Shown here one piece after another: positions 1-64,000 of a stretch of DNA of 64,000 nucleotides (positions are counted from its first letter, which is position 1; each line of letters starts with the position of its first letter). The stretch covers positions 248,001 through 312,000 of the forward strand of contig NC_079235.1 of assembly GCF_028502605.1 (NCBI RefSeq), given 5' to 3'. The position numbers and the translations under genes are program-made. Below the pieces are notes generated by a model that was given only the letters and a program-made list of their open reading frames with translations, had not been told where the DNA came from and ran no database searches. This DNA comes from Trichoderma breve. Taxonomy: Eukaryota; Ascomycota; Sordariomycetes; Hypocreales; Hypocreaceae.

Positions 1-2
1 AA

Positions 3-182
3 ATGCTGAAAAGCAGCGACCCGAAGGAAGTCGGAAATTCAGCGCTCGGATTTATTGCCCGGGCCTGCTGGGGCGCAGGATATGGAGGTAATTTCAGTGA
101 GAAACTTAGCAATAATCTGCTCGGGATTTCCGGAATGAGCATTGACGACCTTGAGAATTTGGTACGGGAAATTATTGGTTGA
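3..182 (+). CDS. possible 3' end of a gene cut by the left edge (unrecognised)
   Basis: An open frame runs from the window edge to a TGA at 180-182, giving up to 59 residues. The composition is protein-like (ALGFIARACWGAGYGG, then a helical tail ending in LVREIIG). There is an ATG at position 3, but the frame is open to the edge, so this is more likely the last exon of a gene lying outside the window. I do not recognise the family. It could also be a chance open frame; the short length makes that a real possibility. Confidence 0.3.
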   Translation: MLKSSDPKEVGNSALGFIARACWGAGYGGNFSEKLSNNLLGISGMSIDDLENLVREIIG

Positions 183-3100
183 GCTTAAAACAGACGTCAC
201 ATTACCTTTTAGCGGTGTCGTGGGATTAATATGACTTTGTATTAGTCCTGGGGTGAGTGAAGGGTATTTGCAGAAACTGGCTGGCCACCTCCTGCGACAG
301 CCACTATCGGACGATACTTCGTGTTCAAAGATGGCCCAATACTTCCGAGAATTGAGTTTCTTCCAATAGCTGCTCTGTAGAGTAGTTCAGGTATTCAATA
401 TTATTATTCCAAGAAATGAGACCCTTTCCCTCGCACGACCAAGACTACTATGTCTCACTGATGCTAAAAAGCGTTTTTACGTCCTAGTAGAGGTTAAAAA
501 CTTCCACGTCTAATTAAAGCCTAACAATTCCGCAAAAACTGTCCCTCGGCGGTTGACGTCTGTTGCTACTCAAGTGGCGATGGTATTTGTTCGGAGTCAG
601 TTCAAATGAAAACAATCCGGGCAGTTTTACGTAGGCCTTCGCTGAGGGTACTGCGCACGGTATCAGCCACAGAGCGCCACAAAAATGGTTTGTGCGGAGA
701 GAACATGGAAACTTTACATTAACAAATGGAACGGACACTCATTTCGGGCGCTGCTGTCTGGTACTTACGACATTAGCCGCTGGTGAGATCACATGTGCAG
801 GAACAGGTACTAATGTGATCAAGACATAGCCACAGCAAATTAGCCCATCATTCTCGCTCATAAGAATCACTCTCCAAGGTGCATAATCACGATGTGTTGA
901 CTACCCTACCGCCGTCTTTCTAATGTTCTGTTTAGGATCCTCGCGTTGTCGCATCTGCTCAAACAGCGGCGTGGGGAAACTTCATGTCTTCCAGCGGTTC
1001 GCTTTGCTTCGGGATGTACAGACTGCGTTGCAGACAAAGTGTGCACGGTTGCCGCACAGTTGCTGCAGGGTGAAAGCTGGGTGAGTAACGGCTCCATGGC
1101 ATGATGCCCGCGAGGTAGCATCCTGCGAAGAGCCATAGGTCCGTGTATGTAGAGAGTATCTGGGTGAATCATCCATGTGTGGCTCGCTTCGGCTGCATCT
1201 CAATTCAGCTCTCCTCAGCTTCTTGTCTGGTGTAGGCATTCTACGACGCCACGAAACTTCAGCCGCCTGCTGGGATTTATTATTCACGTACAGAGCAGCA
1301 ATTGTCCCGTCCCACATGACAACGAGTATGTAGTACTTCACCAGCCCTGGGAGGTCGAGACTCAGCAGAGGCGCAGAGCGGCATGCCGCGGGCAGTGTTA
1401 GTGTCTGGGCGCGAGGCTTAGCCAGATGATAGAACCATACGAGTGGCACAAACAATCAATGCTCTATTTCCACCAAATCCTCCCCTTGTTCAGATGCAGT
1501 TGATGCGGCTGAATGGCTGCACCCGCATGCTGGCCGTTGAATTGATTGAAATCTTTTGTCGGCCCTACTGGACAATATTTGCAACACTAGTTGTTCACTG
1601 CAGGCTGGACCTGAACCGACTTGAACCTTGGTGCCACTCTCGCCACTCTAAAAGGGCGCCTTGGGGCGCGTTGTGATCGTCGGGGATCATCCGTTGGGAG
1701 TGGGAAGCAGAACCACAGCAATGACAACAATGACGGAATACGTGGGGACGGGGAGAACTAAATGCTGAGGACGACGTTTGGCCTCTGGGGCTTACGAGTG
1801 ATGTACTTTACTGTGCAGTCCTTGCAAATTTGAGGCCTCGAATTGTCGAGTCAGTCGGGGAACTTTTACACAATTGGGTGTGTTTGCAGCCTCAATCGCG
1901 TTGGTACGTGCAACACCACCGTTAAAATGCACTGATCAGCCAAGGGCGCGTGTGGCGATGGAGTCGTAAAAAACCTCACTCAATACTACTAGCACAGACA
2001 CTCGGTACCCGGTAGCTTGTCAGAAGCAGATTGCATGCTGCAACCGCAAGGCTTTTTTTCGATACGCGGATAGAAAAGCAGCTGGGAAGAAAGGCCACGC
2101 GCTGTGTTCCAAAAATACCGGGCTTGGCTTCCAACTCAATCTGCAATAACCTCAGACAGCGGCTGGTCAAGGGATTCAGCCAAGACGGGCGCTAAAATGA
2201 TGCCTGGTAGCTGAGGCCAAAGTAACAGGCATTGCTTCCCGTTATGTGGACATCCAATGTGAAGCGGTTTGTAGCTGTGGTCCCCCCCTTTTCTTCTCCC
2301 GCAAAAGTACTTGTCAACTCGTCTGTCCCGTGCTACTCTTTAGACGAGATGGTCAGACTCACATCTAGCCGTATTCATACAATGGCTTGAGACTATCCAT
2401 ATTGATGTGTACGAGTATGGCCAGCCCCTTTTATCGAACTCTTCGGTTCGAAAGCCGCCACCGCTCTTTCAATGTTCTTTTGGCGAGACAATATTACGAG
2501 TAGAGGAAATACCTAGTACAGTACAAGCAAATTGTCAAGTCATCTCGCACCCCAACTCTGGCTCCACCGACCCGCAGCAAGAGCCGGAGATGGGCGACGG
2601 GGATGGAGAAGGAGTTTGTCGCATCTCCACGTGCTCAGTCTCGGTTGTATTGAGCGAGAGGATGATTAAAACAAATAGTAGAAATAATGGAATGGGGTGA
2701 AATTCATTGGAAAAGACTGCATATAGAAATGCCCATACTGACCACTATCTGGGTTCGCATTATGGTATTGACGTCTTGTACGGAGGAGCTGGTGATTTTC
2801 GTTGACTCCGTCCCCGTATCAAGATTTCAGATCCGCATAAGAGTGTCAAGACTGGGTACTAGCATGAGACGCTAGTCGCTGCACTCCGTACAACTGATTT
2901 GCCTTGCTTGTGCATCAGGATATTAGTTAGTTCCAACACCGGTAAGCATGAGACGAGAGAACGGTCTGCTCGTCGCTTACTATGAAAGGCATCTTTGGCT
3001 GACTATGTTGTGCCGCCTGGGTGCTGAATCTATGTGTTGGGGATGCTTCAATTATAATCACGGGCATTCACATCCGCATGCCCTCCGGAAAGATTGCGAT

Positions 3101-4685
3101 ATTGGGACTGATTACTAGACAGACTATCCACCAGCTGTGTAAGAAGACTACTGGGTATGGAACTGGTGGCTCTAGGACTGGACATGGGGGTAGTTTTCTC
3201 ACGGCAGCCAGAAAAGGAAGCTTATCCCACTGGACTGGTCAGTGTCAGACTGGATGTTCTCACCGGCATCGCAGACGTTGAAGTTTGTAATAATCTGACC
3301 TCTGGTGCGCACGAGATAACATTGATAGTCGCATGAGGGCATAGCCAAGAGCTGCGCATCTGCTTATTTCGCCCACTGTACATCAGTCCATGTCGGTACT
3401 TTTCAATTGACGTCAGGCGATGATCCTTTTGTCGTATATAAACCAAGATGCCAAGATAGCCTGAAGCCACAAAGACAAATAGAGATAGAATTAGTATTTT
3501 ATTGACAACATCAATATAAAAATAAACCAGGTGCATGCAAACAAGGCACAATCCTCAAAAACCAAAAGCCTCGGTCGCCCATCCAGAAAAAAGCACGCGA
3601 CCTGGTCGTGTCTCTGCCCAATCAGCCCTTCCAGAACCCGTCGATCAAGCCCACTCGGCACGCCAAATTGCGCCGCCTCCTTGATGCCTCGCCCCCCTGA
3701 CAGCCTCCATGTCCATCAAAACTGTCGGGATTCTCGAAGCCAGCCACGGACGGTTAGTGGAAGGCTGAGCGGTGGGGGGAGGAGTTTCGCAGTTTTAGGT
3801 ATTACAGCACGGCACAGGCACAGGCGCTGCAGTTCTCGGAAAGGCGTTCCGCGGGTTCCAGGTTGCTGAAAAGATAGTTATCGAGAGGTCTGGCCCCCCG
3901 CATCAAAGTGAGACATTGAGGCCTGATATCAAGGCAACAGATGCAATCATCGGGTCTCATCCATCCATCTAATCGAAGTTACGAGTTCGCCGCGTTGCAG
4001 CGGCTACAGCACCCGCGCCAGCACCCGCCACACCTCGTGCCCTGTATTTTCCCGGCCCAGTGGGCGCATCCCACTAAACGACTAAACGGCGGCCCATCCT
4101 TAGCGGCCATTCCCCCCTCCACAGGCGACAGCCGCCGGCCAAGCCAGCGCCCCATTTCCCCTAGTGCTAGCTCCATCTCTCTGTACCTGTATTCAGCTAC
4201 TCGTACTGCTGGAGCCTCACGATCCAACCGACTCTTGTCTCTCCTCCATCATTCACTCGCCTCGACTCTCCTTTTATCCAACCCGCATTAGCTGCCCTAC
4301 ACTCCTTTGGGCTTCTTCTGCGCTTTCCTAGAGCATCGTTCTTTTTTGCCGCCTGTCCGCTTTCGCTTGCGAGCAATCTCGCCTATCGACCATCACCTGA
4401 GCATCTTCTCTTTTGCTTCCTCTCTTCCTCTCTTCCTCTCTTCCTCTCTTCTTCTTCTCTTTTCAGCATCCTCATGGGAGCTTGCGAGCAGCCCTGTTCG
4501 AGTCGCTTCCTCAAACATCAGCGCCGGTCCGCCAAGACCAGCTGCTGTGCGACTCTCTAATCATTTCACGTCGCTCATCATCTACCACGAGTACCGTCCA
4601 TCTTTGTCCTCGCCTCCTCGCTTTCGCCTCCTCCATCCTCCCACTCGAGCGACGACGATAAACGACTAATCCTCACGACAGCGCC
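183..4685. other. gene-free stretch ending in a pyrimidine-rich leader
   Basis: I see no convincing gene in these 4.5 kb. Open frames up to about 157 codons exist (for example 982-1455 on the minus strand), but they show no recognisable domain, overlap one another on both strands and have no supporting splice structure. The last 600 bases (about 4080-4680) become strongly C/T-rich, which is typical of the promoter and 5' leader of the large gene starting at 4686. Confidence 0.5.
4392..4461 (+). repeat. CT microsatellite (TCTTCCTC repeats) in the leader of the sulfatase-like gene
   Basis: Near-perfect tandem copies of an 8-base pyrimidine unit (CTCTTCCT) grade into CTTCTT tracts about 225-290 bases before the ATG at 4686. 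Pyrimidine tracts of this kind are common just upstream of fungal transcription starts. Slippage could make the length vary between strains. Confidence 0.7.
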
Positions 4686-7280
4686 ATGGAGTCGCCCGCT
4701 GGCAGACGGCTCGATGCCTCCCCCTCCCCCTCTCCCATACATCACCTCGGCATGACGCGCCGTTTCGCACACGCCGTTGCCTCGCGCTTGACCCGTCGAC
4801 GGTTTATAGCCAATCTCGCCTCCCGCTTCGCCAACCGACGGTTCGCCTTTGCTGTCGCAACCGTCGCCATCTTCAGTGCCAAGGGCGTTCACATCTACAC
4901 ACATCTGTCTTCACTGCCGCTGGTTCACCTGGTGCGGTGGGGATATTCATTCTTTGCGCAGGATGTCATGCTGCTCATCCTTGTCCGGCTGCTGCTTGAC
5001 CCGTGGTTGACGGAAGGCTCTGGGTGGTTGCGCACTACCACAATGACTCTGGCGTCTGTAATTATCACATATCTCATCACCGTAGGGGTTGTGACAGTGA
5101 CATTCTTTGCCGTCTGTGGCTCCGAGATCCACTGGCGCAACATTGGCTTGGCTGGTGATGCCTCCTCCTTTGCCATGTTTCTCTCCGGCCTTGCGTCATT
5201 AATCCTAGTCCTGTTCACCGTTCTCTTTGTCGCATGCATCTTGCAAGACATCTGCTACGTAACCGCCGGCGTGGCTACCGATATTCTCAAGTGGCCTATT
5301 AACTTCGCCTTGCGCCGATCGTCGCCCACCGCCTACTCTCAGGTACCTCAACTTGACGTTGAGCTTGCCAGCACATCCGACGATCTGGACGACGACGAAT
5401 TCTGCGGCATGAAGAGCAAGACATCGGCAGTTGTTCTGAAGCGATTGCTATACCTCTTCATCGGCTTGGCACTCCTTACACATGTTGTCATGGTTTTGAT
5501 ACGCCCGAATGAGAGTGCCATGAATTTCTTGTCATGGACACCTGCCCTCCTCCCTTTCATCGACTTCACATTCTCCTCTCCCAGCCTTGATCATCTGAAG
5601 CCCATCTACGGATCCAGCATTGGCCACTCCTGGGACAACATCACTGCTCTGACCGACCCTGTTGATTTGCCTTGGCTGCCTCAGAGACATGTCCCCGGAT
5701 TTGGAGACTGGTATAAGAACAACAAGCATTACAACGCTGCTGCAGACCCTCTCAAGATTTCCAACTTCAATGACGATCTTCTTCCGGCGCTCAAGGATAA
5801 GCTTGCCGATGTGCCGATTCGCCATGTCATGCTCATCCTTCTCGAAAGCACGCGAAAGGATGTTTTCCCCATCAAGAAGGATGGCCTTATCTGGGAGCGA
5901 CTGGCCAACTCGTTTAGCAACAAGACTTTACCTGACGAGGCTCAAGCCATGCTGGCTGGTCTCACTTCCAACGCCAACTTCATTACCGGCGACTACGATG
6001 ATGGGTTTGAGCACGAAACTAAGAAAAGGCGAGGCGGTATCAACTTTAACAACGTCTTCACCACCGCTACCTATACCATCAAGAGCATCGTTGGCACAAT
6101 GTGTGGCCTCACGCCCCTCATGGCAGATTTCAATTTGGAGTACCTCCACCACTTTTATCAGCCGTGCCTACCCCAGGTCTTTGACGCCTTCAATAAAATA
6201 GATGAGGAGGATCTTGGCAGCGAGAGGAGTGAAGATTTTACGTCTTTCAAATGGCAGTCCACCTTCATGCAATCTGTCACCAAAAATTATGATAGATATG
6301 TGCCTCTTCTATCCAAGATGGGTATTGCTCCCGAAAATCTCGTCTCCAAGGAATATCTCAAGAGCCGATTTGCCAAGTTTGGTCCCGTGGATCAGCCAGA
6401 TATCAACTATTTCGGTATGGCTGATGTCGTCGTTGAGGACTACATCCGAGACGCCTTTGTACAAGCCAAGAAGAATAACGAGCGAGCCTTTGTCACACAT
6501 CTAACCAGCACGAGCCACCATCCGTTCGCAATTCCAGCCGAAGAGAAGTATACGCCTTTAGGAAATGGCTTGGACGACATTTCCCACTATCTCAATGCCA
6601 TCGGCTACGACGACCGATGGTTGGGCAAGATTATGAATATTCTGGATGAGGAGGGTGTTGCAGATGAGACTCTTGTTGTTTTTGTTGGTGACCATGGAGT
6701 GTCTATGCCCGAAAACAACATCTTGGCGCCTTACTATAACCCCAACATTGGCACACTACGTGTTCCTCTGGTCTTTTCACATCCCAAACTACCGGCAATC
6801 GATGTCAACGACGCTGTCATCTCCTCACAAATCCTCCCTACCATTCTTGACCTCCTCCGCGAAACTGGATCGCTTTCCAAGTCGCACACACAGGCCGCTT
6901 CCGACTTGGTCCAAAACTACGAAGGCCAATCGCTCATCCGGCCTGTTCACACATCCTCCAACGAAACCGGCCAGGGTAACTGGCAATTTACCGTCGTCAA
7001 TCCAGGCCGCGCGATGCTGAGCATCCGCGACACCCGTCAGCCGGATTGGCACCTCATCGTGCCCATCATCGACAACGTCGAGTGGCAGTTTACGAATCTA
7101 ATGAATGACCCGACGGGAGCGCAGACCCTGCTCGGGTTCGACTTTGTTAATTTCTTGTACAGCGTTGAGAAATCTCACGGCGTCGATGCCGCAAAATGGG
7201 CCGAAGAAGCTGCATTTATGGCCCGGTGGTGGGTCGAAGAGAATGGGAAGCGATGGCGTTATGGTCCCTATGCCAACTAA
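4686..7280 (+). CDS. membrane-anchored sulfatase / LTA-synthase-like protein
   Basis: An intronless 864-residue protein of the alkaline-phosphatase superfamily (sulfatase fold). The N-terminal third holds about five hydrophobic membrane segments (roughly residues 50-66, 88-106, 118-142, 155-185, 250-270). The rest is an extracytosolic catalytic domain. Visible core motifs are a metal-binding strand near residue 380-392 (VMLILLESTRKD), a TATYTIKSIVG segment near 459 where LTA-synthase relatives carry their nucleophilic Thr, and the metal-binding FVGDHGVSM near 666. This architecture resembles bacterial phosphoglycerol/phosphoethanolamine transferases (LtaS, MdoB) more than soluble sulfatases, because the classical C/S-x-P-S-R sulfatase signature is absent. 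The substrate cannot be read from sequence; transfer or hydrolysis of a head group at a membrane or wall glycan is an inference. The start is the first ATG after the pyrimidine leader. Confidence 0.85.
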   Translation: MESPAGRRLDASPSPSPIHHLGMTRRFAHAVASRLTRRRFIANLASRFANRRFAFAVATVAIFSAKGVHIYTHLSSLPLVHLVRWGYSFFAQDVMLLILVRLLLDPWLTEGSGWLRTTTMTLASVIITYLITVGVVTVTFFAVCGSEIHWRNIGLAGDASSFAMFLSGLASLILVLFTVLFVACILQDICYVTAGVATDILKWPINFALRRSSPTAYSQVPQLDVELASTSDDLDDDEFCGMKSKTSAVVLKRLLYLFIGLALLTHVVMVLIRPNESAMNFLSWTPALLPFIDFTFSSPSLDHLKPIYGSSIGHSWDNITALTDPVDLPWLPQRHVPGFGDWYKNNKHYNAAADPLKISNFNDDLLPALKDKLADVPIRHVMLILLESTRKDVFPIKKDGLIWERLANSFSNKTLPDEAQAMLAGLTSNANFITGDYDDGFEHETKKRRGGINFNNVFTTATYTIKSIVGTMCGLTPLMADFNLEYLHHFYQPCLPQVFDAFNKIDEEDLGSERSEDFTSFKWQSTFMQSVTKNYDRYVPLLSKMGIAPENLVSKEYLKSRFAKFGPVDQPDINYFGMADVVVEDYIRDAFVQAKKNNERAFVTHLTSTSHHPFAIPAEEKYTPLGNGLDDISHYLNAIGYDDRWLGKIMNILDEEGVADETLVVFVGDHGVSMPENNILAPYYNPNIGTLRVPLVFSHPKLPAIDVNDAVISSQILPTILDLLRETGSLSKSHTQAASDLVQNYEGQSLIRPVHTSSNETGQGNWQFTVVNPGRAMLSIRDTRQPDWHLIVPIIDNVEWQFTNLMNDPTGAQTLLGFDFVNFLYSVEKSHGVDAAKWAEEAAFMARWWVEENGKRWRYGPYAN

Positions 7281-7533
7281 ACGGGCATATGTTTTCACCT
7301 TTCTTTTTTCCATTTCTGCCCCCTTGATCCTTTTGATATCATATTATTTATTTTACTCTTGATGTACTCATATGTATACTGGCATGGGCATTAAAACTGG
7401 CGTTTATACAATAAAGCAGGGGGGCCGCAGAGGTCTTTTGAACTTTTTGGCAAAATCATTTCTTCCTTCATTACACGTGATATGAGAGTTTTACGACCAT
7501 CCATATGTTGTCCCATCTGACAAGAAGTACCAC

Positions 7534-8371
7534 TCACTGAGGTGACAAATTGCCAGCTTTTCTTTTGATGGCCCAGTCACGAACTTTGTCAAAGTTTGCA
7601 CATGTTCTGCTTCCATTAAACACAGGTCGCAGGAGACCCTCAGAGTCTGTTCGGAAAGGCAAAATGTCAAGGCTCGGCCTGCACATCATTGACTGACGAA
7701 TATAGTCAATACAATGTTCGAGATGCGCTGGAATCGTGTGCTCATTCGCCGGACTGTGCACATCATACCAATCCTTCAAGACACCGTACGCCTGCATACG
7801 AAGCATATCCAAGCAATGCAGCTGATGAAATACTTCTACTGCGCCGACGTATAGCGGAGGATCTGATTCTCGAGTATGATCATCGATGAAGAGGGAGCTT
7901 TTTGAGGGGAGTTTGGCATGTTCTTGCTCCGTCAGGGCGACCATGCCGGGGTGTGTGAGTTTATCCCAGTGCGCATTGTTGGTTTCGTTGGGTTTGCCTT
8001 GGTATGCTGACAAGTCAGGCGTGAAGCCTGATGTGAAGTGCGTCTCGCTGTATGAAAGGGCCGGGTATAGAGGACCTTTGACAGAAAGATGTGAGATGGT
8101 TACTCTTTAATATTGGAGGGCAGTTATACATACTCGTGAGATCTGGATAGCTTAGGGTGTCTGCCTGTGGTCTACTTCTCAGAAAGAGCAGTGAAGAGAA
8201 TGCAATTATCCAAAACACTCCGAGGACCCCGTGAATCCAGACGAAGCGGATCCTTCCAACATTCTGTCTGAAGGAAGATGTATCAGGAAATGACAGAGAT
8301 TCTCTTGATGAAGAATCAGCATCTCCGTTAGATACAGGCGTGTACTGAGTTTTGTCCAGCCACAGCGGCAT
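7534..8371 (-). CDS. UstYa-like (DUF3328) oxidase, candidate RiPP-modifying enzyme
   Basis: Two exons, 8371-8134 and 8075-7534, are joined across a 58-nt GTATGT..AAG intron and give 259 residues. A single transmembrane anchor lies near residues 43-65 (VWIHGVLGVFWIIAFSSLLF). Both family hallmark motifs are present: HQLHC at about 163-167 and HLEHCIDYIRQ at about 197-207, matching the paired HxxHC signature of UstYa proteins. In known dikaritin pathways (ustiloxin, phomopsin, asperipin, cyclochlorotine-type) these copper-dependent proteins oxidatively cross-link side chains of a ribosomally made, Kex2-processed peptide. Here a secreted repeat precursor lies 2.7 kb away, transcribed from the other strand and pointing away. 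No second UstY paralogue is visible in the window, so the enzyme may act alone or its partner lies elsewhere. The family call is secure; the link to the precursor is inference. Confidence 0.9.
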
Positions 8372-10955
8372 ATTGACAACTCTTGCTGGCTAGGGGGAAG
8401 GCGTGTAGTATAATGAACAGACAAGTGATGCTCGAGGGTGAGCAGACACGCAGGAAAGGGGCTTGTTCTCGGATAATAGAGACGGCATATAGAAAACCAC
8501 CATCGCATTTAGATGCCCTTTCAAAGTGAAAGCAAGAAGCTAGATCCACAGATTAGGCAGTAGACCGACAAAAGAGCCGTATCGAACTCTACATACACGA
8601 AAACGAGGGAATACGCAGTGGGTCGCCCTCGTTGAGCATGAAGATACCTTCACGAAGTACATGGCCTATCTTTTCACCCGCAGAACCATGCTTCGAAATA
8701 TTTAACCAATAGAATTAAACATCATCAGCTAGCTACATGGAGCAAATGTAGCGATCAATAAGGCTGTTTTGATCAGTCAACATTCGCATTATTGGCCACT
8801 GATACGAATAGGTGGAAGATGACTCGCGTCCTATTTAGTAGAGAAGTATAGACAAGCATTGACCAGAATAGACGTTGAATCGTTTGACAAAGTTGGCCGA
8901 TTCGTTAAATGACTCAAGGCTTCAAAGTTCTTTAATCACCCCAATGTTGCTTCAGTACCTATGGATCGAAACTCCGCCCACAGCTCTCCACAGCTATCAG
9001 ATTTTCGTTCAAGATACCGCGGAACTGAGACGCCAAGTTTCCCTATATGGGTTTAGAGGCAAGAACTTCTGTTTTGGATGTCCCATTTGGTGGCCAACCT
9101 CTCGTGTGCAAATTTTAAGTGCAGTGGGGTGCCGAAAAGCTAAAAAGTCAGTTTGGATGTTATTAATGCTTATATGTGAGCATCCCAATTTATAACAGAT
9201 GGGCATTTCCTCTTTATTTCTTGTAAGGCAATGTATATACATGTATATATATTTTGAAGCTTTTAATTAATCCCTGTTCCTCTGATATTGTTTAATTGGA
9301 ATCCACAGCGTGAGCTTGGTTGTAAAAGTGGGCTTATACCAAAACTTTTGACACCCCTGGATTACAGCGGACACAAGACGAACGCGGGGATATCAGTGCT
9401 ACTGATGCTCGTTTACGAGGATATTACGTTGCTAGCCCACAAGCTCCCCTGCCCTAGTGTGGACAAAAAGTCCCTTGCTCATGTTCTAATGGGATTTCTT
9501 TTGGATTTAGTTGTCAAAGTAGGTTAGGCCAAGCAGGTAGGATTCATTAGGGCGAGTCCTGTGTTGCCCAAGTTGTCTTGACAAAGATTGAGGCTTATCT
9601 TCGTCATGCAGGTTGGGCGGCTGGCTGTTCAAGCTTATTTTAGCCACTTAGTAGGCCACTAGTAGCTCAACCTGCATACCGAACATGTGCTTCGTACGTA
9701 TCAGTGCATTTCATTTGAGAGCTTGTTAAAAACCGGCAGGTGGTTTGTTTGTTTGCCCACATAAGGGGATAGTTCATGTTCGGGTTTCGGGTTAGGGAAG
9801 GGTGGACCGGTTCGTCGGTCCTTGGCAGACGCAGGCGTCAACGAAGTTGGGTCGTATTTTAATCGATGTCTATGGATAGATGCCTGCGTGCAGCATCGTA
9901 TCTATACATGCAGTGTCTGAAACCTCAGGTTTGGAGAGGAAAGCGTTACAGATCTCGGTAATTGCTGCATACGACCGATGCGACAACACATCGGCTACGG
10001 TGTTGGTAGTCAAGCCCGTAACGGCGAAGATGTAAGCCACCACATAAAGTCATTTTCAGCAGAAAACGAGTTATGCTATCCAAAACTCGCATCGAAAAGT
10101 GAGCTTCTGGGCAAAGAGCTGCACTACTAGTGGGGAGATTTCAGCAGTGTCTATAATAAACCATCTTGATAAGCATTATCTGTACTTGATTTAGCGAGAA
10201 CGACGTATGCGGCATCAAGAAACCGGTGCCAAGATGAATCCTTCTCCAAGTTTTGCCACCGTTCTACTGAAGAGGAAAGGATTAATAAATAGCACCAACT
10301 GGTCTAATTTATTAAGTACCTAGTACTTGTGTAGGGAAACACCTGTTCGGCCAGTAATCGAGTTTTACTATGTATATAACTATAGGGACAGTTGCTAGAG
10401 AAATATAGATATAGTAGCAGATATTTAAAAACAGGCGTATAATTTCACGCGTGGGTGTTAGAATCTTCTCGGTCTCGATTTTTTGCCCTCTGCTTAATAC
10501 AGCAGCGGTTAAGCTTCTCAGTTGTGATATTTCATCCACACCGGATGAGATGGACTAATACACATCTGATTGCAGCGATACAAAAGTGCACTTGGTATTC
10601 CAAATGTCAAAAGATGTGACTTATTTGCCGATTCTACCCACTTGAAACAACCGTATATGCGGGGAAGATACGTTACGGAGTGCATGTAATCTATTTGTCA
10701 CCATCCTTTGGTGATTATCAAAACCCATGTCCGTACGTCAACTAGTGACCATGAACGACTCATTCATATCTCCATCCACACCAAAGTCTAGACTAATGTC
10801 AGGAAGACTTGCAAAATGTACCTCCTATATTCGTATCCGCGGGGATAGTGATAGCGACGGCCCGTCTTGGGGCATCTCGATGTGTTGATAGCTTTCAAGC
10901 CATGACCGAAGAGGAACTGTTTGCGAAAAGCAGATGTTGTCTTGGTTTCTTTGGA
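8372..10955. other. intergenic region between oxidase and peptide precursor
   Basis: About 2.6 kb with no supportable coding region. It holds the divergent promoters of the UstYa-like gene and the repeat-peptide gene. A roughly 30-base AT-rich element at 10395-10426 resembles the minisatellite units at 31294-31380. Otherwise only short AT-rich patches were noticed. Confidence 0.5.
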
Positions 10956-10964
10956 TATATATAA
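10956..10964 (+). promoter_or_regulatory. TATA box of the repeat-peptide precursor gene
   Basis: TATATATAA lies about 111 bases before the ATG at 11075, followed by a C/A-rich leader (ACACCCAACACATCCC). The spacing fits a TATA-driven, probably strongly expressed fungal gene. Confidence 0.6.
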
Positions 10965-11074
10965 CAGTGCAACGCTGCTATTGTTCTTTTCTGTAATTAG
11001 CAGATACGACAATACAAACAAACAACTTTATCTCCTCGATCTGTCTCCCTTTCCACACCCAACACATCCCTAAA

Positions 11075-11521
11075 ATGAAGTTCACCTTGATTTTCGCCTC
11101 CCTCCTTGCCCTTGCGGCTGCCGCCCCTGCCCCCAGCGAGGTCAGCACAGATGCGTGCCTCCTAAAGCGTACCGATGGAAACTTCCTCGTAGAGCGAGGA
11201 GGTGGCTGCGGTTATTACGGAAAACGTTCTGAAGCCAGTACCGACGCTTGTCTTCTGAAGCGTGTCGTCGATGGCTCTTACAGTATTGAGGCCCGAGGCG
11301 GCGGCTGTGGATATTACGGAAAGCGATCTGAGGCTTCTACCGACGCCTGCCTCCTTAGACGGGAGGCTGATGGCAAATACACAGTTGAAGAGAGAGGTGG
11401 TGGCTGCGGATACTATGGAAAGCGTTCTGAAGCTAGTACCGATGCTTGTCTGCTAAAGCGTGAGGCCGATGGCAAGTTTGTTCTCGAGGAGCGCGGCCAC
11501 GGATGCGGATATTACGAGTAA
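11075..11521 (+). CDS. secreted repeat-peptide precursor with Kex2 sites (candidate dikaritin/RiPP precursor)
   Basis: A single exon of 148 residues. Residues 1-17 form a secretion signal (MKFTLIFASLLALAAAA). Four tandem units follow (about 24-51, 52-84, 85-117, 118-148). Each unit has two conserved blocks separated by dibasic sites: STDACLL ending in KR or RR, then a variable acidic spacer leading through a single Arg to GGGCGYYG followed by KR. The last copy reads GHGCGYYE and ends at the stop, so it needs no C-terminal cleavage. Kex2-type cleavage would release four short Cys/Tyr-containing peptides and four STDACLL peptides. This layout matches Kex2-processed repeat precursors such as those of ustiloxin, asperipin and epichloecyclins, where UstYa proteins modify Tyr-containing cores; such a gene lies at 7534-8371. 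The GGGCGYYG core matches no product family I know. An alternative is an unmodified secreted signal peptide. It does not look like an alpha-type pheromone, which has a W-C..C-W core. Confidence 0.85.
   Translation: MKFTLIFASLLALAAAAPAPSEVSTDACLLKRTDGNFLVERGGGCGYYGKRSEASTDACLLKRVVDGSYSIEARGGGCGYYGKRSEASTDACLLRREADGKYTVEERGGGCGYYGKRSEASTDACLLKREADGKFVLEERGHGCGYYE
11144..11518 (+). repeat. four tandem in-frame ~99-bp repeats inside the precursor gene
   Basis: The four coding units (84, 99, 99 and 93 bp) are conserved at both blocks. Synonymous differences are scattered through them (for example GGAGGTGGC, GGCGGCGGC, GGTGGTGGC), so the protein motif is being kept while the DNA drifts. Purifying selection on the peptide core is an inference from that pattern. 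Confidence 0.85.
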
Positions 11522-12232
11522 ATGTGGGCACATAGTCATGTTTTTGAGTGTCAACCTATACGGAACTTATCATGTGTATCCTCCGTGCCTGGATGGTAAT
11601 GCTTGATGTAATGAACACAACGGGATAGGAGTCTGCAAATGAAAGGCCAAGACTATCACGAGTGTCAATATACACTACGAGCAACATCGACAGATCAGCT
11701 TCAAACCCAATTAGAACCGTGAAATATTTTTGTGGCAATGTGTTAATTACCCTTTCGATTGTATCACACATCTCCATTTAGTTGAGTAAGGCCCGATGAA
11801 ATGCGCAACTTTGAGCTCCACGAATCGAGCAGCGAAAGATTAATGTAATATGAATGTATCACGACGTACGGCAAGGCGCAACTTTTGGCTCAGCATCCAT
11901 AGCCTGACTAGAATAGAAGAATCAAGCTTCTACACAACACCAATCTCATATCACGACGTGACGAGTTTCTTGTTGTTAGCGTCGCCTCCTTATGTAAGTG
12001 AGCCAGCCTAGAGAGCCGATGTGTGTTGCATCCGCCCAAGTTAGGGTGAAGTCAGATCTTCCCGGGTAGCGTGATTGAATCGGCGGGGTACTGCTGAGGA
12101 ATTTCTCGACATCGAATTGCGATTATCATCTTTTAAAGCCATATGAGCATCTTGAGAATTGATTGGGTATCCTTGAAAAGCTTTTATTAAATCATAAACA
12201 CGAAATCTGTCTGACCCGCCATTAATTACGCC
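11522..12232. other. intergenic, no gene seen
   Basis: This stretch contains the 3' flank of the peptide precursor and the promoter of the small NIF3-like gene. Short open frames on both strands show no recognisable features. Confidence 0.5.
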
Positions 12233-12644
12233 ATGGCAACAATCTTCAAGCTCATATTTTATGTTCCGGAGACCCATATCGAAGTCTGCAAAGCAGCCAT
12301 CTTTGCGGCTGGAGCTGGTCGCTACCCAAACAGCTCTTACACAGAGTGCTGCTGGACAGCCCTGGGCACCGGTCAGTTTCGCCCGGTCGCTGGGGCGAAT
12401 CCGCATATCGGGCAGCTGGATAAGCTTGAAACTGTCCCCGAAGTACGAGTTGAGGCGCCCTGTGTGGGCCAGGATGTGACAAAGAAGGCTGTGGAAGCGT
12501 TAAAGAAGTATGTGTATCCGACAGTGCTAAAATAAACATCTTTATTCTATCAATACCGAGTTCAGTTTATCTAATATGATTGCTTCTAGGGCCCACCCGT
12601 ATGAGGAACCGGCATATGAAGTGTATAGACTTGAAGATTTCTAG
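12233..12644 (+). CDS. stand-alone NIF3/YqfO-like domain protein
   Basis: Two exons, 12233-12507 and 12590-12644, are joined across an 82-nt intron (GTATGT..TTCTAG) and give 109 residues. The beginning (KLIFYVPETHIEVCKAAIF, AAGAGRYPNSSY) and the end after splicing (KKAHPYEEPAYEVYRLEDF) match the small ferredoxin-like domain that is inserted in bacterial NIF3/YqfO proteins and exists alone in fungi. GTGQFRPVAGANPHIG is the other family signature. The splice is well supported, because only the spliced form restores the conserved HPYEEPAYEV ending; the unspliced frame stops 10 codons into the intron. Its biochemical role is not established; binding of metal or a small ligand is often proposed. 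It sits next to the repeat-peptide gene but has no obvious functional tie to it. Confidence 0.85.
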
Positions 12645-12902
12645 GCAGCAAATATTATAATCATTGCTATTGACTTTTCGTATCATTCCCTTCTCAGATC
12701 TGGCAATTTTAATGACTCTGTATAACCCAGAATGTGACATCTTGGAACTGAGAGATGATAAGTATTCATGATTGATGATTTAGAGGAGATTTGCATCGAC
12801 TATGGCAAAGGCATTCCGTTGCATAGGTACTCCAGTGATATTAATACAGCTTCCAAGCTCCACCTCAGTACAGCCTCTTTCCTCTCCCCGACCGAAGAGA
12901 TT

Positions 12903-14307
12903 TTATTCGGGATTAGCATACACCGTGTAAAGCTCCCACGTTTTAGGTTCTGGTTTATCCAAACTTGTTATGAACCCCAGGTTGCCCGCATTCCAGAACC
13001 AATCGGGGTGCTCCTTGCTCCGGTATCTGTTTGTCCCACGCGCAAATTGAATGGCCATTTTGTGGAATCTCCATCGATTCCGGACATTCGGGAGGTCTTT
13101 TTTCACACAGGTCAGCATATAATGCCGCCAGTCAATATCGGCTTGCCTTGATGACGACGTGTCGGTGAGGATTTTTGAGACCCAGCTGTTGTCGCTCCAG
13201 TCTGCTGGTGTAAAAGGTAGCATCCAGCCAAAGTTGCGCATGGCACGTAAAAAGAAGTTTTGCCGTTTGTGAATGATTTCATCATAGAACCAACGGTCCA
13301 CTTGAGCCAATGAGAGAAGACTTTGCGCGGCAATAATGGCAGATGGGGCTTCGAATGCTTCTCGAAGGGGGCCTTTCCCGTTAGCCCCTTCTCCCTCGAT
13401 TCTCTTATTTTGCTTCAATTCTTCTTTAATGACATCTGTGGGTATTTCGACAATGTAGTTGAGAATGATGTCGAACAACTCCGTAGTGTCGAAAACCTTT
13501 CGGTATTTTAATGATGAGGCTTTCACTCCGCTTGATTGCAAGGCCTGTGGTGTTGGGAGACGAGTCGGCCTTGACAATAACCATTTTGTATCCTCCATGC
13601 TCTCTGGATCGTACCACCTTGTTTGTGGAAGGTCAGGCTGGTCTAACGGTGGCCATTGGCGCGTTATAGCATATTCAAAACTCTGCCCGCTTCTCTCTTG
13701 CATGTCATAGTAGTTAACGCAATACAGAAGCCCATTTAGTTCGCCACCGTACATCCGATAGCACGAATTCTCTTTGTAGACCGACTCCCAGAGCTCACGG
13801 GGGTTGATGCCGGTATGGCGACAGAGAAAAGACAGACACATGGGATGGATCAAAAGAAATAAGTCAGAGCCCAAATGTAGTTTATCTTTGACACCTTTAA
13901 TGGTAACATCTCCATACGACCCGACTGTGCTGTAACGGAAATGGGTAAGCGAAAGATGTCGCACAGCTGTTGTGAAGTAGAAACTCACCAGAGTGCAGTG
14001 ACAAAAGTTTCGGGCGAGTTTGGCGTCACACTGACGCCCAGATCCCAAGACTCACCATCCCGATCCGATATGGTCACAATCTGATCCAGCGGTTGTGATG
14101 GAACTGGGTATCCAGGGTCATTGAACCACTCTCCATCTCCTGGTGGCCATTTGTCAACAGCGACACCGTCAGTTAGAAACCGAAGCCAGCCACGCCGTGC
14201 ATTATCCAATGGACCAGAGCTGATCACCTCAGTTAGTAACAAGAACTAGCGTTGACGATGCGGGGTATGTCTTACCAGAAGCAACAGAATGAGTCCCAGC
14301 AACCCAT
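12903..14307 (-). CDS. unrecognised fungal protein with F-box-type N-terminal cysteine motif
   Basis: Three exons, 14307-14276, 14219-13989 and 13929-12903, are joined in frame and give 429 residues. The first exon encodes MGCWDSFCCFC, which splices to SGPL. This resembles the MGC..C.ICGGPL start common in a large family of fungal proteins often labelled F-box-like. The central block (HPMCLSFLCRHTG, then ELWESVY) is also typical of that group. The body is tryptophan-rich and has no catalytic motif I can name. No canonical F-box helix is clear by eye, so function is left open. Both introns have GT..AG ends (56 and 59 nt). The gene points toward the NIF3-like gene and shares the 3' side with it. 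Members of this family are often lineage-specific and duplicated. Confidence 0.7.
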
Positions 14308-14958
14308 TTCGCTCAAGTCTGTTAATTGGGATGGCAGGCGGAGGGCATTTGATGGAAGCGGCTCAATTGTTGGAGCTTGATGAAGCAATTCTGGTTACAT
14401 ATTATCCAGCACGCTGCGTCGTGCTGGGGCGGTGAAGTGGAATGAATCGGCGTCAGCTTACTGTGTACGTAACGTGTATTAAGCAGTTGCCACTTCATGC
14501 TACGAAGCTACCTCTATACAGTATAAGAACTGCTTAGATGTACGGACATTTGGGGCTCCATGCCTGTATCTGGATGGCGCTAATGTTTTGCAGCACTTCT
14601 GCCCTGCAACGCGTTGTACCGGCCTATGTCAGCTCTGCCATCTTGTGGAGTTGAAAAGCCTACATAGTTGTCTGAAAGCCAGTTTGGACGCTCTCTCACT
14701 AGGTCGCTAAAGAGCTCTTTATATTCAATGCATACTTGCTGATGCTAACTCTGTAAAGTTGTTTGAATAATACACAATAAGCGAGCGTAGACAATTGATA
14801 TGAGAAAGTAAGAAGATACATCAACAGTTGATTCTAATAAAATTTCATTTCATGTTTCGAGTTCGCTATGCATACTTCAACGCCTTACATAAAGTAGTGA
14901 TGCCAGTATCTAAATCAGGAATCATTTGTTGCAATAGATGAGCGACGCCAACCAACTC
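14308..14958. other. intergenic, no gene seen
   Basis: AT-rich spacer between two minus-strand genes. It holds the promoter of the unrecognised 429-residue protein and the 3' flank of the permease. No repeat or open frame of note. Confidence 0.5.
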
Positions 14959-16738
14959 TCAAGCTTCTTGAGCCTTTTTAGAAACGCGGTGGTAAACAAT
15001 CACGTTTGTTCCATCTTTAAGAGGCTCGTTGTGCGGCACCAACTTGTATCCTCCCAACTTGGGGGCTGCTACCCACCAGACAAGCCAGTAGACAACAGAC
15101 GCTGCCAAAATTGATATGCCCACAACAGCATAAAGCCAATATGGGAGGCTGGTATCACCCTTTCCTCCCGGAGGTCTCAAAAATGGAGCCACAAGCTGGA
15201 AGGCTTGTCCAAGCATGAAGAATGCCGCGACGGGCAACCACACTTTGAATGGTCGCGGCGCCTTGGGCTCTTTCCAGCGGAGATAAAAGAGGCCCGAGAC
15301 TACAAGAAAGTTCATAACTGCGCTCGGGTATCCTTCTACGTCGAGGATGAAGTTGTAGGCGTCTCCGAATGGTATAGCAACAATGACGATGAACGAAGGG
15401 ATGAAATGCAAGATCAAGCCTGCAGACGGGGAACCGAACGGCCATGATGAAGCCCAGAATCGTGGAAAGGGGATAACGCCTTCCTTTGCGAGCTCTTGGT
15501 TCACTCGAGATTGCGCAAAGGTCACGGTCATTACATTTCCGTATGCTGAAAGAGCCACAAGAACACTAGAGAGTAGTTAGCAAACCGAGATGACTGAATA
15601 TTGATAAGAGATTCGAAACTGACCTAAGTGCCCTCTGGGCAGCTCGCCCGAACACTTTTTTCATAAAGAATGAGGCGACTGTGGTTCCGCTTGCTGCGAT
15701 TTCTGCAGGCGTTGCGGCAGAAAAGTACGCCACGTTTGCGAGGATATACAGAATCCCACAAGTCGAGAGACCCAGTGGACCAGCAATCTTGATAGTTCGG
15801 ACGGGATTCTTTATTTCATTCATCACGTACATTGCGTTGCTCCAGCCTGTGTAGGAATTCAGCACCTTGAACAGCGCTGTTGCATATGGGTTGCCGGACT
15901 TGGCGGACCCAGCGAAAGCATCGTGAAAGCTTGCATGAGGGTCAGGCACTCGAGAAACACCGCCCCCAAGGACCACCCATCCCGTAATGACAATAAACAG
16001 GAGAAGGATAAGTTTCAGAATGGTAAAAAAGTTCATTCCGTGAACTCCAAGTTTTGGGACGAATGTATGGATCAGAGTTACGGAGATGATGACTCCAATG
16101 GCAATGCCTCGTTCTGCCCATTCTGTGACTGTTGTATTGGCTGCCACCAAAATATTTGATGCAAAAACGATGCAACCAGAAGCTGTATTTCCAGTTAGTC
16201 CTTATTCGTCATCTCTCGTGTGTTTATAAGCTTGGCTTACCGGTGAAGCCAAGTGCAATCGCTTGAACCGCAAAGACTGTGGTGATTAACATTTTCGGCC
16301 GACGATATGCTGCTTCGAGATATACTTTCTCGCCGCCGCTTCGAGGAATCATGCATGCAAACTCGAGCCAGACGCAGAGTCCCGACACAGACAGCAAGAG
16401 CCCCAGCACCCATAACATCATCGAGGCACCCAATGATCCGACGCCATTGACGATTGAGGAGGGGGTAGAGAATATTCCGGTACCGATGATTCGTCCGATG
16501 CTATCGTCATATCATTCATTAGCTTTTGTGTAACGTCTAGGACTATAGAAGATTCCTACATCAGAGAGGTTGTGCTGAAGATGCCCAGATGGCGCCCTAG
16601 TCCTCCCGTAAGATACTGGTCGAACTGCAATCCTCCAACCTCCTCCTTGAATTCATTTTCGGAGACGTGCGTTCCATTGTCGGTGGCGCCGAATACTGCT
16701 TCACCTTTCGAATGAGTTGGTGAATCGATGGCAGCCAT
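14959..16738 (-). CDS. amino-acid permease (APC superfamily, methionine-permease-like)
   Basis: Four exons, 16738-16560, 16500-16241, 16182-15624 and 15565-14959, are separated by three introns of 58-59 nt and give 534 residues. The spliced junction of exons 1 and 2 restores the APC signature IIGRIIGTGIFSTPSSI at the first membrane helix. About twelve hydrophobic segments follow, including FFTILKLILLLFIVITGWVVL and a NEIKNPVRTIKIAGPLG loop that is characteristic of the LAT/MUP branch. The last exon holds the final helices and a basic tail. In fungi this branch includes high-affinity methionine permeases, which import amino acids at the plasma membrane by proton symport. Exact substrate is not readable. 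The gene is complete, with no frame damage. Confidence 0.88.
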
Positions 16739-19291
16739 GTTTGCTCTCGTGCTCGATGCGCCAGCGGAAGGGAGAGGAACGCGATTTCGAATCAGAGAAA
16801 AAATACCGTTGCTGTGCCCATTTTATGATAACCAGATACGCCCTGCATTATCGTGCATGTAGTGTCTCACGGACCTGCCGAGATGGTGTGGTTGCACACC
16901 AACCGCGGTCAAATTGCGTGATTGCCATAAGAGGCTGCCTGGACAGAAGAACGGTTACATTTCTACGATTCGTCCCACTCTCTAGGTAAAATCGATGCTG
17001 ATATTATGGAGAACTTCTGTTGATAGCATACAGGGTACAGATCTGACTATCTATTCTTTTCGACCAAGATAGAACAGGGTTGTTAGGTCAAGCAGTTGCG
17101 CGAGAGTTGATGGCGAGCACATCATTGAGGCCAAAGCTCTGGTCTAGAGTTAACGCGCCAATCAATGCTAATAGAGCCCCTTGCTGATGGAGGCAAAATG
17201 GCCCATGCTGAGTTGCATTGGACATGTTCGAATGCAGGTAATACGCTAATCTTCTACACGTATCGGTCTGAATACGGCATAATATACCGCACAGAACTTT
17301 GAATACACGCGCAACTGACATGATCCCACCCAGAAAGGGAATGTTGCAACAATCTCATTTGTCGACAATGGTCGTCAGCACAGCTGTCAATCATGCCACA
17401 TAGCCTTGCATCGCGAACGATATTAGATGTGAACCAACCACGGATCCTCATCCATGACGATTGCAGCAAATGCCAAGCTGCTGAGAGTTGGACAATGCAG
17501 GAACCAAGCACACGCTACTGTATTCAGTCGCCATTGTGAACTGCTTCTATGGAGACCGCATGGGCAGCATTTGGCATCTAACCCTAGGGCGTTAGCGGAC
17601 GATCCTCTAGCTGTCTTTGGTGCAGAAAGCTGCGAGACCAACCGAACGAGACAGCTTAGACACTCTTGGCATCGAGCCATGATCTGATTAAATCCGGAGA
17701 TTAATTAATTTGAGCGATTTGCGATGAATAATCATATAAAGGTACCGATTTCTTGTACTGTCTATCGAACCTTTGATGAGTTCTATGATGAAAGAGTTGC
17801 TGTGTTATCCATTTGTTTCACAGGGAAGCCACTTGCTCGGTTTGTGACAATTGGCCTCGCTTTCATAACAGCTAGGTCTACACGTATCAAATTTCTCGTG
17901 CACTTTGCGATTCAATGTTGTCTCAAAGAGATGATGTTTCCAGATATGAAACATCATGGCTAAGAGGGGTTGTAAGTAAGCCAGCACTGGGACCCAACAG
18001 TGCCGCCTCACATCTTGTAAAACCGTCGTCCAGCACTGCCATCGTTATTTCACGCTCAATGCTCCTGCAATGTTGATGCGTCTTCCCAATGGTAAATTTC
18101 CCTGACGATATGAACGTCATAGGAATGGAATATTCGACAAAGCAGGTCTATGCCCTTTTAGCTACAGTTAACCCGCTTCATCCAGAATATCCCCATAGGC
18201 CGTATACATCGGTATCGTTCAGGAACAAAGGTCGATAGCTGTTTAGACGAGCTAACTACCATCTTATAGAAACAAACTACAGCTGGAGAACAGAGTGCGA
18301 AAGGTCCCTACATATTATAACAGAGGGCTGCATCTGGAGCTCAGATCGGAGCTAATTGTCCGTGGAAATTGCCGATTGTAACCCACATAGTTTCGGCTTT
18401 GCAACCGAATGTTTAGTAAACAGTAAGGGTTCTAGAAGGATATCCGTTGGGAAATTTAGCAGCATGAATTCCCAGCTGTGGTACTCCGTATATTTGAAGG
18501 CGTTTCATGCAATATGTAGTATGATCGTTTTTTTTTTTTGTTGAACACACTGCCCATGATTTCTATCCTGCAATTGGCCACGGATTGTACTAGTGAATGT
18601 CTCGCTCACGATTTCGATAGGATTGATATACTGCATGTATGTATTGGAGCCCCCGATATCCGTAGATATCCGTAGATCGCCCTGATTTCGGCATGAGACT
18701 TTTGCGCGGTCGGCGAATAGGGTTCGGCAGCCCCAAGGACACTCGTAAGTGTCCGTCAGTCACTTTGAGAGCATTAGTTTCAAGTAAAGAGAGAATGCCA
18801 AATATTAGATGGCCTAGTGGAATTCTACACGGGAAGAAATGGGAATTGATATGACAAAGCCGAGGTAAATCGTACGCAGGGGTGGCCAGAATGGTTGCGA
18901 TATCCGGAGTACTTGGCTGTTAGTAGAGAGACGTGCATGGGACGGACATGGTGGATAATTAGGCTTGGAGAAAACCATCATTATCGAGCATAGAAATGTT
19001 ATACTTCCTCTCCTACGTTTATATCGGTTCCGTCGCCATACGTGCCGAGCCGAGTCTTCCTATGACATCTTCACCTACCGAAACTAGCGTCACCGACAAC
19101 CGACGCCCTGCGGTGACACCAACCGGCGGATTCAAGACTCCACATATAAGAGTCATCCGAGGAATAGAATAGCAGATGTGCCCCCTGGTAGATCGTTTAA
19201 GATCGGCTCTAATCTGTATTCGCACGGAGCTATAAACCCCGGAATCGGCTTTAACACTGGAACTCGCTGTAAAATTGATGAAAGCTTAGCA
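16739..19291. other. 2.5-kb gene-free spacer
   Basis: No supportable gene on either strand. Small structures noted are a short perfect hairpin at 18737-18754, a tandem ATATCCGTAG pair near 18656-18680 and an 11-base T run near 18529. The right end holds the promoter of the MFS gene that starts at 19548. Confidence 0.5.
18737..18754. repeat. perfect short hairpin
   Basis: GGACACT..AGTGTCC forms a 7-bp perfect stem with a 4-base loop (CGTA). No T-run follows, and its gene context is empty. It could be a binding site or chance. Confidence 0.4.
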
Positions 19292-19303
19292 TCTCCGCGG
19301 AGA
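19292..19303. promoter_or_regulatory. 12-bp palindrome TCTCCGCGGAGA upstream of the MFS gene
   Basis: A perfect dyad centred on CCGCGG lies 245 bases before the ATG at 19548. Fungal Zn2Cys6 regulators bind paired CGG/CCG half-sites, so this is a candidate operator; the assignment is inference from pattern and position. Confidence 0.4.
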
Positions 19304-19430
19304 GAAATCTGATAAGATGGATAAAAGGCTTGATAGATGGGATCCGGATTTCTTCGCCGTACGGAATTAAGCCGCAGCTAGTTTCTGAGTCATGATTAGC
19401 AGAGCTCCGGTTCAGTTCTCATTTCAATCC

Positions 19431-19438
19431 TATAAATA
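19431..19438 (+). promoter_or_regulatory. TATA box of MFS gene
   Basis: TATAAATA lies 110 bases upstream of the start codon at 19548, a normal position for a fungal TATA element. Confidence 0.55.
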
Positions 19439-19547
19439 CTCCCGCCAGGCCCCTTATACATCACTCGGCACTTACAGAGATTTGTTTTACCCTCAATCTG
19501 GGTATACAAGTACGCACGCATTAGTATCTCTTTAATAATTTGAGAAT

Positions 19548-21107
19548 ATGTCGTCGACCTTGACAGAGACGGTGGCTGATTCGGCCTCGTCTCATGGCCG
19601 TTTCGCTCAAGACGACATCTCTTTGACTCAACGCAGCAGGCATGCGACATCAGAAGCAGAAGAAGAAGCAGCAACACCGCCCGCAGAACCCTCCGCGACC
19701 AAAAGTTCGAATCGGTATGCTTCTTGATAGTCAGCTTGTCTATGCGGTTTCGGTTACGACAGCCCCCTCCCTCTGTACCGAAAGTGTGCCCCTAACTCCT
19801 TCATTAGACAAACCATCATCATCACCATCGCCTCGTTCACGATTGTCTTCACGTGCTGCGGAATTAATTTTGCCTTTGGTATCTTCCAGGCAGTTTTCGA
19901 GACCCTTTCGCAGCAGCCTGACACCCCCTTTACCGGAGCTTCGCCTGCCGACATTGACCTGATTGGCACTCTGTCCATATCTCTTATGACTATCGGAGCT
20001 CCTTTTGTCGTTGCGTGGTCCAAACGCTTCTCGCCGAAGTTGATCTCGCTCATCGGCTCAACCATATTCTCCGCTGCGCTTATTCTGGCAAGTTTTGGGA
20101 AATCCCTGTGGCATTTCGAAGTCACTCAAGGGGTTCTATTGGGCCTCGGAACTTGTATGAGTTATATGGTGGCCGTGACAATCGCCCCGACTTGGTTCAC
20201 TACACGGCGCGGCCTTGGACTTGGGATAATCACCTCCGGCACTGGTATTGGGGGTCTCGTATGGGCACCAGCCCTGAAAGCGGCTGTCGATAGCATGGGT
20301 TATCGAAATGCTATGCGTCTTGCTGGAGGCATCGCCTTTGGGCTCAATGTCCTAGCTAGTGCCGCCATGGCATGGGAGCCTGAGGCAAAGGCTCGAATCG
20401 ACATGGAGAACGCCGCAAGGACTAGCCGTATGGATGGAATTCTCAAAGTACCCATCGTCGATTGGCGCATCGCACGCACACGCAAGTTTGCGGCACAAGC
20501 ACTGGCCTCCATCTTCCAATCTGCAGTTTACTATCTCCCACTCTTCTTCTTTGCCACCTATGCCAGGACTTTGGGATACAGTGATACAGCCGGTGCTAAT
20601 TTTATCGCCCTTTCAAATGCCTGTAACGCAATTGGCAAGATAGCGATTGGTTATGCTGCCGATCATATGGGAAGATTGAATGCTCTGGTGATTACTACGA
20701 TCATCAGTGCCATAGCAACTATTAGCTTCTGGCTGCCTTCGACTTTGTCCGACGATAAAACTACTTCACAGGGCTTATTCATCTCATTCACCATCCTATA
20801 CGGCATTTTCGCAAGCGCCTACGTTGCCCTGTTCCCTGCGAGCCTGGTGGAACTATTTGGAGTCCATAACTTCGCCTCAGTCAACGGCGTGCTATATATG
20901 GTAAGGGGCTTAGCATCCCTTGTTGGAACTCCCGTCGGCGGTGTCTTGATCCGCAGCCATTCAACGGGCAGTCCAGCGAGGTCATATGAAGGCATGACGG
21001 TGCTTACCAGTGTCCTCCTCTTTGCCGCATCAATCTCGGTCATATGGGTGAGAATGGAAGCTATGATTGGCGTGGATGGGAAGCTTGTTAAGAAGTGGAA
21101 GATGTGA
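19548..21107 (+). CDS. MFS transporter, monocarboxylate-permease-like
   Basis: Two exons, 19548-19714 and 19808-21107, give 488 residues. The 93-nt intron starts GTATGC and ends in a branch site CTAAC plus TTCATTAG. Splicing joins a hydrophilic cytosolic tail (about 56 residues, with an EAEEEAATPPAEP stretch) to the first helix (RQTIIITIASFTIVFTCCG, then NFAFGIFQAVFE). Twelve helices follow, with the family loop APTWFTTRRGLGLGI and the substrate-side NGVLYMVRGLASLVGTPVGG. This is the fungal branch of the monocarboxylate transporter family; substrates in the branch range from carboxylates to secondary metabolites. An alternative acceptor at 19762 also keeps the frame but adds 15 residues and lacks the branch site, so I prefer 19807. 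Confidence 0.85.
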
Positions 21108-22378
21108 GAAGCATTCACGATGCGAGATCATGTGTGACTCGCATTTTCCGGTTGCTCCGGAATCCCCAAACCGAACCACGTGGTGGCAATTCAATGGCTG
21201 TAGATCCCACGGACAATACAAGTGGATATTGTGGGATGTTGTGGGCTTCATCAACTATGAGACCCGATAAAAAGACGTCAAAGGGCTTCAGGCAAGATAG
21301 ATCGATGCAAGTTGCATCAAGATTGTATTCAGAGATGTAGATGAAGTCAGGATGGGGGCGCGAAGTGGAACTGCTTCGGGCCGAGGTTGGTTATCACAAA
21401 CTCCACCAAGGAAATTGTGTACATCATTTCCAACGGCTCTTATGGCAGTTAATATACAAGAATCTTTTAAAGTATTTTGCTTCTCGCATTAAGGTTGAAA
21501 CATTGCCTGTTTGGTACGCATGATTTCTTCTCTGGTACCTACATATAGCCGCGTGACAACTACCGAGACGTGGCTGGCTGGTTCCAATAGTATACGTGTA
21601 TATATGCACACTACCTAGAACTGCTGATAATCTAAAGTCATGAGCCTTACTCGTACATGTGGAATCACTGGAAAGTCCCGAATATCATTCGTACTATCGT
21701 GAATATCACATGAAACTGACGCAAGACTACATCATGACCTCACTGCGACTTGAAGGGATCTTTTTCTGTGCAATCAGCAACAGGGATTTTAGGGGCACTG
21801 GCCAGTTTCCGGACTAGCCTGCTGCATCCCGGTGCAGTCAGCTTGCGAAGGGACGCCCGATCGTGCAGCAATTATTGACCCAAGATCCATCCTAATGAGT
21901 GAATGAATTGGCTGAAAGAATTACCAGTAGGCCTAAATTTGATAGATTTACATACATACCCTTGAACCCATTATAAAACCAAGCATTTAGGCGGGCTCAC
22001 CGAGGCAAGTGCCGCGGCTGTTACCCAGTTTTGCGGAGAGCCCTCGTTGTGGCGTTTGAGCCCAGAACCGGCTTGGGTTTATGAGGTGGCAATTCAATTG
22101 CACATGCGAGGCAACACCACGTCACAAAGCCTTGCTAACCGCTTGTAAGACTCCCGGAGCTTGTTAGTGGCGGATCTACCGGATGGACAAGCTCTCACCA
22201 CGGAGGCGCCCGGCAGCTGAGCTGCTGGACAATTGCCTACCTATATGCAGGTAAACCATCCTCCCTTCGTTCTTTTCTTTTGCTAGTTGTATTAAAATGC
22301 TCTCTTTAACGACAAGACATCAAGACGACCGAATATTGAGGCTGGTGCTCTCTCTTTGGGTGCCCAAGTGAATCCAAG
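21108..22378. other. intergenic, no gene seen
   Basis: A 1.27-kb spacer between two plus-strand genes with no domain-bearing open frame. The final 150 bases include C/T-rich stretches that fit a leader for the glycosyltransferase gene. Confidence 0.5.
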
Positions 22379-25211
22379 ATGCTTCTCAGTCGTACCCGAT
22401 CGAACGCGGCCGGCCATGTCACCATTGAAGATGAAGCCAAGAAAGACTTGACAACAGGAAACGTCGGAAAAGATGGGAGATTCGAGCTTTGCTTCCACCA
22501 AGATGCCGGGAGCCTGGCAACATGGTGTAAGAACCTCCAGGAGACATCGAAACGAGTACAGACCGGCCCTTGCTCTACTCCTATATGTGCTGGTAGACGC
22601 AAGTCAACAGGCGGTTTCTGCCCGCCGCTGAATATCGCAATACACATCGTCGGCTCTCGCGGCGATGTTCAACCTTTTATCCCAATTGCACAAATCCTCT
22701 CCAAACCACCATATGGACATCGAGTGCGCATCTGTACGCATCCTGCTTTCAAAGAGTTCGTAGAGTCCCAAGGCGTCGAATTCTTCAGCATTGGCGGCGA
22801 CCCCGAGGCGTTGATGTCGTACATGGTGAGGAATCCAGGCCTGGTTCCCAGCCGGAAAAGTGTCAGAGCAGGTGACATTGGAAAGAGAAGGGACGAGATG
22901 TGGGAGATTATCAATCGTGCTTGGCGAAGCTGTATCGAGGCTGGCGATGGAATGGGAGAACCCGTCAAAGCGACAGACGTGGAAAACGTTGAAGATCTCT
23001 TCCTTGCAGACGCCATCATCGCCAATCCACCCTCCCTCGCGCACATACATTGCGCTGAAAAGCTAGGAATACCGTTGCATATGGTCTTCACAATGCCTTT
23101 TTCGCCCACTAGCGCTTTCCCTCACCCTCTGGCTTCCATGAATTACAGCGGCGCGGATGCAAAAACGGCCAATTATCTTTCCTTTATCATGATGGAGCTG
23201 TTGATGTGGCAAGGGTTCGTCCACACCTCCTGTCTGTGCCCGGTATCCGTGTCATTCACTAACTCTGTTTCCGTTCACTTTTAGTCTTGGGGATTTGATA
23301 AACAAATTCCGCCGTCAGAAACTCGGACTCGATCCTATCAGCCTCATGTGGGGATTCCAACTTTTATCCAGACTCCGTGTGCCTTATACTTATCTCTGGC
23401 CTGAGTCACTGATACCGAAGCCGCCGGACTGGGGCTCACATATCGAAATTGCTGGATATTCGTTCTTAAAACTGGCCAACTCATACACCCCTCCACCTGA
23501 ATTGACAGCTTTCCTAGAAAAGGGGCCAAAGCCTATATATATCGGATTTGGGTCCATTGTGGTTGAAGATCCGGATGCTCTTTCTGAGATGCTCTTCGAA
23601 GCTGTCGCTCTTGCAGGCGTTCGTGCCATCATCAGCAGAGGATGGAGTCGCGTAGGAGACAAGTGTAAGGTGCCGGAAGATATATACCTGATCGACAACT
23701 GTCCGCACGACTGGCTCTTCCAACACGTCTCGGCAGTAGTCCATCATGGAGGTGCCGGTACCACTGCTGCAGGCATCGCAGCCGGTCGGCCCACGGTCAT
23801 TGTCCCTTTCTTTGGCGATCAGCCTTTCTGGGGGCAGATGATTGCGCGCTCCGGAGCTGGACCGGATCCAGTGCCATTCAAAGAGTTAACGGCAGAAATC
23901 TTGGCCGAGAGCATATCCTTTGCTTTGATGCCCGAAGTTCAAGAAGCCGCGCAACGGATGGCGGAAGATATTGCTGAAGAGAATGGTGCTGAGGACACAG
24001 CCAAAAGTTTTCAAGACCATCTTGGTATAGACGACTTCGAGTGTGAGATATGCCCAGGTCGGTTGGCCACGCATCGCCATAAGAAGACGAATACTCGCTT
24101 GAGTAGCTTTGCCGTTTCTTGTCTTATTGACAAGGGCCTCATACAGCCTCCGGAGCTTGAACTCATACGCCGCAAGAACTGGTACGTTGATGAAGGCGCT
24201 GAGCATCCCTTGGTTGGGTTTGCGGCTGCTTTCACCGGCCCCATGATGGACGCTGCTACAGCAACTTTCGATTATTCTCATGCTTTGAGATACCGGCCCA
24301 AGCACCCCAAATGGGAGGGTAGAAGGCACTCATTCATAGATCCATGGGGTGACAAGATTGCCAATGGTTCGGTAGCGAGCAACGGAACTTCCCCAAATCG
24401 TCGAATCAATCCCACCACTTTCAACACAAGAGAGATGGAGCTATACGCCCAAAAAGTAGCGAGAAAGTCGTTAAAGACAAACAATGCTGATATCGACACA
24501 TTGATCCGACAGCCGTCCCTATACGATAAGCAAAAGGCTGCCTGGCACGCCCGAGAGAAAGGTCGAAATGGTCACCTCTTCTATCTCACACGGGCGACGG
24601 GTCGGTATGCCGCAGAGCTCACCAAAGTTGGCCTGAAAGTCCCTGTGGACTTCTTTTACAATATTGCAAATGGATTTCACAACTATCCGTCCTGTGGCTA
24701 CGCTGGTGTTGAAGTTCGCCGTCGAGATCAGATTATTGATCTTGAAACCGGTGTTGTGGCGGCCGGAAAGGAGTTTACGCTTGGTTTATGGGAGGCGTTT
24801 AGCGGAATCGTTGTTTATCCCTATCAAAGTATCCACGAAGAAGGGGCTAAAGGGATCGGAAAGGGCTTATGGCGCGGCTCAAAGGGGTTCTTTTCCAATC
24901 TGGGTGCTTGTAAGTTCTCCCCTTGTTCCCTGTCCTGCCATGATGATGAAGCGTGTGTCGGAGCGCTCTCTCAAACCAAATTGATAAGAAAATCTGACCA
25001 TTTTGTAGCTGCTTTCGGCCTGCCAGGTTATACACTCAAAGGGGTGGAAAAAGAACTGCAAAAGCATCATATCACCAAATACAAAGCCGAGATCATTCTG
25101 ATCCGGCTACGCCAAGGCATTGAGGCTTTCCACAAATCCTCTCAATGTGAGAGAGATGAGGTCATTAAGCGGTGGAAGGCCCGCAGTTGTCCCCAGAAGC
25201 AGCAACCTTGA
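22379..25211 (+). CDS. sterol 3-beta-glucosyltransferase-like protein (GT1)
   Basis: Three exons, 22379-23214, 23285-24909 and 25009-25211, give 887 residues. The GT28/GT1 N-terminal half begins NIAIHIVGSRGDVQPFIP near residue 85, the usual start of sterol glucosyltransferases. The C-terminal nucleotide-sugar site reads VHHGGAGTTAAGIAAGRP near residue 430 and is followed by FFGDQPFWG. These enzymes transfer glucose from UDP-glucose to sterols or related lipids at membranes. A further C-terminal region of about 300 residues ends in a Gly-rich block (GAKGIGKGLWRGSKGF, then AFGLPGYTLKGVEKE), seen in fungal relatives. The pleckstrin/GRAM domains of the Atg26 type are absent. The second intron is 99 nt and free of stops, so retention would add 33 residues rather than truncate. 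The donor of intron 1 (GTTCGT) is unusual. The start is the first ATG in frame; residues 1-80 are poorly conserved. Confidence 0.88.
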
Positions 25212-25753
25212 ATCGTCTTCACTTCGGAACCCAATGATCCAACTCGATCCGCTATTTGCTGGAAAGGTTCCGTAGTGTAGCGGGATGTCCCGTCCTACTA
25301 CAAAGTCCGTTCGGCTACTTCCGCACACTGTTTCTGGCGGTTTGACGGGCATGCTGTATGCTGCATGCTGTACTAACATTGAAAGGAGATGATGTCCCAA
25401 CATCTCCACCAAAAGTCTTTCGGCGCGGCTTTTGTCTATGGTCCGTTCCGATATACGAGACGGCGGGCAGCCATTCACTATGGCTTCGGAGTTATCTTTT
25501 CACCATTGGGTCTTTCAGAATTGTCTAAATATTTGATGCAAATTACGGAGTATTGCTTAGCGCTATAAGATACCTGAATGTTATTGTTTCTCACTTTCTA
25601 TTAAATACTGAAGACACTTGATGTAGTAGCCTTAAGACGACACACTAAAAGTAACCAACACCCGACACTTAATTGAGATGTACAACTTAAATTTTCAAGT
25701 CCAAGTACTGAGATAATAATATAAATTACATAATTTAGTTTTACTAATGACTT
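25212..25753. other. convergent intergenic spacer
   Basis: It separates the 3' ends of the glycosyltransferase and the aldehyde dehydrogenase. The right half is strongly AT-rich. No gene seen. Confidence 0.5.
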
Positions 25754-27575
25754 ATGCGCCAACTTTGTCATGTATAACGGACTGAGTCAGGCAGTATGCT
25801 TTGAGACCCTCAATCCCCAGCTCACTGCCAATTCCACTATGCTTGTGCCCTCCAAAAACAGCATCCACTTGAAGCTCCTGATGGGTGTTGATCCAAACTA
25901 ATCCAGCCTGTAGCTGACCTGCCATTCTTTCTGCTTGAGCCGTATCGCGCGACCAAACTGAGGCTCCCAGCCCATCAGCGGAATGATTTGCACGGTGGAT
26001 GACATCTTCCTCTGTATCCCATTTGAGAACGGGAAGTATAGGTCCTGATAATAGAGTCAGTCACAAAAATAAGCTAATCACTACAGATCTTACTTACCAA
26101 AAGGTTCTTCAACGACAGCCCGAGAATCTTCGGGTGGATTGTCAATAAGGAGAGGGCTCATGAAGTAGCCGCTGCCAGTGGAAAAGGTATTCTCCAAGTC
26201 TCCGACCGCAATCGTGAGTTTATCACGTTTAATAGAAGCCACGAAATTCTTGAGTCGCTCATATTGCATTGCATTCTGAATCGGTCCAAGATCTGTCGAT
26301 TCATTCATGCCATTTCCCACTACAAGAGACTTCGTGGCCTTTGAGAGCTCTGCCAGAAACTCTTCATAGATAGAAGAATGGACATAGAGTCTTTTTATAG
26401 AGATGCAAACCTATAGGGAATTAGGAATGAGCCGGTAGCCAAGTCATACGAAATGATATGTAGCTATTTACCTGACCGCTGTTAACAAATGACTTCATGG
26501 CAACCCTTGCTGCAACTTTAGGGATATCAATATCCGAGCAAATAATTGCCGGATCATTACCACCCCTACAACTTTGTCAGCTATCCCAAGCAGAGGAATA
26601 CTCAAAAGAAGAGCTCAGCCTTACAATTCAAGTGTGACTCTCTTCAAAGAGGGTGCAGAGCTTTGCAGCACTCTGATGCCGGTTCCAGTTGAGCCAGTAA
26701 AGGAAATCTTGGCTACGTCAGGATGCTCAGTGAGCATAGGGCCTAAGCTATCATCTCCGCTCAAGACTTGGACGACGCCAGGCGGGAAGAATTGCTGGGC
26801 AAGCTCAATCATTTTGAGGCCACAATAGGGAGTGAACGGACTTAACGCATATTAGCTTCAATAGCATATGCCTTCCACATGGAAGTACCTACGAAGGTTT
26901 CAAGATAATTGTGCAGCCTGCTACCAGCGCTGGCCCCATCTTGAAAGTCACTAAACAATGCGTAAGTACAACACACATTGGATGCGATGCCTGAACCTCT
27001 TACAAGTAGTCATAGGGACTGGATGTCGTTAGCTTAACATAAACATAACCCGTACATCGGAAAGAAACATACAATTCCAAGGAACGATACCGACGCATAC
27101 ACCAACAGGCACATAACGTGTGACTACTCGGCGATGTTCGGTATCTTCAACGACTCGGTCCGGGAGATCCATCTTTGCAAACCCCTTCAAGAAATAGGCC
27201 GCGCCATGAGCCTCTCCTATAGCATGACCCAACTTTGTGCCGTCAGCAGGATGTTATACCTCATAATATGATATATACACATACGGGTTTGCCCTGCTCT
27301 AAAGTCATCATTTTACCGAATTCATTAGCAAGAGCGTCTACAGCATCAGCATACTGAATGACTTTCTGCTTGCGCTCCTCGATAGGTGTTGCAGCCCAGG
27401 CCGCTGCAGCGCGTTGGGCCGCGTTAACGGCTCTATTCACGTCATTGAGCGTGCTGACAGGCACTGGAGGCAGCTGTTCCAGCGTTGCTGGGTTAATGCC
27501 GTAGCGAATTTCGGCCGTAGCTTCTAGTTCGCCATCAATGACATTATAAAACGATTCAAAGTTAAGAGGTGCCAT
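25754..27575 (-). CDS. aldehyde dehydrogenase
   Basis: Eight exons (27575-27285, 27232-27073, 27018-27004, 26950-26893, 26840-26625, 26565-26472, 26410-26098, 26044 to about 25754) give about 479 residues. Exon 3 is only 15 nt. Splicing rebuilds the family core in order: PWNF then PMTTL, KMGPALVAGCTIILKPS, FTGSTGTG, LELGGNDPA (general base Glu near 245), and NSGQVC with the nucleophilic Cys near 280. The C-terminus carries EEPFGPILPVLKW and the ending FGGHKHSGIGSELG. It oxidises an aldehyde to the acid with NAD(P); substrate is unknown. It lies head to head with the alcohol dehydrogenase at 28112, which suggests alcohol to aldehyde to acid oxidation under shared control. I could place the stop codon only to within two bases. 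Confidence 0.88.
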
Positions 27576-28111
27576 TTTGATATTGCGTACGTGACTCAAT
27601 TCGGTCTAGGATGCTTGAATCTATGGAACTGCGGTCTTTCCTTCATATATACTTTTAGCTTCCCTTTGTTTACGTATCTGTCTATCTGCTTGTGACTTTC
27701 GACATAGTGATATTTGTTTGTCTTATTCTTATTCTTACAAATACCAAGTAAACCCGGACCAAGTCAACGGTTCAATATGAGGTCCGGCGCCGAGCTGATG
27801 GAGCGAAAGAGGCATGTGGGGCGACCGGCTCTTCCCGTATGGTTCTCGGGAGCGTGAATTCGGTGAGGCAGACTGGAGTTAAGTTCAATGTCCGGATGAA
27901 CGACTAAGGGTCCGTGATACTGCTTCATAATCATATATCTAGTCCGGAGTAGCAGTCTCCTAAATGGATTGGCAGAGACCAAAGCTGCTTACAGGTATCC
28001 ATTCCGTTGAAGCAAGTTTCGGCCAAAGGTGCTTACGAGAGTCTTGGCTTACACTTGTATTCTGAAGTGGTTATTAGCTCACACTTGTACTCCGAAGTGC
28101 CAAGTTACATA
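27576..28111. promoter_or_regulatory. shared divergent promoter of ALDH and ADH genes
   Basis: 536 bases separate the two start codons. Near the ADH side lie two 19-base near-identical copies (ACACTTGTA then T/C, TC, T/C, GAAGTG) at 28051-28069 and 28081-28099, spaced by exactly 30 bases. They sit 13-61 bases before the ADH start, so they fall in the leader or core promoter. Confidence 0.55.
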
Positions 28112-29549
28112 ATGCCGGAGGAATTAGAAGAATCTTTGCAAAGCCTGATTAATCGGGCGGTGGTTTATTCTGACCCCGGAGTATCGTTGGAAACGGCAGT
28201 GGTTGATCTTCCTGTTCCGCAGCCTGCTGATGGAGAAGTTCTTGTTCGGCTGTCAGTGCTTAACATCTGTTCATGTTTCCTCTGTTCCTTGGCTAATTGG
28301 ATTAGATATTATTCCGGTGTGTGCCATACTGATGTATCGTTCTGCTTGAATGCGCTTCCGGGACTTCGTGTTCCAACTCCCAAAGGTGAGTTCGCGGTCT
28401 ATCTGATGACTCGCGAACTATTGACTAAGACGAATACTACTAGGACAAATTGGTGGCCATGAAGGTAGCTAAATTACCGAGTTCCTTTGGATACTTCTCA
28501 ACTAATCTCTCGGAATGAAAAGGCGTTGGTGTTGTCGTCGCTCATGGCCCAGGAGTCACATCGCCACCAATAGGTTCTCGTGTTGGCATCAAGTATGCGG
28601 CTGATGCCTGTCTAACTTGCGGTGTGTTCCTACTTTTCTACACCGGAATAGACGATAGATACTAACGCATTTACAAAGATAATTGCATCGAGGGTGCTGA
28701 AGCATCTTGCCTTAACATGAAAGTATCAGGATATTTCACCCCGGGAACGTTTCAGCAGTACTGCATTGCTACAGCGAGATATGTGACTCCAATTCCTGAT
28801 AATCTGGATCTAGCCGCGGCAGCACCTCTCATGTGTGGAGGCGTCACGGTCTATACAGCATTGAGAAAAGCTGGCGTTCGGCCTGGTGATTGGGTTGCGG
28901 TTTTTGGCGCCGGTGGAGGTCTAGGACATCTTGGAATTCAGTATGCGAAAGCAATGGGCGGCCGGGTCATCGCGTTAGATGTCGGCCCGAAGAAAGACTT
29001 CTGCCTGAGTCAATCTGCCGACGAATTTATTGACATTACTCAGTTTAGCGTGGACGAAGATCTTGCTACAAAGGTCAAGTCACTCAGCAACGGTGGCGTT
29101 CGTATTTCTCTCCAGTGCACATCAAGCAGCATATCGTATGCTCAAGCCTTTTCATCTTTATGTTTCAGAGGGACATTAGTATGCATTGGAGTCCCCCGAA
29201 ACCCTATCTCGTTTACCCCAAACATTTCAGCCATAGTCAGTCAAGAGCTGAAAATTATCTGTAAGAAACATTTCATCCTTATTTTGCACTCTCAGTAGGA
29301 TACGCTAACAATGTATAGCTGCCAAAACCGGGAACAGAGTCGATGTCAAAGAATGTCTTAATCTTGCAGCAAGAGGCTTTATCAAATGCCATTACCAGAT
29401 ACGGAAGATGAGTGAGTTGACAAATGTAAGTAAAGCAATCCCCATAGTTGAGTTGAGCAAATCGTAATGCTGACCGTAATCAGGTGTTTAAAGAGATGCA
29501 GGCTGGTCTGATTGAAGGTAGAGCGATCCTGGACTTGGACGGAATGTAA
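28112..29549 (+). CDS. zinc-dependent alcohol dehydrogenase (MDR family)
   Basis: Seven exons (28112-28251, 28306-28385, 28444-28464, 28523-28621, 28679-29260, 29319-29425, 29484-29549) give 364 residues; exon 3 is 21 nt. Catalytic-zinc ligands are in YYSGVCHTDVS (near residue 51) and GGHEGVG (near 77). The structural-zinc lobe reads CLTCDNCIEGAEASC. The NAD-binding Rossmann turn is FGAGGGLGHLG near residue 189. Overall pattern matches yeast-type tetrameric ADHs. It interconverts primary or secondary alcohols and aldehydes or ketones in the cytosol. Splicing is well supported: each junction restores a conserved motif. The divergent ALDH neighbour suggests a two-step oxidation. An open frame continues upstream of the ATG without another ATG, so 28112 is the only sensible start. 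Confidence 0.9.
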
Positions 29550-30976
29550 CCTGTACTTGAGGGCACCGAATCTGAAGAATAAAAAGACAGGCCATCTTTG
29601 CCAAAATTAATCAGGCAACAGAGGACAAGCGTTAGCGACTCAACATGCATTTGTTAAATTCGAAAAAATGGTTTCACGAAAATATTGCAATATAGTAAGA
29701 ATATAATAAATTATTATACTTTACGTGATGCAGAAAGCACCCGGTTTGATGGCCATCGCCTTACTATCCCATTCGACCAAAATCACCTAGCTGTAGCTAG
29801 AAAGGTTGTTTCCAGTGCCTGCAAATCAGCTCAAAGAATATAGTTTCGCTGGATGCTCTAGTCATCCAGTGTGGCAGCCTCGGCGAAATCGGCGTGTTCA
29901 TCCTCCAACTAGGTCCTCACTGTCCGAGTTGTCCGCATTACATATAGTAACCTTAATGGGTTGGCACTCCTGTTGTTTCCTTGCATGCGGACTTAAATGT
30001 TAGAGTTACTCTCGGTTTAACTCGGATATATCGGCGTTGATATCGGTGTTGTAGATATGCCTGTCCAGTCTGGTTTCTAATGTAACTCGGAGAACTTAAT
30101 CGTCCAGCTTTAGCCACGCTTTAAGCTACTCCAACTCTTAGCTGCCACTGATTTTGAGCAGACCGATGGCGAGGAAATAGTTATCTTTGGTCTAGTAGTC
30201 TTCTTTCTTGGTAAACAGGACGAGTCTATCCAAGAGCGAGCATTAATACCCATCCTGCTCGCCCATAATCACCCCGCTACACCGGTTTGTTGAAAATAGG
30301 GGCACCAACCTAGGAGGCATCAGTACCTAGGCGTTCACGGGTCAGTCCGGCTACTTCAGTCCGGCTACGGAGCATAAGTAAGGAGGTTACGCCCGTAGTG
30401 TAATAGTGATAGGTCAGGCCAATTGATCATACATTTCAACAGGGTTGAACGGCTGGTTCCAGTATGCGTGAATGAGTTCAAAGAGTATAATTTCGCGTAA
30501 TGCGTTACTTACCTACTGCAGCAGATTGGATTTAGTTAATAGTCGCCGTAGCTATTTGGTCAGAAGTATATACTCCCTATGATCGTAAAACACATTCTTT
30601 ACGTTCAGATTGCAGTAAATAATAGTACTATGATAACAAGTGTAATAGAGATTTACTCTCGTATTTATAATATTTATGTTTGCAATGAAACCCTGGGCGT
30701 CTGAACGTAGATCTGAAAAAATTTGGATAGCTTTGACTTTTACCCGAGGTTTATCGGTAGAACGAACTGTGAGCGTTTTAAAGCCACTCATCAAGAGTGC
30801 TGCATGGATGAGAACGCGATGCTTCTTTTGGGAACGCCTATATTCAGCACCACAATTTTGCGTTCTGTGTCGACAATGTTTGTTTGTTTTATTATTAACT
30901 ACCACTACGTAAGCTGTTTACATGTCCTCATCGGGGCACTAGGTCGGTAGGAGCCACGGTGCCAGACCCGTGTTTG
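29550..30976. other. gene-poor spacer
   Basis: No intact gene. A 13-base tandem duplication (TCAGTCCGGCTAC at 30342-30354 and 30356-30368) is present. Two diverged copies of a roughly 45-base stretch (near 29812 and near 30456, both containing TTCCAGT and later CAAAGA.TATA.TTTCGC) hint at decayed repeats. Confidence 0.4.
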
Positions 30977-31260
30977 CTACGTGTCATCTAACAGAGGGAA
31001 AAGGGGGGTGTTCAATCTGTGAAGTGCTTTAATCTGGGGGGCTGGGGACGTATGGACTCGTGTCCTCCACCAGTTTCTAAAAAGCCCTGTATCCCTTGAG
31101 GCCAAGTACCTCAAGTATTCTAGATGTCCCACGCCTCTTTCATAATCTTTCCTGGAGATCTTTGGCAGGAAAGGGTGAACCATGCGACATTCTACAAAGT
31201 GACCTTATTCTCTAGGTTTCCCGCACTTGCATTGCGGCCGGGCGTCATGCCCGTTTGTGC
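30977..31260 (-). mobile_element. relic of a non-LTR (LINE, Tad-like) retrotransposon 3' end
   Basis: Read on the minus strand, the sequence encodes HDARPQCKCGKPRE, an in-frame TAA, then GHFVECRM and a further 58 open residues (from PFLPKISRKDYERGV to the end near 30977). The pattern C-x-C-G-x-P-R-E..H-x4-C is the zinc-knuckle-like C-terminal signature found after the RNase H region of fungal LINE elements. The premature stop and the lack of upstream reverse-transcriptase sequence show a dead, 5'-truncated copy. The family assignment rests on this short motif only. Confidence 0.45.
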
Positions 31261-31293
31261 CACCAAATTTAGTTGTAATGATAATGCTAAATC

Positions 31294-31380
31294 CTAGAAT
31301 ACAGCTATCATAGCACATACTAGAAGAATATAGCTATAGCAGCAGATACTAGAAGAAAGTAGTGAAAGTAGCAGATGCTT
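31294..31380. repeat. three ~30-bp tandem minisatellite units
   Basis: Three consecutive units begin CTAGAA and contain an AGCAGATACT-like 3' half. Units 2 and 3 are the closest pair. A single related unit occurs at 10395-10426 in the RiPP-candidate intergenic region, so the element is dispersed as well as tandem. It sits next to the LINE relic. Confidence 0.5.
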
Positions 31381-33587
31381 AAAGGGCTGGATATATATTA
31401 CCCTCTAGATAATGAAGTAAATAGAAGGCTTCCTTTCATATTCTATTCTGACACTGGAGTCTCACGAAGTCGATGGGGAGCCGGATAGCAACCAGGGGTG
31501 CTGAATGGTAACCCCCTTATTGAATAACGAAAATATATTAGCTTCAGCATAACTTTCTCAAGCATCATATTATTAGTTAGAACTTGTGTACCAGAAAGCA
31601 ATTTAGCGCAAAGAAGCCCCTATCTGTACTCGTATTCATGAATCTACAGAATGAGCTACAGAGTCCCCCACCACTCAGTGATGCTAACTGACTGGGCGAC
31701 GAAGCAAATTGACTCTTCGAACTGGATGACCAAGACAGTAATTACACAATAAACAATTTCAATCATCCCAACTAATGAACAATTTGATTTACCGTGCATT
31801 ATTAGAGTATCCAACCGTATACCGGGAGTGGATCCTTGCCGAGGCAACGTTGAGGCTGTTAGCCGTCAGGTTTTTAAGCCGTGGGGCCGGCTTCACCCCG
31901 TCGATCTACCTATAGCGCAAGAAAAAGCTGCAGTTTGAGGAATAAAGTTCTTATGATTGAGGGAATTCCAAATTGAAATTTGGTGGATCTCCTTTTCCTA
32001 TTACTGCTCGTACTATTTCGATGCTACCATCGTCATAGTCATACCGACTTTTGTTCTTGAAAACGCACAAGGGTGGAGAGTAGCTCAACTTTCGTGAGCC
32101 GGTAATTGTCTTCGGATGGCCGATAAGCGGCGAGCGCGGCAAGATAAGGAACGGCAAAGCATTTCTAATCCTTTTTGCTTCCATCATCGTTCTAGTTACC
32201 GAGTAGCAAAGTGTCAGATTCCACGGAGTGTGTCCGACACGAGACCCTTCACGCGACCAGTCATAGGTAGCTTTGCCACACTTCGCCACACTTATATGCG
32301 AATGCGAAACCGAACCCCCACGGACTCGATCTCTAAGCCATTCAAGGGGTGCGTATTACTGTAAAGGTAGAGAAAATGGGAAAATGGTTGGCATGTTCCG
32401 TACTCTGTACAGAAACAGACAATTTACATATACTCGCCACACTGAACTTGTACAGAATAATGGCCATACTCTCTTAGAGTATGCACATACTCGTATTCAC
32501 TTTGCAGTCCCTGTTGTTTTCCAAACCGCTTACCATTACTCCGGAGACTTAACTAAAACAACTATGAAAGTCCTAAGGTGCCCTGTTCCATGGCTACGGA
32601 TGAGCTCCCGCGGACTGGATGGGGGTGGCGCCGAGGCGTATCCACATAGTTGATTGATGCATAGAAGCACGAAAAAGAGACGGTTCCTCCGTCACATTCG
32701 GCTCCCAAGAGGCATTATACTACAATCCACAGCTTTTACAACATCAATGCGGAATGATCGGGTCCGCGGTAACCGGTGGTAAGACATGACGATGCTGTCT
32801 CACAGTCAGTCATTATGACGGGAGGAATTCACTCAAGTGGGATGGAGTGCTGAGTGAGCGGTATGGTCCTAGCCAACTCAACAGTAGAATGTCTCTCAGC
32901 CAAGTTGACTTGATGAGGTACCCTAGACGCCAAGATAAACTCAAAGGACCTGGTAACTGCCAGAAACATTATTAAGCATCAAGCCTTATTTCAAGCTGAG
33001 TCAGTTCTTGAGCCTTCTCCAGAGCTATCGTTGAGCTAAGGATGTGACCCCGCGGAGAGTCCATGCGTGCTTACCATGCAAACGAAGCCGGACTCTATTT
33101 CCCAACGGTGTTTTGAGCCAAAACAGGCAACCTTGTCCTGATTCGTCTTGGCTGGGTCAGCCGTTATTTTGACTGGCAGCTTAACAAGACTTTAGCTCAC
33201 CTTGATGTTGGACTATGTAGGCTCTTCATCCTCAGCCTTTGAGCGCTAAGTCGGAGCCAGCGGGATGTTGCGGAGTATAATGGAGTGATGCCCAAAGTCC
33301 CGAGATCCGCGTATTTTGCGGGGAGGGAGACCGGAGGCGGAGGGAAGAACAGGCTCGCTGCATTTCCTGGGGAAGAGTGGATTAGCAAGTGAAGGTCCCT
33401 CGCTAGCTCAGTGATGACGAACAATAGCTAGTGAAAAAAAGGGTGACGATCCACGTGGCGGCGGACATTTTCTCCTGTTCACCATGCTCAATTCCTTCTT
33501 CATGTAATCAACGGTTCCCGGTTTTTTCTCTATTTCCACTACACGTATCGCTGTTGCTTCATCTTCATATTCGGCTCGACCATCACA
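31381..33587. other. gene-free spacer upstream of the Zn2Cys6 gene
   Basis: No recognisable gene. A minus-strand open frame of 112 codons at 31951-32289 contains the protein-like stretch DDGSIEIVRAVIGKGDPP but shows no family signature, and I do not call it. The right end is the promoter of the regulator at 33588. Confidence 0.45.
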
Positions 33588-36326
33588 ATGCCGCGACGAC
33601 GCGCAAGCAAGGCTTGCCTCCACTGTCGCCAGAGAAAAGTCCGGTGCGACGTGACCCTTCGCGGAGTTCCTTGCTTGAATTGTCAGCTCGACCATCAGCT
33701 GTGCGCAGTCCAGGAGCGCAAATCAAAACGGTAGGCGAGCAGCAGTCATTGTTATTGCTACAGGAAAGCAAAAGTCGGCTAACCTTGGAGGCAACCAAAG
33801 ATCATTGTCGGACTCCAAACTCCGCCATGAGGGAGGGTCGGTGTCTGACGGTATATCAGCGAGACTGACAGATGATAACCCATCTGGCATAGACAGTATA
33901 GATCAATGGGCCAAGCGATTGAGCGGGCTTGCACCACCTAACCTGAAGGGATTATCAATCAGCGGCTTTGACTCCCCGCAGGATGACATTCGGGCAAATG
34001 AAAGCACATGCATCAGTCTCGAAGGATTTTCTCCCAGAACAGCAAACACAATCTCAAATCTACACAAGAATAGCCAAGCCAGAGATAGGGCCAACACTCA
34101 TAATGCATTCACACAGCAAACTCCGCCTTCCATTAACAAAATGGGATCCAGCAGCCATGATACTCTGCCATTCATCAGAAGACCCGAATTAGGTCACTTG
34201 TCTGAGCTGGATATCAAGTACATGCAGCTTAATGGATGCTTTGACCTTCCACCTATGCCGATTCTCAACGAGTTTGTTCGCATGTACTTTCTCCATGTTC
34301 ACCCCATCGTGCCACTCATCGAGGAGGGAGACTTCTGGGACTCGTTCTCGTGTGCCAACGGAGAGAAAATTTCGCTTCTCGTGTTCCAGGCAATGATATT
34401 CGCCGCCTGTGCCGTGAGCCTAGATCCCAAATATCCTACCCTATTAAGGGCAAACTAACACTGCCACGATAGTTTATTCCTGGAGCGATTGCAGAAGCAA
34501 CAGGTTTTGACTGCCCCCGATCAGCCACGGCAGCATTCTACAAAAAAGCAAAGGTTTGTAGCCTCATTTACACACTTAGACTGTTTCAGCAAATCAAGAT
34601 TGCTAAAAACAAAATTACTATGTTTGCGCGCAACAGATTTTATACGATTTCGAAATCGAATCAGACCCCATCTCTCTCGGCCAGGCGGCGTTACTATTCA
34701 CGTTTTGGCCAGCAGGACTAAGGCCAGGGCCTGCAAAATCGAACAGCACATGGGTCAGCATCGCCATCCGGCACGCAAAATCTCTTCGAGCGCATCATTT
34801 GACGGCGAATACCGGCCGGATCAAGCAAACCGCGATCCCACCACAGACGAGAATATCTCTTCGGCGTCTCTGGTGGTGCTGCTACATTCGCGATCGCATC
34901 CTTGCTCTAGGTCTTCGCAGAACGCTGCGCATCCAAGAGAAATATCCACCACTGGTCCTCGAAGACTTTGAAAACGAGATTCACCGCTCCCGCGTCTACA
35001 AGGTCGAGTCGAAGAGGCGCTTCTTCGACATCTTTATACAGATATCAAAGCTCTGCGTTGCTGTCACGGACTTGCTGCGGATATGCTCTACCTCGGAGGA
35101 TGGGCTCGAGAGCGAGACGAGCATAGCGGATCATCATAAGGCGATGGCAGATTGTACGGCTCAGCTGGACGAATGGTACGATGAGGCCAAACGGCAGTTC
35201 CCAGACGATACAGACGAGCCAGGGATCCAGCCGCATTTCCTCATCATCCAAACTAACCTAATGTTTACGTATTATTTGTGAGTGCCGATATCAGATCCAT
35301 CGACATTCGCCGTGTAAGTTGTACGAGCACTGACAACATCACGTATATAGCGCCGCAAAACTGGCGATTCTCCATCAAGAGATATTTTATGCGGCTCGTG
35401 ACGCAGAAAACGAAAACGCAAACGCAAACGCAAACGGAGAGGGAGGTGGTAACGGAGATGGGCCGTGCCTCAAGTTGGCGGGCAAAAGCGACGAGGTTCG
35501 AGATGCTGTGAATAACATCATCAAATACCTCACGAATCCTGTACGACTGGGGTTGGCACAATATCTGCCCGTCAGCGTGTAAGATTCCAATCTCCTCTTT
35601 GGTCTGGTTGCATCTGTGCTCACTGCTAACTTGTTCCGTTTATCCAGGGTTGCATTTGTGGCCATGCCCTTGATGGTGCAAATTGTCAATGCCAAGATCA
35701 TGTCTCGAGGCGTTGCAAATCCGCGAGCGGCCATGCATCGCCAACAGCTTCATTCCCTCATCAGCCTGATCAAGCAATGTCACCAGCGGCTTGACGGAAT
35801 CGATGCGGTTTGCATGACCATTCGTCGACTGACAGATCAAGCCCAAGCTCGTATCATGTCCGAAAATGCATCTCAGATAACAGAGTGCATCGATCTCATT
35901 GACCACAACCCGATCGAGTACCTGCGGCTCTTCCTGAACCTGGACCTGAACCTAAGCAACGCCACAATGGTAGACAAGATCCAGTTCGTAGAATTGAAAG
36001 AAGACTTGCTCCGGACCAAGACGGCCCCCACGGCATCTGATGCTCCCGCTCCAACTGCAAATGCAGAGGCATCAAAGCCAGCCTTTACACAGTCAGCAGA
36101 GCCTTTCCTAGCATCTCCGCCACAGGACACATGGGATATAAACTTCCCGGAGCCCAAAGCTGAGGCTATAGTCGATATGGATGACTCGGTATTAGACATT
36201 GACGAGCTGTTAGGCGGAGATGGCGCATTAGGCACCGACCCGTCTTTCGCTCTAGAACCTCTGACGTTTATGAACCAACAGATGGAGTGGGAGATGGATG
36301 CATGGCTGTTGGGGGAGACAGCCTAA
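33588..36326 (+). CDS. Zn2Cys6 transcription factor with fungal-specific TF domain
   Basis: Six exons (33588-33730, 33801-34413, 34473-34553, 34637-35277, 35351-35578, 35648-36326) give 794 residues. The binuclear zinc cluster is at residues 10-39 with spacing C-x2-C-x6-C-x8-C-x2-C-x6-C, preceded by a basic arm (PRRRASKA). The middle region holds the fungal_trans domain: a start near MYFLHVHPIVPLIEEGDFW and, after splicing, WVSIAIRHAKSLRAHH and RRLWWCCYIRDRILALGLRR. The C-terminal 70 residues are acidic (DMDDSVLDIDELLGGDG), a likely activation region. Exon 5 encodes a short Asn/Ala repeat (ENENANANANG). It acts in the nucleus on CGG-type half-sites. Targets are unknown; the neighbouring sugar transporter and ALDH genes are candidates by position only. 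Confidence 0.9.
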
Positions 36327-37850
36327 CAATGAAGCGGTGGCCAGCCGTGGTTTTCAGCTCCGCTATCTTGACTGGCATGTGAGATGAATTTTTTCTTTAT
36401 TTTTTTCGGAAGCGGCCTGGCAAATATCGGTTCGGCGAGTAAAAAAAGGAGTCGAAAGGGAAAAAAAAGTTCTTCAAAATAGCATCGCGCTAGGCTCATG
36501 ACCATTGATCTTTTGCTTCACCAATTATCGTGGCCCAGCTCACATTTACGAAATAGTTCGCCCCCAAGTGACTGACGCCGAAGTTATTTTCGTGCCGAAT
36601 TGCCTGATAATATCCCCCAAAAATCTCCTTCACCGCGATCCAGCTTTCAAGCAAAGCTAAACCGATCCAATGTGCCGTAGACTGCCCACGAATCATGCCA
36701 CCCTTGCCCAGATGGGGGGTGTTTGCATTTAGCCGGAGAGCCTTTCACCGAGGATGCAGTGAAAACGTGGATATTTACAAAACAGCAGGGGAACGATTTG
36801 AGGCAGCCCGGATGTCCAGGCCGGAGCAGATGACTCTGAGGGCGTCTTAGCGGCTGATCCCGTATTGGATACTCCAGGCCTTCTCCATACTGCCGGTTAA
36901 TATAGCCGCCTCGTGGGTAGTTGGAGTGAGCAAATGAGATCCTTGGAGAGACAAGGCTTCCCCATTCGCGGAGTGTGGGTTTGTGGGGAAATATTGCCCG
37001 TGCTGGAGCATTCTATTCGCCTCATGAGAACAGCTCGAGATCCACTGCTGGGGAAGTGTGAATCGTGTGGGTTTAGCAGGCGGCGTGGAGAGTGAAGCTA
37101 CCAGCCTTGATTTCAATGCGCGTATATCCGTAAATTTGTCTTGGGAACTTCATACCTCCACCAGAGACCCAGATGGATGTTCTCGCCCCTTGTCTGGTGG
37201 AGAGCGAAAAGGAACACTCGTAGCTGCTGTAATCAAGACATTTCACGGCCTTCATCGTTCTCTTCGTCCTCGTCACTCGTCCTGGCGACACGGACACAAC
37301 TTCCAACTTCTCTCCAGCCTGGGGGTAATCTGGGGGAGCGCGCCACTCACGTAGCAACGGCCACTAAAATCGGACCGTTAACAAACTCTGCACACAGTTT
37401 CTTCGATCCTTTAGGACCAGAGCCCCTGTCAGTTGGCCGGTACCCCAAGCTCGGGTGAGCCACTCGCGAGCTACGGAAGATTTAAAGACTGGCGGCTATT
37501 TAGGCTAAATGGGCAGAAGCGCTCCTTGCCGTAGCGCCGACAGCGTTCTTGGATGAATATCCCAAGTGCAGCTTTTTGGAGATGACCTTGCCGTCGGGTA
37601 CATGGAAACCAGACAAGGAGTGTGTCTGGAGACAAATCACTTATATAGTAGTAATCGACCCTCTGTTTCCCAGGGTCGTATTGCAGGAAATGTGACAGAG
37701 CTCGATTTGGAGTCTGATTTTCTCCTCCTCCTCCTTCTCCTCCTCTCATTTTCCTTCTTCACTTCTTCCCATCTCAGATCGGTGTCACCAAATCTTCTTT
37801 GCACATTGTAAGAAAAGACAGGCAATCAGTTTCAGCCTCTCGTCTTCACA
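36327..37850. other. 1.5-kb promoter-containing spacer
   Basis: No gene seen. The last 130 bases before the sugar transporter contain CTCCTCCTCC/CTTCTCC pyrimidine tracts at about 37723-37760 and a TATATAG element near 37642, typical of a highly expressed fungal gene leader. Confidence 0.5.
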
Positions 37851-39926
37851 ATGGGCGTCGCCGCCGACTCTGGTGCCGCCATCTATGATGCGGCGCTGAC
37901 TCGTCGCCAGGCCCTCATGGGCTCCAGTGGAGCGCGTGCTCTTTTCAAAAACTTTCGCGTCTTCAGTCTGGCTGCCTTTGCCTGTATCGGTGGTGTCCTC
38001 TATGGTTACAACCAGGGCATGTTCTCTGGCGTTCTTGCCATGCCATCATTCAAACAGCGTAAGTAAAATAGCATAACATAAGAGATGAAATGCTAGAACA
38101 CACGCGACTGACTTGTGGCATTTAGACATGGGAGAATACGATCCTTTTGACCCCAATGCCAGCCAGACCAAGAAGGGTTGGCTGACGGCCATTCTCGAGC
38201 TCGGTGCCTGGTTTGGAACCCTGTTCTCCGGTTTCCTTGCCGAGACAATCTCTCGTAAATACGGAATCATTGTTGCCTGCTGCATTTTCATTATCGGTGT
38301 TGTTGTCCAGGCCTGCGCCATTGATGCTGGTCCCAGTGCCATTCTTGGAGGTCGATTCGTCACGTATGTTTTCACATTTGGAAAGAATACCAGGGAACAT
38401 TTGATACTAACTATGATAACAGCGGTATCGGTGTTGGAAGCTTGTCTATGATTGTGCCCATCTACAACTCTGAAGTGGCTCCTCCGTACGTCTCAATTTA
38501 TTCCCTGATAAGAGATATGAAAGATATGTGAAGAAAGTCAACTAACAATGAAATAGTGAGGTTCGAGGTGCTCTTGTTGCCCTCCAGCAGTTTGCCATTT
38601 GCTTCGGTATCATGGTTTCCTTCTGGATTGACTAGTATGTTTTCAATAACAACACAAATTTCGTCTGTAACGATACTAACATCATTTCAGTGGCACCAAC
38701 TACATCGGCGGCACTACCCTCGGCCACCAGAGCGAGGCCGCCTGGCTTGTGCCCGTCTGCCTTCAGATCTTCCCCTGTCTCTGTCTCCTGGGAGGCATGA
38801 TCTTCATGCCCTTCTCGCCCCGTTGGCTCATCCACCACAACCGCGAAGAGGAAGCCAAGAAGATTCTGTCTACTCTCCGAGGCCTTCCCATCGACCACGA
38901 GCTCGTTGAGCTGGAGTTTTTGGAAATCAAGGCCCAGTCTCTGTTTGAAAAGCGAAGCATTGCCGAGCAGTTCCCCCACCTCCGCGAGCAAACCGTCTGG
39001 AACAACTTCCAGCTTCAGTTCGTTGCCATCAAGTCTCTCTTCACTAAGAAGAGCATGTTGAAGCGCTGCATGGTTGCCGGTGTTACCATGTTCTTCCAAC
39101 AGTGGACAGGAATCAACGCTGTGCTCTACTACGCCCCTACAATCTTCCAGCAGCTAGGTCAGACCGACAACACTGTTTCTCTGCTGGCTACTGGTGTCGT
39201 CGGTATCGTCATGTTTGTCGCAACTGCCCCTGCCGTGCTGTGGATTGACCGAATTGGACGCAAGCCTGTCCTCATTGTCGGTGCCATTGGTATGGCTACT
39301 TGCCACATTATCATCGCCGTCCTCTTCGCCAAGAACTCTGACAGCTGGCCCGAGCACAAGGCTGCTGGTTGGGCAGCCGTTGCCATGGTCTGGCTGTTCG
39401 TTGTCCACTTTGGTTACAGTTGGGGACCTTGCGCCTGGATCATTGTCGCCGAAATCTGGCCATTGAGCTCTCGACCTTATGGTGTTTCCCTGGGAGCATC
39501 CAGCAACTGGATGAACAACTTTATGTAAGTCGATTACAAACTACGGGTTCATGGCGGCCTCAATTTCTAACAATCTACTCTCCACAGCATTGGACAGGTT
39601 ACTCCCGATATGTTGCAAGGCATCACTTATGGTACTTATATTCTATTCGGAGTACTTACGTACCTTGGTGCCGCTTTCGTCTACTTCTTCGTCCCCGAGA
39701 CCAAGCGTCTTACCCTGGAGGAAATGGTAAGGGCACACCCTTATGAAACCATGTATCACATGAAGGTTGTACTGACTTTGATTAGGACATCGTCTTTGGC
39801 AGCGAAGGTGCCGCACGTGCAGACTTTGAGCGCATGGAGGAGATTAACAACGAGATTGGTCTTACCGCCATGGTTTACCGCTCGAATCCCGATGAGATTG
39901 TGACTGTGGAGGCTGAGAAGGCCTAG
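37851..39926 (+). CDS. MFS sugar transporter (SP family)
   Basis: Seven exons (37851-38058, 38126-38363, 38423-38485, 38557-38634, 38691-39524, 39588-39726, 39786-39926) give 566 residues with twelve membrane helices. Signature motifs are GGVLYGYNQGMFSGVL in helix 1, GRFVTGIGVGSLSMIVPIYNSEVAPPEVRG across two introns, PFSPRWL, QQWTGINAVLYYAP and the closing VPETKRLTLEEMD. These are the hallmark sequences of sugar-proton symporters. The closest flavour is fungal high-affinity monosaccharide transporters, but the specific sugar cannot be assigned. Six short introns (60-72 nt) all have GT..AG ends. The Zn2Cys6 gene upstream is in the same orientation 1.5 kb away. Confidence 0.92.
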
Positions 39927-40969
39927 AGTGCTTGTCAAATTCTTAATGTCTTAGGAACAAAGATTGATAGTTAATAACGGGGTGGTGTATCAATTTGCAA
40001 TGCACATTATATTAATGTCTTAGTCACACGTAAGAGTGCTTGAAGATAGGTACCAAACAAAATAATGAGGAGGGATCTGTGGCCCTTATACTATTTCTCG
40101 GGACGCAACTTTACGTCTAAGATAAAGCAACACCCCCCGTGCGTCTCTCGAATCAAAGCAATCGCCGCTGTTGACGCTGTTAACGCTGTCAAGTGGGGTT
40201 GCTTGATATGCCATCGTGAAAACGTGATGAAACTCGGGATGAAGCGAGATATATATACCGGTGCTATCTGTCTATGGTGGAAGCTAAGCTCGGAACGGCT
40301 GCTAAAGTTCATACGGGGCTCAAGCTCGATAAGGGCTTTACTGCCTTTGGTAAGCTGCGAGAAGAAATCTTGACGGAATCATTTCTCAATAGCATCTTCC
40401 CCGCCACGTTCGGCTGACCGTGAGGGGAAGACTCCACACTCCACTCCAAGACAGACAAGCCTTCTTATCAGCGATCTATAATTCGTGCTCCATAATTCAT
40501 GTTTGGCATCTCAGAAATGTTGTACCTAGGTGATGAGATACTTGTGTCATTCCAGATGTTTCGACCTTCATGCGTTGGATTGCATAGCTGGAATACCTTT
40601 GGAAAACAGGAAGAGGTCATGTTGTAGGGCTGAAGAAGATCTTGAGATCGTTACGGAATGCACCGCCCGCCGGACATAACACGTAATCACTAGCAGTAGA
40701 GTTTCCTTCTAGTAGTGTTGGTTTGCCCTGATTAGATGCGTGTAACATCCACGAATAACTACAAATAGTGTAGCTAATATTAAACTGTGGGTGCGGCTCC
40801 CCGCGTGAGGCGATTTATGTACCTTGAGGGGTGGATATTTTAGAAATACGACTGTCAGATTACATCAATGTCGTGCAAGCCATTGAGGCGAATATATATA
40901 AAGCGGCCTCTGCTTCGTTGGCGCGGTTTGCGTTTCATTCCCCCTCAATAACACAATACCCTACACAAA
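39927..40969. other. intergenic spacer with ALDH promoter
   Basis: No gene seen in this 1-kb spacer. A TATA element (TATATAAA) at 40895-40902 lies 75 bases before the ALDH start at 40970. Confidence 0.55.
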
Positions 40970-42751
40970 ATGACTTCTACATTCAAGGTCTCTCTGCCCA
41001 ACGGGCTCAACTACGATCAGCCTACAGGGCTCTTCATTGACAATGAATACGTCCCCGCCAATGGCGAAAAGTTTACCGTCTATAACCCTACGTAAGGCAC
41101 TCCGGCCGCACTTTCATGTCATAAGTGATTAGGTGAACAATGCGAGATTGCTTACTGGACCAATAGCAACGATGAGGAGATTGTAACTTTACAGGGCGCA
41201 TCTGAACAAGACGTAGACAAAGCCGTCGCCGCTGCCCGCCGCGCTTTTGAGGGAGAATGGTCTGAGCTCGAGGCTGTTGAGCGAGGCGCTTTGATATATA
41301 AGCTGGCCGAATTAATTAAGAGGGATCAGAAGCTCCTGGCAAGTATTGACTCGTTCGATAACGGCAAGTCATTCTCCGACGCATATGGAGGAGATTTGCT
41401 CGAGAGCTACAACGTCTTTCGGTACTATGCCGGTGCTGCAGACAAGATCACTGGCAAAACTATTGAGACTGGACCCAACAAGCTAGCCTATGTCATCCAG
41501 GAACCTCTTGGTGTCTGTGGTCAGATTATTCCCTGGTAAGGGACTCTTAAAAAATTAACGGATTTATTGGCGCGACTAACATGAGCGCCAGGAATTATCC
41601 CTTCATGATGCTTGCGTGGAAGGTCGCGCCAGCTCTGGCTTGCGGAAACACCATTGTCTTGAAGCCCGCAGAGCAAACTCCTCTCTCGGCTCTATACTTT
41701 GGTAAGCTTATTGCTGAGGCTGGCTTCCCGCCTGGTGTGGTCAACATTATTCCCGGTCTTGGATACATCTCTGGCAAGGCTCTTGCGGAGCACATGGACG
41801 TCGACAAGATTGCCTTCACTGGCAGCACAGCTACTGGAAGGTCCATCATGAAGTCTGCTGCTAGCAACCTGAAGAATATTACTTTGGAATGCGGCGGCAA
41901 GAGCCCTAGCATTGTCTTTGACGATGCAGACCTTGACCAGGCTGTGAAGTGGTGTCACAGTGGAATCATGGACAACATGGGTCAAGTAAGTTTCTCTAAT
42001 GAGTTTTATTCAGATGCATCTTGCTTTTCGTAAGCCTTCTTTCATGATCTAATAGCTATCCGCAGGTGTGCACATCGACATCTCGAATCTATGTACAAGA
42101 CACCATTTACGACAAGTTTCTCGAGAAATTCACTGCAAAGACCAAGGATGCCGCAACAAAGATTGGCGATCCTTTCAATGAGGATACCTACCAGGGCCCC
42201 CAGGTTTCCAAGGCCCAGTTTGAAAAGGTCTTGGGCTACATCGATGAGGGCAAGAAGTCTGGCGCTCGCGTCCTCCACGGTGGTGCCAAGCACGGTGATA
42301 AAGGCTACTTTATCCAGCCCACCGTTTTTGCAGATGTATGCACCCTCCCCTGTTTGTTTTTTTGTTTTTTTCTTCTTTTCAGCATGGATCATATCTAACA
42401 GTTTTAAAATCTTAGACCACCGAAGATATGAAGATTGTCAAGGAGGAGATTTTCGGCCCTGTTGTTGCAATTTCCAAATTCAGCACCGAGGCGGAAGTCA
42501 TTAAAAAGGCCAACGACACGTCGTACGGCTTGGCAGCCGCGGTGTTTACTCAAAAGGTGACAAAGGCGCACAAAGTTGCTCGCAAGATTCAGGCTGGCAT
42601 GGTGTTCATCAATTCGTCGGGCGACTCACATTTTGGCATTCCGTTTGGAGGCTACAAGTCGTCAGGCATTGGGAGAGAGCTGGGTCAGTACGCGTTGGAC
42701 GCTTATACGCAGTCCAAGGCGGTGCACGTAAATTTGGGAACCGAGTTGTAA
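40970..42751 (+). CDS. cytosolic NAD(P)-dependent aldehyde dehydrogenase
   Basis: Five exons (40970-41091, 41167-41535, 41592-41985, 42066-42335, 42416-42751) give 496 residues, the normal family length. Splicing rebuilds [20 protein letters not shown], the Rossmann motif [16 protein letters not shown] (general base Glu near 262) and GQVCTSTSR with the catalytic Cys at 297. The C-terminus has EEIFGPVV and the ending [14 protein letters not shown]. No targeting peptide is visible, so the enzyme is most likely cytosolic, like fungal AldA used in ethanol and acetaldehyde oxidation. It is clearly a different paralogue from the ALDH at 25754-27575 (different exon structure and active-site context). 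Confidence 0.93.
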
Positions 42752-43456
42752 TTCTTGTCTGTAAATTGGGCGTCTACCGGAGTAGTAGACAAAAATTAAA
42801 AGTATTTTTTTGAATATCACAAATAAAGTCTATTCATTTAAAACACCTAAATCTCTGTAGAAATCGAATTAAACTGTGTACATGTATGTATTCAGTGATG
42901 GTACTGCGCGTTTACACGTGTAAGTACGATATCGGTGTGATGATGGCTTCCCGCTTGCCCGCCCGTCTCTACCCGCACTATTTTAGCTATGTAATACTCC
43001 ATAGATTGCAAAACAATGGCTCGATTCAGGTAATAACTCGCAAATCCCAGCACGTGAGACGGCTCTCTCTCTCTAGCCTCTAGCTCGGCACACGCCTCCA
43101 GCTCGTTGGTGGCCGCTCTTAGTAGCTTATCAACCTCCGACCCAGCCATTCTCCATCCTCCCCATCGCAACCCCTCATTTTGCCTGACGGCTGAGGGGTA
43201 GCGATTAGATATGGTAATAGCCCAGTGCGGTTGGGTTGCCAATTGGGGCAAGACGTTCCCCGGAGTCGCGAGGCCGGTATCTCCCATGATTTGGTCCGAG
43301 GCCGTTATAAGCCGGCCACGTTCCTCTTGTCGCCACAGCTGATGAACCATCTTTCCTTTCTCATTAATCAGAAACTTGATACACAATACACAGTGGATTT
43401 TATTTATAAATTACACTTGCACCGTTGATTCAATAAGGGATATTACATAAGGAATC
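42752..43456. other. intergenic, amidase promoter
   Basis: No gene seen. A TTTATAAA element near 43404 lies about 50 bases before the amidase ATG at 43457. Confidence 0.5.
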
Positions 43457-45348
43457 ATGGGTGACGCTCAGCAGATCACAATTTGGCAAGACAAAGTCTC
43501 GTTGGCCAGGGCCCGGCGCGATGCTGGCCTGGCCAAGGTCGAGCCCAAGCTGGAGGGCATCCCCGATGTCCTTCCCCTGAGTTCACAAGATCTGCCAAAG
43601 TCCGTGCTGACGGCGCGGGAAATCGAAATCACCGAAAAGTATTCCGTCACAGAACTGCTCAAGATCCTCCGGGAAAAGAAGATTACCGTCGAGGAGGTGA
43701 CGCGGGCCTTTTTGCGTAGAGCTGCGCTAGCCCAAGCTGCTGTATGTCCTCATATATCCCACATGACATCGCGCATTTCTTCCATAACCACCACAGAATA
43801 AGCACAATTGCTAACGAGTTTAGACGAATTGCCTTACTGAGCTGTTGTGGGATGAGGCCATCGCTCGTGCAAAGCACCTCGATTCCTTGCCGGAGCCCAA
43901 GGGTGCCTTCTTTGGCCTCCCCATCTCAACCAAGGAGCACCATGGCATGGTTGGCAAAAACATCAAAACCTCTGCCTCATACGCTGCTTGGGTTGAGACA
44001 GAGCACACCTCAAACCTGCTTTACGACATTCTGTACAGTGAAGGGTGTGTCTTTTACGCTAGAACAACTCAGCCGCAAACTATTATGCACTTGGAGACCG
44101 AGAGCAATGTCTATGGACGAACAGTTAACCCATACAACCGGGATCTGACACCCGGCGGTAGCTCTGGTGGCGAATCTGCCTTGGTTGGTATTCGTGGCAG
44201 TATTCTTGTAAGTGATACGAGTGACCATGTTTGTGGTTTGCGAGTATGAGACTAACAAGTCACACAGGGCGTTGGTGGCGATATCGGCGGCAGTGTTCGA
44301 TGCCCATCAGCTCATGTCGGCATCTATGGCTTCAAGTAAGCCAAAGCAACCCTACCATATCACAGGTTCCGTGTGAGTTAACATGTTTCCAGGCCATCTT
44401 CCAAGCGTATCTCTGTCGCCGGACAGAAGGCCAACATGGCTGGCAAGGAGACAATTCTCTCCACCCCAGGACCGATGACAGTAGAGCGTGACGCAGTCGA
44501 GCTGTTCATGAAGGTTGCCATTGCTGCCGAGCCATGGCGCCTCGATCCATCACTTACAGCCAAACCTTGGACGCCGTACACCTTCACGAAGCCGCTTAAA
44601 ATTGCCGTCCAATGGTGGGATGGTGTTGTCCAGCTGCATCCCCCCATGAAGCGTGCATTAGAAGAAGTTGCCGCCGCGTGCCGAAAGGCCGGCCACGAGG
44701 TGGTTGACTGGAATTGCGAGTCTCTTGGCCACGATGAGGCCTGGGACATCATCTCAGGGCTCTACTGGCCTGATGGTGGTGAAGAAGTCATGAACTTGAT
44801 GAACTCGACCGGGGAGCCCATTTTGCCATTGACAAAGTTCATTATTGAAGAGCAGCCAAGCGTCAAGAAGATGACCGTACCCGAACTTTGGGATGTAAGT
44901 GCTTTCTCCTCCTATCACTCCAGTCACAGAAGCTAACACTAGTACCAAGATTTGCGCTCGACGAGATGCGTACCGAGCAAGATACGCCAAGGCCTGGACA
45001 GCCACCGCAGCCAACGGGGAGAGAGAGGTAGATGTCATTCTGTGTCCTCCATCCTTCGGCGCTGCTGCTCCCCACGAGCAGTCCCGGTACTGGGGCTACA
45101 CTTCGCAATGGAACCTCCTGGATTACCCGGCTGTTGTCTTCCCCGTTACCACCGTCGATCAAGTCAAGGATGTCAAGGACCCCAACTACGTACCGAAGAA
45201 CGAAAAGGACCGATTCGTGTATGAGATGTACAGCCCCGAGAAGTATGTCAATGCACCGGTGAGCCTGCAGATTGTTGGAAGACGGCAGTACGACGAAAAG
45301 GTCCTTGCAGCACTGAAAGAGATTGAGCGTGCCATGGGAAGACCATGA
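43457..45348 (+). CDS. amidase (acetamidase-type, amidase signature family)
   Basis: Five exons (43457-43741, 43824-44207, 44268-44335, 44393-44894, 44950-45348) give 545 residues. The Ser-cisSer-Lys triad is visible: Lys in LPISTKEH near residue 129, cis-Ser in TPGGSSGGESAL near 205, and the nucleophile Ser in GVGGDIGGSVRCP near 230. Splicing of exons 2 to 4 is required to assemble the signature. It hydrolyses small amides to acid and ammonia in the cytosol, giving nitrogen from amides in related fungi (AmdS). The last acceptor was chosen as the CCAAG at 44945-44949, because the alternative CTAG upstream breaks the frame. Confidence 0.9.
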
Positions 45349-45458
45349 TCTAATGTTTTTGGTTGATAAACTATGGTATTTGTAGACATAGAAAAGAGCA
45401 AGGTGTATTATAGCCCCAAAATATACCAAAAATTCTCCATCTTCCTTATACATGCCAT

Positions 45459-46527
45459 CTAAGCGTATAATTCGGCCTGTCTCTCAAGCACAATCGGATA
45501 CCTTACGGATCTCGGCTTGAGATGGGCAAAGTTCAAGTCAATGCCTTCCTCCACATCAGGAAACGGCCCCAAGGGAGTAATTGCTAGCGGGTTGATCTTT
45601 GCATGGCTCTTTGTGTACTTTCGCAAAGTTAGCTTCCAGCAATTTTGGCTCGTTTGAAGTTTTACTCACGTTCTCTTTGATGTGTTTAAAGTCCGTCGTC
45701 TCTTTGAATCCCTTCACGTTCCAGTAGAGATTCTTCAGCCATTCGTGAATAACGGGGTAATTTGCGCGAATCGTCCCAAGATTGCATTTGAAGTGCTGGA
45801 CATAGACAGCGTCGAATCTGATGATTGTGGTGTACGCTCGGATGTCCAATTCAGTAAGGGATTTGCCTAGGATGTACGGTCCTCCGTTGCGATGGATCAA
45901 GCTTTCGAGATGATTCAAGGCTGCGAAAACAGTCACCACGCCCCGATTGTAGTCTTCCTGTGTCTCTGCAAATCCGGCCTTGTAAACCCCCGAGTTTAAA
46001 TCCCTTTGCATCCACTCCGTAATTTCATCAATCTCGCTTCTCAAATGCGTCGGATAGAGGTCAAGTTCAGACTTTTGCCCGTCTTGAGGCAGCACATCGT
46101 TAAACGCATTTGGTAACCAGCGCAGCAACTCGGCGCTTTCGTTGTTCACAATGGTCCCAGTTTTCGTATCCCACAGGACCGGAACGCTGTATCGTCCTTT
46201 GTAATCGGCATCTGATTTGAAGTAGACGTCATGCATGTACTCGGACTGAAACAGTTTGTCCACTGTCGCTCCGGGGTATTCATCGTTTGAAGCAGGAAAT
46301 CGCCAGCCGGGCCATCCATTGTCGTCACCCTTGGGATACGGCTTTACGACCGACACATCGATGAGAGATTCCAATCCCTTGAGGGATCTCACTAGGAGCG
46401 CGCGATGCGCAAATGGGCAAAAGAGCCCAACATAGAGATGATAGCGGCCAGCTTCGGGAGGGAACTGGCTACCAGACTTGATCACTCCATGCCAGGAATC
46501 GTTGGGTCCTGCGTGTACGACAGCCAT
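45459..46527 (-). CDS. ECM4/GTO-type glutathione transferase (glutathionyl-hydroquinone reductase family)
   Basis: Two exons, 46527-45670 and 45617-45459, are joined across a 52-nt intron and give 338 residues. The active-site Cys37 lies in LFCPFAHR, the Cys-Pro motif of omega-class and ECM4-like enzymes. The C-terminal helical domain contains LTELDIRAYTTIIRFDAVY, another clear family block. Splicing restores the conserved ending HIKENYTKSHAKINPLAITP, then LGPFPDVEEG; without it the frame diverges. These enzymes reduce glutathionyl-quinones or mixed disulfides in the cytosol. It converges with the amidase, whose stop is about 110 bases away. Confidence 0.92.
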
Positions 46528-47138
46528 GTTGAGCTTAACAGATTCAAAGAACGAATATGCTGTTGACTTTGATGTGATATATTTTCCACAACTGAAGGGA
46601 GTTTCAGTGTGCTACTATGTATTTGGAGGCTAGAGCATTAATAATCCACAGTAGTAGCCAAGGATGCTATCCGATGGACTCAAGATGGAATCTTCCGTTC
46701 GGGCCCCGCATCCGAAGACAGCGTCGTGGGGTCAATTCGACGCTACTATTTCCATCTTTGCTGACAATTGCTGAGACATTCGCGGTGATGCAATTTAGAA
46801 ATACTCGTCTCCATGAGAATATGCATTTGTGGAGTATGGTGGCGAATAGTCTGGCATTGCAAACGATCAAATGTCTTCACATCGAATGAAGAGCGTCGAC
46901 ACGGCATCACAAAACAATGGCCCCGGCAGATCCCGAGATCATCAAGACAAAAGACAACACCCTACCATGTTGAACAAACCATTCCAATTGGCATTTGAAA
47001 CTATGCAAAAGAGCCTCAATTAAGAAACATCAAACTCCATTTTGTATTTTCCTTCCCACCACCATTACTCGGGGTATTTTACCAAAACCTAACTTAAGCC
47101 ATCACATGCAATCATCAAAAAAATCATGTCCCTCTTCC
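46528..47138. other. intergenic, no gene seen
   Basis: A 610-base spacer containing the GST promoter and the 3' flank of the ferroxidase gene. Only shadow-type open frames are present. Confidence 0.5.
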
Positions 47139-48986
47139 TCAGGACTTGGGCGGGTTTTCCACAGTCTCCTCCACCGCAACTTCACCCTGCTCTGACTCTG
47201 GCACGTTCTCATCCGCCTGCTTATTCTTCACATCCGCCAGGCCGTAAATCACAATGCTGATGATGCCGATAATGGCGGACAGGATAGAAAACACAAGCGC
47301 AACGATTCCTCGCGCCGTGAATCCATCGGGGATCCAGCCCGGCTGGGCAGCCTGGTTCTTGAGATCGAGGAAGTTTGCTGTGTCAGCTGCGGCGTTTCCA
47401 TTAGTGAGAATTCCAGCGGCCTTGCAAACGTCGAGGTGATCTTGGGGGATCTTGATGCGCTCCTGCATCTGCTCGGGGGCCTCGATCAGGATCATGGCCA
47501 GACCGGAAGCAAGATGCCAATCGATGTGGCAGTGGAAGATCCAGACGCCGGGGTTGTCGGCAACGAAACGCATGACAAAGTAGCCTTGGGGCGGCAGAAC
47601 GAACGTGTCTCTGCGGGCCGGGATCTTGGGGAACGCGGTGTGGTTGCTTGGGTCGTAATAGACAGGGTCTCCGTTCAAGTAGTCGTAAAAGTGAGGCCCA
47701 TAGGGCGGCGCACGATCAATGACCTGGAAGTTGTGGCCGTGAAGATGGAACGGGTGTGAGCCACCGTCGGCGTTGTTTACCACGATCTGCACGACATCGT
47801 TGTGGTTGAGAACCATTGGATGTGTGAATTCGCCGTAGATCTCGCTGTTGGCTACCAAATCTCCAGCAGACATGGCAGTGAAGAGAGATGGCACCTTGGG
47901 CTTGGTGTAAGAGATGTTGTTCAGGAATGCGTAGCTGAATCCCGTGTTTAAGTTGTTCATGATGACCGTCACGTTAATCTCCAGATCAGGCTCGGGGAGA
48001 AGCTCCATCTTGTCCACAGGCACCAGTGTAATATCGTCGAAGGGAACGAGCTCCGTGGCGTCAGTGACATTGATTGTGGCCTGTGGGTGGTCGGCATTCT
48101 TGTTGTACTCCAGCCAGTTGGTGTTGTTCAGTTGAAGATCGTCGGGGATACCATCGAGCAGGGCAGAGTCCGCCACGGTGACAATGGGATAGTTCGTTGT
48201 TGTCTCGTTCTTGGTCGTCAGGAGGATCGCATATCTCTGAGCGACAGCAATGTAGAGAGTGTCAGCCTCGGTAGGCTCCGTGTATACACCATCGATTTCC
48301 ACAATTTTAAAGGTGTGGCCTTCGATGTAGAAGTACTGCGCAACAAAGGCACTGATGTTGATGAGTCGGATCAGATATGTCTTGTTCGGCTCGACAGGGA
48401 GGCTGGTGTTCATGGTATCGTTGAAGAGGAAGGATGATGGAATAGGTTCTGCGCCGGTAGGGTTGTACACAGACATGAACTCTTCCGACAAAATGCCATC
48501 AACCATCTCGTGGTACCAGTCAGACAAGGTAACTGTAAACTCTCCATCAAACTTGAATGGCGCATGCTCGTCGTGCACGATGAGCGCCTGGCGGTAACCA
48601 TCGGGGTAGCAGTAGTCTGTGTGGCAGTGATACCAGTAGGTGCCGTTCTGGTTCACAGTAAAGTTGTAAGTCATGCTCTGTCCAGGAGGCACAGGGCACT
48701 GCGTGACCATGGAAGCGCCGTCCATGTGGTTTGTGGTGTTTTGGAACATGCCGTGCCAGTGGATTGAGCACGGCCTGTCTCCAAGGCCATTGTGCATGTT
48801 GACGACGAGCTGATCGCCCTTGTCAACCTCAATCAGAGGCAACGGCCATTGGTTGTTGATTCCAACAACTTTGCGCTCCGCCAATCCATCAGGGTTGGCC
48901 GTCACCCAGGTGACATTGAAGTCGTATGTGACTGTCTTGGCCTGGCAGCCAAGGGCCGCGAGAGCCAGAACCAAAAAGCGCTTCAT
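47139..48986 (-). CDS. FET3: FET3-type multicopper ferroxidase
   Basis: An intronless 615-residue protein. I start it at 48986 because the open frame upstream has no ATG, and this Met opens a clean signal peptide (MKRFLVLALAALGCQA). Copper ligands are visible in order: SIHWHGMFQNTT, GTYWYHCHTDYC, SHPFHLHGHNF and WIFHCHIDWHLASGLA. Multiple N-x-S/T sequons fit an extracellular domain. A single C-terminal membrane anchor (GIVALVFSILSAIIGIISIVIYGL) is followed by an acidic cytosolic tail, the arrangement of Fet3. It oxidises Fe(II) to Fe(III) at the plasma membrane and hands it to the permease Ftr1, whose gene is divergently transcribed next door. Most fungal laccases lack this anchor, which separates it from that family. 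Confidence 0.94.
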   Translation of the reverse strand: MKRFLVLALAALGCQAKTVTYDFNVTWVTANPDGLAERKVVGINNQWPLPLIEVDKGDQLVVNMHNGLGDRPCSIHWHGMFQNTTNHMDGASMVTQCPVPPGQSMTYNFTVNQNGTYWYHCHTDYCYPDGYRQALIVHDEHAPFKFDGEFTVTLSDWYHEMVDGILSEEFMSVYNPTGAEPIPSSFLFNDTMNTSLPVEPNKTYLIRLINISAFVAQYFYIEGHTFKIVEIDGVYTEPTEADTLYIAVAQRYAILLTTKNETTTNYPIVTVADSALLDGIPDDLQLNNTNWLEYNKNADHPQATINVTDATELVPFDDITLVPVDKMELLPEPDLEINVTVIMNNLNTGFSYAFLNNISYTKPKVPSLFTAMSAGDLVANSEIYGEFTHPMVLNHNDVVQIVVNNADGGSHPFHLHGHNFQVIDRAPPYGPHFYDYLNGDPVYYDPSNHTAFPKIPARRDTFVLPPQGYFVMRFVADNPGVWIFHCHIDWHLASGLAMILIEAPEQMQERIKIPQDHLDVCKAAGILTNGNAAADTANFLDLKNQAAQPGWIPDGFTARGIVALVFSILSAIIGIISIVIYGLADVKNKQADENVPESEQGEVAVEETVENPPKS

Positions 48987-49362
48987 CTTGAACACAACTG
49001 ACTTTGGCTTCTCCTCTGCCACCTCCGGGTGAGTGTGGGTGTGTCAAGGTTGATATCTATTTCGGCACCGACACAAGGGCACCAGAGAGACTAGGTCAAA
49101 CTTCTCTTCTCCCCAACACATTCCGAGGTCAATTGCCAATCAATCAGATAATCAATCCCTACCCACGACAACGAAACGGAGAAAAAGAAGAAAAAAACTA
49201 AGTAATCCCCGCAGGCTAGATGAAAATTTCTACAGCAGTTGTGCCGACCATCGCAGCACCAGATCCTTGTTCTCACGACCCGAAAACGAATTAAGGCCCG
49301 TTTAGACTCACAGCGAACCCCCCGAGGCGTTCAATAGCTCTGCCGAGTTGCCGTTTGGCGTG

Positions 49363-49560
49363 ATCAGATAACTATGTTTCGGCCCTGTAGTTGAGCCATT
49401 TTCCCTGATCAGATTATTTTGCCCACGATCAGATAACCCAAACGTCCCAAAAAGGCGGTTGGTGATGGTGGGCCACGGTGCCGTCTTAGCCGAAGCGCCG
49501 GAGCTGGAGATGCATCAACAGCCTCTGACTGGACGATTTTGTTATCTGATCATATCTGAT
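49363..49560. promoter_or_regulatory. cluster of ATCAGATAA iron-GATA sites in the FET3/FTR1 promoter
   Basis: The 904-base divergent region holds exact ATCAGATAA copies at 49363-49371 and 49428-49436, an exact reverse copy (TTATCTGAT) at 49542-49550, and near-copies at 49408-49416 (ATCAGATTA) and 49552-49560. The consensus ATCWGATAA is the known target of SreA-type GATA factors that repress iron uptake when iron is plentiful. The cluster lies 331-528 bases before the FTR1 ATG and 377-574 before the FET3 ATG, so one set can control both genes. Confidence 0.75.
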
Positions 49561-49890
49561 CATCTGATTTGGCTTGAGCCATGTTCAGCCCCGTTTCAAT
49601 GGTTGCTTCCGACCGGTGTCGAAATGATCCGTCGGGGAGCCAATTCGAGTTTCCATTACAAGATGCCCTTGCGGTTCCGGCTCAGGTCGGTTGGGGACAG
49701 CCGGGGAATAAAATTTTCCCAACCTTAACCAGTTCAATTCGTATAACATTCGCCCCATACAGCCTTGAATGGCTAAATATACTTAGATTGCCCATCGCCG
49801 TACCAATTGAACCAGCTCGTTTCTCTTCCCTCCATCTTTCAGCTCACCCAGTTTCTCTCTCTTGGCCTTGGGTGCCATCTGGTAGACACA

Positions 49891-51056
49891 ATGGCGAAGA
49901 ACGTGTTTGCTGTCCAGATTTTCTTCATGTAGGTTTATTTGTCAACACCTTGTGTTTAACCAAGTACTAATGATTGTTGAAAAGTGTGTTTCGAGAATGT
50001 TTGGAGGCGGTCATAATCATCTCCGTCCTGTTGTCCTTCCTCAAACAATCTCTCGGAGGACCAGACCAAGATCAAGCCATCTATAAACGCCTGGTCAGGC
50101 AAGTATGGCTTGGTTCATTTGCGGGTATCATCATCTGTCTCATCATTGGCGGTGGCTTCATCGGAGCGTTTTATGGCCTCGGCAAGGATATCTGGTCAAA
50201 GTCTGAGGATCTGTGGGAGGGCATCTTTTATCTGATTGCCACCATCATCATCTCCTTCATGGGACTTGCACTCCTGAGAATCAACAAGATGAAAGACAAG
50301 TGGCGTGTCAAGATCGCACAGGCCCTGGCCGAGAAGTCAGCCGAGTCAACCAAGAAAACCACTTGGCTCGGTGACTGGTCAAGAAGGCATGTCATGTTCA
50401 TCCTGCCTTTTATTACAACGTTGCGCGAGGGTGTTGAAGCCGTGGTGTTTGTCGGTGGTGTCTCTCTTAGCTTGCCTGCCACAGCTTTCCCTCTGCCCGT
50501 TGTTTGCGGTATCATTGCTGGTCTCGCTGTCGGCTTCTTCATCTACCGTGGTGGTAACCTCATGTCGATTCAAATCTTCCTCATTGCTTCCACCAGCGTT
50601 TTGTATCTGATTGCCGCTGGCATGTTCTCCAAATCTGTTTGGAGTCTTCAATACCACACGTTTGCCCAGCGTGTGGGCTCAGATGTCGCAGAAGAGGGCA
50701 ATGGACCGGGCTCTTACGACATTACTGAAACCGTCTGGCATGTCAACTGCTGCAATCCCGAAACCGATAACGGCTGGGATGTCTTCAACGCCATCCTTGG
50801 CTGGCAAAACACCGCCACTTATGGCTCCGTCATTGCTTACAATGTCTACTGGGCATTCCTGGTCTTGACTGTCTCTCTCCTCATCTACGAGGAGAAGACT
50901 GGATCATTGCCTCTGAAGAACCAATTCTTGAGTGCCATGTCCAAGGTCCCGGGACTTAGAGGATGGGCTGCAAAGAAGCGTGCGAACCAGAACTCGAATG
51001 TCAATGAGCACGAAGTCTTCCGACAGGTCCAAGCCGCAGGACTTCTCAGAGAGTAG
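49891..51056 (+). CDS. FTR1: FTR1-type high-affinity iron permease
   Basis: Two exons, 49891-49928 and 49985-51056, are joined across a 56-nt intron and give 369 residues. The tiny first exon encodes MAKNVFAVQIFF; the splice completes VFRECLEAVIIISVLL, the first REGLE-type iron motif (Arg16-Glu-Cys-Leu-Glu20). The second, TTLREGVEAVVFVGG, is near residue 160. Seven hydrophobic helices fit the family. Motifs DITETVWHVNCCNPET and GWQNTATYGSVIAYN are Ftr1-specific. It forms a plasma-membrane complex with Fet3, which supplies Fe(III). The head-to-head arrangement with FET3 is a conserved fungal gene pair, and the shared promoter explains co-regulation. Confidence 0.95.
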
Positions 51057-51418
51057 AGTTGCCGAAATGGTAAAAGATTCTTTACAAACTACAGATTCTT
51101 GGACATAAAAAAAAAGTGTGGCGGGTAATGGGCTATCGTATTATTGTGATGGGAGTTTTGTATTGACGGCGGATATATCCAAACGGCTGGGAGGGTTCGG
51201 TTTTGTTAGTGCTTATGAAGACTAAAAGATGATTCATGAAAACCTTATACCTTTATTTTATTTCTATTTCCCGTGTGTCATAGCCAACATCGCTGACTCA
51301 ATATCCGTACCGTGACCCACCAAGCCTGAAATCGCATACCCAGATTCTATTCATATTGTCGTCTATACAATTTACTTTTCTTCCATCCCAACGATCACAA
51401 ACGTCAAAGAACTTTTGT
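51057..51418. other. convergent 3' spacer
   Basis: It separates the stops of FTR1 and the MFS gene. AT-rich; no gene seen. Confidence 0.5.
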
Positions 51419-53033
51419 CTACAGCCATCCAATCCTTCGAAACAGAAAGGTGCTGCCTCCAACAACAGCCGTTGCGCCAGTAAATGCTATCAGCGTTCCA
51501 TATCCGCTGCCATACCCGCCGGCGGCTTGGCCTTGCCATGGCATTCCCTTGAGCAGCGCCTCACTTAATGGCCCTGAGACGACATTGCCAATGCCACGCC
51601 CAGCAGACAGCCAACCGACCACCATGAGAGGGTCATAGGTGGAACGGCTCCCGCTGTTCTCTTCCCTAGATCCGCTGCCTAATGACATGAGATGGGACAT
51701 GATTCCAGGCCATGAAGACGTATAACATCCCGCAAACATGCCATAAACGAAGCAAAATACGTAAAGAGAGGCCATGTTACTGCCTAGTCCCCAAAGGAAA
51801 AAGGTACCAATCGCGGTGCCGACGGTCGCTATTCCAAGACACGTCGTCACATGCAGACGATCAATCAAGGTACCCATGGCGACACATCCTATAACAGAAC
51901 CGACATTCAAGACCAAGAGTGTCAAAGCCGACGGGAAATCACCAGCATCGAGGTACACCCGCGCGTATGTTGGCAGATAGATACCCGGAAGGAAGTATCC
52001 AACTCCTTGCACAATGTTTGTGAGCTGATACATGCCAAAAGACCGGTTTGCCAGGAACTTCAGGTTAAACGGCCTGTAGTGAGCCGTGGCAGAAAAGGGT
52101 AGTCGCGGCTTAATGAACCATACCAATGGCGCGGACAAGACGAACATGGCGAGAGCCCAGATCCGCAATGTGGTTCTGAATCCGTACTTGTTGAGGAAGA
52201 ACTCGAGAAGAAGAGGAATAGTAAAACCACCGAGGCCCGTTCCAGACCACATTACGCCGTCGACAATGAAGTTAGCGGAATGCTGAATAGTTATAAGGGT
52301 TGCAAATACATACAAGCGAACCCCTTACGCTTGACGAACCATTCGTCCATGTATAGCATGCAGGGACAGTAGCAGATGGAGCCACCGATGGCATAGAGGA
52401 CTCCCTGGGTCAAGATGAGGTGCGTAACATTTTGCGAAAAGGAAGAGATGGCGAGAGCAAGGCAGAGGAATAAGAGGCCGGCGACAGGCGCATAACGGGT
52501 TGGCTTTGGGTATATGCGCTGGACAGCCATGATGATTGGAATATCGAGATACATGATACCCTATTTGATACAAATAACCGTTAGCATTTACCTTGCTAAT
52601 TGTTCGCTCGTGCAAGTAAACAATTACCATTGCAGTTGTGCCAATTACGGCAGTTTTAGATGACCCAGCAAACGGCTCATGTGTGCGATAGTAATCCTGA
52701 AAAACACCAAACGAAAATGGAAAGCCTATCAATTCTATTTAGCGACAATCTTTCAGCACACCAAGAGACAATCCGTCCTCACTCACCCCATACCAACGCT
52801 TCCAGGACGAAGCAAGCGGCTAAGAAACCCCATGCATCCTTTCCCCTGTCAACAGGCGGTAGGGAGAATTCTGCTGCGCCGGTGGGAGGATTCTCATCAT
52901 CTCCAGAAATAATTGCCCGGTCCGAATTGTAATTGCTCTCAGAAGGCCCTTGATCTGGGACATGAGCCGTCTCTGCGGATAGAGTGTTTGGCGGGGCTTT
53001 CTTTAGTTCGATGGATGACGCTTCTGCTGCCAT
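51419..53033 (-). CDS. MFS transporter, monocarboxylate-permease-like, with a suspect splice acceptor
   Basis: Exons 53033-52787, 52725-52628, 52560-52314 and 52260-51419 give 477 residues with the usual twelve helices. Core family motifs are GFPFSFGVFQDYYRTH in helix 1 and, across the third junction, WFVKRKGFAYGVMWSGTGLGG. That last junction is the problem. The intron 52313-52261 has a normal GTATGT donor and a CTAAC branch site, but the only position that restores the conserved sequence and frame ends in CG, not AG. The one in-frame AG alternative I found uses a weak donor (GTCAAG) eight codons earlier and deletes the conserved VKRKGFAY loop. The gene may therefore be splice-impaired, use a rare acceptor, or carry a sequence error. 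All other exons are intact, which argues for recent damage if real. Substrate unknown. Confidence 0.78.
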
Positions 53034-54077
53034 GGCCCCAGGCTAGACACGCTCAATTGCTTATAAAACGCGGCAGTTTACGGGTGATTCTGGCACTCAA
53101 TTAGATGGAGTAATTGGATCAAGTTGATACCAGAAGATGGAATCTCGAAACTCGGGGACATTGGGCATTATAGCCGCTCCCAATGAGCTGGTGGCGTTGA
53201 TAACGTTTGCTCCATCAAACAACATCCATCTCATCCATCTGCGCCCTACATGTCAAAAACTCACTTGCCGTGGTGGGGTCTACGGAATGTCCACGAATGA
53301 AGGCCTCGTGTGGAAGAAGCTGACTCCACTATCCCCAGCCAGCGCAGAACTCAATCCGTTTCTCCAGATGCTTCCATCGATTGTATGGAGATTTTTGCAT
53401 TGTCACTGCTGTGAATAAACGCACACTGAACCCACTCGATGCCAAGATTAACACGTAAATACCGTACAAGACAATTTGAGTTGCGGATGTTGATGACGAT
53501 CTGAACTAGAATATTGCTTTCCCGGACCTAGCGGGTACAGTGCTGATGCTGATGCCGATTCTATGTGCCCTAACTGTGGTTCGATCTCAACTCAATAAGT
53601 CATATTTTGGCAATATTACGGAATAACTTTCTCTTAAATGTTAAATGTATTGTCGGCATCTTATAGGTGATTAGAGGATTGCTTAGAGATCCAAATACGG
53701 TGCCAGCCTACATTATTTTTTTGAGAAGCAGTTCTGTCATACAACACTTACCTAGGGTAGAAGAAAGATGCAGTATACAGGCCCATGTGCTCAGGTAAGC
53801 TCCGTATCACCAGCTGCGAGTGGACGACAGATTAGTTATTGAATGATACAATACATACATCAAATAACTCAAACATTCCACTTAACACACAAAGATTGCC
53901 ATCAATTCTTGAAGGAAAGAGAAGAAAGAAAACCGTTTCGCACAATAAATTTAATCATCTACTTCCTTATTTTCATTAAACACCATCTTAGCTAGTCTTG
54001 ACCTATGTACAATTTATCTTGGTCATTGAAGATATACATTTAAACTTGACCAATATTCATCCGCGTATAGCGGCAAA
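53034..54077. other. 1-kb spacer without a gene
   Basis: An open frame at 53137-53418 has no recognisable feature and no splice context. The rest is AT-rich. Confidence 0.45.
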
Positions 54078-55046
54078 TTATGGCTTAAAGTTGACAGAAA
54101 GGAATGAAATAACCTCTTTCGAGACGTCAACCTTTGAAACCGGGGGCCATGCGTGGCTCCCTCCATCAATCTTAATGTGTCGCAGCAAGCTGTCAATGCC
54201 CGCACACTTCCACCTAGTATCGTGAACACCAGAGTTGAGATCAGTAGTAGCCGAAGTGGTGCACTGGTTGCGGGAAGCCCATCGCGAGAGCCAGTCGGGA
54301 ATAGAAGGGAGAGGTCCACCACGTCCAGGACCGGTAGGGTTGTATGGAATCGTGGTGTCGCCAGTTCCGTGAGTCTCAAACATGGGCAAAGGCGAGCGAG
54401 CCGGGTGGCAGTTGTCGTTCCCGGTGACATCGGTGTACATGGCGCCTGAGACGGGAGCAAAGGCTGCAAACTGGCCGCCGTGGTCAGGGCTGCAAGCAAG
54501 AGTGTTGACAAAGCCACCGCCGTTGGAGTGGCCAGTGGCGTACACGCGGGCCTCGTCAACACAGTAGTTGTCCTTGATCCGGTTGACGAGATCGGTCGTG
54601 AACACCTTGTCACTGACACCAGGGGTTGCGTAGGTTGGTCCTTGCCAGTTTCCCTGTAGTCTAATTAGAATAATCTAGTAATTATCGAATTCAAGATATG
54701 ATAGACTAACATTGATGCCTTGCGGATACACGACAATCATGTTGGAGTTGACGGATGGGTCAGAGAATCGGGTGGTCTTCTCAAAGTTTGTCATGTTGTC
54801 ACCCGAGCCGTGGTAGGCGATGATCAGAGGCTTGGGGGAGCCTGGCTTGTAGTTTGCAGGAAGATGGATCAGGTAGGTTCGAGTTCCGCCACTGCTTTCG
54901 AAGCTATACTGGTGTGTTTGACCAGCCCAGTCGTGAGTCCTCGAGCATCCCGCTGAAGCACGCTTCTCGACGCCGATGGCGGCACCGTGGGCAGAGCCAA
55001 CAAGGCCGGCAACAGCCACAATGGCTTGGACAGAAGAAAACAACAT
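54078..55046 (-). CDS. secreted CE1-type esterase (feruloyl-esterase/PHB-depolymerase-like)
   Basis: Two exons, 55046-54711 and 54653-54078, are joined across a 57-nt intron (GTTAGT..TACAG) and give 303 residues. A signal peptide (residues 1-21, VAGLVGSAHGA) is followed by a dibasic VEKR site, suggesting Kex2 removal of a short propeptide. The alpha/beta-hydrolase core shows LIIAYHGSGDN (oxyanion region), the nucleophile elbow ATGHSNGGG with Ser155, METHG-like FETHGTGDTTIPY (acid), and GGSHAWPP with the likely catalytic His. This layout matches fungal family CE1 esterases that release ferulic acid from plant cell walls; a PHB-depolymerase-type activity is the main alternative. No cellulose-binding module is present. 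Confidence 0.88.
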
Positions 55047-55128
55047 GATGAAGTATAAAAGGTAATCAATGTTTTGCTTGAGTACACTCCTTGGAGAACT
55101 CGAGTTGAAACAAGATGCAATGACTAGA

Positions 55129-55136
55129 TATTTATA
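55129..55136 (-). promoter_or_regulatory. TATA box of the esterase gene
   Basis: On the minus strand TATAAATA sits 83 bases before the start codon at 55046. Confidence 0.5.
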
Positions 55137-58100
55137 CTATTCATCTGTGGGGATTGTAATGGGTCATACTATATGCATGGGACGCTTCTATATCCTTTCC
55201 GGACCAACACCAAATAGCCTCTTAGTGCCCCGTATAGTCACATTCTGAGATCCTTGAAACCATTACTGCGATATGCGCATGGTACGAGGAACGCCTCCGA
55301 GATCAGCCGCATTGTTGCTGACGTTGTTTGCTTGGCATCGCCGACGTAGTTCCGTACTTACCAGAAGGAACATAGGTAGATTCGTATACAGGTATAATCC
55401 CCGGATCAAATCCAAGGCTAAAGGGGGCCCCTGGAAGAAACGAACGTCACTAGGTCATTGTCTCCTCACATAAAGTTTCCCACAAACAAGACCCATTTAA
55501 TCCTCTCTCCCAGCCTGGGTAAGGCTGATTATAAACCCCGTTTTGAATATATCACTCAATAAGTATTCTATTTTCGTTGTATATACCACGCATCATCAGA
55601 CAGACAATGTCAGCGGCAGGGTCGGTGTCCAACATACTGTTCCGCCTAAGAAAGGTGCATAACCCACACTCGGAGTTGGAATTAACTCAGCTAGGCTACT
55701 CCGAAAGGATGATCAACTGCTACTTGAGCTGTTTTAGCGCGCCTATCAGTGTACAATAATAATACGCTTATATCAAGCTTGGTCTTTATTCAACCATCAC
55801 ACCACGGGGTAAGACTCCTCCTCTTCTCACTATAATGACTGTACATCTATGGTCTACTGCTCTATCCGTGTAAGGAGAATTCAACTTTTACGACATTTCC
55901 TGTAGGGCTTTCCAGCTCCTACCATGATCCTTGTCTCTATTCAATCAAAATCCTCCTTCGGACACAGCGGAGTAATATTCTACAAAGGGAGCTAAGTTCA
56001 TGCGGAGAAGAGCGATCATAACATGGCTCCACCGCCTGTCCTTTGATCTATACCGTAACTGATCACTGAAGAGTATCAACTCCAAACATTAGGAGGGGTA
56101 TACTCTATAGTTAGGCAAAAGCTTTCTGGAAGCCTAATGGCCCCTGTTGTCGCGTGCCAAGCCAGCTAAACCCGACTCAAGAGTTGCCAGGCCAGGGCCG
56201 GACTTTAAATCTTCATGGTGTTCTCCACTTCGGGTTGATCAGTTGCTGTCCTCATTCAGCAGGTAACTGTAACTTACCTAGTCGCCAAGTAACCTAAAGG
56301 TGTCCGAAAGGGGGGGGGACAACATGGCAGTAAGCCTAAAATTAGTAGGGGCGATGATACCTCGGATCCCAAATAACCAAGGTATATGGGGATTTTTAGC
56401 GAATCATTGGTGTCCTCGTACATGTAGGTTGTCTACGGAGTACCGAGTGCTCAAAACCCGTTGTTCTAAAGCCAACTTCTCTGTGATCTGTTGTCTGCAA
56501 TTAGGGTTGGTTCTTAATACTGAGTCAATTCATGCCCCCCGAACCACACTTGGCAGCACAAGGAGCCTTTTGACCTGGTTTCACAACAATTGGAGAATCC
56601 CTTCTGGTCATGGGGCTGAAGACAAATTATTTCTACCAGTTACCTATTCGGCAATAGTATTATTAAGAGGTCTCCCGAAATGGTGTCGTAAATGTTCATA
56701 TCCCCACCTCTTATTCCCAATAGTCAGAAAGGCAAATAGCACAACAGCCCATCATACTATTGAGCGAAGCTATATATACTCAAGCATCAGCATCAACGCC
56801 CACCCCAGAGCGCGCAACAAACGATGACTAGACATAGCTACTGCAGCTTTCTCTGCGTGTGACACCTAAATTGCCTGATCTAGAGAAGCAAACACGGGAA
56901 ACCCCGAAATCGCAGGCTGTTGGCGGAGCTCAGAGTATCCACTCCCAACATTTTCGTCATACATCTCGAGAGCCTAAGAAATATGTACTCCGGTATGTTC
57001 CATATGTATTCTCCATGGCGGGGAAGCATTCGCCCGACGGACTGTTTGAGAGGATAGCTATAATCCGAAGGAGCGGTTGTAAGGCCAACCGATGAAGGGT
57101 CAAATTGTCTAAAGGCATGATGACCAGTAAGTCCAGGTGAAAAAGATGACCACTTTGTAATCAAGCACATATTAGCTCATGGGTCAGACGATATGTGCTT
57201 CCCATTTAGGAGCAGTCGGAGCATGGATGTATCCGATGCCACTTAGACGTTGCCCCGTTTTGCATCAGTCCCACGTAAATATTCCTGATGAGGCGAGGAC
57301 GACACCCATGTAAACTCGACTAACTGAACTACAAGCTCGATGCACTGACACAAAAACAAGTTTATTCTATAAAGTTATTTTTTGTATCAGGTTTTCTTTG
57401 CTTACCTCTTCTTTGTCATTTGGGCGACCAAAAAGTCACAAGTTACTTGCATAAACCGGAGATGGGCGAAATCGAATTGGCAGAGAGATGCCACTCCCTC
57501 GTCTCTTGAGCTCTGACAATCGTCGACCTTACAACACAATTTTCTACCACCATGTACCCCTACAAGGACTCATAAGTACCTACCTAATAAGAAGTGAGGC
57601 GAAATAAGAACATATCAACCTTCCCAAAGAGAAATATTTGCTTGATTGGATATACGGCGACCCTTACGCCCAGCCGCATATCGTCTCCGCATCCAGATGC
57701 CGTGTTACCGAGGTAGGCATTTAACTTTCGACACAGACAAAATATTTACTGGGTTTTGACTTGCCAACCATGCTCTCATGCCGGTCATTGGTGTCCTGCA
57801 TATTACTCCTGCGATCCACAAACAGCCTGCGGCACAAATTCGCCGCAATACAGAGTCGGTCAAAGCGAATATCGCAACTCTCAACAGCACAGTCAGCTGA
57901 CTTTGAAGTTGATATAAATCCCGTATAATTCTTGTATAGACTCCTTAGAACTGATGGATCTTTTACAATTGAGGCCGGCTAGAGAGGAATCCAATCACAT
58001 GTATTCTGAGAAATCATGTTGCAGGCCATGAAAGAGACTTGCAAATCATCCAAGGCATATATATGCATGGCGAAAACCATATCAATCAACATGACACAGG

Positions 58101-58951
58101 TGTGACGGTGCTCCTACTGGGCTGAGTAATAATGCAACTTTCTCGGCCACGTAGCTAAGCTAACTTATGCATAACTATTACTTTGCCCTGCATCCGTGGC
58201 TTGCTAGATGTAACCTACTGGTATTATAATGAGGGGAAATTCAGGTCACAAACACGATGCTATGGTCGGATATCGGCTGTGGGATTGGACTAACACAATT
58301 CGTGGCCAAAGATGGGCAGCTTCGTCACTTATGGTTACTCAGGGAGGAGCTTGGCGCAGTCAATTGCTGGGCTCCCCGCCTCCATCCATGGTATCGTAGC
58401 GATTGAATTGGATAATGACATGAAGAAGAATAAGAATTGTAATAGTATCAATATAGCTTCATTGAGTTGATTATGTTTACAATTATGACAAGCGTCTCTT
58501 GTGGAGCGCCGTGCAAAAGATCAACTCTCACTTCGTAAAGACAACTATGTGTAATACACCCTGCAAAGCATACCAACTCACATCAACTCGTATCAACAAA
58601 AGCTCTCAAACAATAGTCTGTTTCAGACGCGCATTTACTCTTTACTAATTTGCGAAACATCAATTCAAGTCCCTTGATGGCCTTGGTCACCTCATACCTC
58701 ATCCCCGCATTCTCCCCAGCATCACATCCCGACCTGTGAACAAGTGGCTGGCTGGATGATATCACGGATGGCCAGTCAAGAGAGATCCAAACATGGCCTC
58801 CTCTCGTTTGCCAATGGCATCAGATTGCAAAGAGTCTGGGCGAGAATCGAACGGCGTACAATGTGTCATATTCGGAACACGACGGCAGAATCTTTGACGT
58901 AAAACTCAACAGCCAAACAACCGAACATGGAATCAAGGCAAAGAGAAAAGT
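55137..58951. other. 3.8-kb gene-free region
   Basis: I find no supportable coding region. Open frames such as 56300-56827 lack domains and splice logic. A run of nine G lies near 56310. The right end contains the promoter of the lectin gene. Confidence 0.45.
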
Positions 58952-58959
58952 TATATAAA
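58952..58959 (+). promoter_or_regulatory. TATA box of the lectin gene
   Basis: TATATAAA lies about 120 bases before the ATG at 59079. A CT/CA-rich leader follows, which suggests strong expression. Confidence 0.6.
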
Positions 58960-59078
58960 GTAGGAAGATATTCCTCTCTCTCATCGCCATCACAATCACC
59001 AACACACTCACCAGCTCAATCACAGCAAAACAAAACAGCTTCTTACCAAGAACATCCCACACCACAGCCTCCATCAAA

Positions 59079-59721
59079 ATGTCTTTCGGCGAGGGAACCT
59101 ACTACGTCTGCACCAATCTCGGCAACCACAAGGCCATCGACCTCGAGGCATCCGAGCCCACCGGCCGCATCATCGAATAGTGAGTCTCAATCTCCACATC
59201 ACCAAAATCGTTTTCAACAAACGGCTAACGCAAGAAAAACTCTCTTTCCATAGCCAATCCCACGGCGGCAAAAACCAGCAGTGGCGCATGACCAAAATCA
59301 CCCACGAGGAATTCAGCATCCAAAGCGTCGCCACCAACACTTACATTACGGCTCCAAGTAAGTCATTCATTATCAACACAAAGGCGCTTTGAGCAAAACT
59401 GGCTGACTTCCTTTGTTCCCAACGTTAAGATGGAGACGACATGACCGCCAGAGGCTCCAAGCTGGCCCCTGAGTGCAACAGCGTTGCCCGCTGGAAGATT
59501 GTAAAGGCCAGCTCTAAGGGCGACTCCTATTTGTAAGTGCCATGGCATTCATCCTGCAGAGTGTCAGTCCATCTTAACAGTCGATATATAGTATCCGCAA
59601 CGTGGCGTATCCTAACAAGGTCCTCGACGTGTCTGGCAGCAACCAGGCGGACTTGACTCCCATCCTCGTCTACACGTACCATGGAGGCAACAACCAGCAG
59701 TTTACCTTCAAGGAGGTGTAA
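59079..59721 (+). CDS. small ricin-B-type beta-trefoil lectin
   Basis: Four exons (59079-59179, 59254-59357, 59430-59532, 59592-59721) give 145 residues, one beta-trefoil. Three repeats can be traced, each with a Q-x-W/F-type or related core: GGKNQQWRM, CNSVARWKIVK and GGNNQQFTF; the third also has NKVLDVSG. There is no signal peptide, so it is probably cytosolic, like many fungal storage or defence lectins. Sugar specificity cannot be predicted. Intron positions were fixed by frame and by keeping the trefoil strands continuous (for example TYITAPNGDD across the second junction). No catalytic toxin domain is attached. Confidence 0.85.
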
Positions 59722-60153
59722 AGAAAACACATCTCATAAAACTTGTCCGATTTCAGGGGTTACGTAGGACTTTGTTAGGCATGGCCAAGATTGAGAATGA
59801 ACATCTCCACTCATTTACAGCAACACTTCCGCTCGTTTACAGTTATTGAAGGATTTGGTTATCAATGTCACTTCGACTGAGAAGGAAATTGGACAAGAAA
59901 AAGGGTAGCTAGCTGCAGTCGCCAATTTCAAGTCATGTTTGCTGCCAATATTCACAAAATGGTCGTGCTTGTGAGGTGAAGCTCCAACGAGGAAAAAGTA
60001 TTCAGTCATGATTATCATTAGTATTCCTAGTTGTCAATCCACAACGCCAGATGATATTCCCATCCAATCTTTAATTAATACAATACAATGCGGCTCTCCA
60101 GATTAGATCATGTCGTCCATATGCCCATGCGCCAATATCATCATGTTATATCA
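59722..60153. other. convergent 3' spacer
   Basis: AT-rich DNA between the ends of the lectin and CWC25 genes. No gene seen. Confidence 0.5.
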
Positions 60154-61332
60154 CTAATCTCGATCCCGTACATGTCCGCGTCTGCTTCGGTTGTCCATGT
60201 TCATTGCTTTCCGATGCAGGCCGTTGACGAAGCCTCGATCTCCTCCCCTCTCCCGAGCTCTGTCGTCGGACTCTCTGGCGGCACGCTCTCGCTCCTCTAG
60301 AGCTGCCAGTCGTGCCTCTCGATCCTGATCAAGATCAGATGCGGCCGACTGCATGGCAGCCAGTTTCCGGGCCTGTTCTTCCGCTCGTTGTTCCTCTTGC
60401 CTAGGGTCATCGCGCTCCTTGTAGGGGCGTGCGTTTGCCGGCGAGCGCCTGCGCGGACGGTCTCCTCTGCCGTTAGAATCGGAATGTCGGTATCGGCGGT
60501 CGCGACTACTATCACGATTCCGGTATGAATCGTTTCCATGCGGTCTTGTCTCGCGCTCTTGTGAAGCGTCTCTTCGGCGACTAGGTGCGGAATCTCTGTC
60601 TTTTGAGTGATCCCGTCGTCTTTCACGGTAGCTGTGGCGGCGTTCTCCAGATTCCGAATCATCGTCTCGATGGTGATGACGTCTTCGTGGGCTGCGAGAT
60701 CTGGAATCTTCGCGGCGACGACGTCGCGAATGCCGGTCCTCATCACGATCTCTGCTCCGATGTCTGCGATGCTTCCGCCGATGTCCGTCTCCGTCTCCGT
60801 CTCTGTCCTTCTTCTTGCCATCGTCGATGCCCATGGATGAGAGGAGCTGGCGGCGTCTGATGGGGTCGTTCATCATGGCCTCGTACGCGGCTTGTTCCTG
60901 TCGTTTGATGGCCAGCAGAGGATCGTCGCGGATCTTGGCCGCTGTGTCGCGCGCGCTGTTCGCGTTCTGCAGCGCAATGAAGCTCTCCTGTCCAGCCGCC
61001 TTTTCGAGATTCTTGTGGTCGGTGCCCTTGATGAGGTTGTCGATCCTCCTCTTGCCCAGCAGGTAAGCCTCTGTTTCCTCGGTTGTACCAGCCTGGCCGT
61101 CGGTAGGGCCCTGGTACATCCAGTCGACGCGATCAACCCTCTTGGTGCCTCCCGCAGCCTCCAGCTGTCTCTGGATTTCCTCCTTTGCGCGCTCCTCCTT
61201 GATCTCATTGATGCGCTGCTGGGTGCGTTTGCGCTCGGCGAGAGCCTTTTGTTCTTCTTCGTAGACGGCCTGCTGGTTCCGCCGCAGACCGGGATGGAAC
61301 GACTTTTTCAAGTTTAAATCTCCGCCACCCAT
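60154..61332 (-). CDS. CWC25: pre-mRNA splicing factor CWC25
   Basis: An intronless 392-residue protein. The N-terminus [14 protein letters not shown] is the invariant start of CWC25, followed by the coiled, charged CIR domain ([17 protein letters not shown]), [11 protein letters not shown] and [17 protein letters not shown]. The C-terminal half is an extended RS/RD-rich tail ([20 protein letters not shown]), disordered and nuclear. CWC25 joins the activated spliceosome for the first step of splicing. The low-complexity tail produces long shadow open frames in other frames, which I ignored. Confidence 0.93.
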
Positions 61333-62200
61333 AATTGCGACGTCGTTATTGAACGATCAGAAATCCTATGATTGAATGACGGTCGTGCGATTGCGAATGC
61401 TTTCGGTTGATGCGGTGCAAATGGCAGGGCGAGAATGAGTTGCAGGATCAAGGCTGTTGAGAGTGAACTAAACAAACAAAAATCAAAGATTAGAATGATG
61501 CAGCAGCCTTGGGGGGCGAAGTGGGGAACGCCACATGCAGATTCGCAGCCTCAGCTAGTTTGGCTTCACTCGTAACTCATTTACTCTAATCCATTCTTGT
61601 TGTTTGTCAACTAGATCCCAGCAGTGTTTCTGACAACATTGTGGAAGCGCAGTTATATCCTAGAGTGCAAAGAAAAGTAATTGATCTTTTATATTTCAAT
61701 TTATTGTTGCCGGCTTGTATTTGACAAGTGACAACTCTGTGAAATACGGATATCCAGGGTAGCTCACACGACCTCGGCTCTGTATAGAGTATTAAATGTT
61801 CTCCGGCGAGTCAACTTGACAGCAATTGATAGCCAAATAGCCATCAGATGCCAATGAATAGGATCAAGAGAAGCTGCTAGAATAAGATACTAAGGGTAAA
61901 CAAAGGCTGTGCTACACATAACTTGCGGATGCGATTAATAGCGCCTGCGCCGCCGTCTCTGAAGAGTCAATGTACACACATCTTGCCTTTTGAGGCCCAA
62001 AAGGACACAGCAGAATCACGACCGAATTAAAATGGTCCCTCGACATTGGTTGAAAAAGATTCTTTGCCCTTATTTTATATCCCCTCAGCTCTGTCGCCCA
62101 AAAGTTGCGTCTACCAGAGACTCCGTGATATCGTACACAGATTTATACAGTCGAAGTCACATATAATCATGATTTTTGCGTCGTAAAATTCCCACCCCGT
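61333..62200. other. intergenic, no gene seen
   Basis: An 870-base spacer between two minus-strand housekeeping genes; it contains the CWC25 promoter. No repeat or coding signal noted. Confidence 0.5.
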
Positions 62201-62754
62201 CTACCAGCTTGCCCTCTTCACCCCAGGAAGATTTCCCGCCATGGCCTCCATACGGAAATTGAACTGCAAGGGAAAGAAAAAAAAACAATGTCAGCTTATG
62301 GGATCGACCAACTTCAACACCAGCACCCAGACAAATCAATTCGACGAAGGAGAGGACGCACTCTTGTCATCTTAAACGCCCTCAGCACACCACGCCCCTG
62401 GCCTCCCATTATACAGCGGTTGCGAATCTGCGTGGGCCGGGTGTAGCAGTGCATCTGCGACAGCTGCAGCTGAGCCGTGGCACGAGTTCGGGGCGGCAAA
62501 GTCGTGTTGCGGATCACGTATCGAAGAGCTTGTCTATAAATAGAAGAAGAGAGAAAAAGAGGCAATGATTAGCACTTTGTGCACGACCAAGGGTTTGTTT
62601 ACCGGCTTTTGTTTGGCCGAAGAGGGGGTTTTTGATGAAAGAGTTACCTCTCGGCCTCGTGTTCCTCAAAGACCTTGCGCTTGGTGTGGTCGCGAATGGT
62701 GCGGGCCTTGACGAAGCAGCCCAGGTCGAGCTTCTTGGCCCGGAACATGGACAT
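62201..62754 (-). CDS. MRP2: mitochondrial ribosomal protein uS14m (MRP2)
   Basis: Three exons, 62754-62648, 62533-62362 and 62263-62201, give 113 residues, the family length. Exon 1 is MSMFRAKKLDLGCFVKAR, exon 2 carries RQALRYVIRNTTLPPRTRA and the signature CIMGGQGRGVLRAFKMTR, and exon 3 gives FNFRMEAMAGNLPGVKRASW, the universal S14 C-terminal tail. The protein sits in the head of the mitochondrial small subunit. The frame stays open for many codons upstream of the ATG but has no other in-frame ATG, so the start is clear. A separate upstream ATG frame (from 62906) overlaps the leader and could be a uORF. Confidence 0.93.
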
Positions 62755-64000
62755 GTTGGGCTGGCGGTTTGTTTTTGGCGAGCGGCCGAACCGGAACCTG
62801 TGCTGTGGGAAATGGTTGGCGATGGGCGATATTGCGATATTGAAGTTTCGGGGCCAAAGTTTGATGATGCCAAGCTTGCGGCGTTTAGCCGGCGAACTGC
62901 CGACATTTCTTGTCTTGGTAACTAATTTCGACTAGCGATGGACAAATGTGATCCGCACGTTGCAACCATCGGGTCATCGCGCTGTGCTCTGGAAAAATGA
63001 TGCCGAATTCTCTCGAGATTCCATTTTTTACATTTTGTCTTTTCTATTTTCTATGCCGATTCGGATCTTGATGCCGACTCGGATCGCAGAGTGCCGTGTT
63101 GAATACTATTTCGTTTGTTGCTGGTTGAGCCAGTGCCGGCACTTCAATGCCTTGTACCCGAGTACCTCTCCATGAGACCCATCTGCGCAGCGCAAGTGGT
63201 ATTTGGTACATGTTCTACTGTAATGCCGATAATGTCCTACCAATAGGCGTGTGAGGATATCGATGGACCATTGTGCCTATTATGGGATATGTATTTCGGT
63301 TCAGGGGGCCAAGCAGTGGGATAGGTGGGATGGATGAGATACCTGTGCCTGTTGTGCTTGTACCTGTGACCAGTTGCCTCTTACTTTTGCCTAGGTATTA
63401 CCCGCTGTCTGTATACAAGGCCTCCATGCTCTGCTGATGTCACCAGTTCGAATAGATGGACAAATGGCATTGCCGAAAAGCAATTGAGTCGTGAATTTGC
63501 CTGCCGACTCAACCGTTGACAGCTGCTCTCTTGGGCTTGGATTCAGTTGCGGAGGCGCAGTTGATGCTGGTTTGATTGCGAAATGGATAACCCGGCATGG
63601 CTGCAAAGAATCGGTTAAAGGGTGGGTTCAGTGCGGACAGAGCTCCCTCTCATTGATTAGACGTGAACTGACGGTTTCAAACTGCTGGATCTTGAGTGCC
63701 CACTGGACCTTTGTACTCGATACCTGGACTGGGGTATCAATGGATGGATTCTATAATGGTAGCACTACAAGCAGTAATTAAGATGATTGATGCCGGGATC
63801 GAACTTCTAGCTCGACAGTCGCGGTGCCTGGTATTTCCGTGTATCTTCTACCTAATCTTCCCGCATCGTTAACTGCATGGCAGTAGGTACACAATACTGC
63901 ACGTCTCCATCTTTCAGGGGAAATAAGCCCCCCCAGCATCTATGCCCGTGTCGGTTTAGCGGGCTCGGCGCGCTGTGCCGGATCGGTCCCTGGCGCGACT
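62755..64000. other. uS14m promoter and gene-free right edge
   Basis: No gene supported. Short open frames (63491-63781 and others) lack features. A TGCCGGGATCGAAC stretch near 63790 superficially resembles a reversed tRNA T-arm but has no cloverleaf around it. Confidence 0.45.

Follow-up and report, generated by a model that had tools for sequence, protein, structure and literature searches.

A repeat-peptide precursor gene beside a UstYa oxidase gene in Trichoderma breve, a probable two-gene dikaritin-type RiPP locus

A short, repeat-bearing reading frame lies in the window, the whole stretch of 64,000 nucleotides of Trichoderma breve DNA that was analysed here (contig NC_079235.1, positions 248,001 to 312,000). 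It raises the question of whether it encodes the precursor of a modified peptide and, if so, which enzyme would act on that peptide. The reading that we prefer, with a probability of roughly 75%, is that the locus is a minimal two-gene dikaritin-type RiPP system, comprising a Kex2-processed precursor and the UstYa oxidase that modifies it. The original prediction, made from the DNA letters, had proposed a dikaritin-like, Kex2-processed peptide, and this proposal gains support from an adjoining UstYa gene (131.5 bits) and from what appears to be the same pairing in two more assemblies. The precursor gene and a nearby element are as follows (positions of the window).

11075..11521, forward strand: precursor gene, 148 residues, one uninterrupted frame with ATG at 11075 and TAA at 11521.
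10956..10964, forward strand: possible TATA box (TATATATAA), 119 bp before the precursor ATG, a sequence match only.

The coordinates and the sequence of the frame had been given correctly, and its translation bears out the proposed four units with GGGCGYYG as the core in three and GHGCGYYE in one. The units, of 31, 33, 33 and 28 residues, run STDACLLKR, spacer, core and KRSEA, the final unit stopping at its core. Tandem Repeats Finder reports a 99-bp unit in 2.9 copies (11191-11475, score 269), and when the precursor sequence beyond residue 18 was shuffled 20,000 times, a 5-mer never occurred four times. The N-terminus (MKFTLIFASLLALAAAA-PAPS) has a mean Kyte-Doolittle value of 2.27 over residues 4-17, all later 14-residue stretches being at or below 0.69 on the same scale; on this hydropathy basis the start is signal-peptide-like, as is typical of proteins directed to the ER. 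Seven dibasic sites (KR at 31-32, 50-51, 62-63, 83-84, 116-117 and 128-129; RR at 95-96) divide the precursor into pieces of 32, 19, 12, 21, 12, 21, 12 and 19 residues, dibasic residues counted. The precursor thus agrees with the KEP rule, which asks for Kex2 sites between repeats of at least 8 residues and for no piece above 100 residues (PMC7329392).

Nucleotide divergence among the units suggests that the array is old. Over all unit pairs (NG86), pS and pN are 0.79 and 0.082 in the core, 0.83 and 0.075 in STDACLLKR, and 0.85 and 0.397 in the spacer; in KRSEA, which is present in three units, they are 0.71 and 0.000. The largely synonymous drift that had been noted in the core is thereby borne out, and both the core and KRSEA are under purifying selection. 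The difference between core and spacer gives a Fisher p of 6e-9, a descriptive figure, as unit pairs are not independent. Because silent sites are nearly saturated between units, the copies appear to have been kept alike by selection over a long time and not by recent duplication or conversion. STDACLLKR is conserved to the same degree as the core.

The arrangement of cleavage sites is less simple than the original prediction, which had placed dibasic sites on both sides of the core. On the C-terminal side this holds, as KR directly follows three of the four cores and the fourth ends the protein. On the N-terminal side the residues immediately before the four cores are ER, AR, ER and ER, with a single Arg, and the closest upstream KR or RR lies 9-11 residues further N-terminal of these pairs. 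Strict dibasic cutting would therefore yield 17-19-residue peptides with the core at the end, together with the 10-mer SEASTDACLL, and not the octapeptide alone. The computed [M+H]+ values are 733.261 for GGGCGYYG (731.245 at -2H, 729.230 at -4H), 885.320 for GHGCGYYE (883.304 and 881.288), 1810.770 for DGKYTVEERGGGCGYYG (1808.754 and 1806.739) and 1009.451 for SEASTDACLL.

The gene on the precursor's 5' side is divergent, 2.7 kb away, and encodes the candidate modifying enzyme.

7534..8371, reverse strand: UstYa/DUF3328 oxidase gene, 259 residues, two exons with a 58-bp intron at 8133-8076, defined by Pfam, splice and motif positions and orthologues.

Its second exon matches Pfam UstYa at 131.5 bits (cut-off 25; E 5.4e-38), and the protein has one hydrophobic stretch (44-63) and both halves of the HxxHC(x)nHxxHC motif (HQLHC at 163-167, HLEHC at 197-201). 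The precursor therefore has near it a UstYa/DUF3328 gene with this motif, as expected of a dikaritin locus, UstYa being the enzyme family by which dikaritins are defined. The genes are 2,703 bp apart, and the longest open reading frame listed in that interval has 106 residues. In CctR the motif is reported to form a two-copper site and to be required for activity, and CctR has been proposed to face the lumen of ER/Golgi-type organelles; the cyclase AprY is likewise reported to depend on copper and oxygen (PMC12435403). UstYa enzymes serve non-RiPP pathways too (PMC12048977). By sequence, the T. barbatum orthologue (P0003) matched no solved structure at E <= 1, and its structure model, with a mean pLDDT of 42, is too poor for use, block means of about 57-73 being reached solely by the transmembrane helix and the pair of HxxHC helices. 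Three proteins scanned with NCBIfam had no match.

The deposited T. breve UstYa record, T069G_06378 (P0004), is identical to the window's protein except for 19 absent residues. The model leaves out an in-frame 57-bp stretch (GVLKDWYDVHSPANEHTIP; region 7534-8106, reverse strand), whereas the UstYa models of T. barbatum, T. chlorosporum and T. compactum all keep it, with one to three changes; the deposited model probably removes coding sequence as a falsely called intron.

The original prediction had looked to homologous precursors and an alignment of their cores, and a search of 5.8 billion protein sequences at E <= 10 found two among 2,565 candidates; the database is clustered at 90%, so that species inside clusters are hidden. 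P0001 is a Trichoderma barbatum hypothetical protein (83% to the precursor), and P0002 comes from a further assembly (73%). With P0001 as the query and longer proteins admitted, the same two matches alone were returned among 4,673 candidates. Both carry more than 90 additional residues ahead of the conserved MKFT start, probably because of mis-called starts. The protein derived here from the T. breve DNA was absent from the matches in both searches, though the T. breve UstYa is present in the database; the precursor gene is apparently unannotated in this species, and small precursors of this kind can evidently escape annotation. Apart from the T. barbatum hypothetical protein, the description of the peptide as undescribed holds in the literature and protein database searched: GGGCGYYG, DACLLKR, GCGYYG and HGCGYY had no match as text strings in that literature, nor was the repeat found in the texts searched, supplementary KEP tables lying outside their scope.

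In the partly hand-gapped alignment of the 12 units of these three proteins, the invariant residues are D-A-C-L-L with an Arg two places on, D-G in the spacer, an Arg ahead of the core and, in the core itself, G-C-G and the second aromatic (Tyr); both Cys of each unit are invariant. The first core aromatic is Y in nine units and F in three, and the second core position is G in five, H in three, Y in two and S in two. The original prediction had made its case depend on conservation of the Cys/Tyr core and the KR sites; all 12 units do keep G-C-G-[YF]-Y and the Arg that precedes it, and P0001 retains KR at the end of the core, but P0002 has TR in its place, which by that standard goes partly against the proposal. 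One P0002 unit has FKR ahead of the core, the site being dibasic there in one unit of 12. The short spacer of unit 1 also occurs in unit 1 of P0001 and P0002, and in unit 3 of P0002, which again points to an old array. The Pfam family DUF7045 was considered for the precursor and rejected (21.2 bits against a cut-off of 27; 18.6 bits for P0001), P0002 matching other families instead, all below their cut-offs. The DUF7045 profile found no match in the genome, and as the controls were silent too, this absence proves little.

The two invariant Cys bear on another explanation, namely that the product is an uncut secreted repeat protein whose units are each held by two Cys in disulfides; a low-confidence model of the precursor even shows a strand pair per unit. 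The mean pLDDT of that model is 37 and it supports no fold, a weak test with three sequences only, and the seven dibasic sites run throughout the precursor. We regard an uncut protein as improbable.

UstYa orthologues were more widely found, with eight matches among 134 candidates (E <= 1e-20, database clustered at 90%): T. barbatum (87%), T. breve, T. chlorosporum (86%), T. compactum (73%) and four further clusters. The T. barbatum records of the precursor (P0001) and UstYa (P0003) are both on a contig of 1,524,856 bp, and those of P0002 and P0010, a UstYa first exon, are both on one of 5,677 bp. The precursor-UstYa pair thus appears to recur in T. barbatum and in the assembly of P0002, contig identity being judged from the equal sizes. 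The protein set (90% clusters) yielded for T. chlorosporum and T. compactum a UstYa orthologue and no precursor, perhaps because of an annotation gap or because the gene is absent.

Is the UstYa gene merely a chance neighbour? At least 46 UstYa matches, counted by exon segment, exist in the T. breve genome; extended by 3 kb both ways, they merge into 19 groups that take up 0.40% of the 38.5 Mb, which makes adjacency by chance unlikely. The window has one UstYa match, and the next listed on the contig is at 2.56 Mb. A scan for repeat frames, meaning those with three or more dibasic sites and a 5-mer present three times, covered 39 loci; 30 of these, several of them overlapping, surrounded UstYa matches and had flanks of 1.5 kb. 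Seven frames in four loci were positive, three of the seven being alternative frames of the same arrays; flanks of 1.5 kb would miss even the present pair at 2.7 kb, so the other UstYa loci are not cleared. Besides the precursor (L001), the positive loci lay in the following stretches.

G000:C7:1122011-1122400 (L039): alpha-pheromone precursor with five WC[YF]RxGxxCW repeats and degenerate CSQPGQACW and MCNSVGQPCW.
G000:C2 about 4236385-4241500 (L002 and L040): second repeat precursor, with VASYEWK[KR] units (QSTDGVASYEWK[KR] type), beside the best UstYa match of the genome.
G000:C6 about 3197533-3203000 (L003 and L041): third repeat precursor, with a signal-peptide-like start, beside another UstYa gene; its units are mixed (TAVDPTNNQAGWG-[KR]R and DTSVDLADNEAGWG-KR), MKISQLLSLGLALLGAVDAAPVEQRG being followed by units ending in AGWG-[KR]R.

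The repeat proteins of L002 and L003 adjoin the two other best-scoring UstYa matches, so that the genome holds at least two further pairs of repeat precursor and UstYa. These figures also bear on the explanation that the precursor gives linear, unmodified secreted peptides, hormone- or effector-like, and that the UstYa gene stands beside it by accident. In its favour, 6,120 of the 7,878 KEPs reported from 1,461 strains have no DUF3328 gene within 15 genes, against 1,758 that have one among their 15 closest genes (PMC7329392), and 'REA' follows the dibasic site in units 3 and 4, as in alpha-factor processing. The small share of the genome taken up by UstYa surroundings (0.40%, from 46 segments, a lower bound) and the pair's apparent presence in two more assemblies argue the other way, and we consider linear peptides unlikely.

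The layout of the precursor, with a signal-peptide-like start, repeats, KR sites and Cys in the repeat, is also that of an alpha-type mating pheromone precursor. However, the locus with five WC[YF]RxGxxCW repeats lies on another contig, and the window's cores have no Trp and a single Cys, with no repeat of the W-C-x(3)-G-x(2)-C-W type. A pattern for T. reesei-like pheromone peptides had no match in the genome; a looser one had 12 against four in the reversed control, and five of the 12 were the C7 array, the other seven, which are scattered, being taken as chance. We take the C7 locus to refute a pheromone identity for the window's gene, which is scarcely credible.

Among dikaritin-type readings of the two-gene locus, the best is a pathway closest to that of asperipin-2a of Aspergillus flavus, which is grouped with the dikaritins and likewise has Kex2 sites in a repeat precursor and one UstY-family gene, its cross-link involving Tyr (PMC7329392, PMC9233826, PMC12186524, PMC12048977). 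Asperipin-2a, for which one UstY enzyme is used, has a Tyr-O to Phe-Cbeta ether link (PMC12186524), and co-expression in Aspergillus oryzae has been carried out for it (PMC10512285). Unlike asperipin-2a, the T. breve core has Cys and three to five Gly and is preceded by a single Arg instead of KR, and no reductase or transporter lies between the genes of the pair. Ustiloxins and phomopsins likewise derive from an ER-targeted multi-core precursor with a UstYa-type oxidase, but their pathways have two and five DUF3328 genes and a tyrosinase (PMC7329392), whereas the T. breve locus has one UstYa and the sole tyrosinase locus found in the genome is about 497 kb from the precursor. The 2016 five-gene definition of dikaritins (quoted in PMC12048977), which also names a methyltransferase, does not fit the T. 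breve locus in its tyrosinase and multiple DUF3328 genes. This narrow definition is not decisive, because asperipin-2a also has a single UstY gene (PMC12048977).

Five dikaritins were reported in a 2022 review (PMC10512285). The dikaritin cores YVIG, YAIG and YVIP have no Cys. Like dikaritin precursors, that of T. breve has multiple cores, and these contain Tyr, as do those of ustiloxin, phomopsin and asperipin-2a; the second Tyr is found in 12 of 12 units of the three homologous proteins. The remaining reported dikaritin cores are not known to have Cys either. KEP type G-3, which has a DUF3328 neighbour and includes Trichoderma, is marked by a di-histidine motif (PMC7329392) that is absent from the T. 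breve precursor. DUF3328 has also been named in T. virens (PMC7303927).

The surroundings of the pair recall 'RiPP cluster 55' of T. reesei, from a study that describes itself as the first report of the potential of Trichoderma to make RiPPs (PMC7099791). That cluster has in a row a sulfatase, a nominated precursor of 109 residues whose positions 91-99 read KKAHPYEEP, and an amino-acid transporter. The window has counterparts of these three in the same order, with the UstYa-precursor pair between the first two.

4662-7277: sulfatase gene.
12233..12644, forward strand: gene of a 109-residue NIF3/YqfO PII-like protein (intron 12508-12589, spliced translation), outside the peptide system.
14962-16201: amino-acid permease gene.

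As listed, cluster 55 has neither a UstYa nor a repeat precursor; glycosyltransferase and MFS genes occur in both regions, in differing order. The 109-residue protein of the window has KKAHPYEEP at 91-99 like 'gene G' of the cluster, gave no match in a Pfam scan (Pfam scans covered selected open reading frames of the window), and matched the NIF3-related structure 2gx8 at E 1.3e-20 over residues 5-107. From this homology we take it for a NIF3/YqfO PII-like protein rather than a RiPP precursor, and the nominated precursor that PMC7099791 analysed in depth looks NIF3-type here. Between the NIF3-type gene and the permease, an open frame of about 380 residues (12906-14051, reverse strand) has no Pfam or NCBIfam match. 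Farther away, a divergent multicopper oxidase (47142-49043, reverse strand) and FTR1 iron permease (49974-51053, forward strand) at 47142-51053 look like a reductive iron uptake pair.

On the two-gene dikaritin-type reading, T. breve probably makes a small modified peptide, and we infer expression, the order of the steps and a function for the products as follows. The precursor would enter the ER by its signal-peptide-like start and be routed through the ER and Golgi by its KR sites. In the lumen, the membrane-anchored UstYa copper oxidase would modify the GxGC-G-[YF]-Y motif of each repeat, where [YF]-Y beside the invariant Cys would be its natural target. A side chain of Tyr, or of Tyr and Cys, would most likely be cross-linked or oxidised. 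Kex2 would cleave after KR and RR, and further trimming, possibly with cleavage at the invariant Arg before the core, would set the exact core ends and free several near-identical small peptides per precursor, which would then be secreted. The conserved SEASTDACLLKR spacer may be a recognition sequence for the enzyme or a second peptide product; RiPP enzymes use leader and follower elements (PMC12048977). Since asperipin-2a, with its single UstY enzyme, carries a Tyr-O ether, we regard an ether link at Tyr as the cautious choice and a Cys-Tyr link as the bolder one. In the latter form, the single UstYa would join the core Cys to the neighbouring Tyr, or oxidise both, giving a Gly-rich, Cys-containing cyclic peptide with chemistry unlike that of the five listed dikaritins, and SEASTDACLL would serve as the recognition element; we put this forward tentatively, as about a one-in-five prospect in everyday terms. 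Counting against the two-gene reading are the lack of a dibasic site directly N-terminal of the core, the TR of P0002, the equal conservation of STDACLLKR and core, and the UstYa orthologues of T. chlorosporum and T. compactum that have no precursor in the protein set.

What is new, as judged from sequence, would be a precursor of the known KEP/DUF3328 kind with an unusual Cys in its core. If the reading is right, there would be a compact and testable peptide pathway in Trichoderma, members of which serve as biofungicides and in enzyme production, and the precursor, with its invariant Cys beside [YF]-Y, would offer DUF3328 copper enzymes a substrate that may show new cross-link chemistry.
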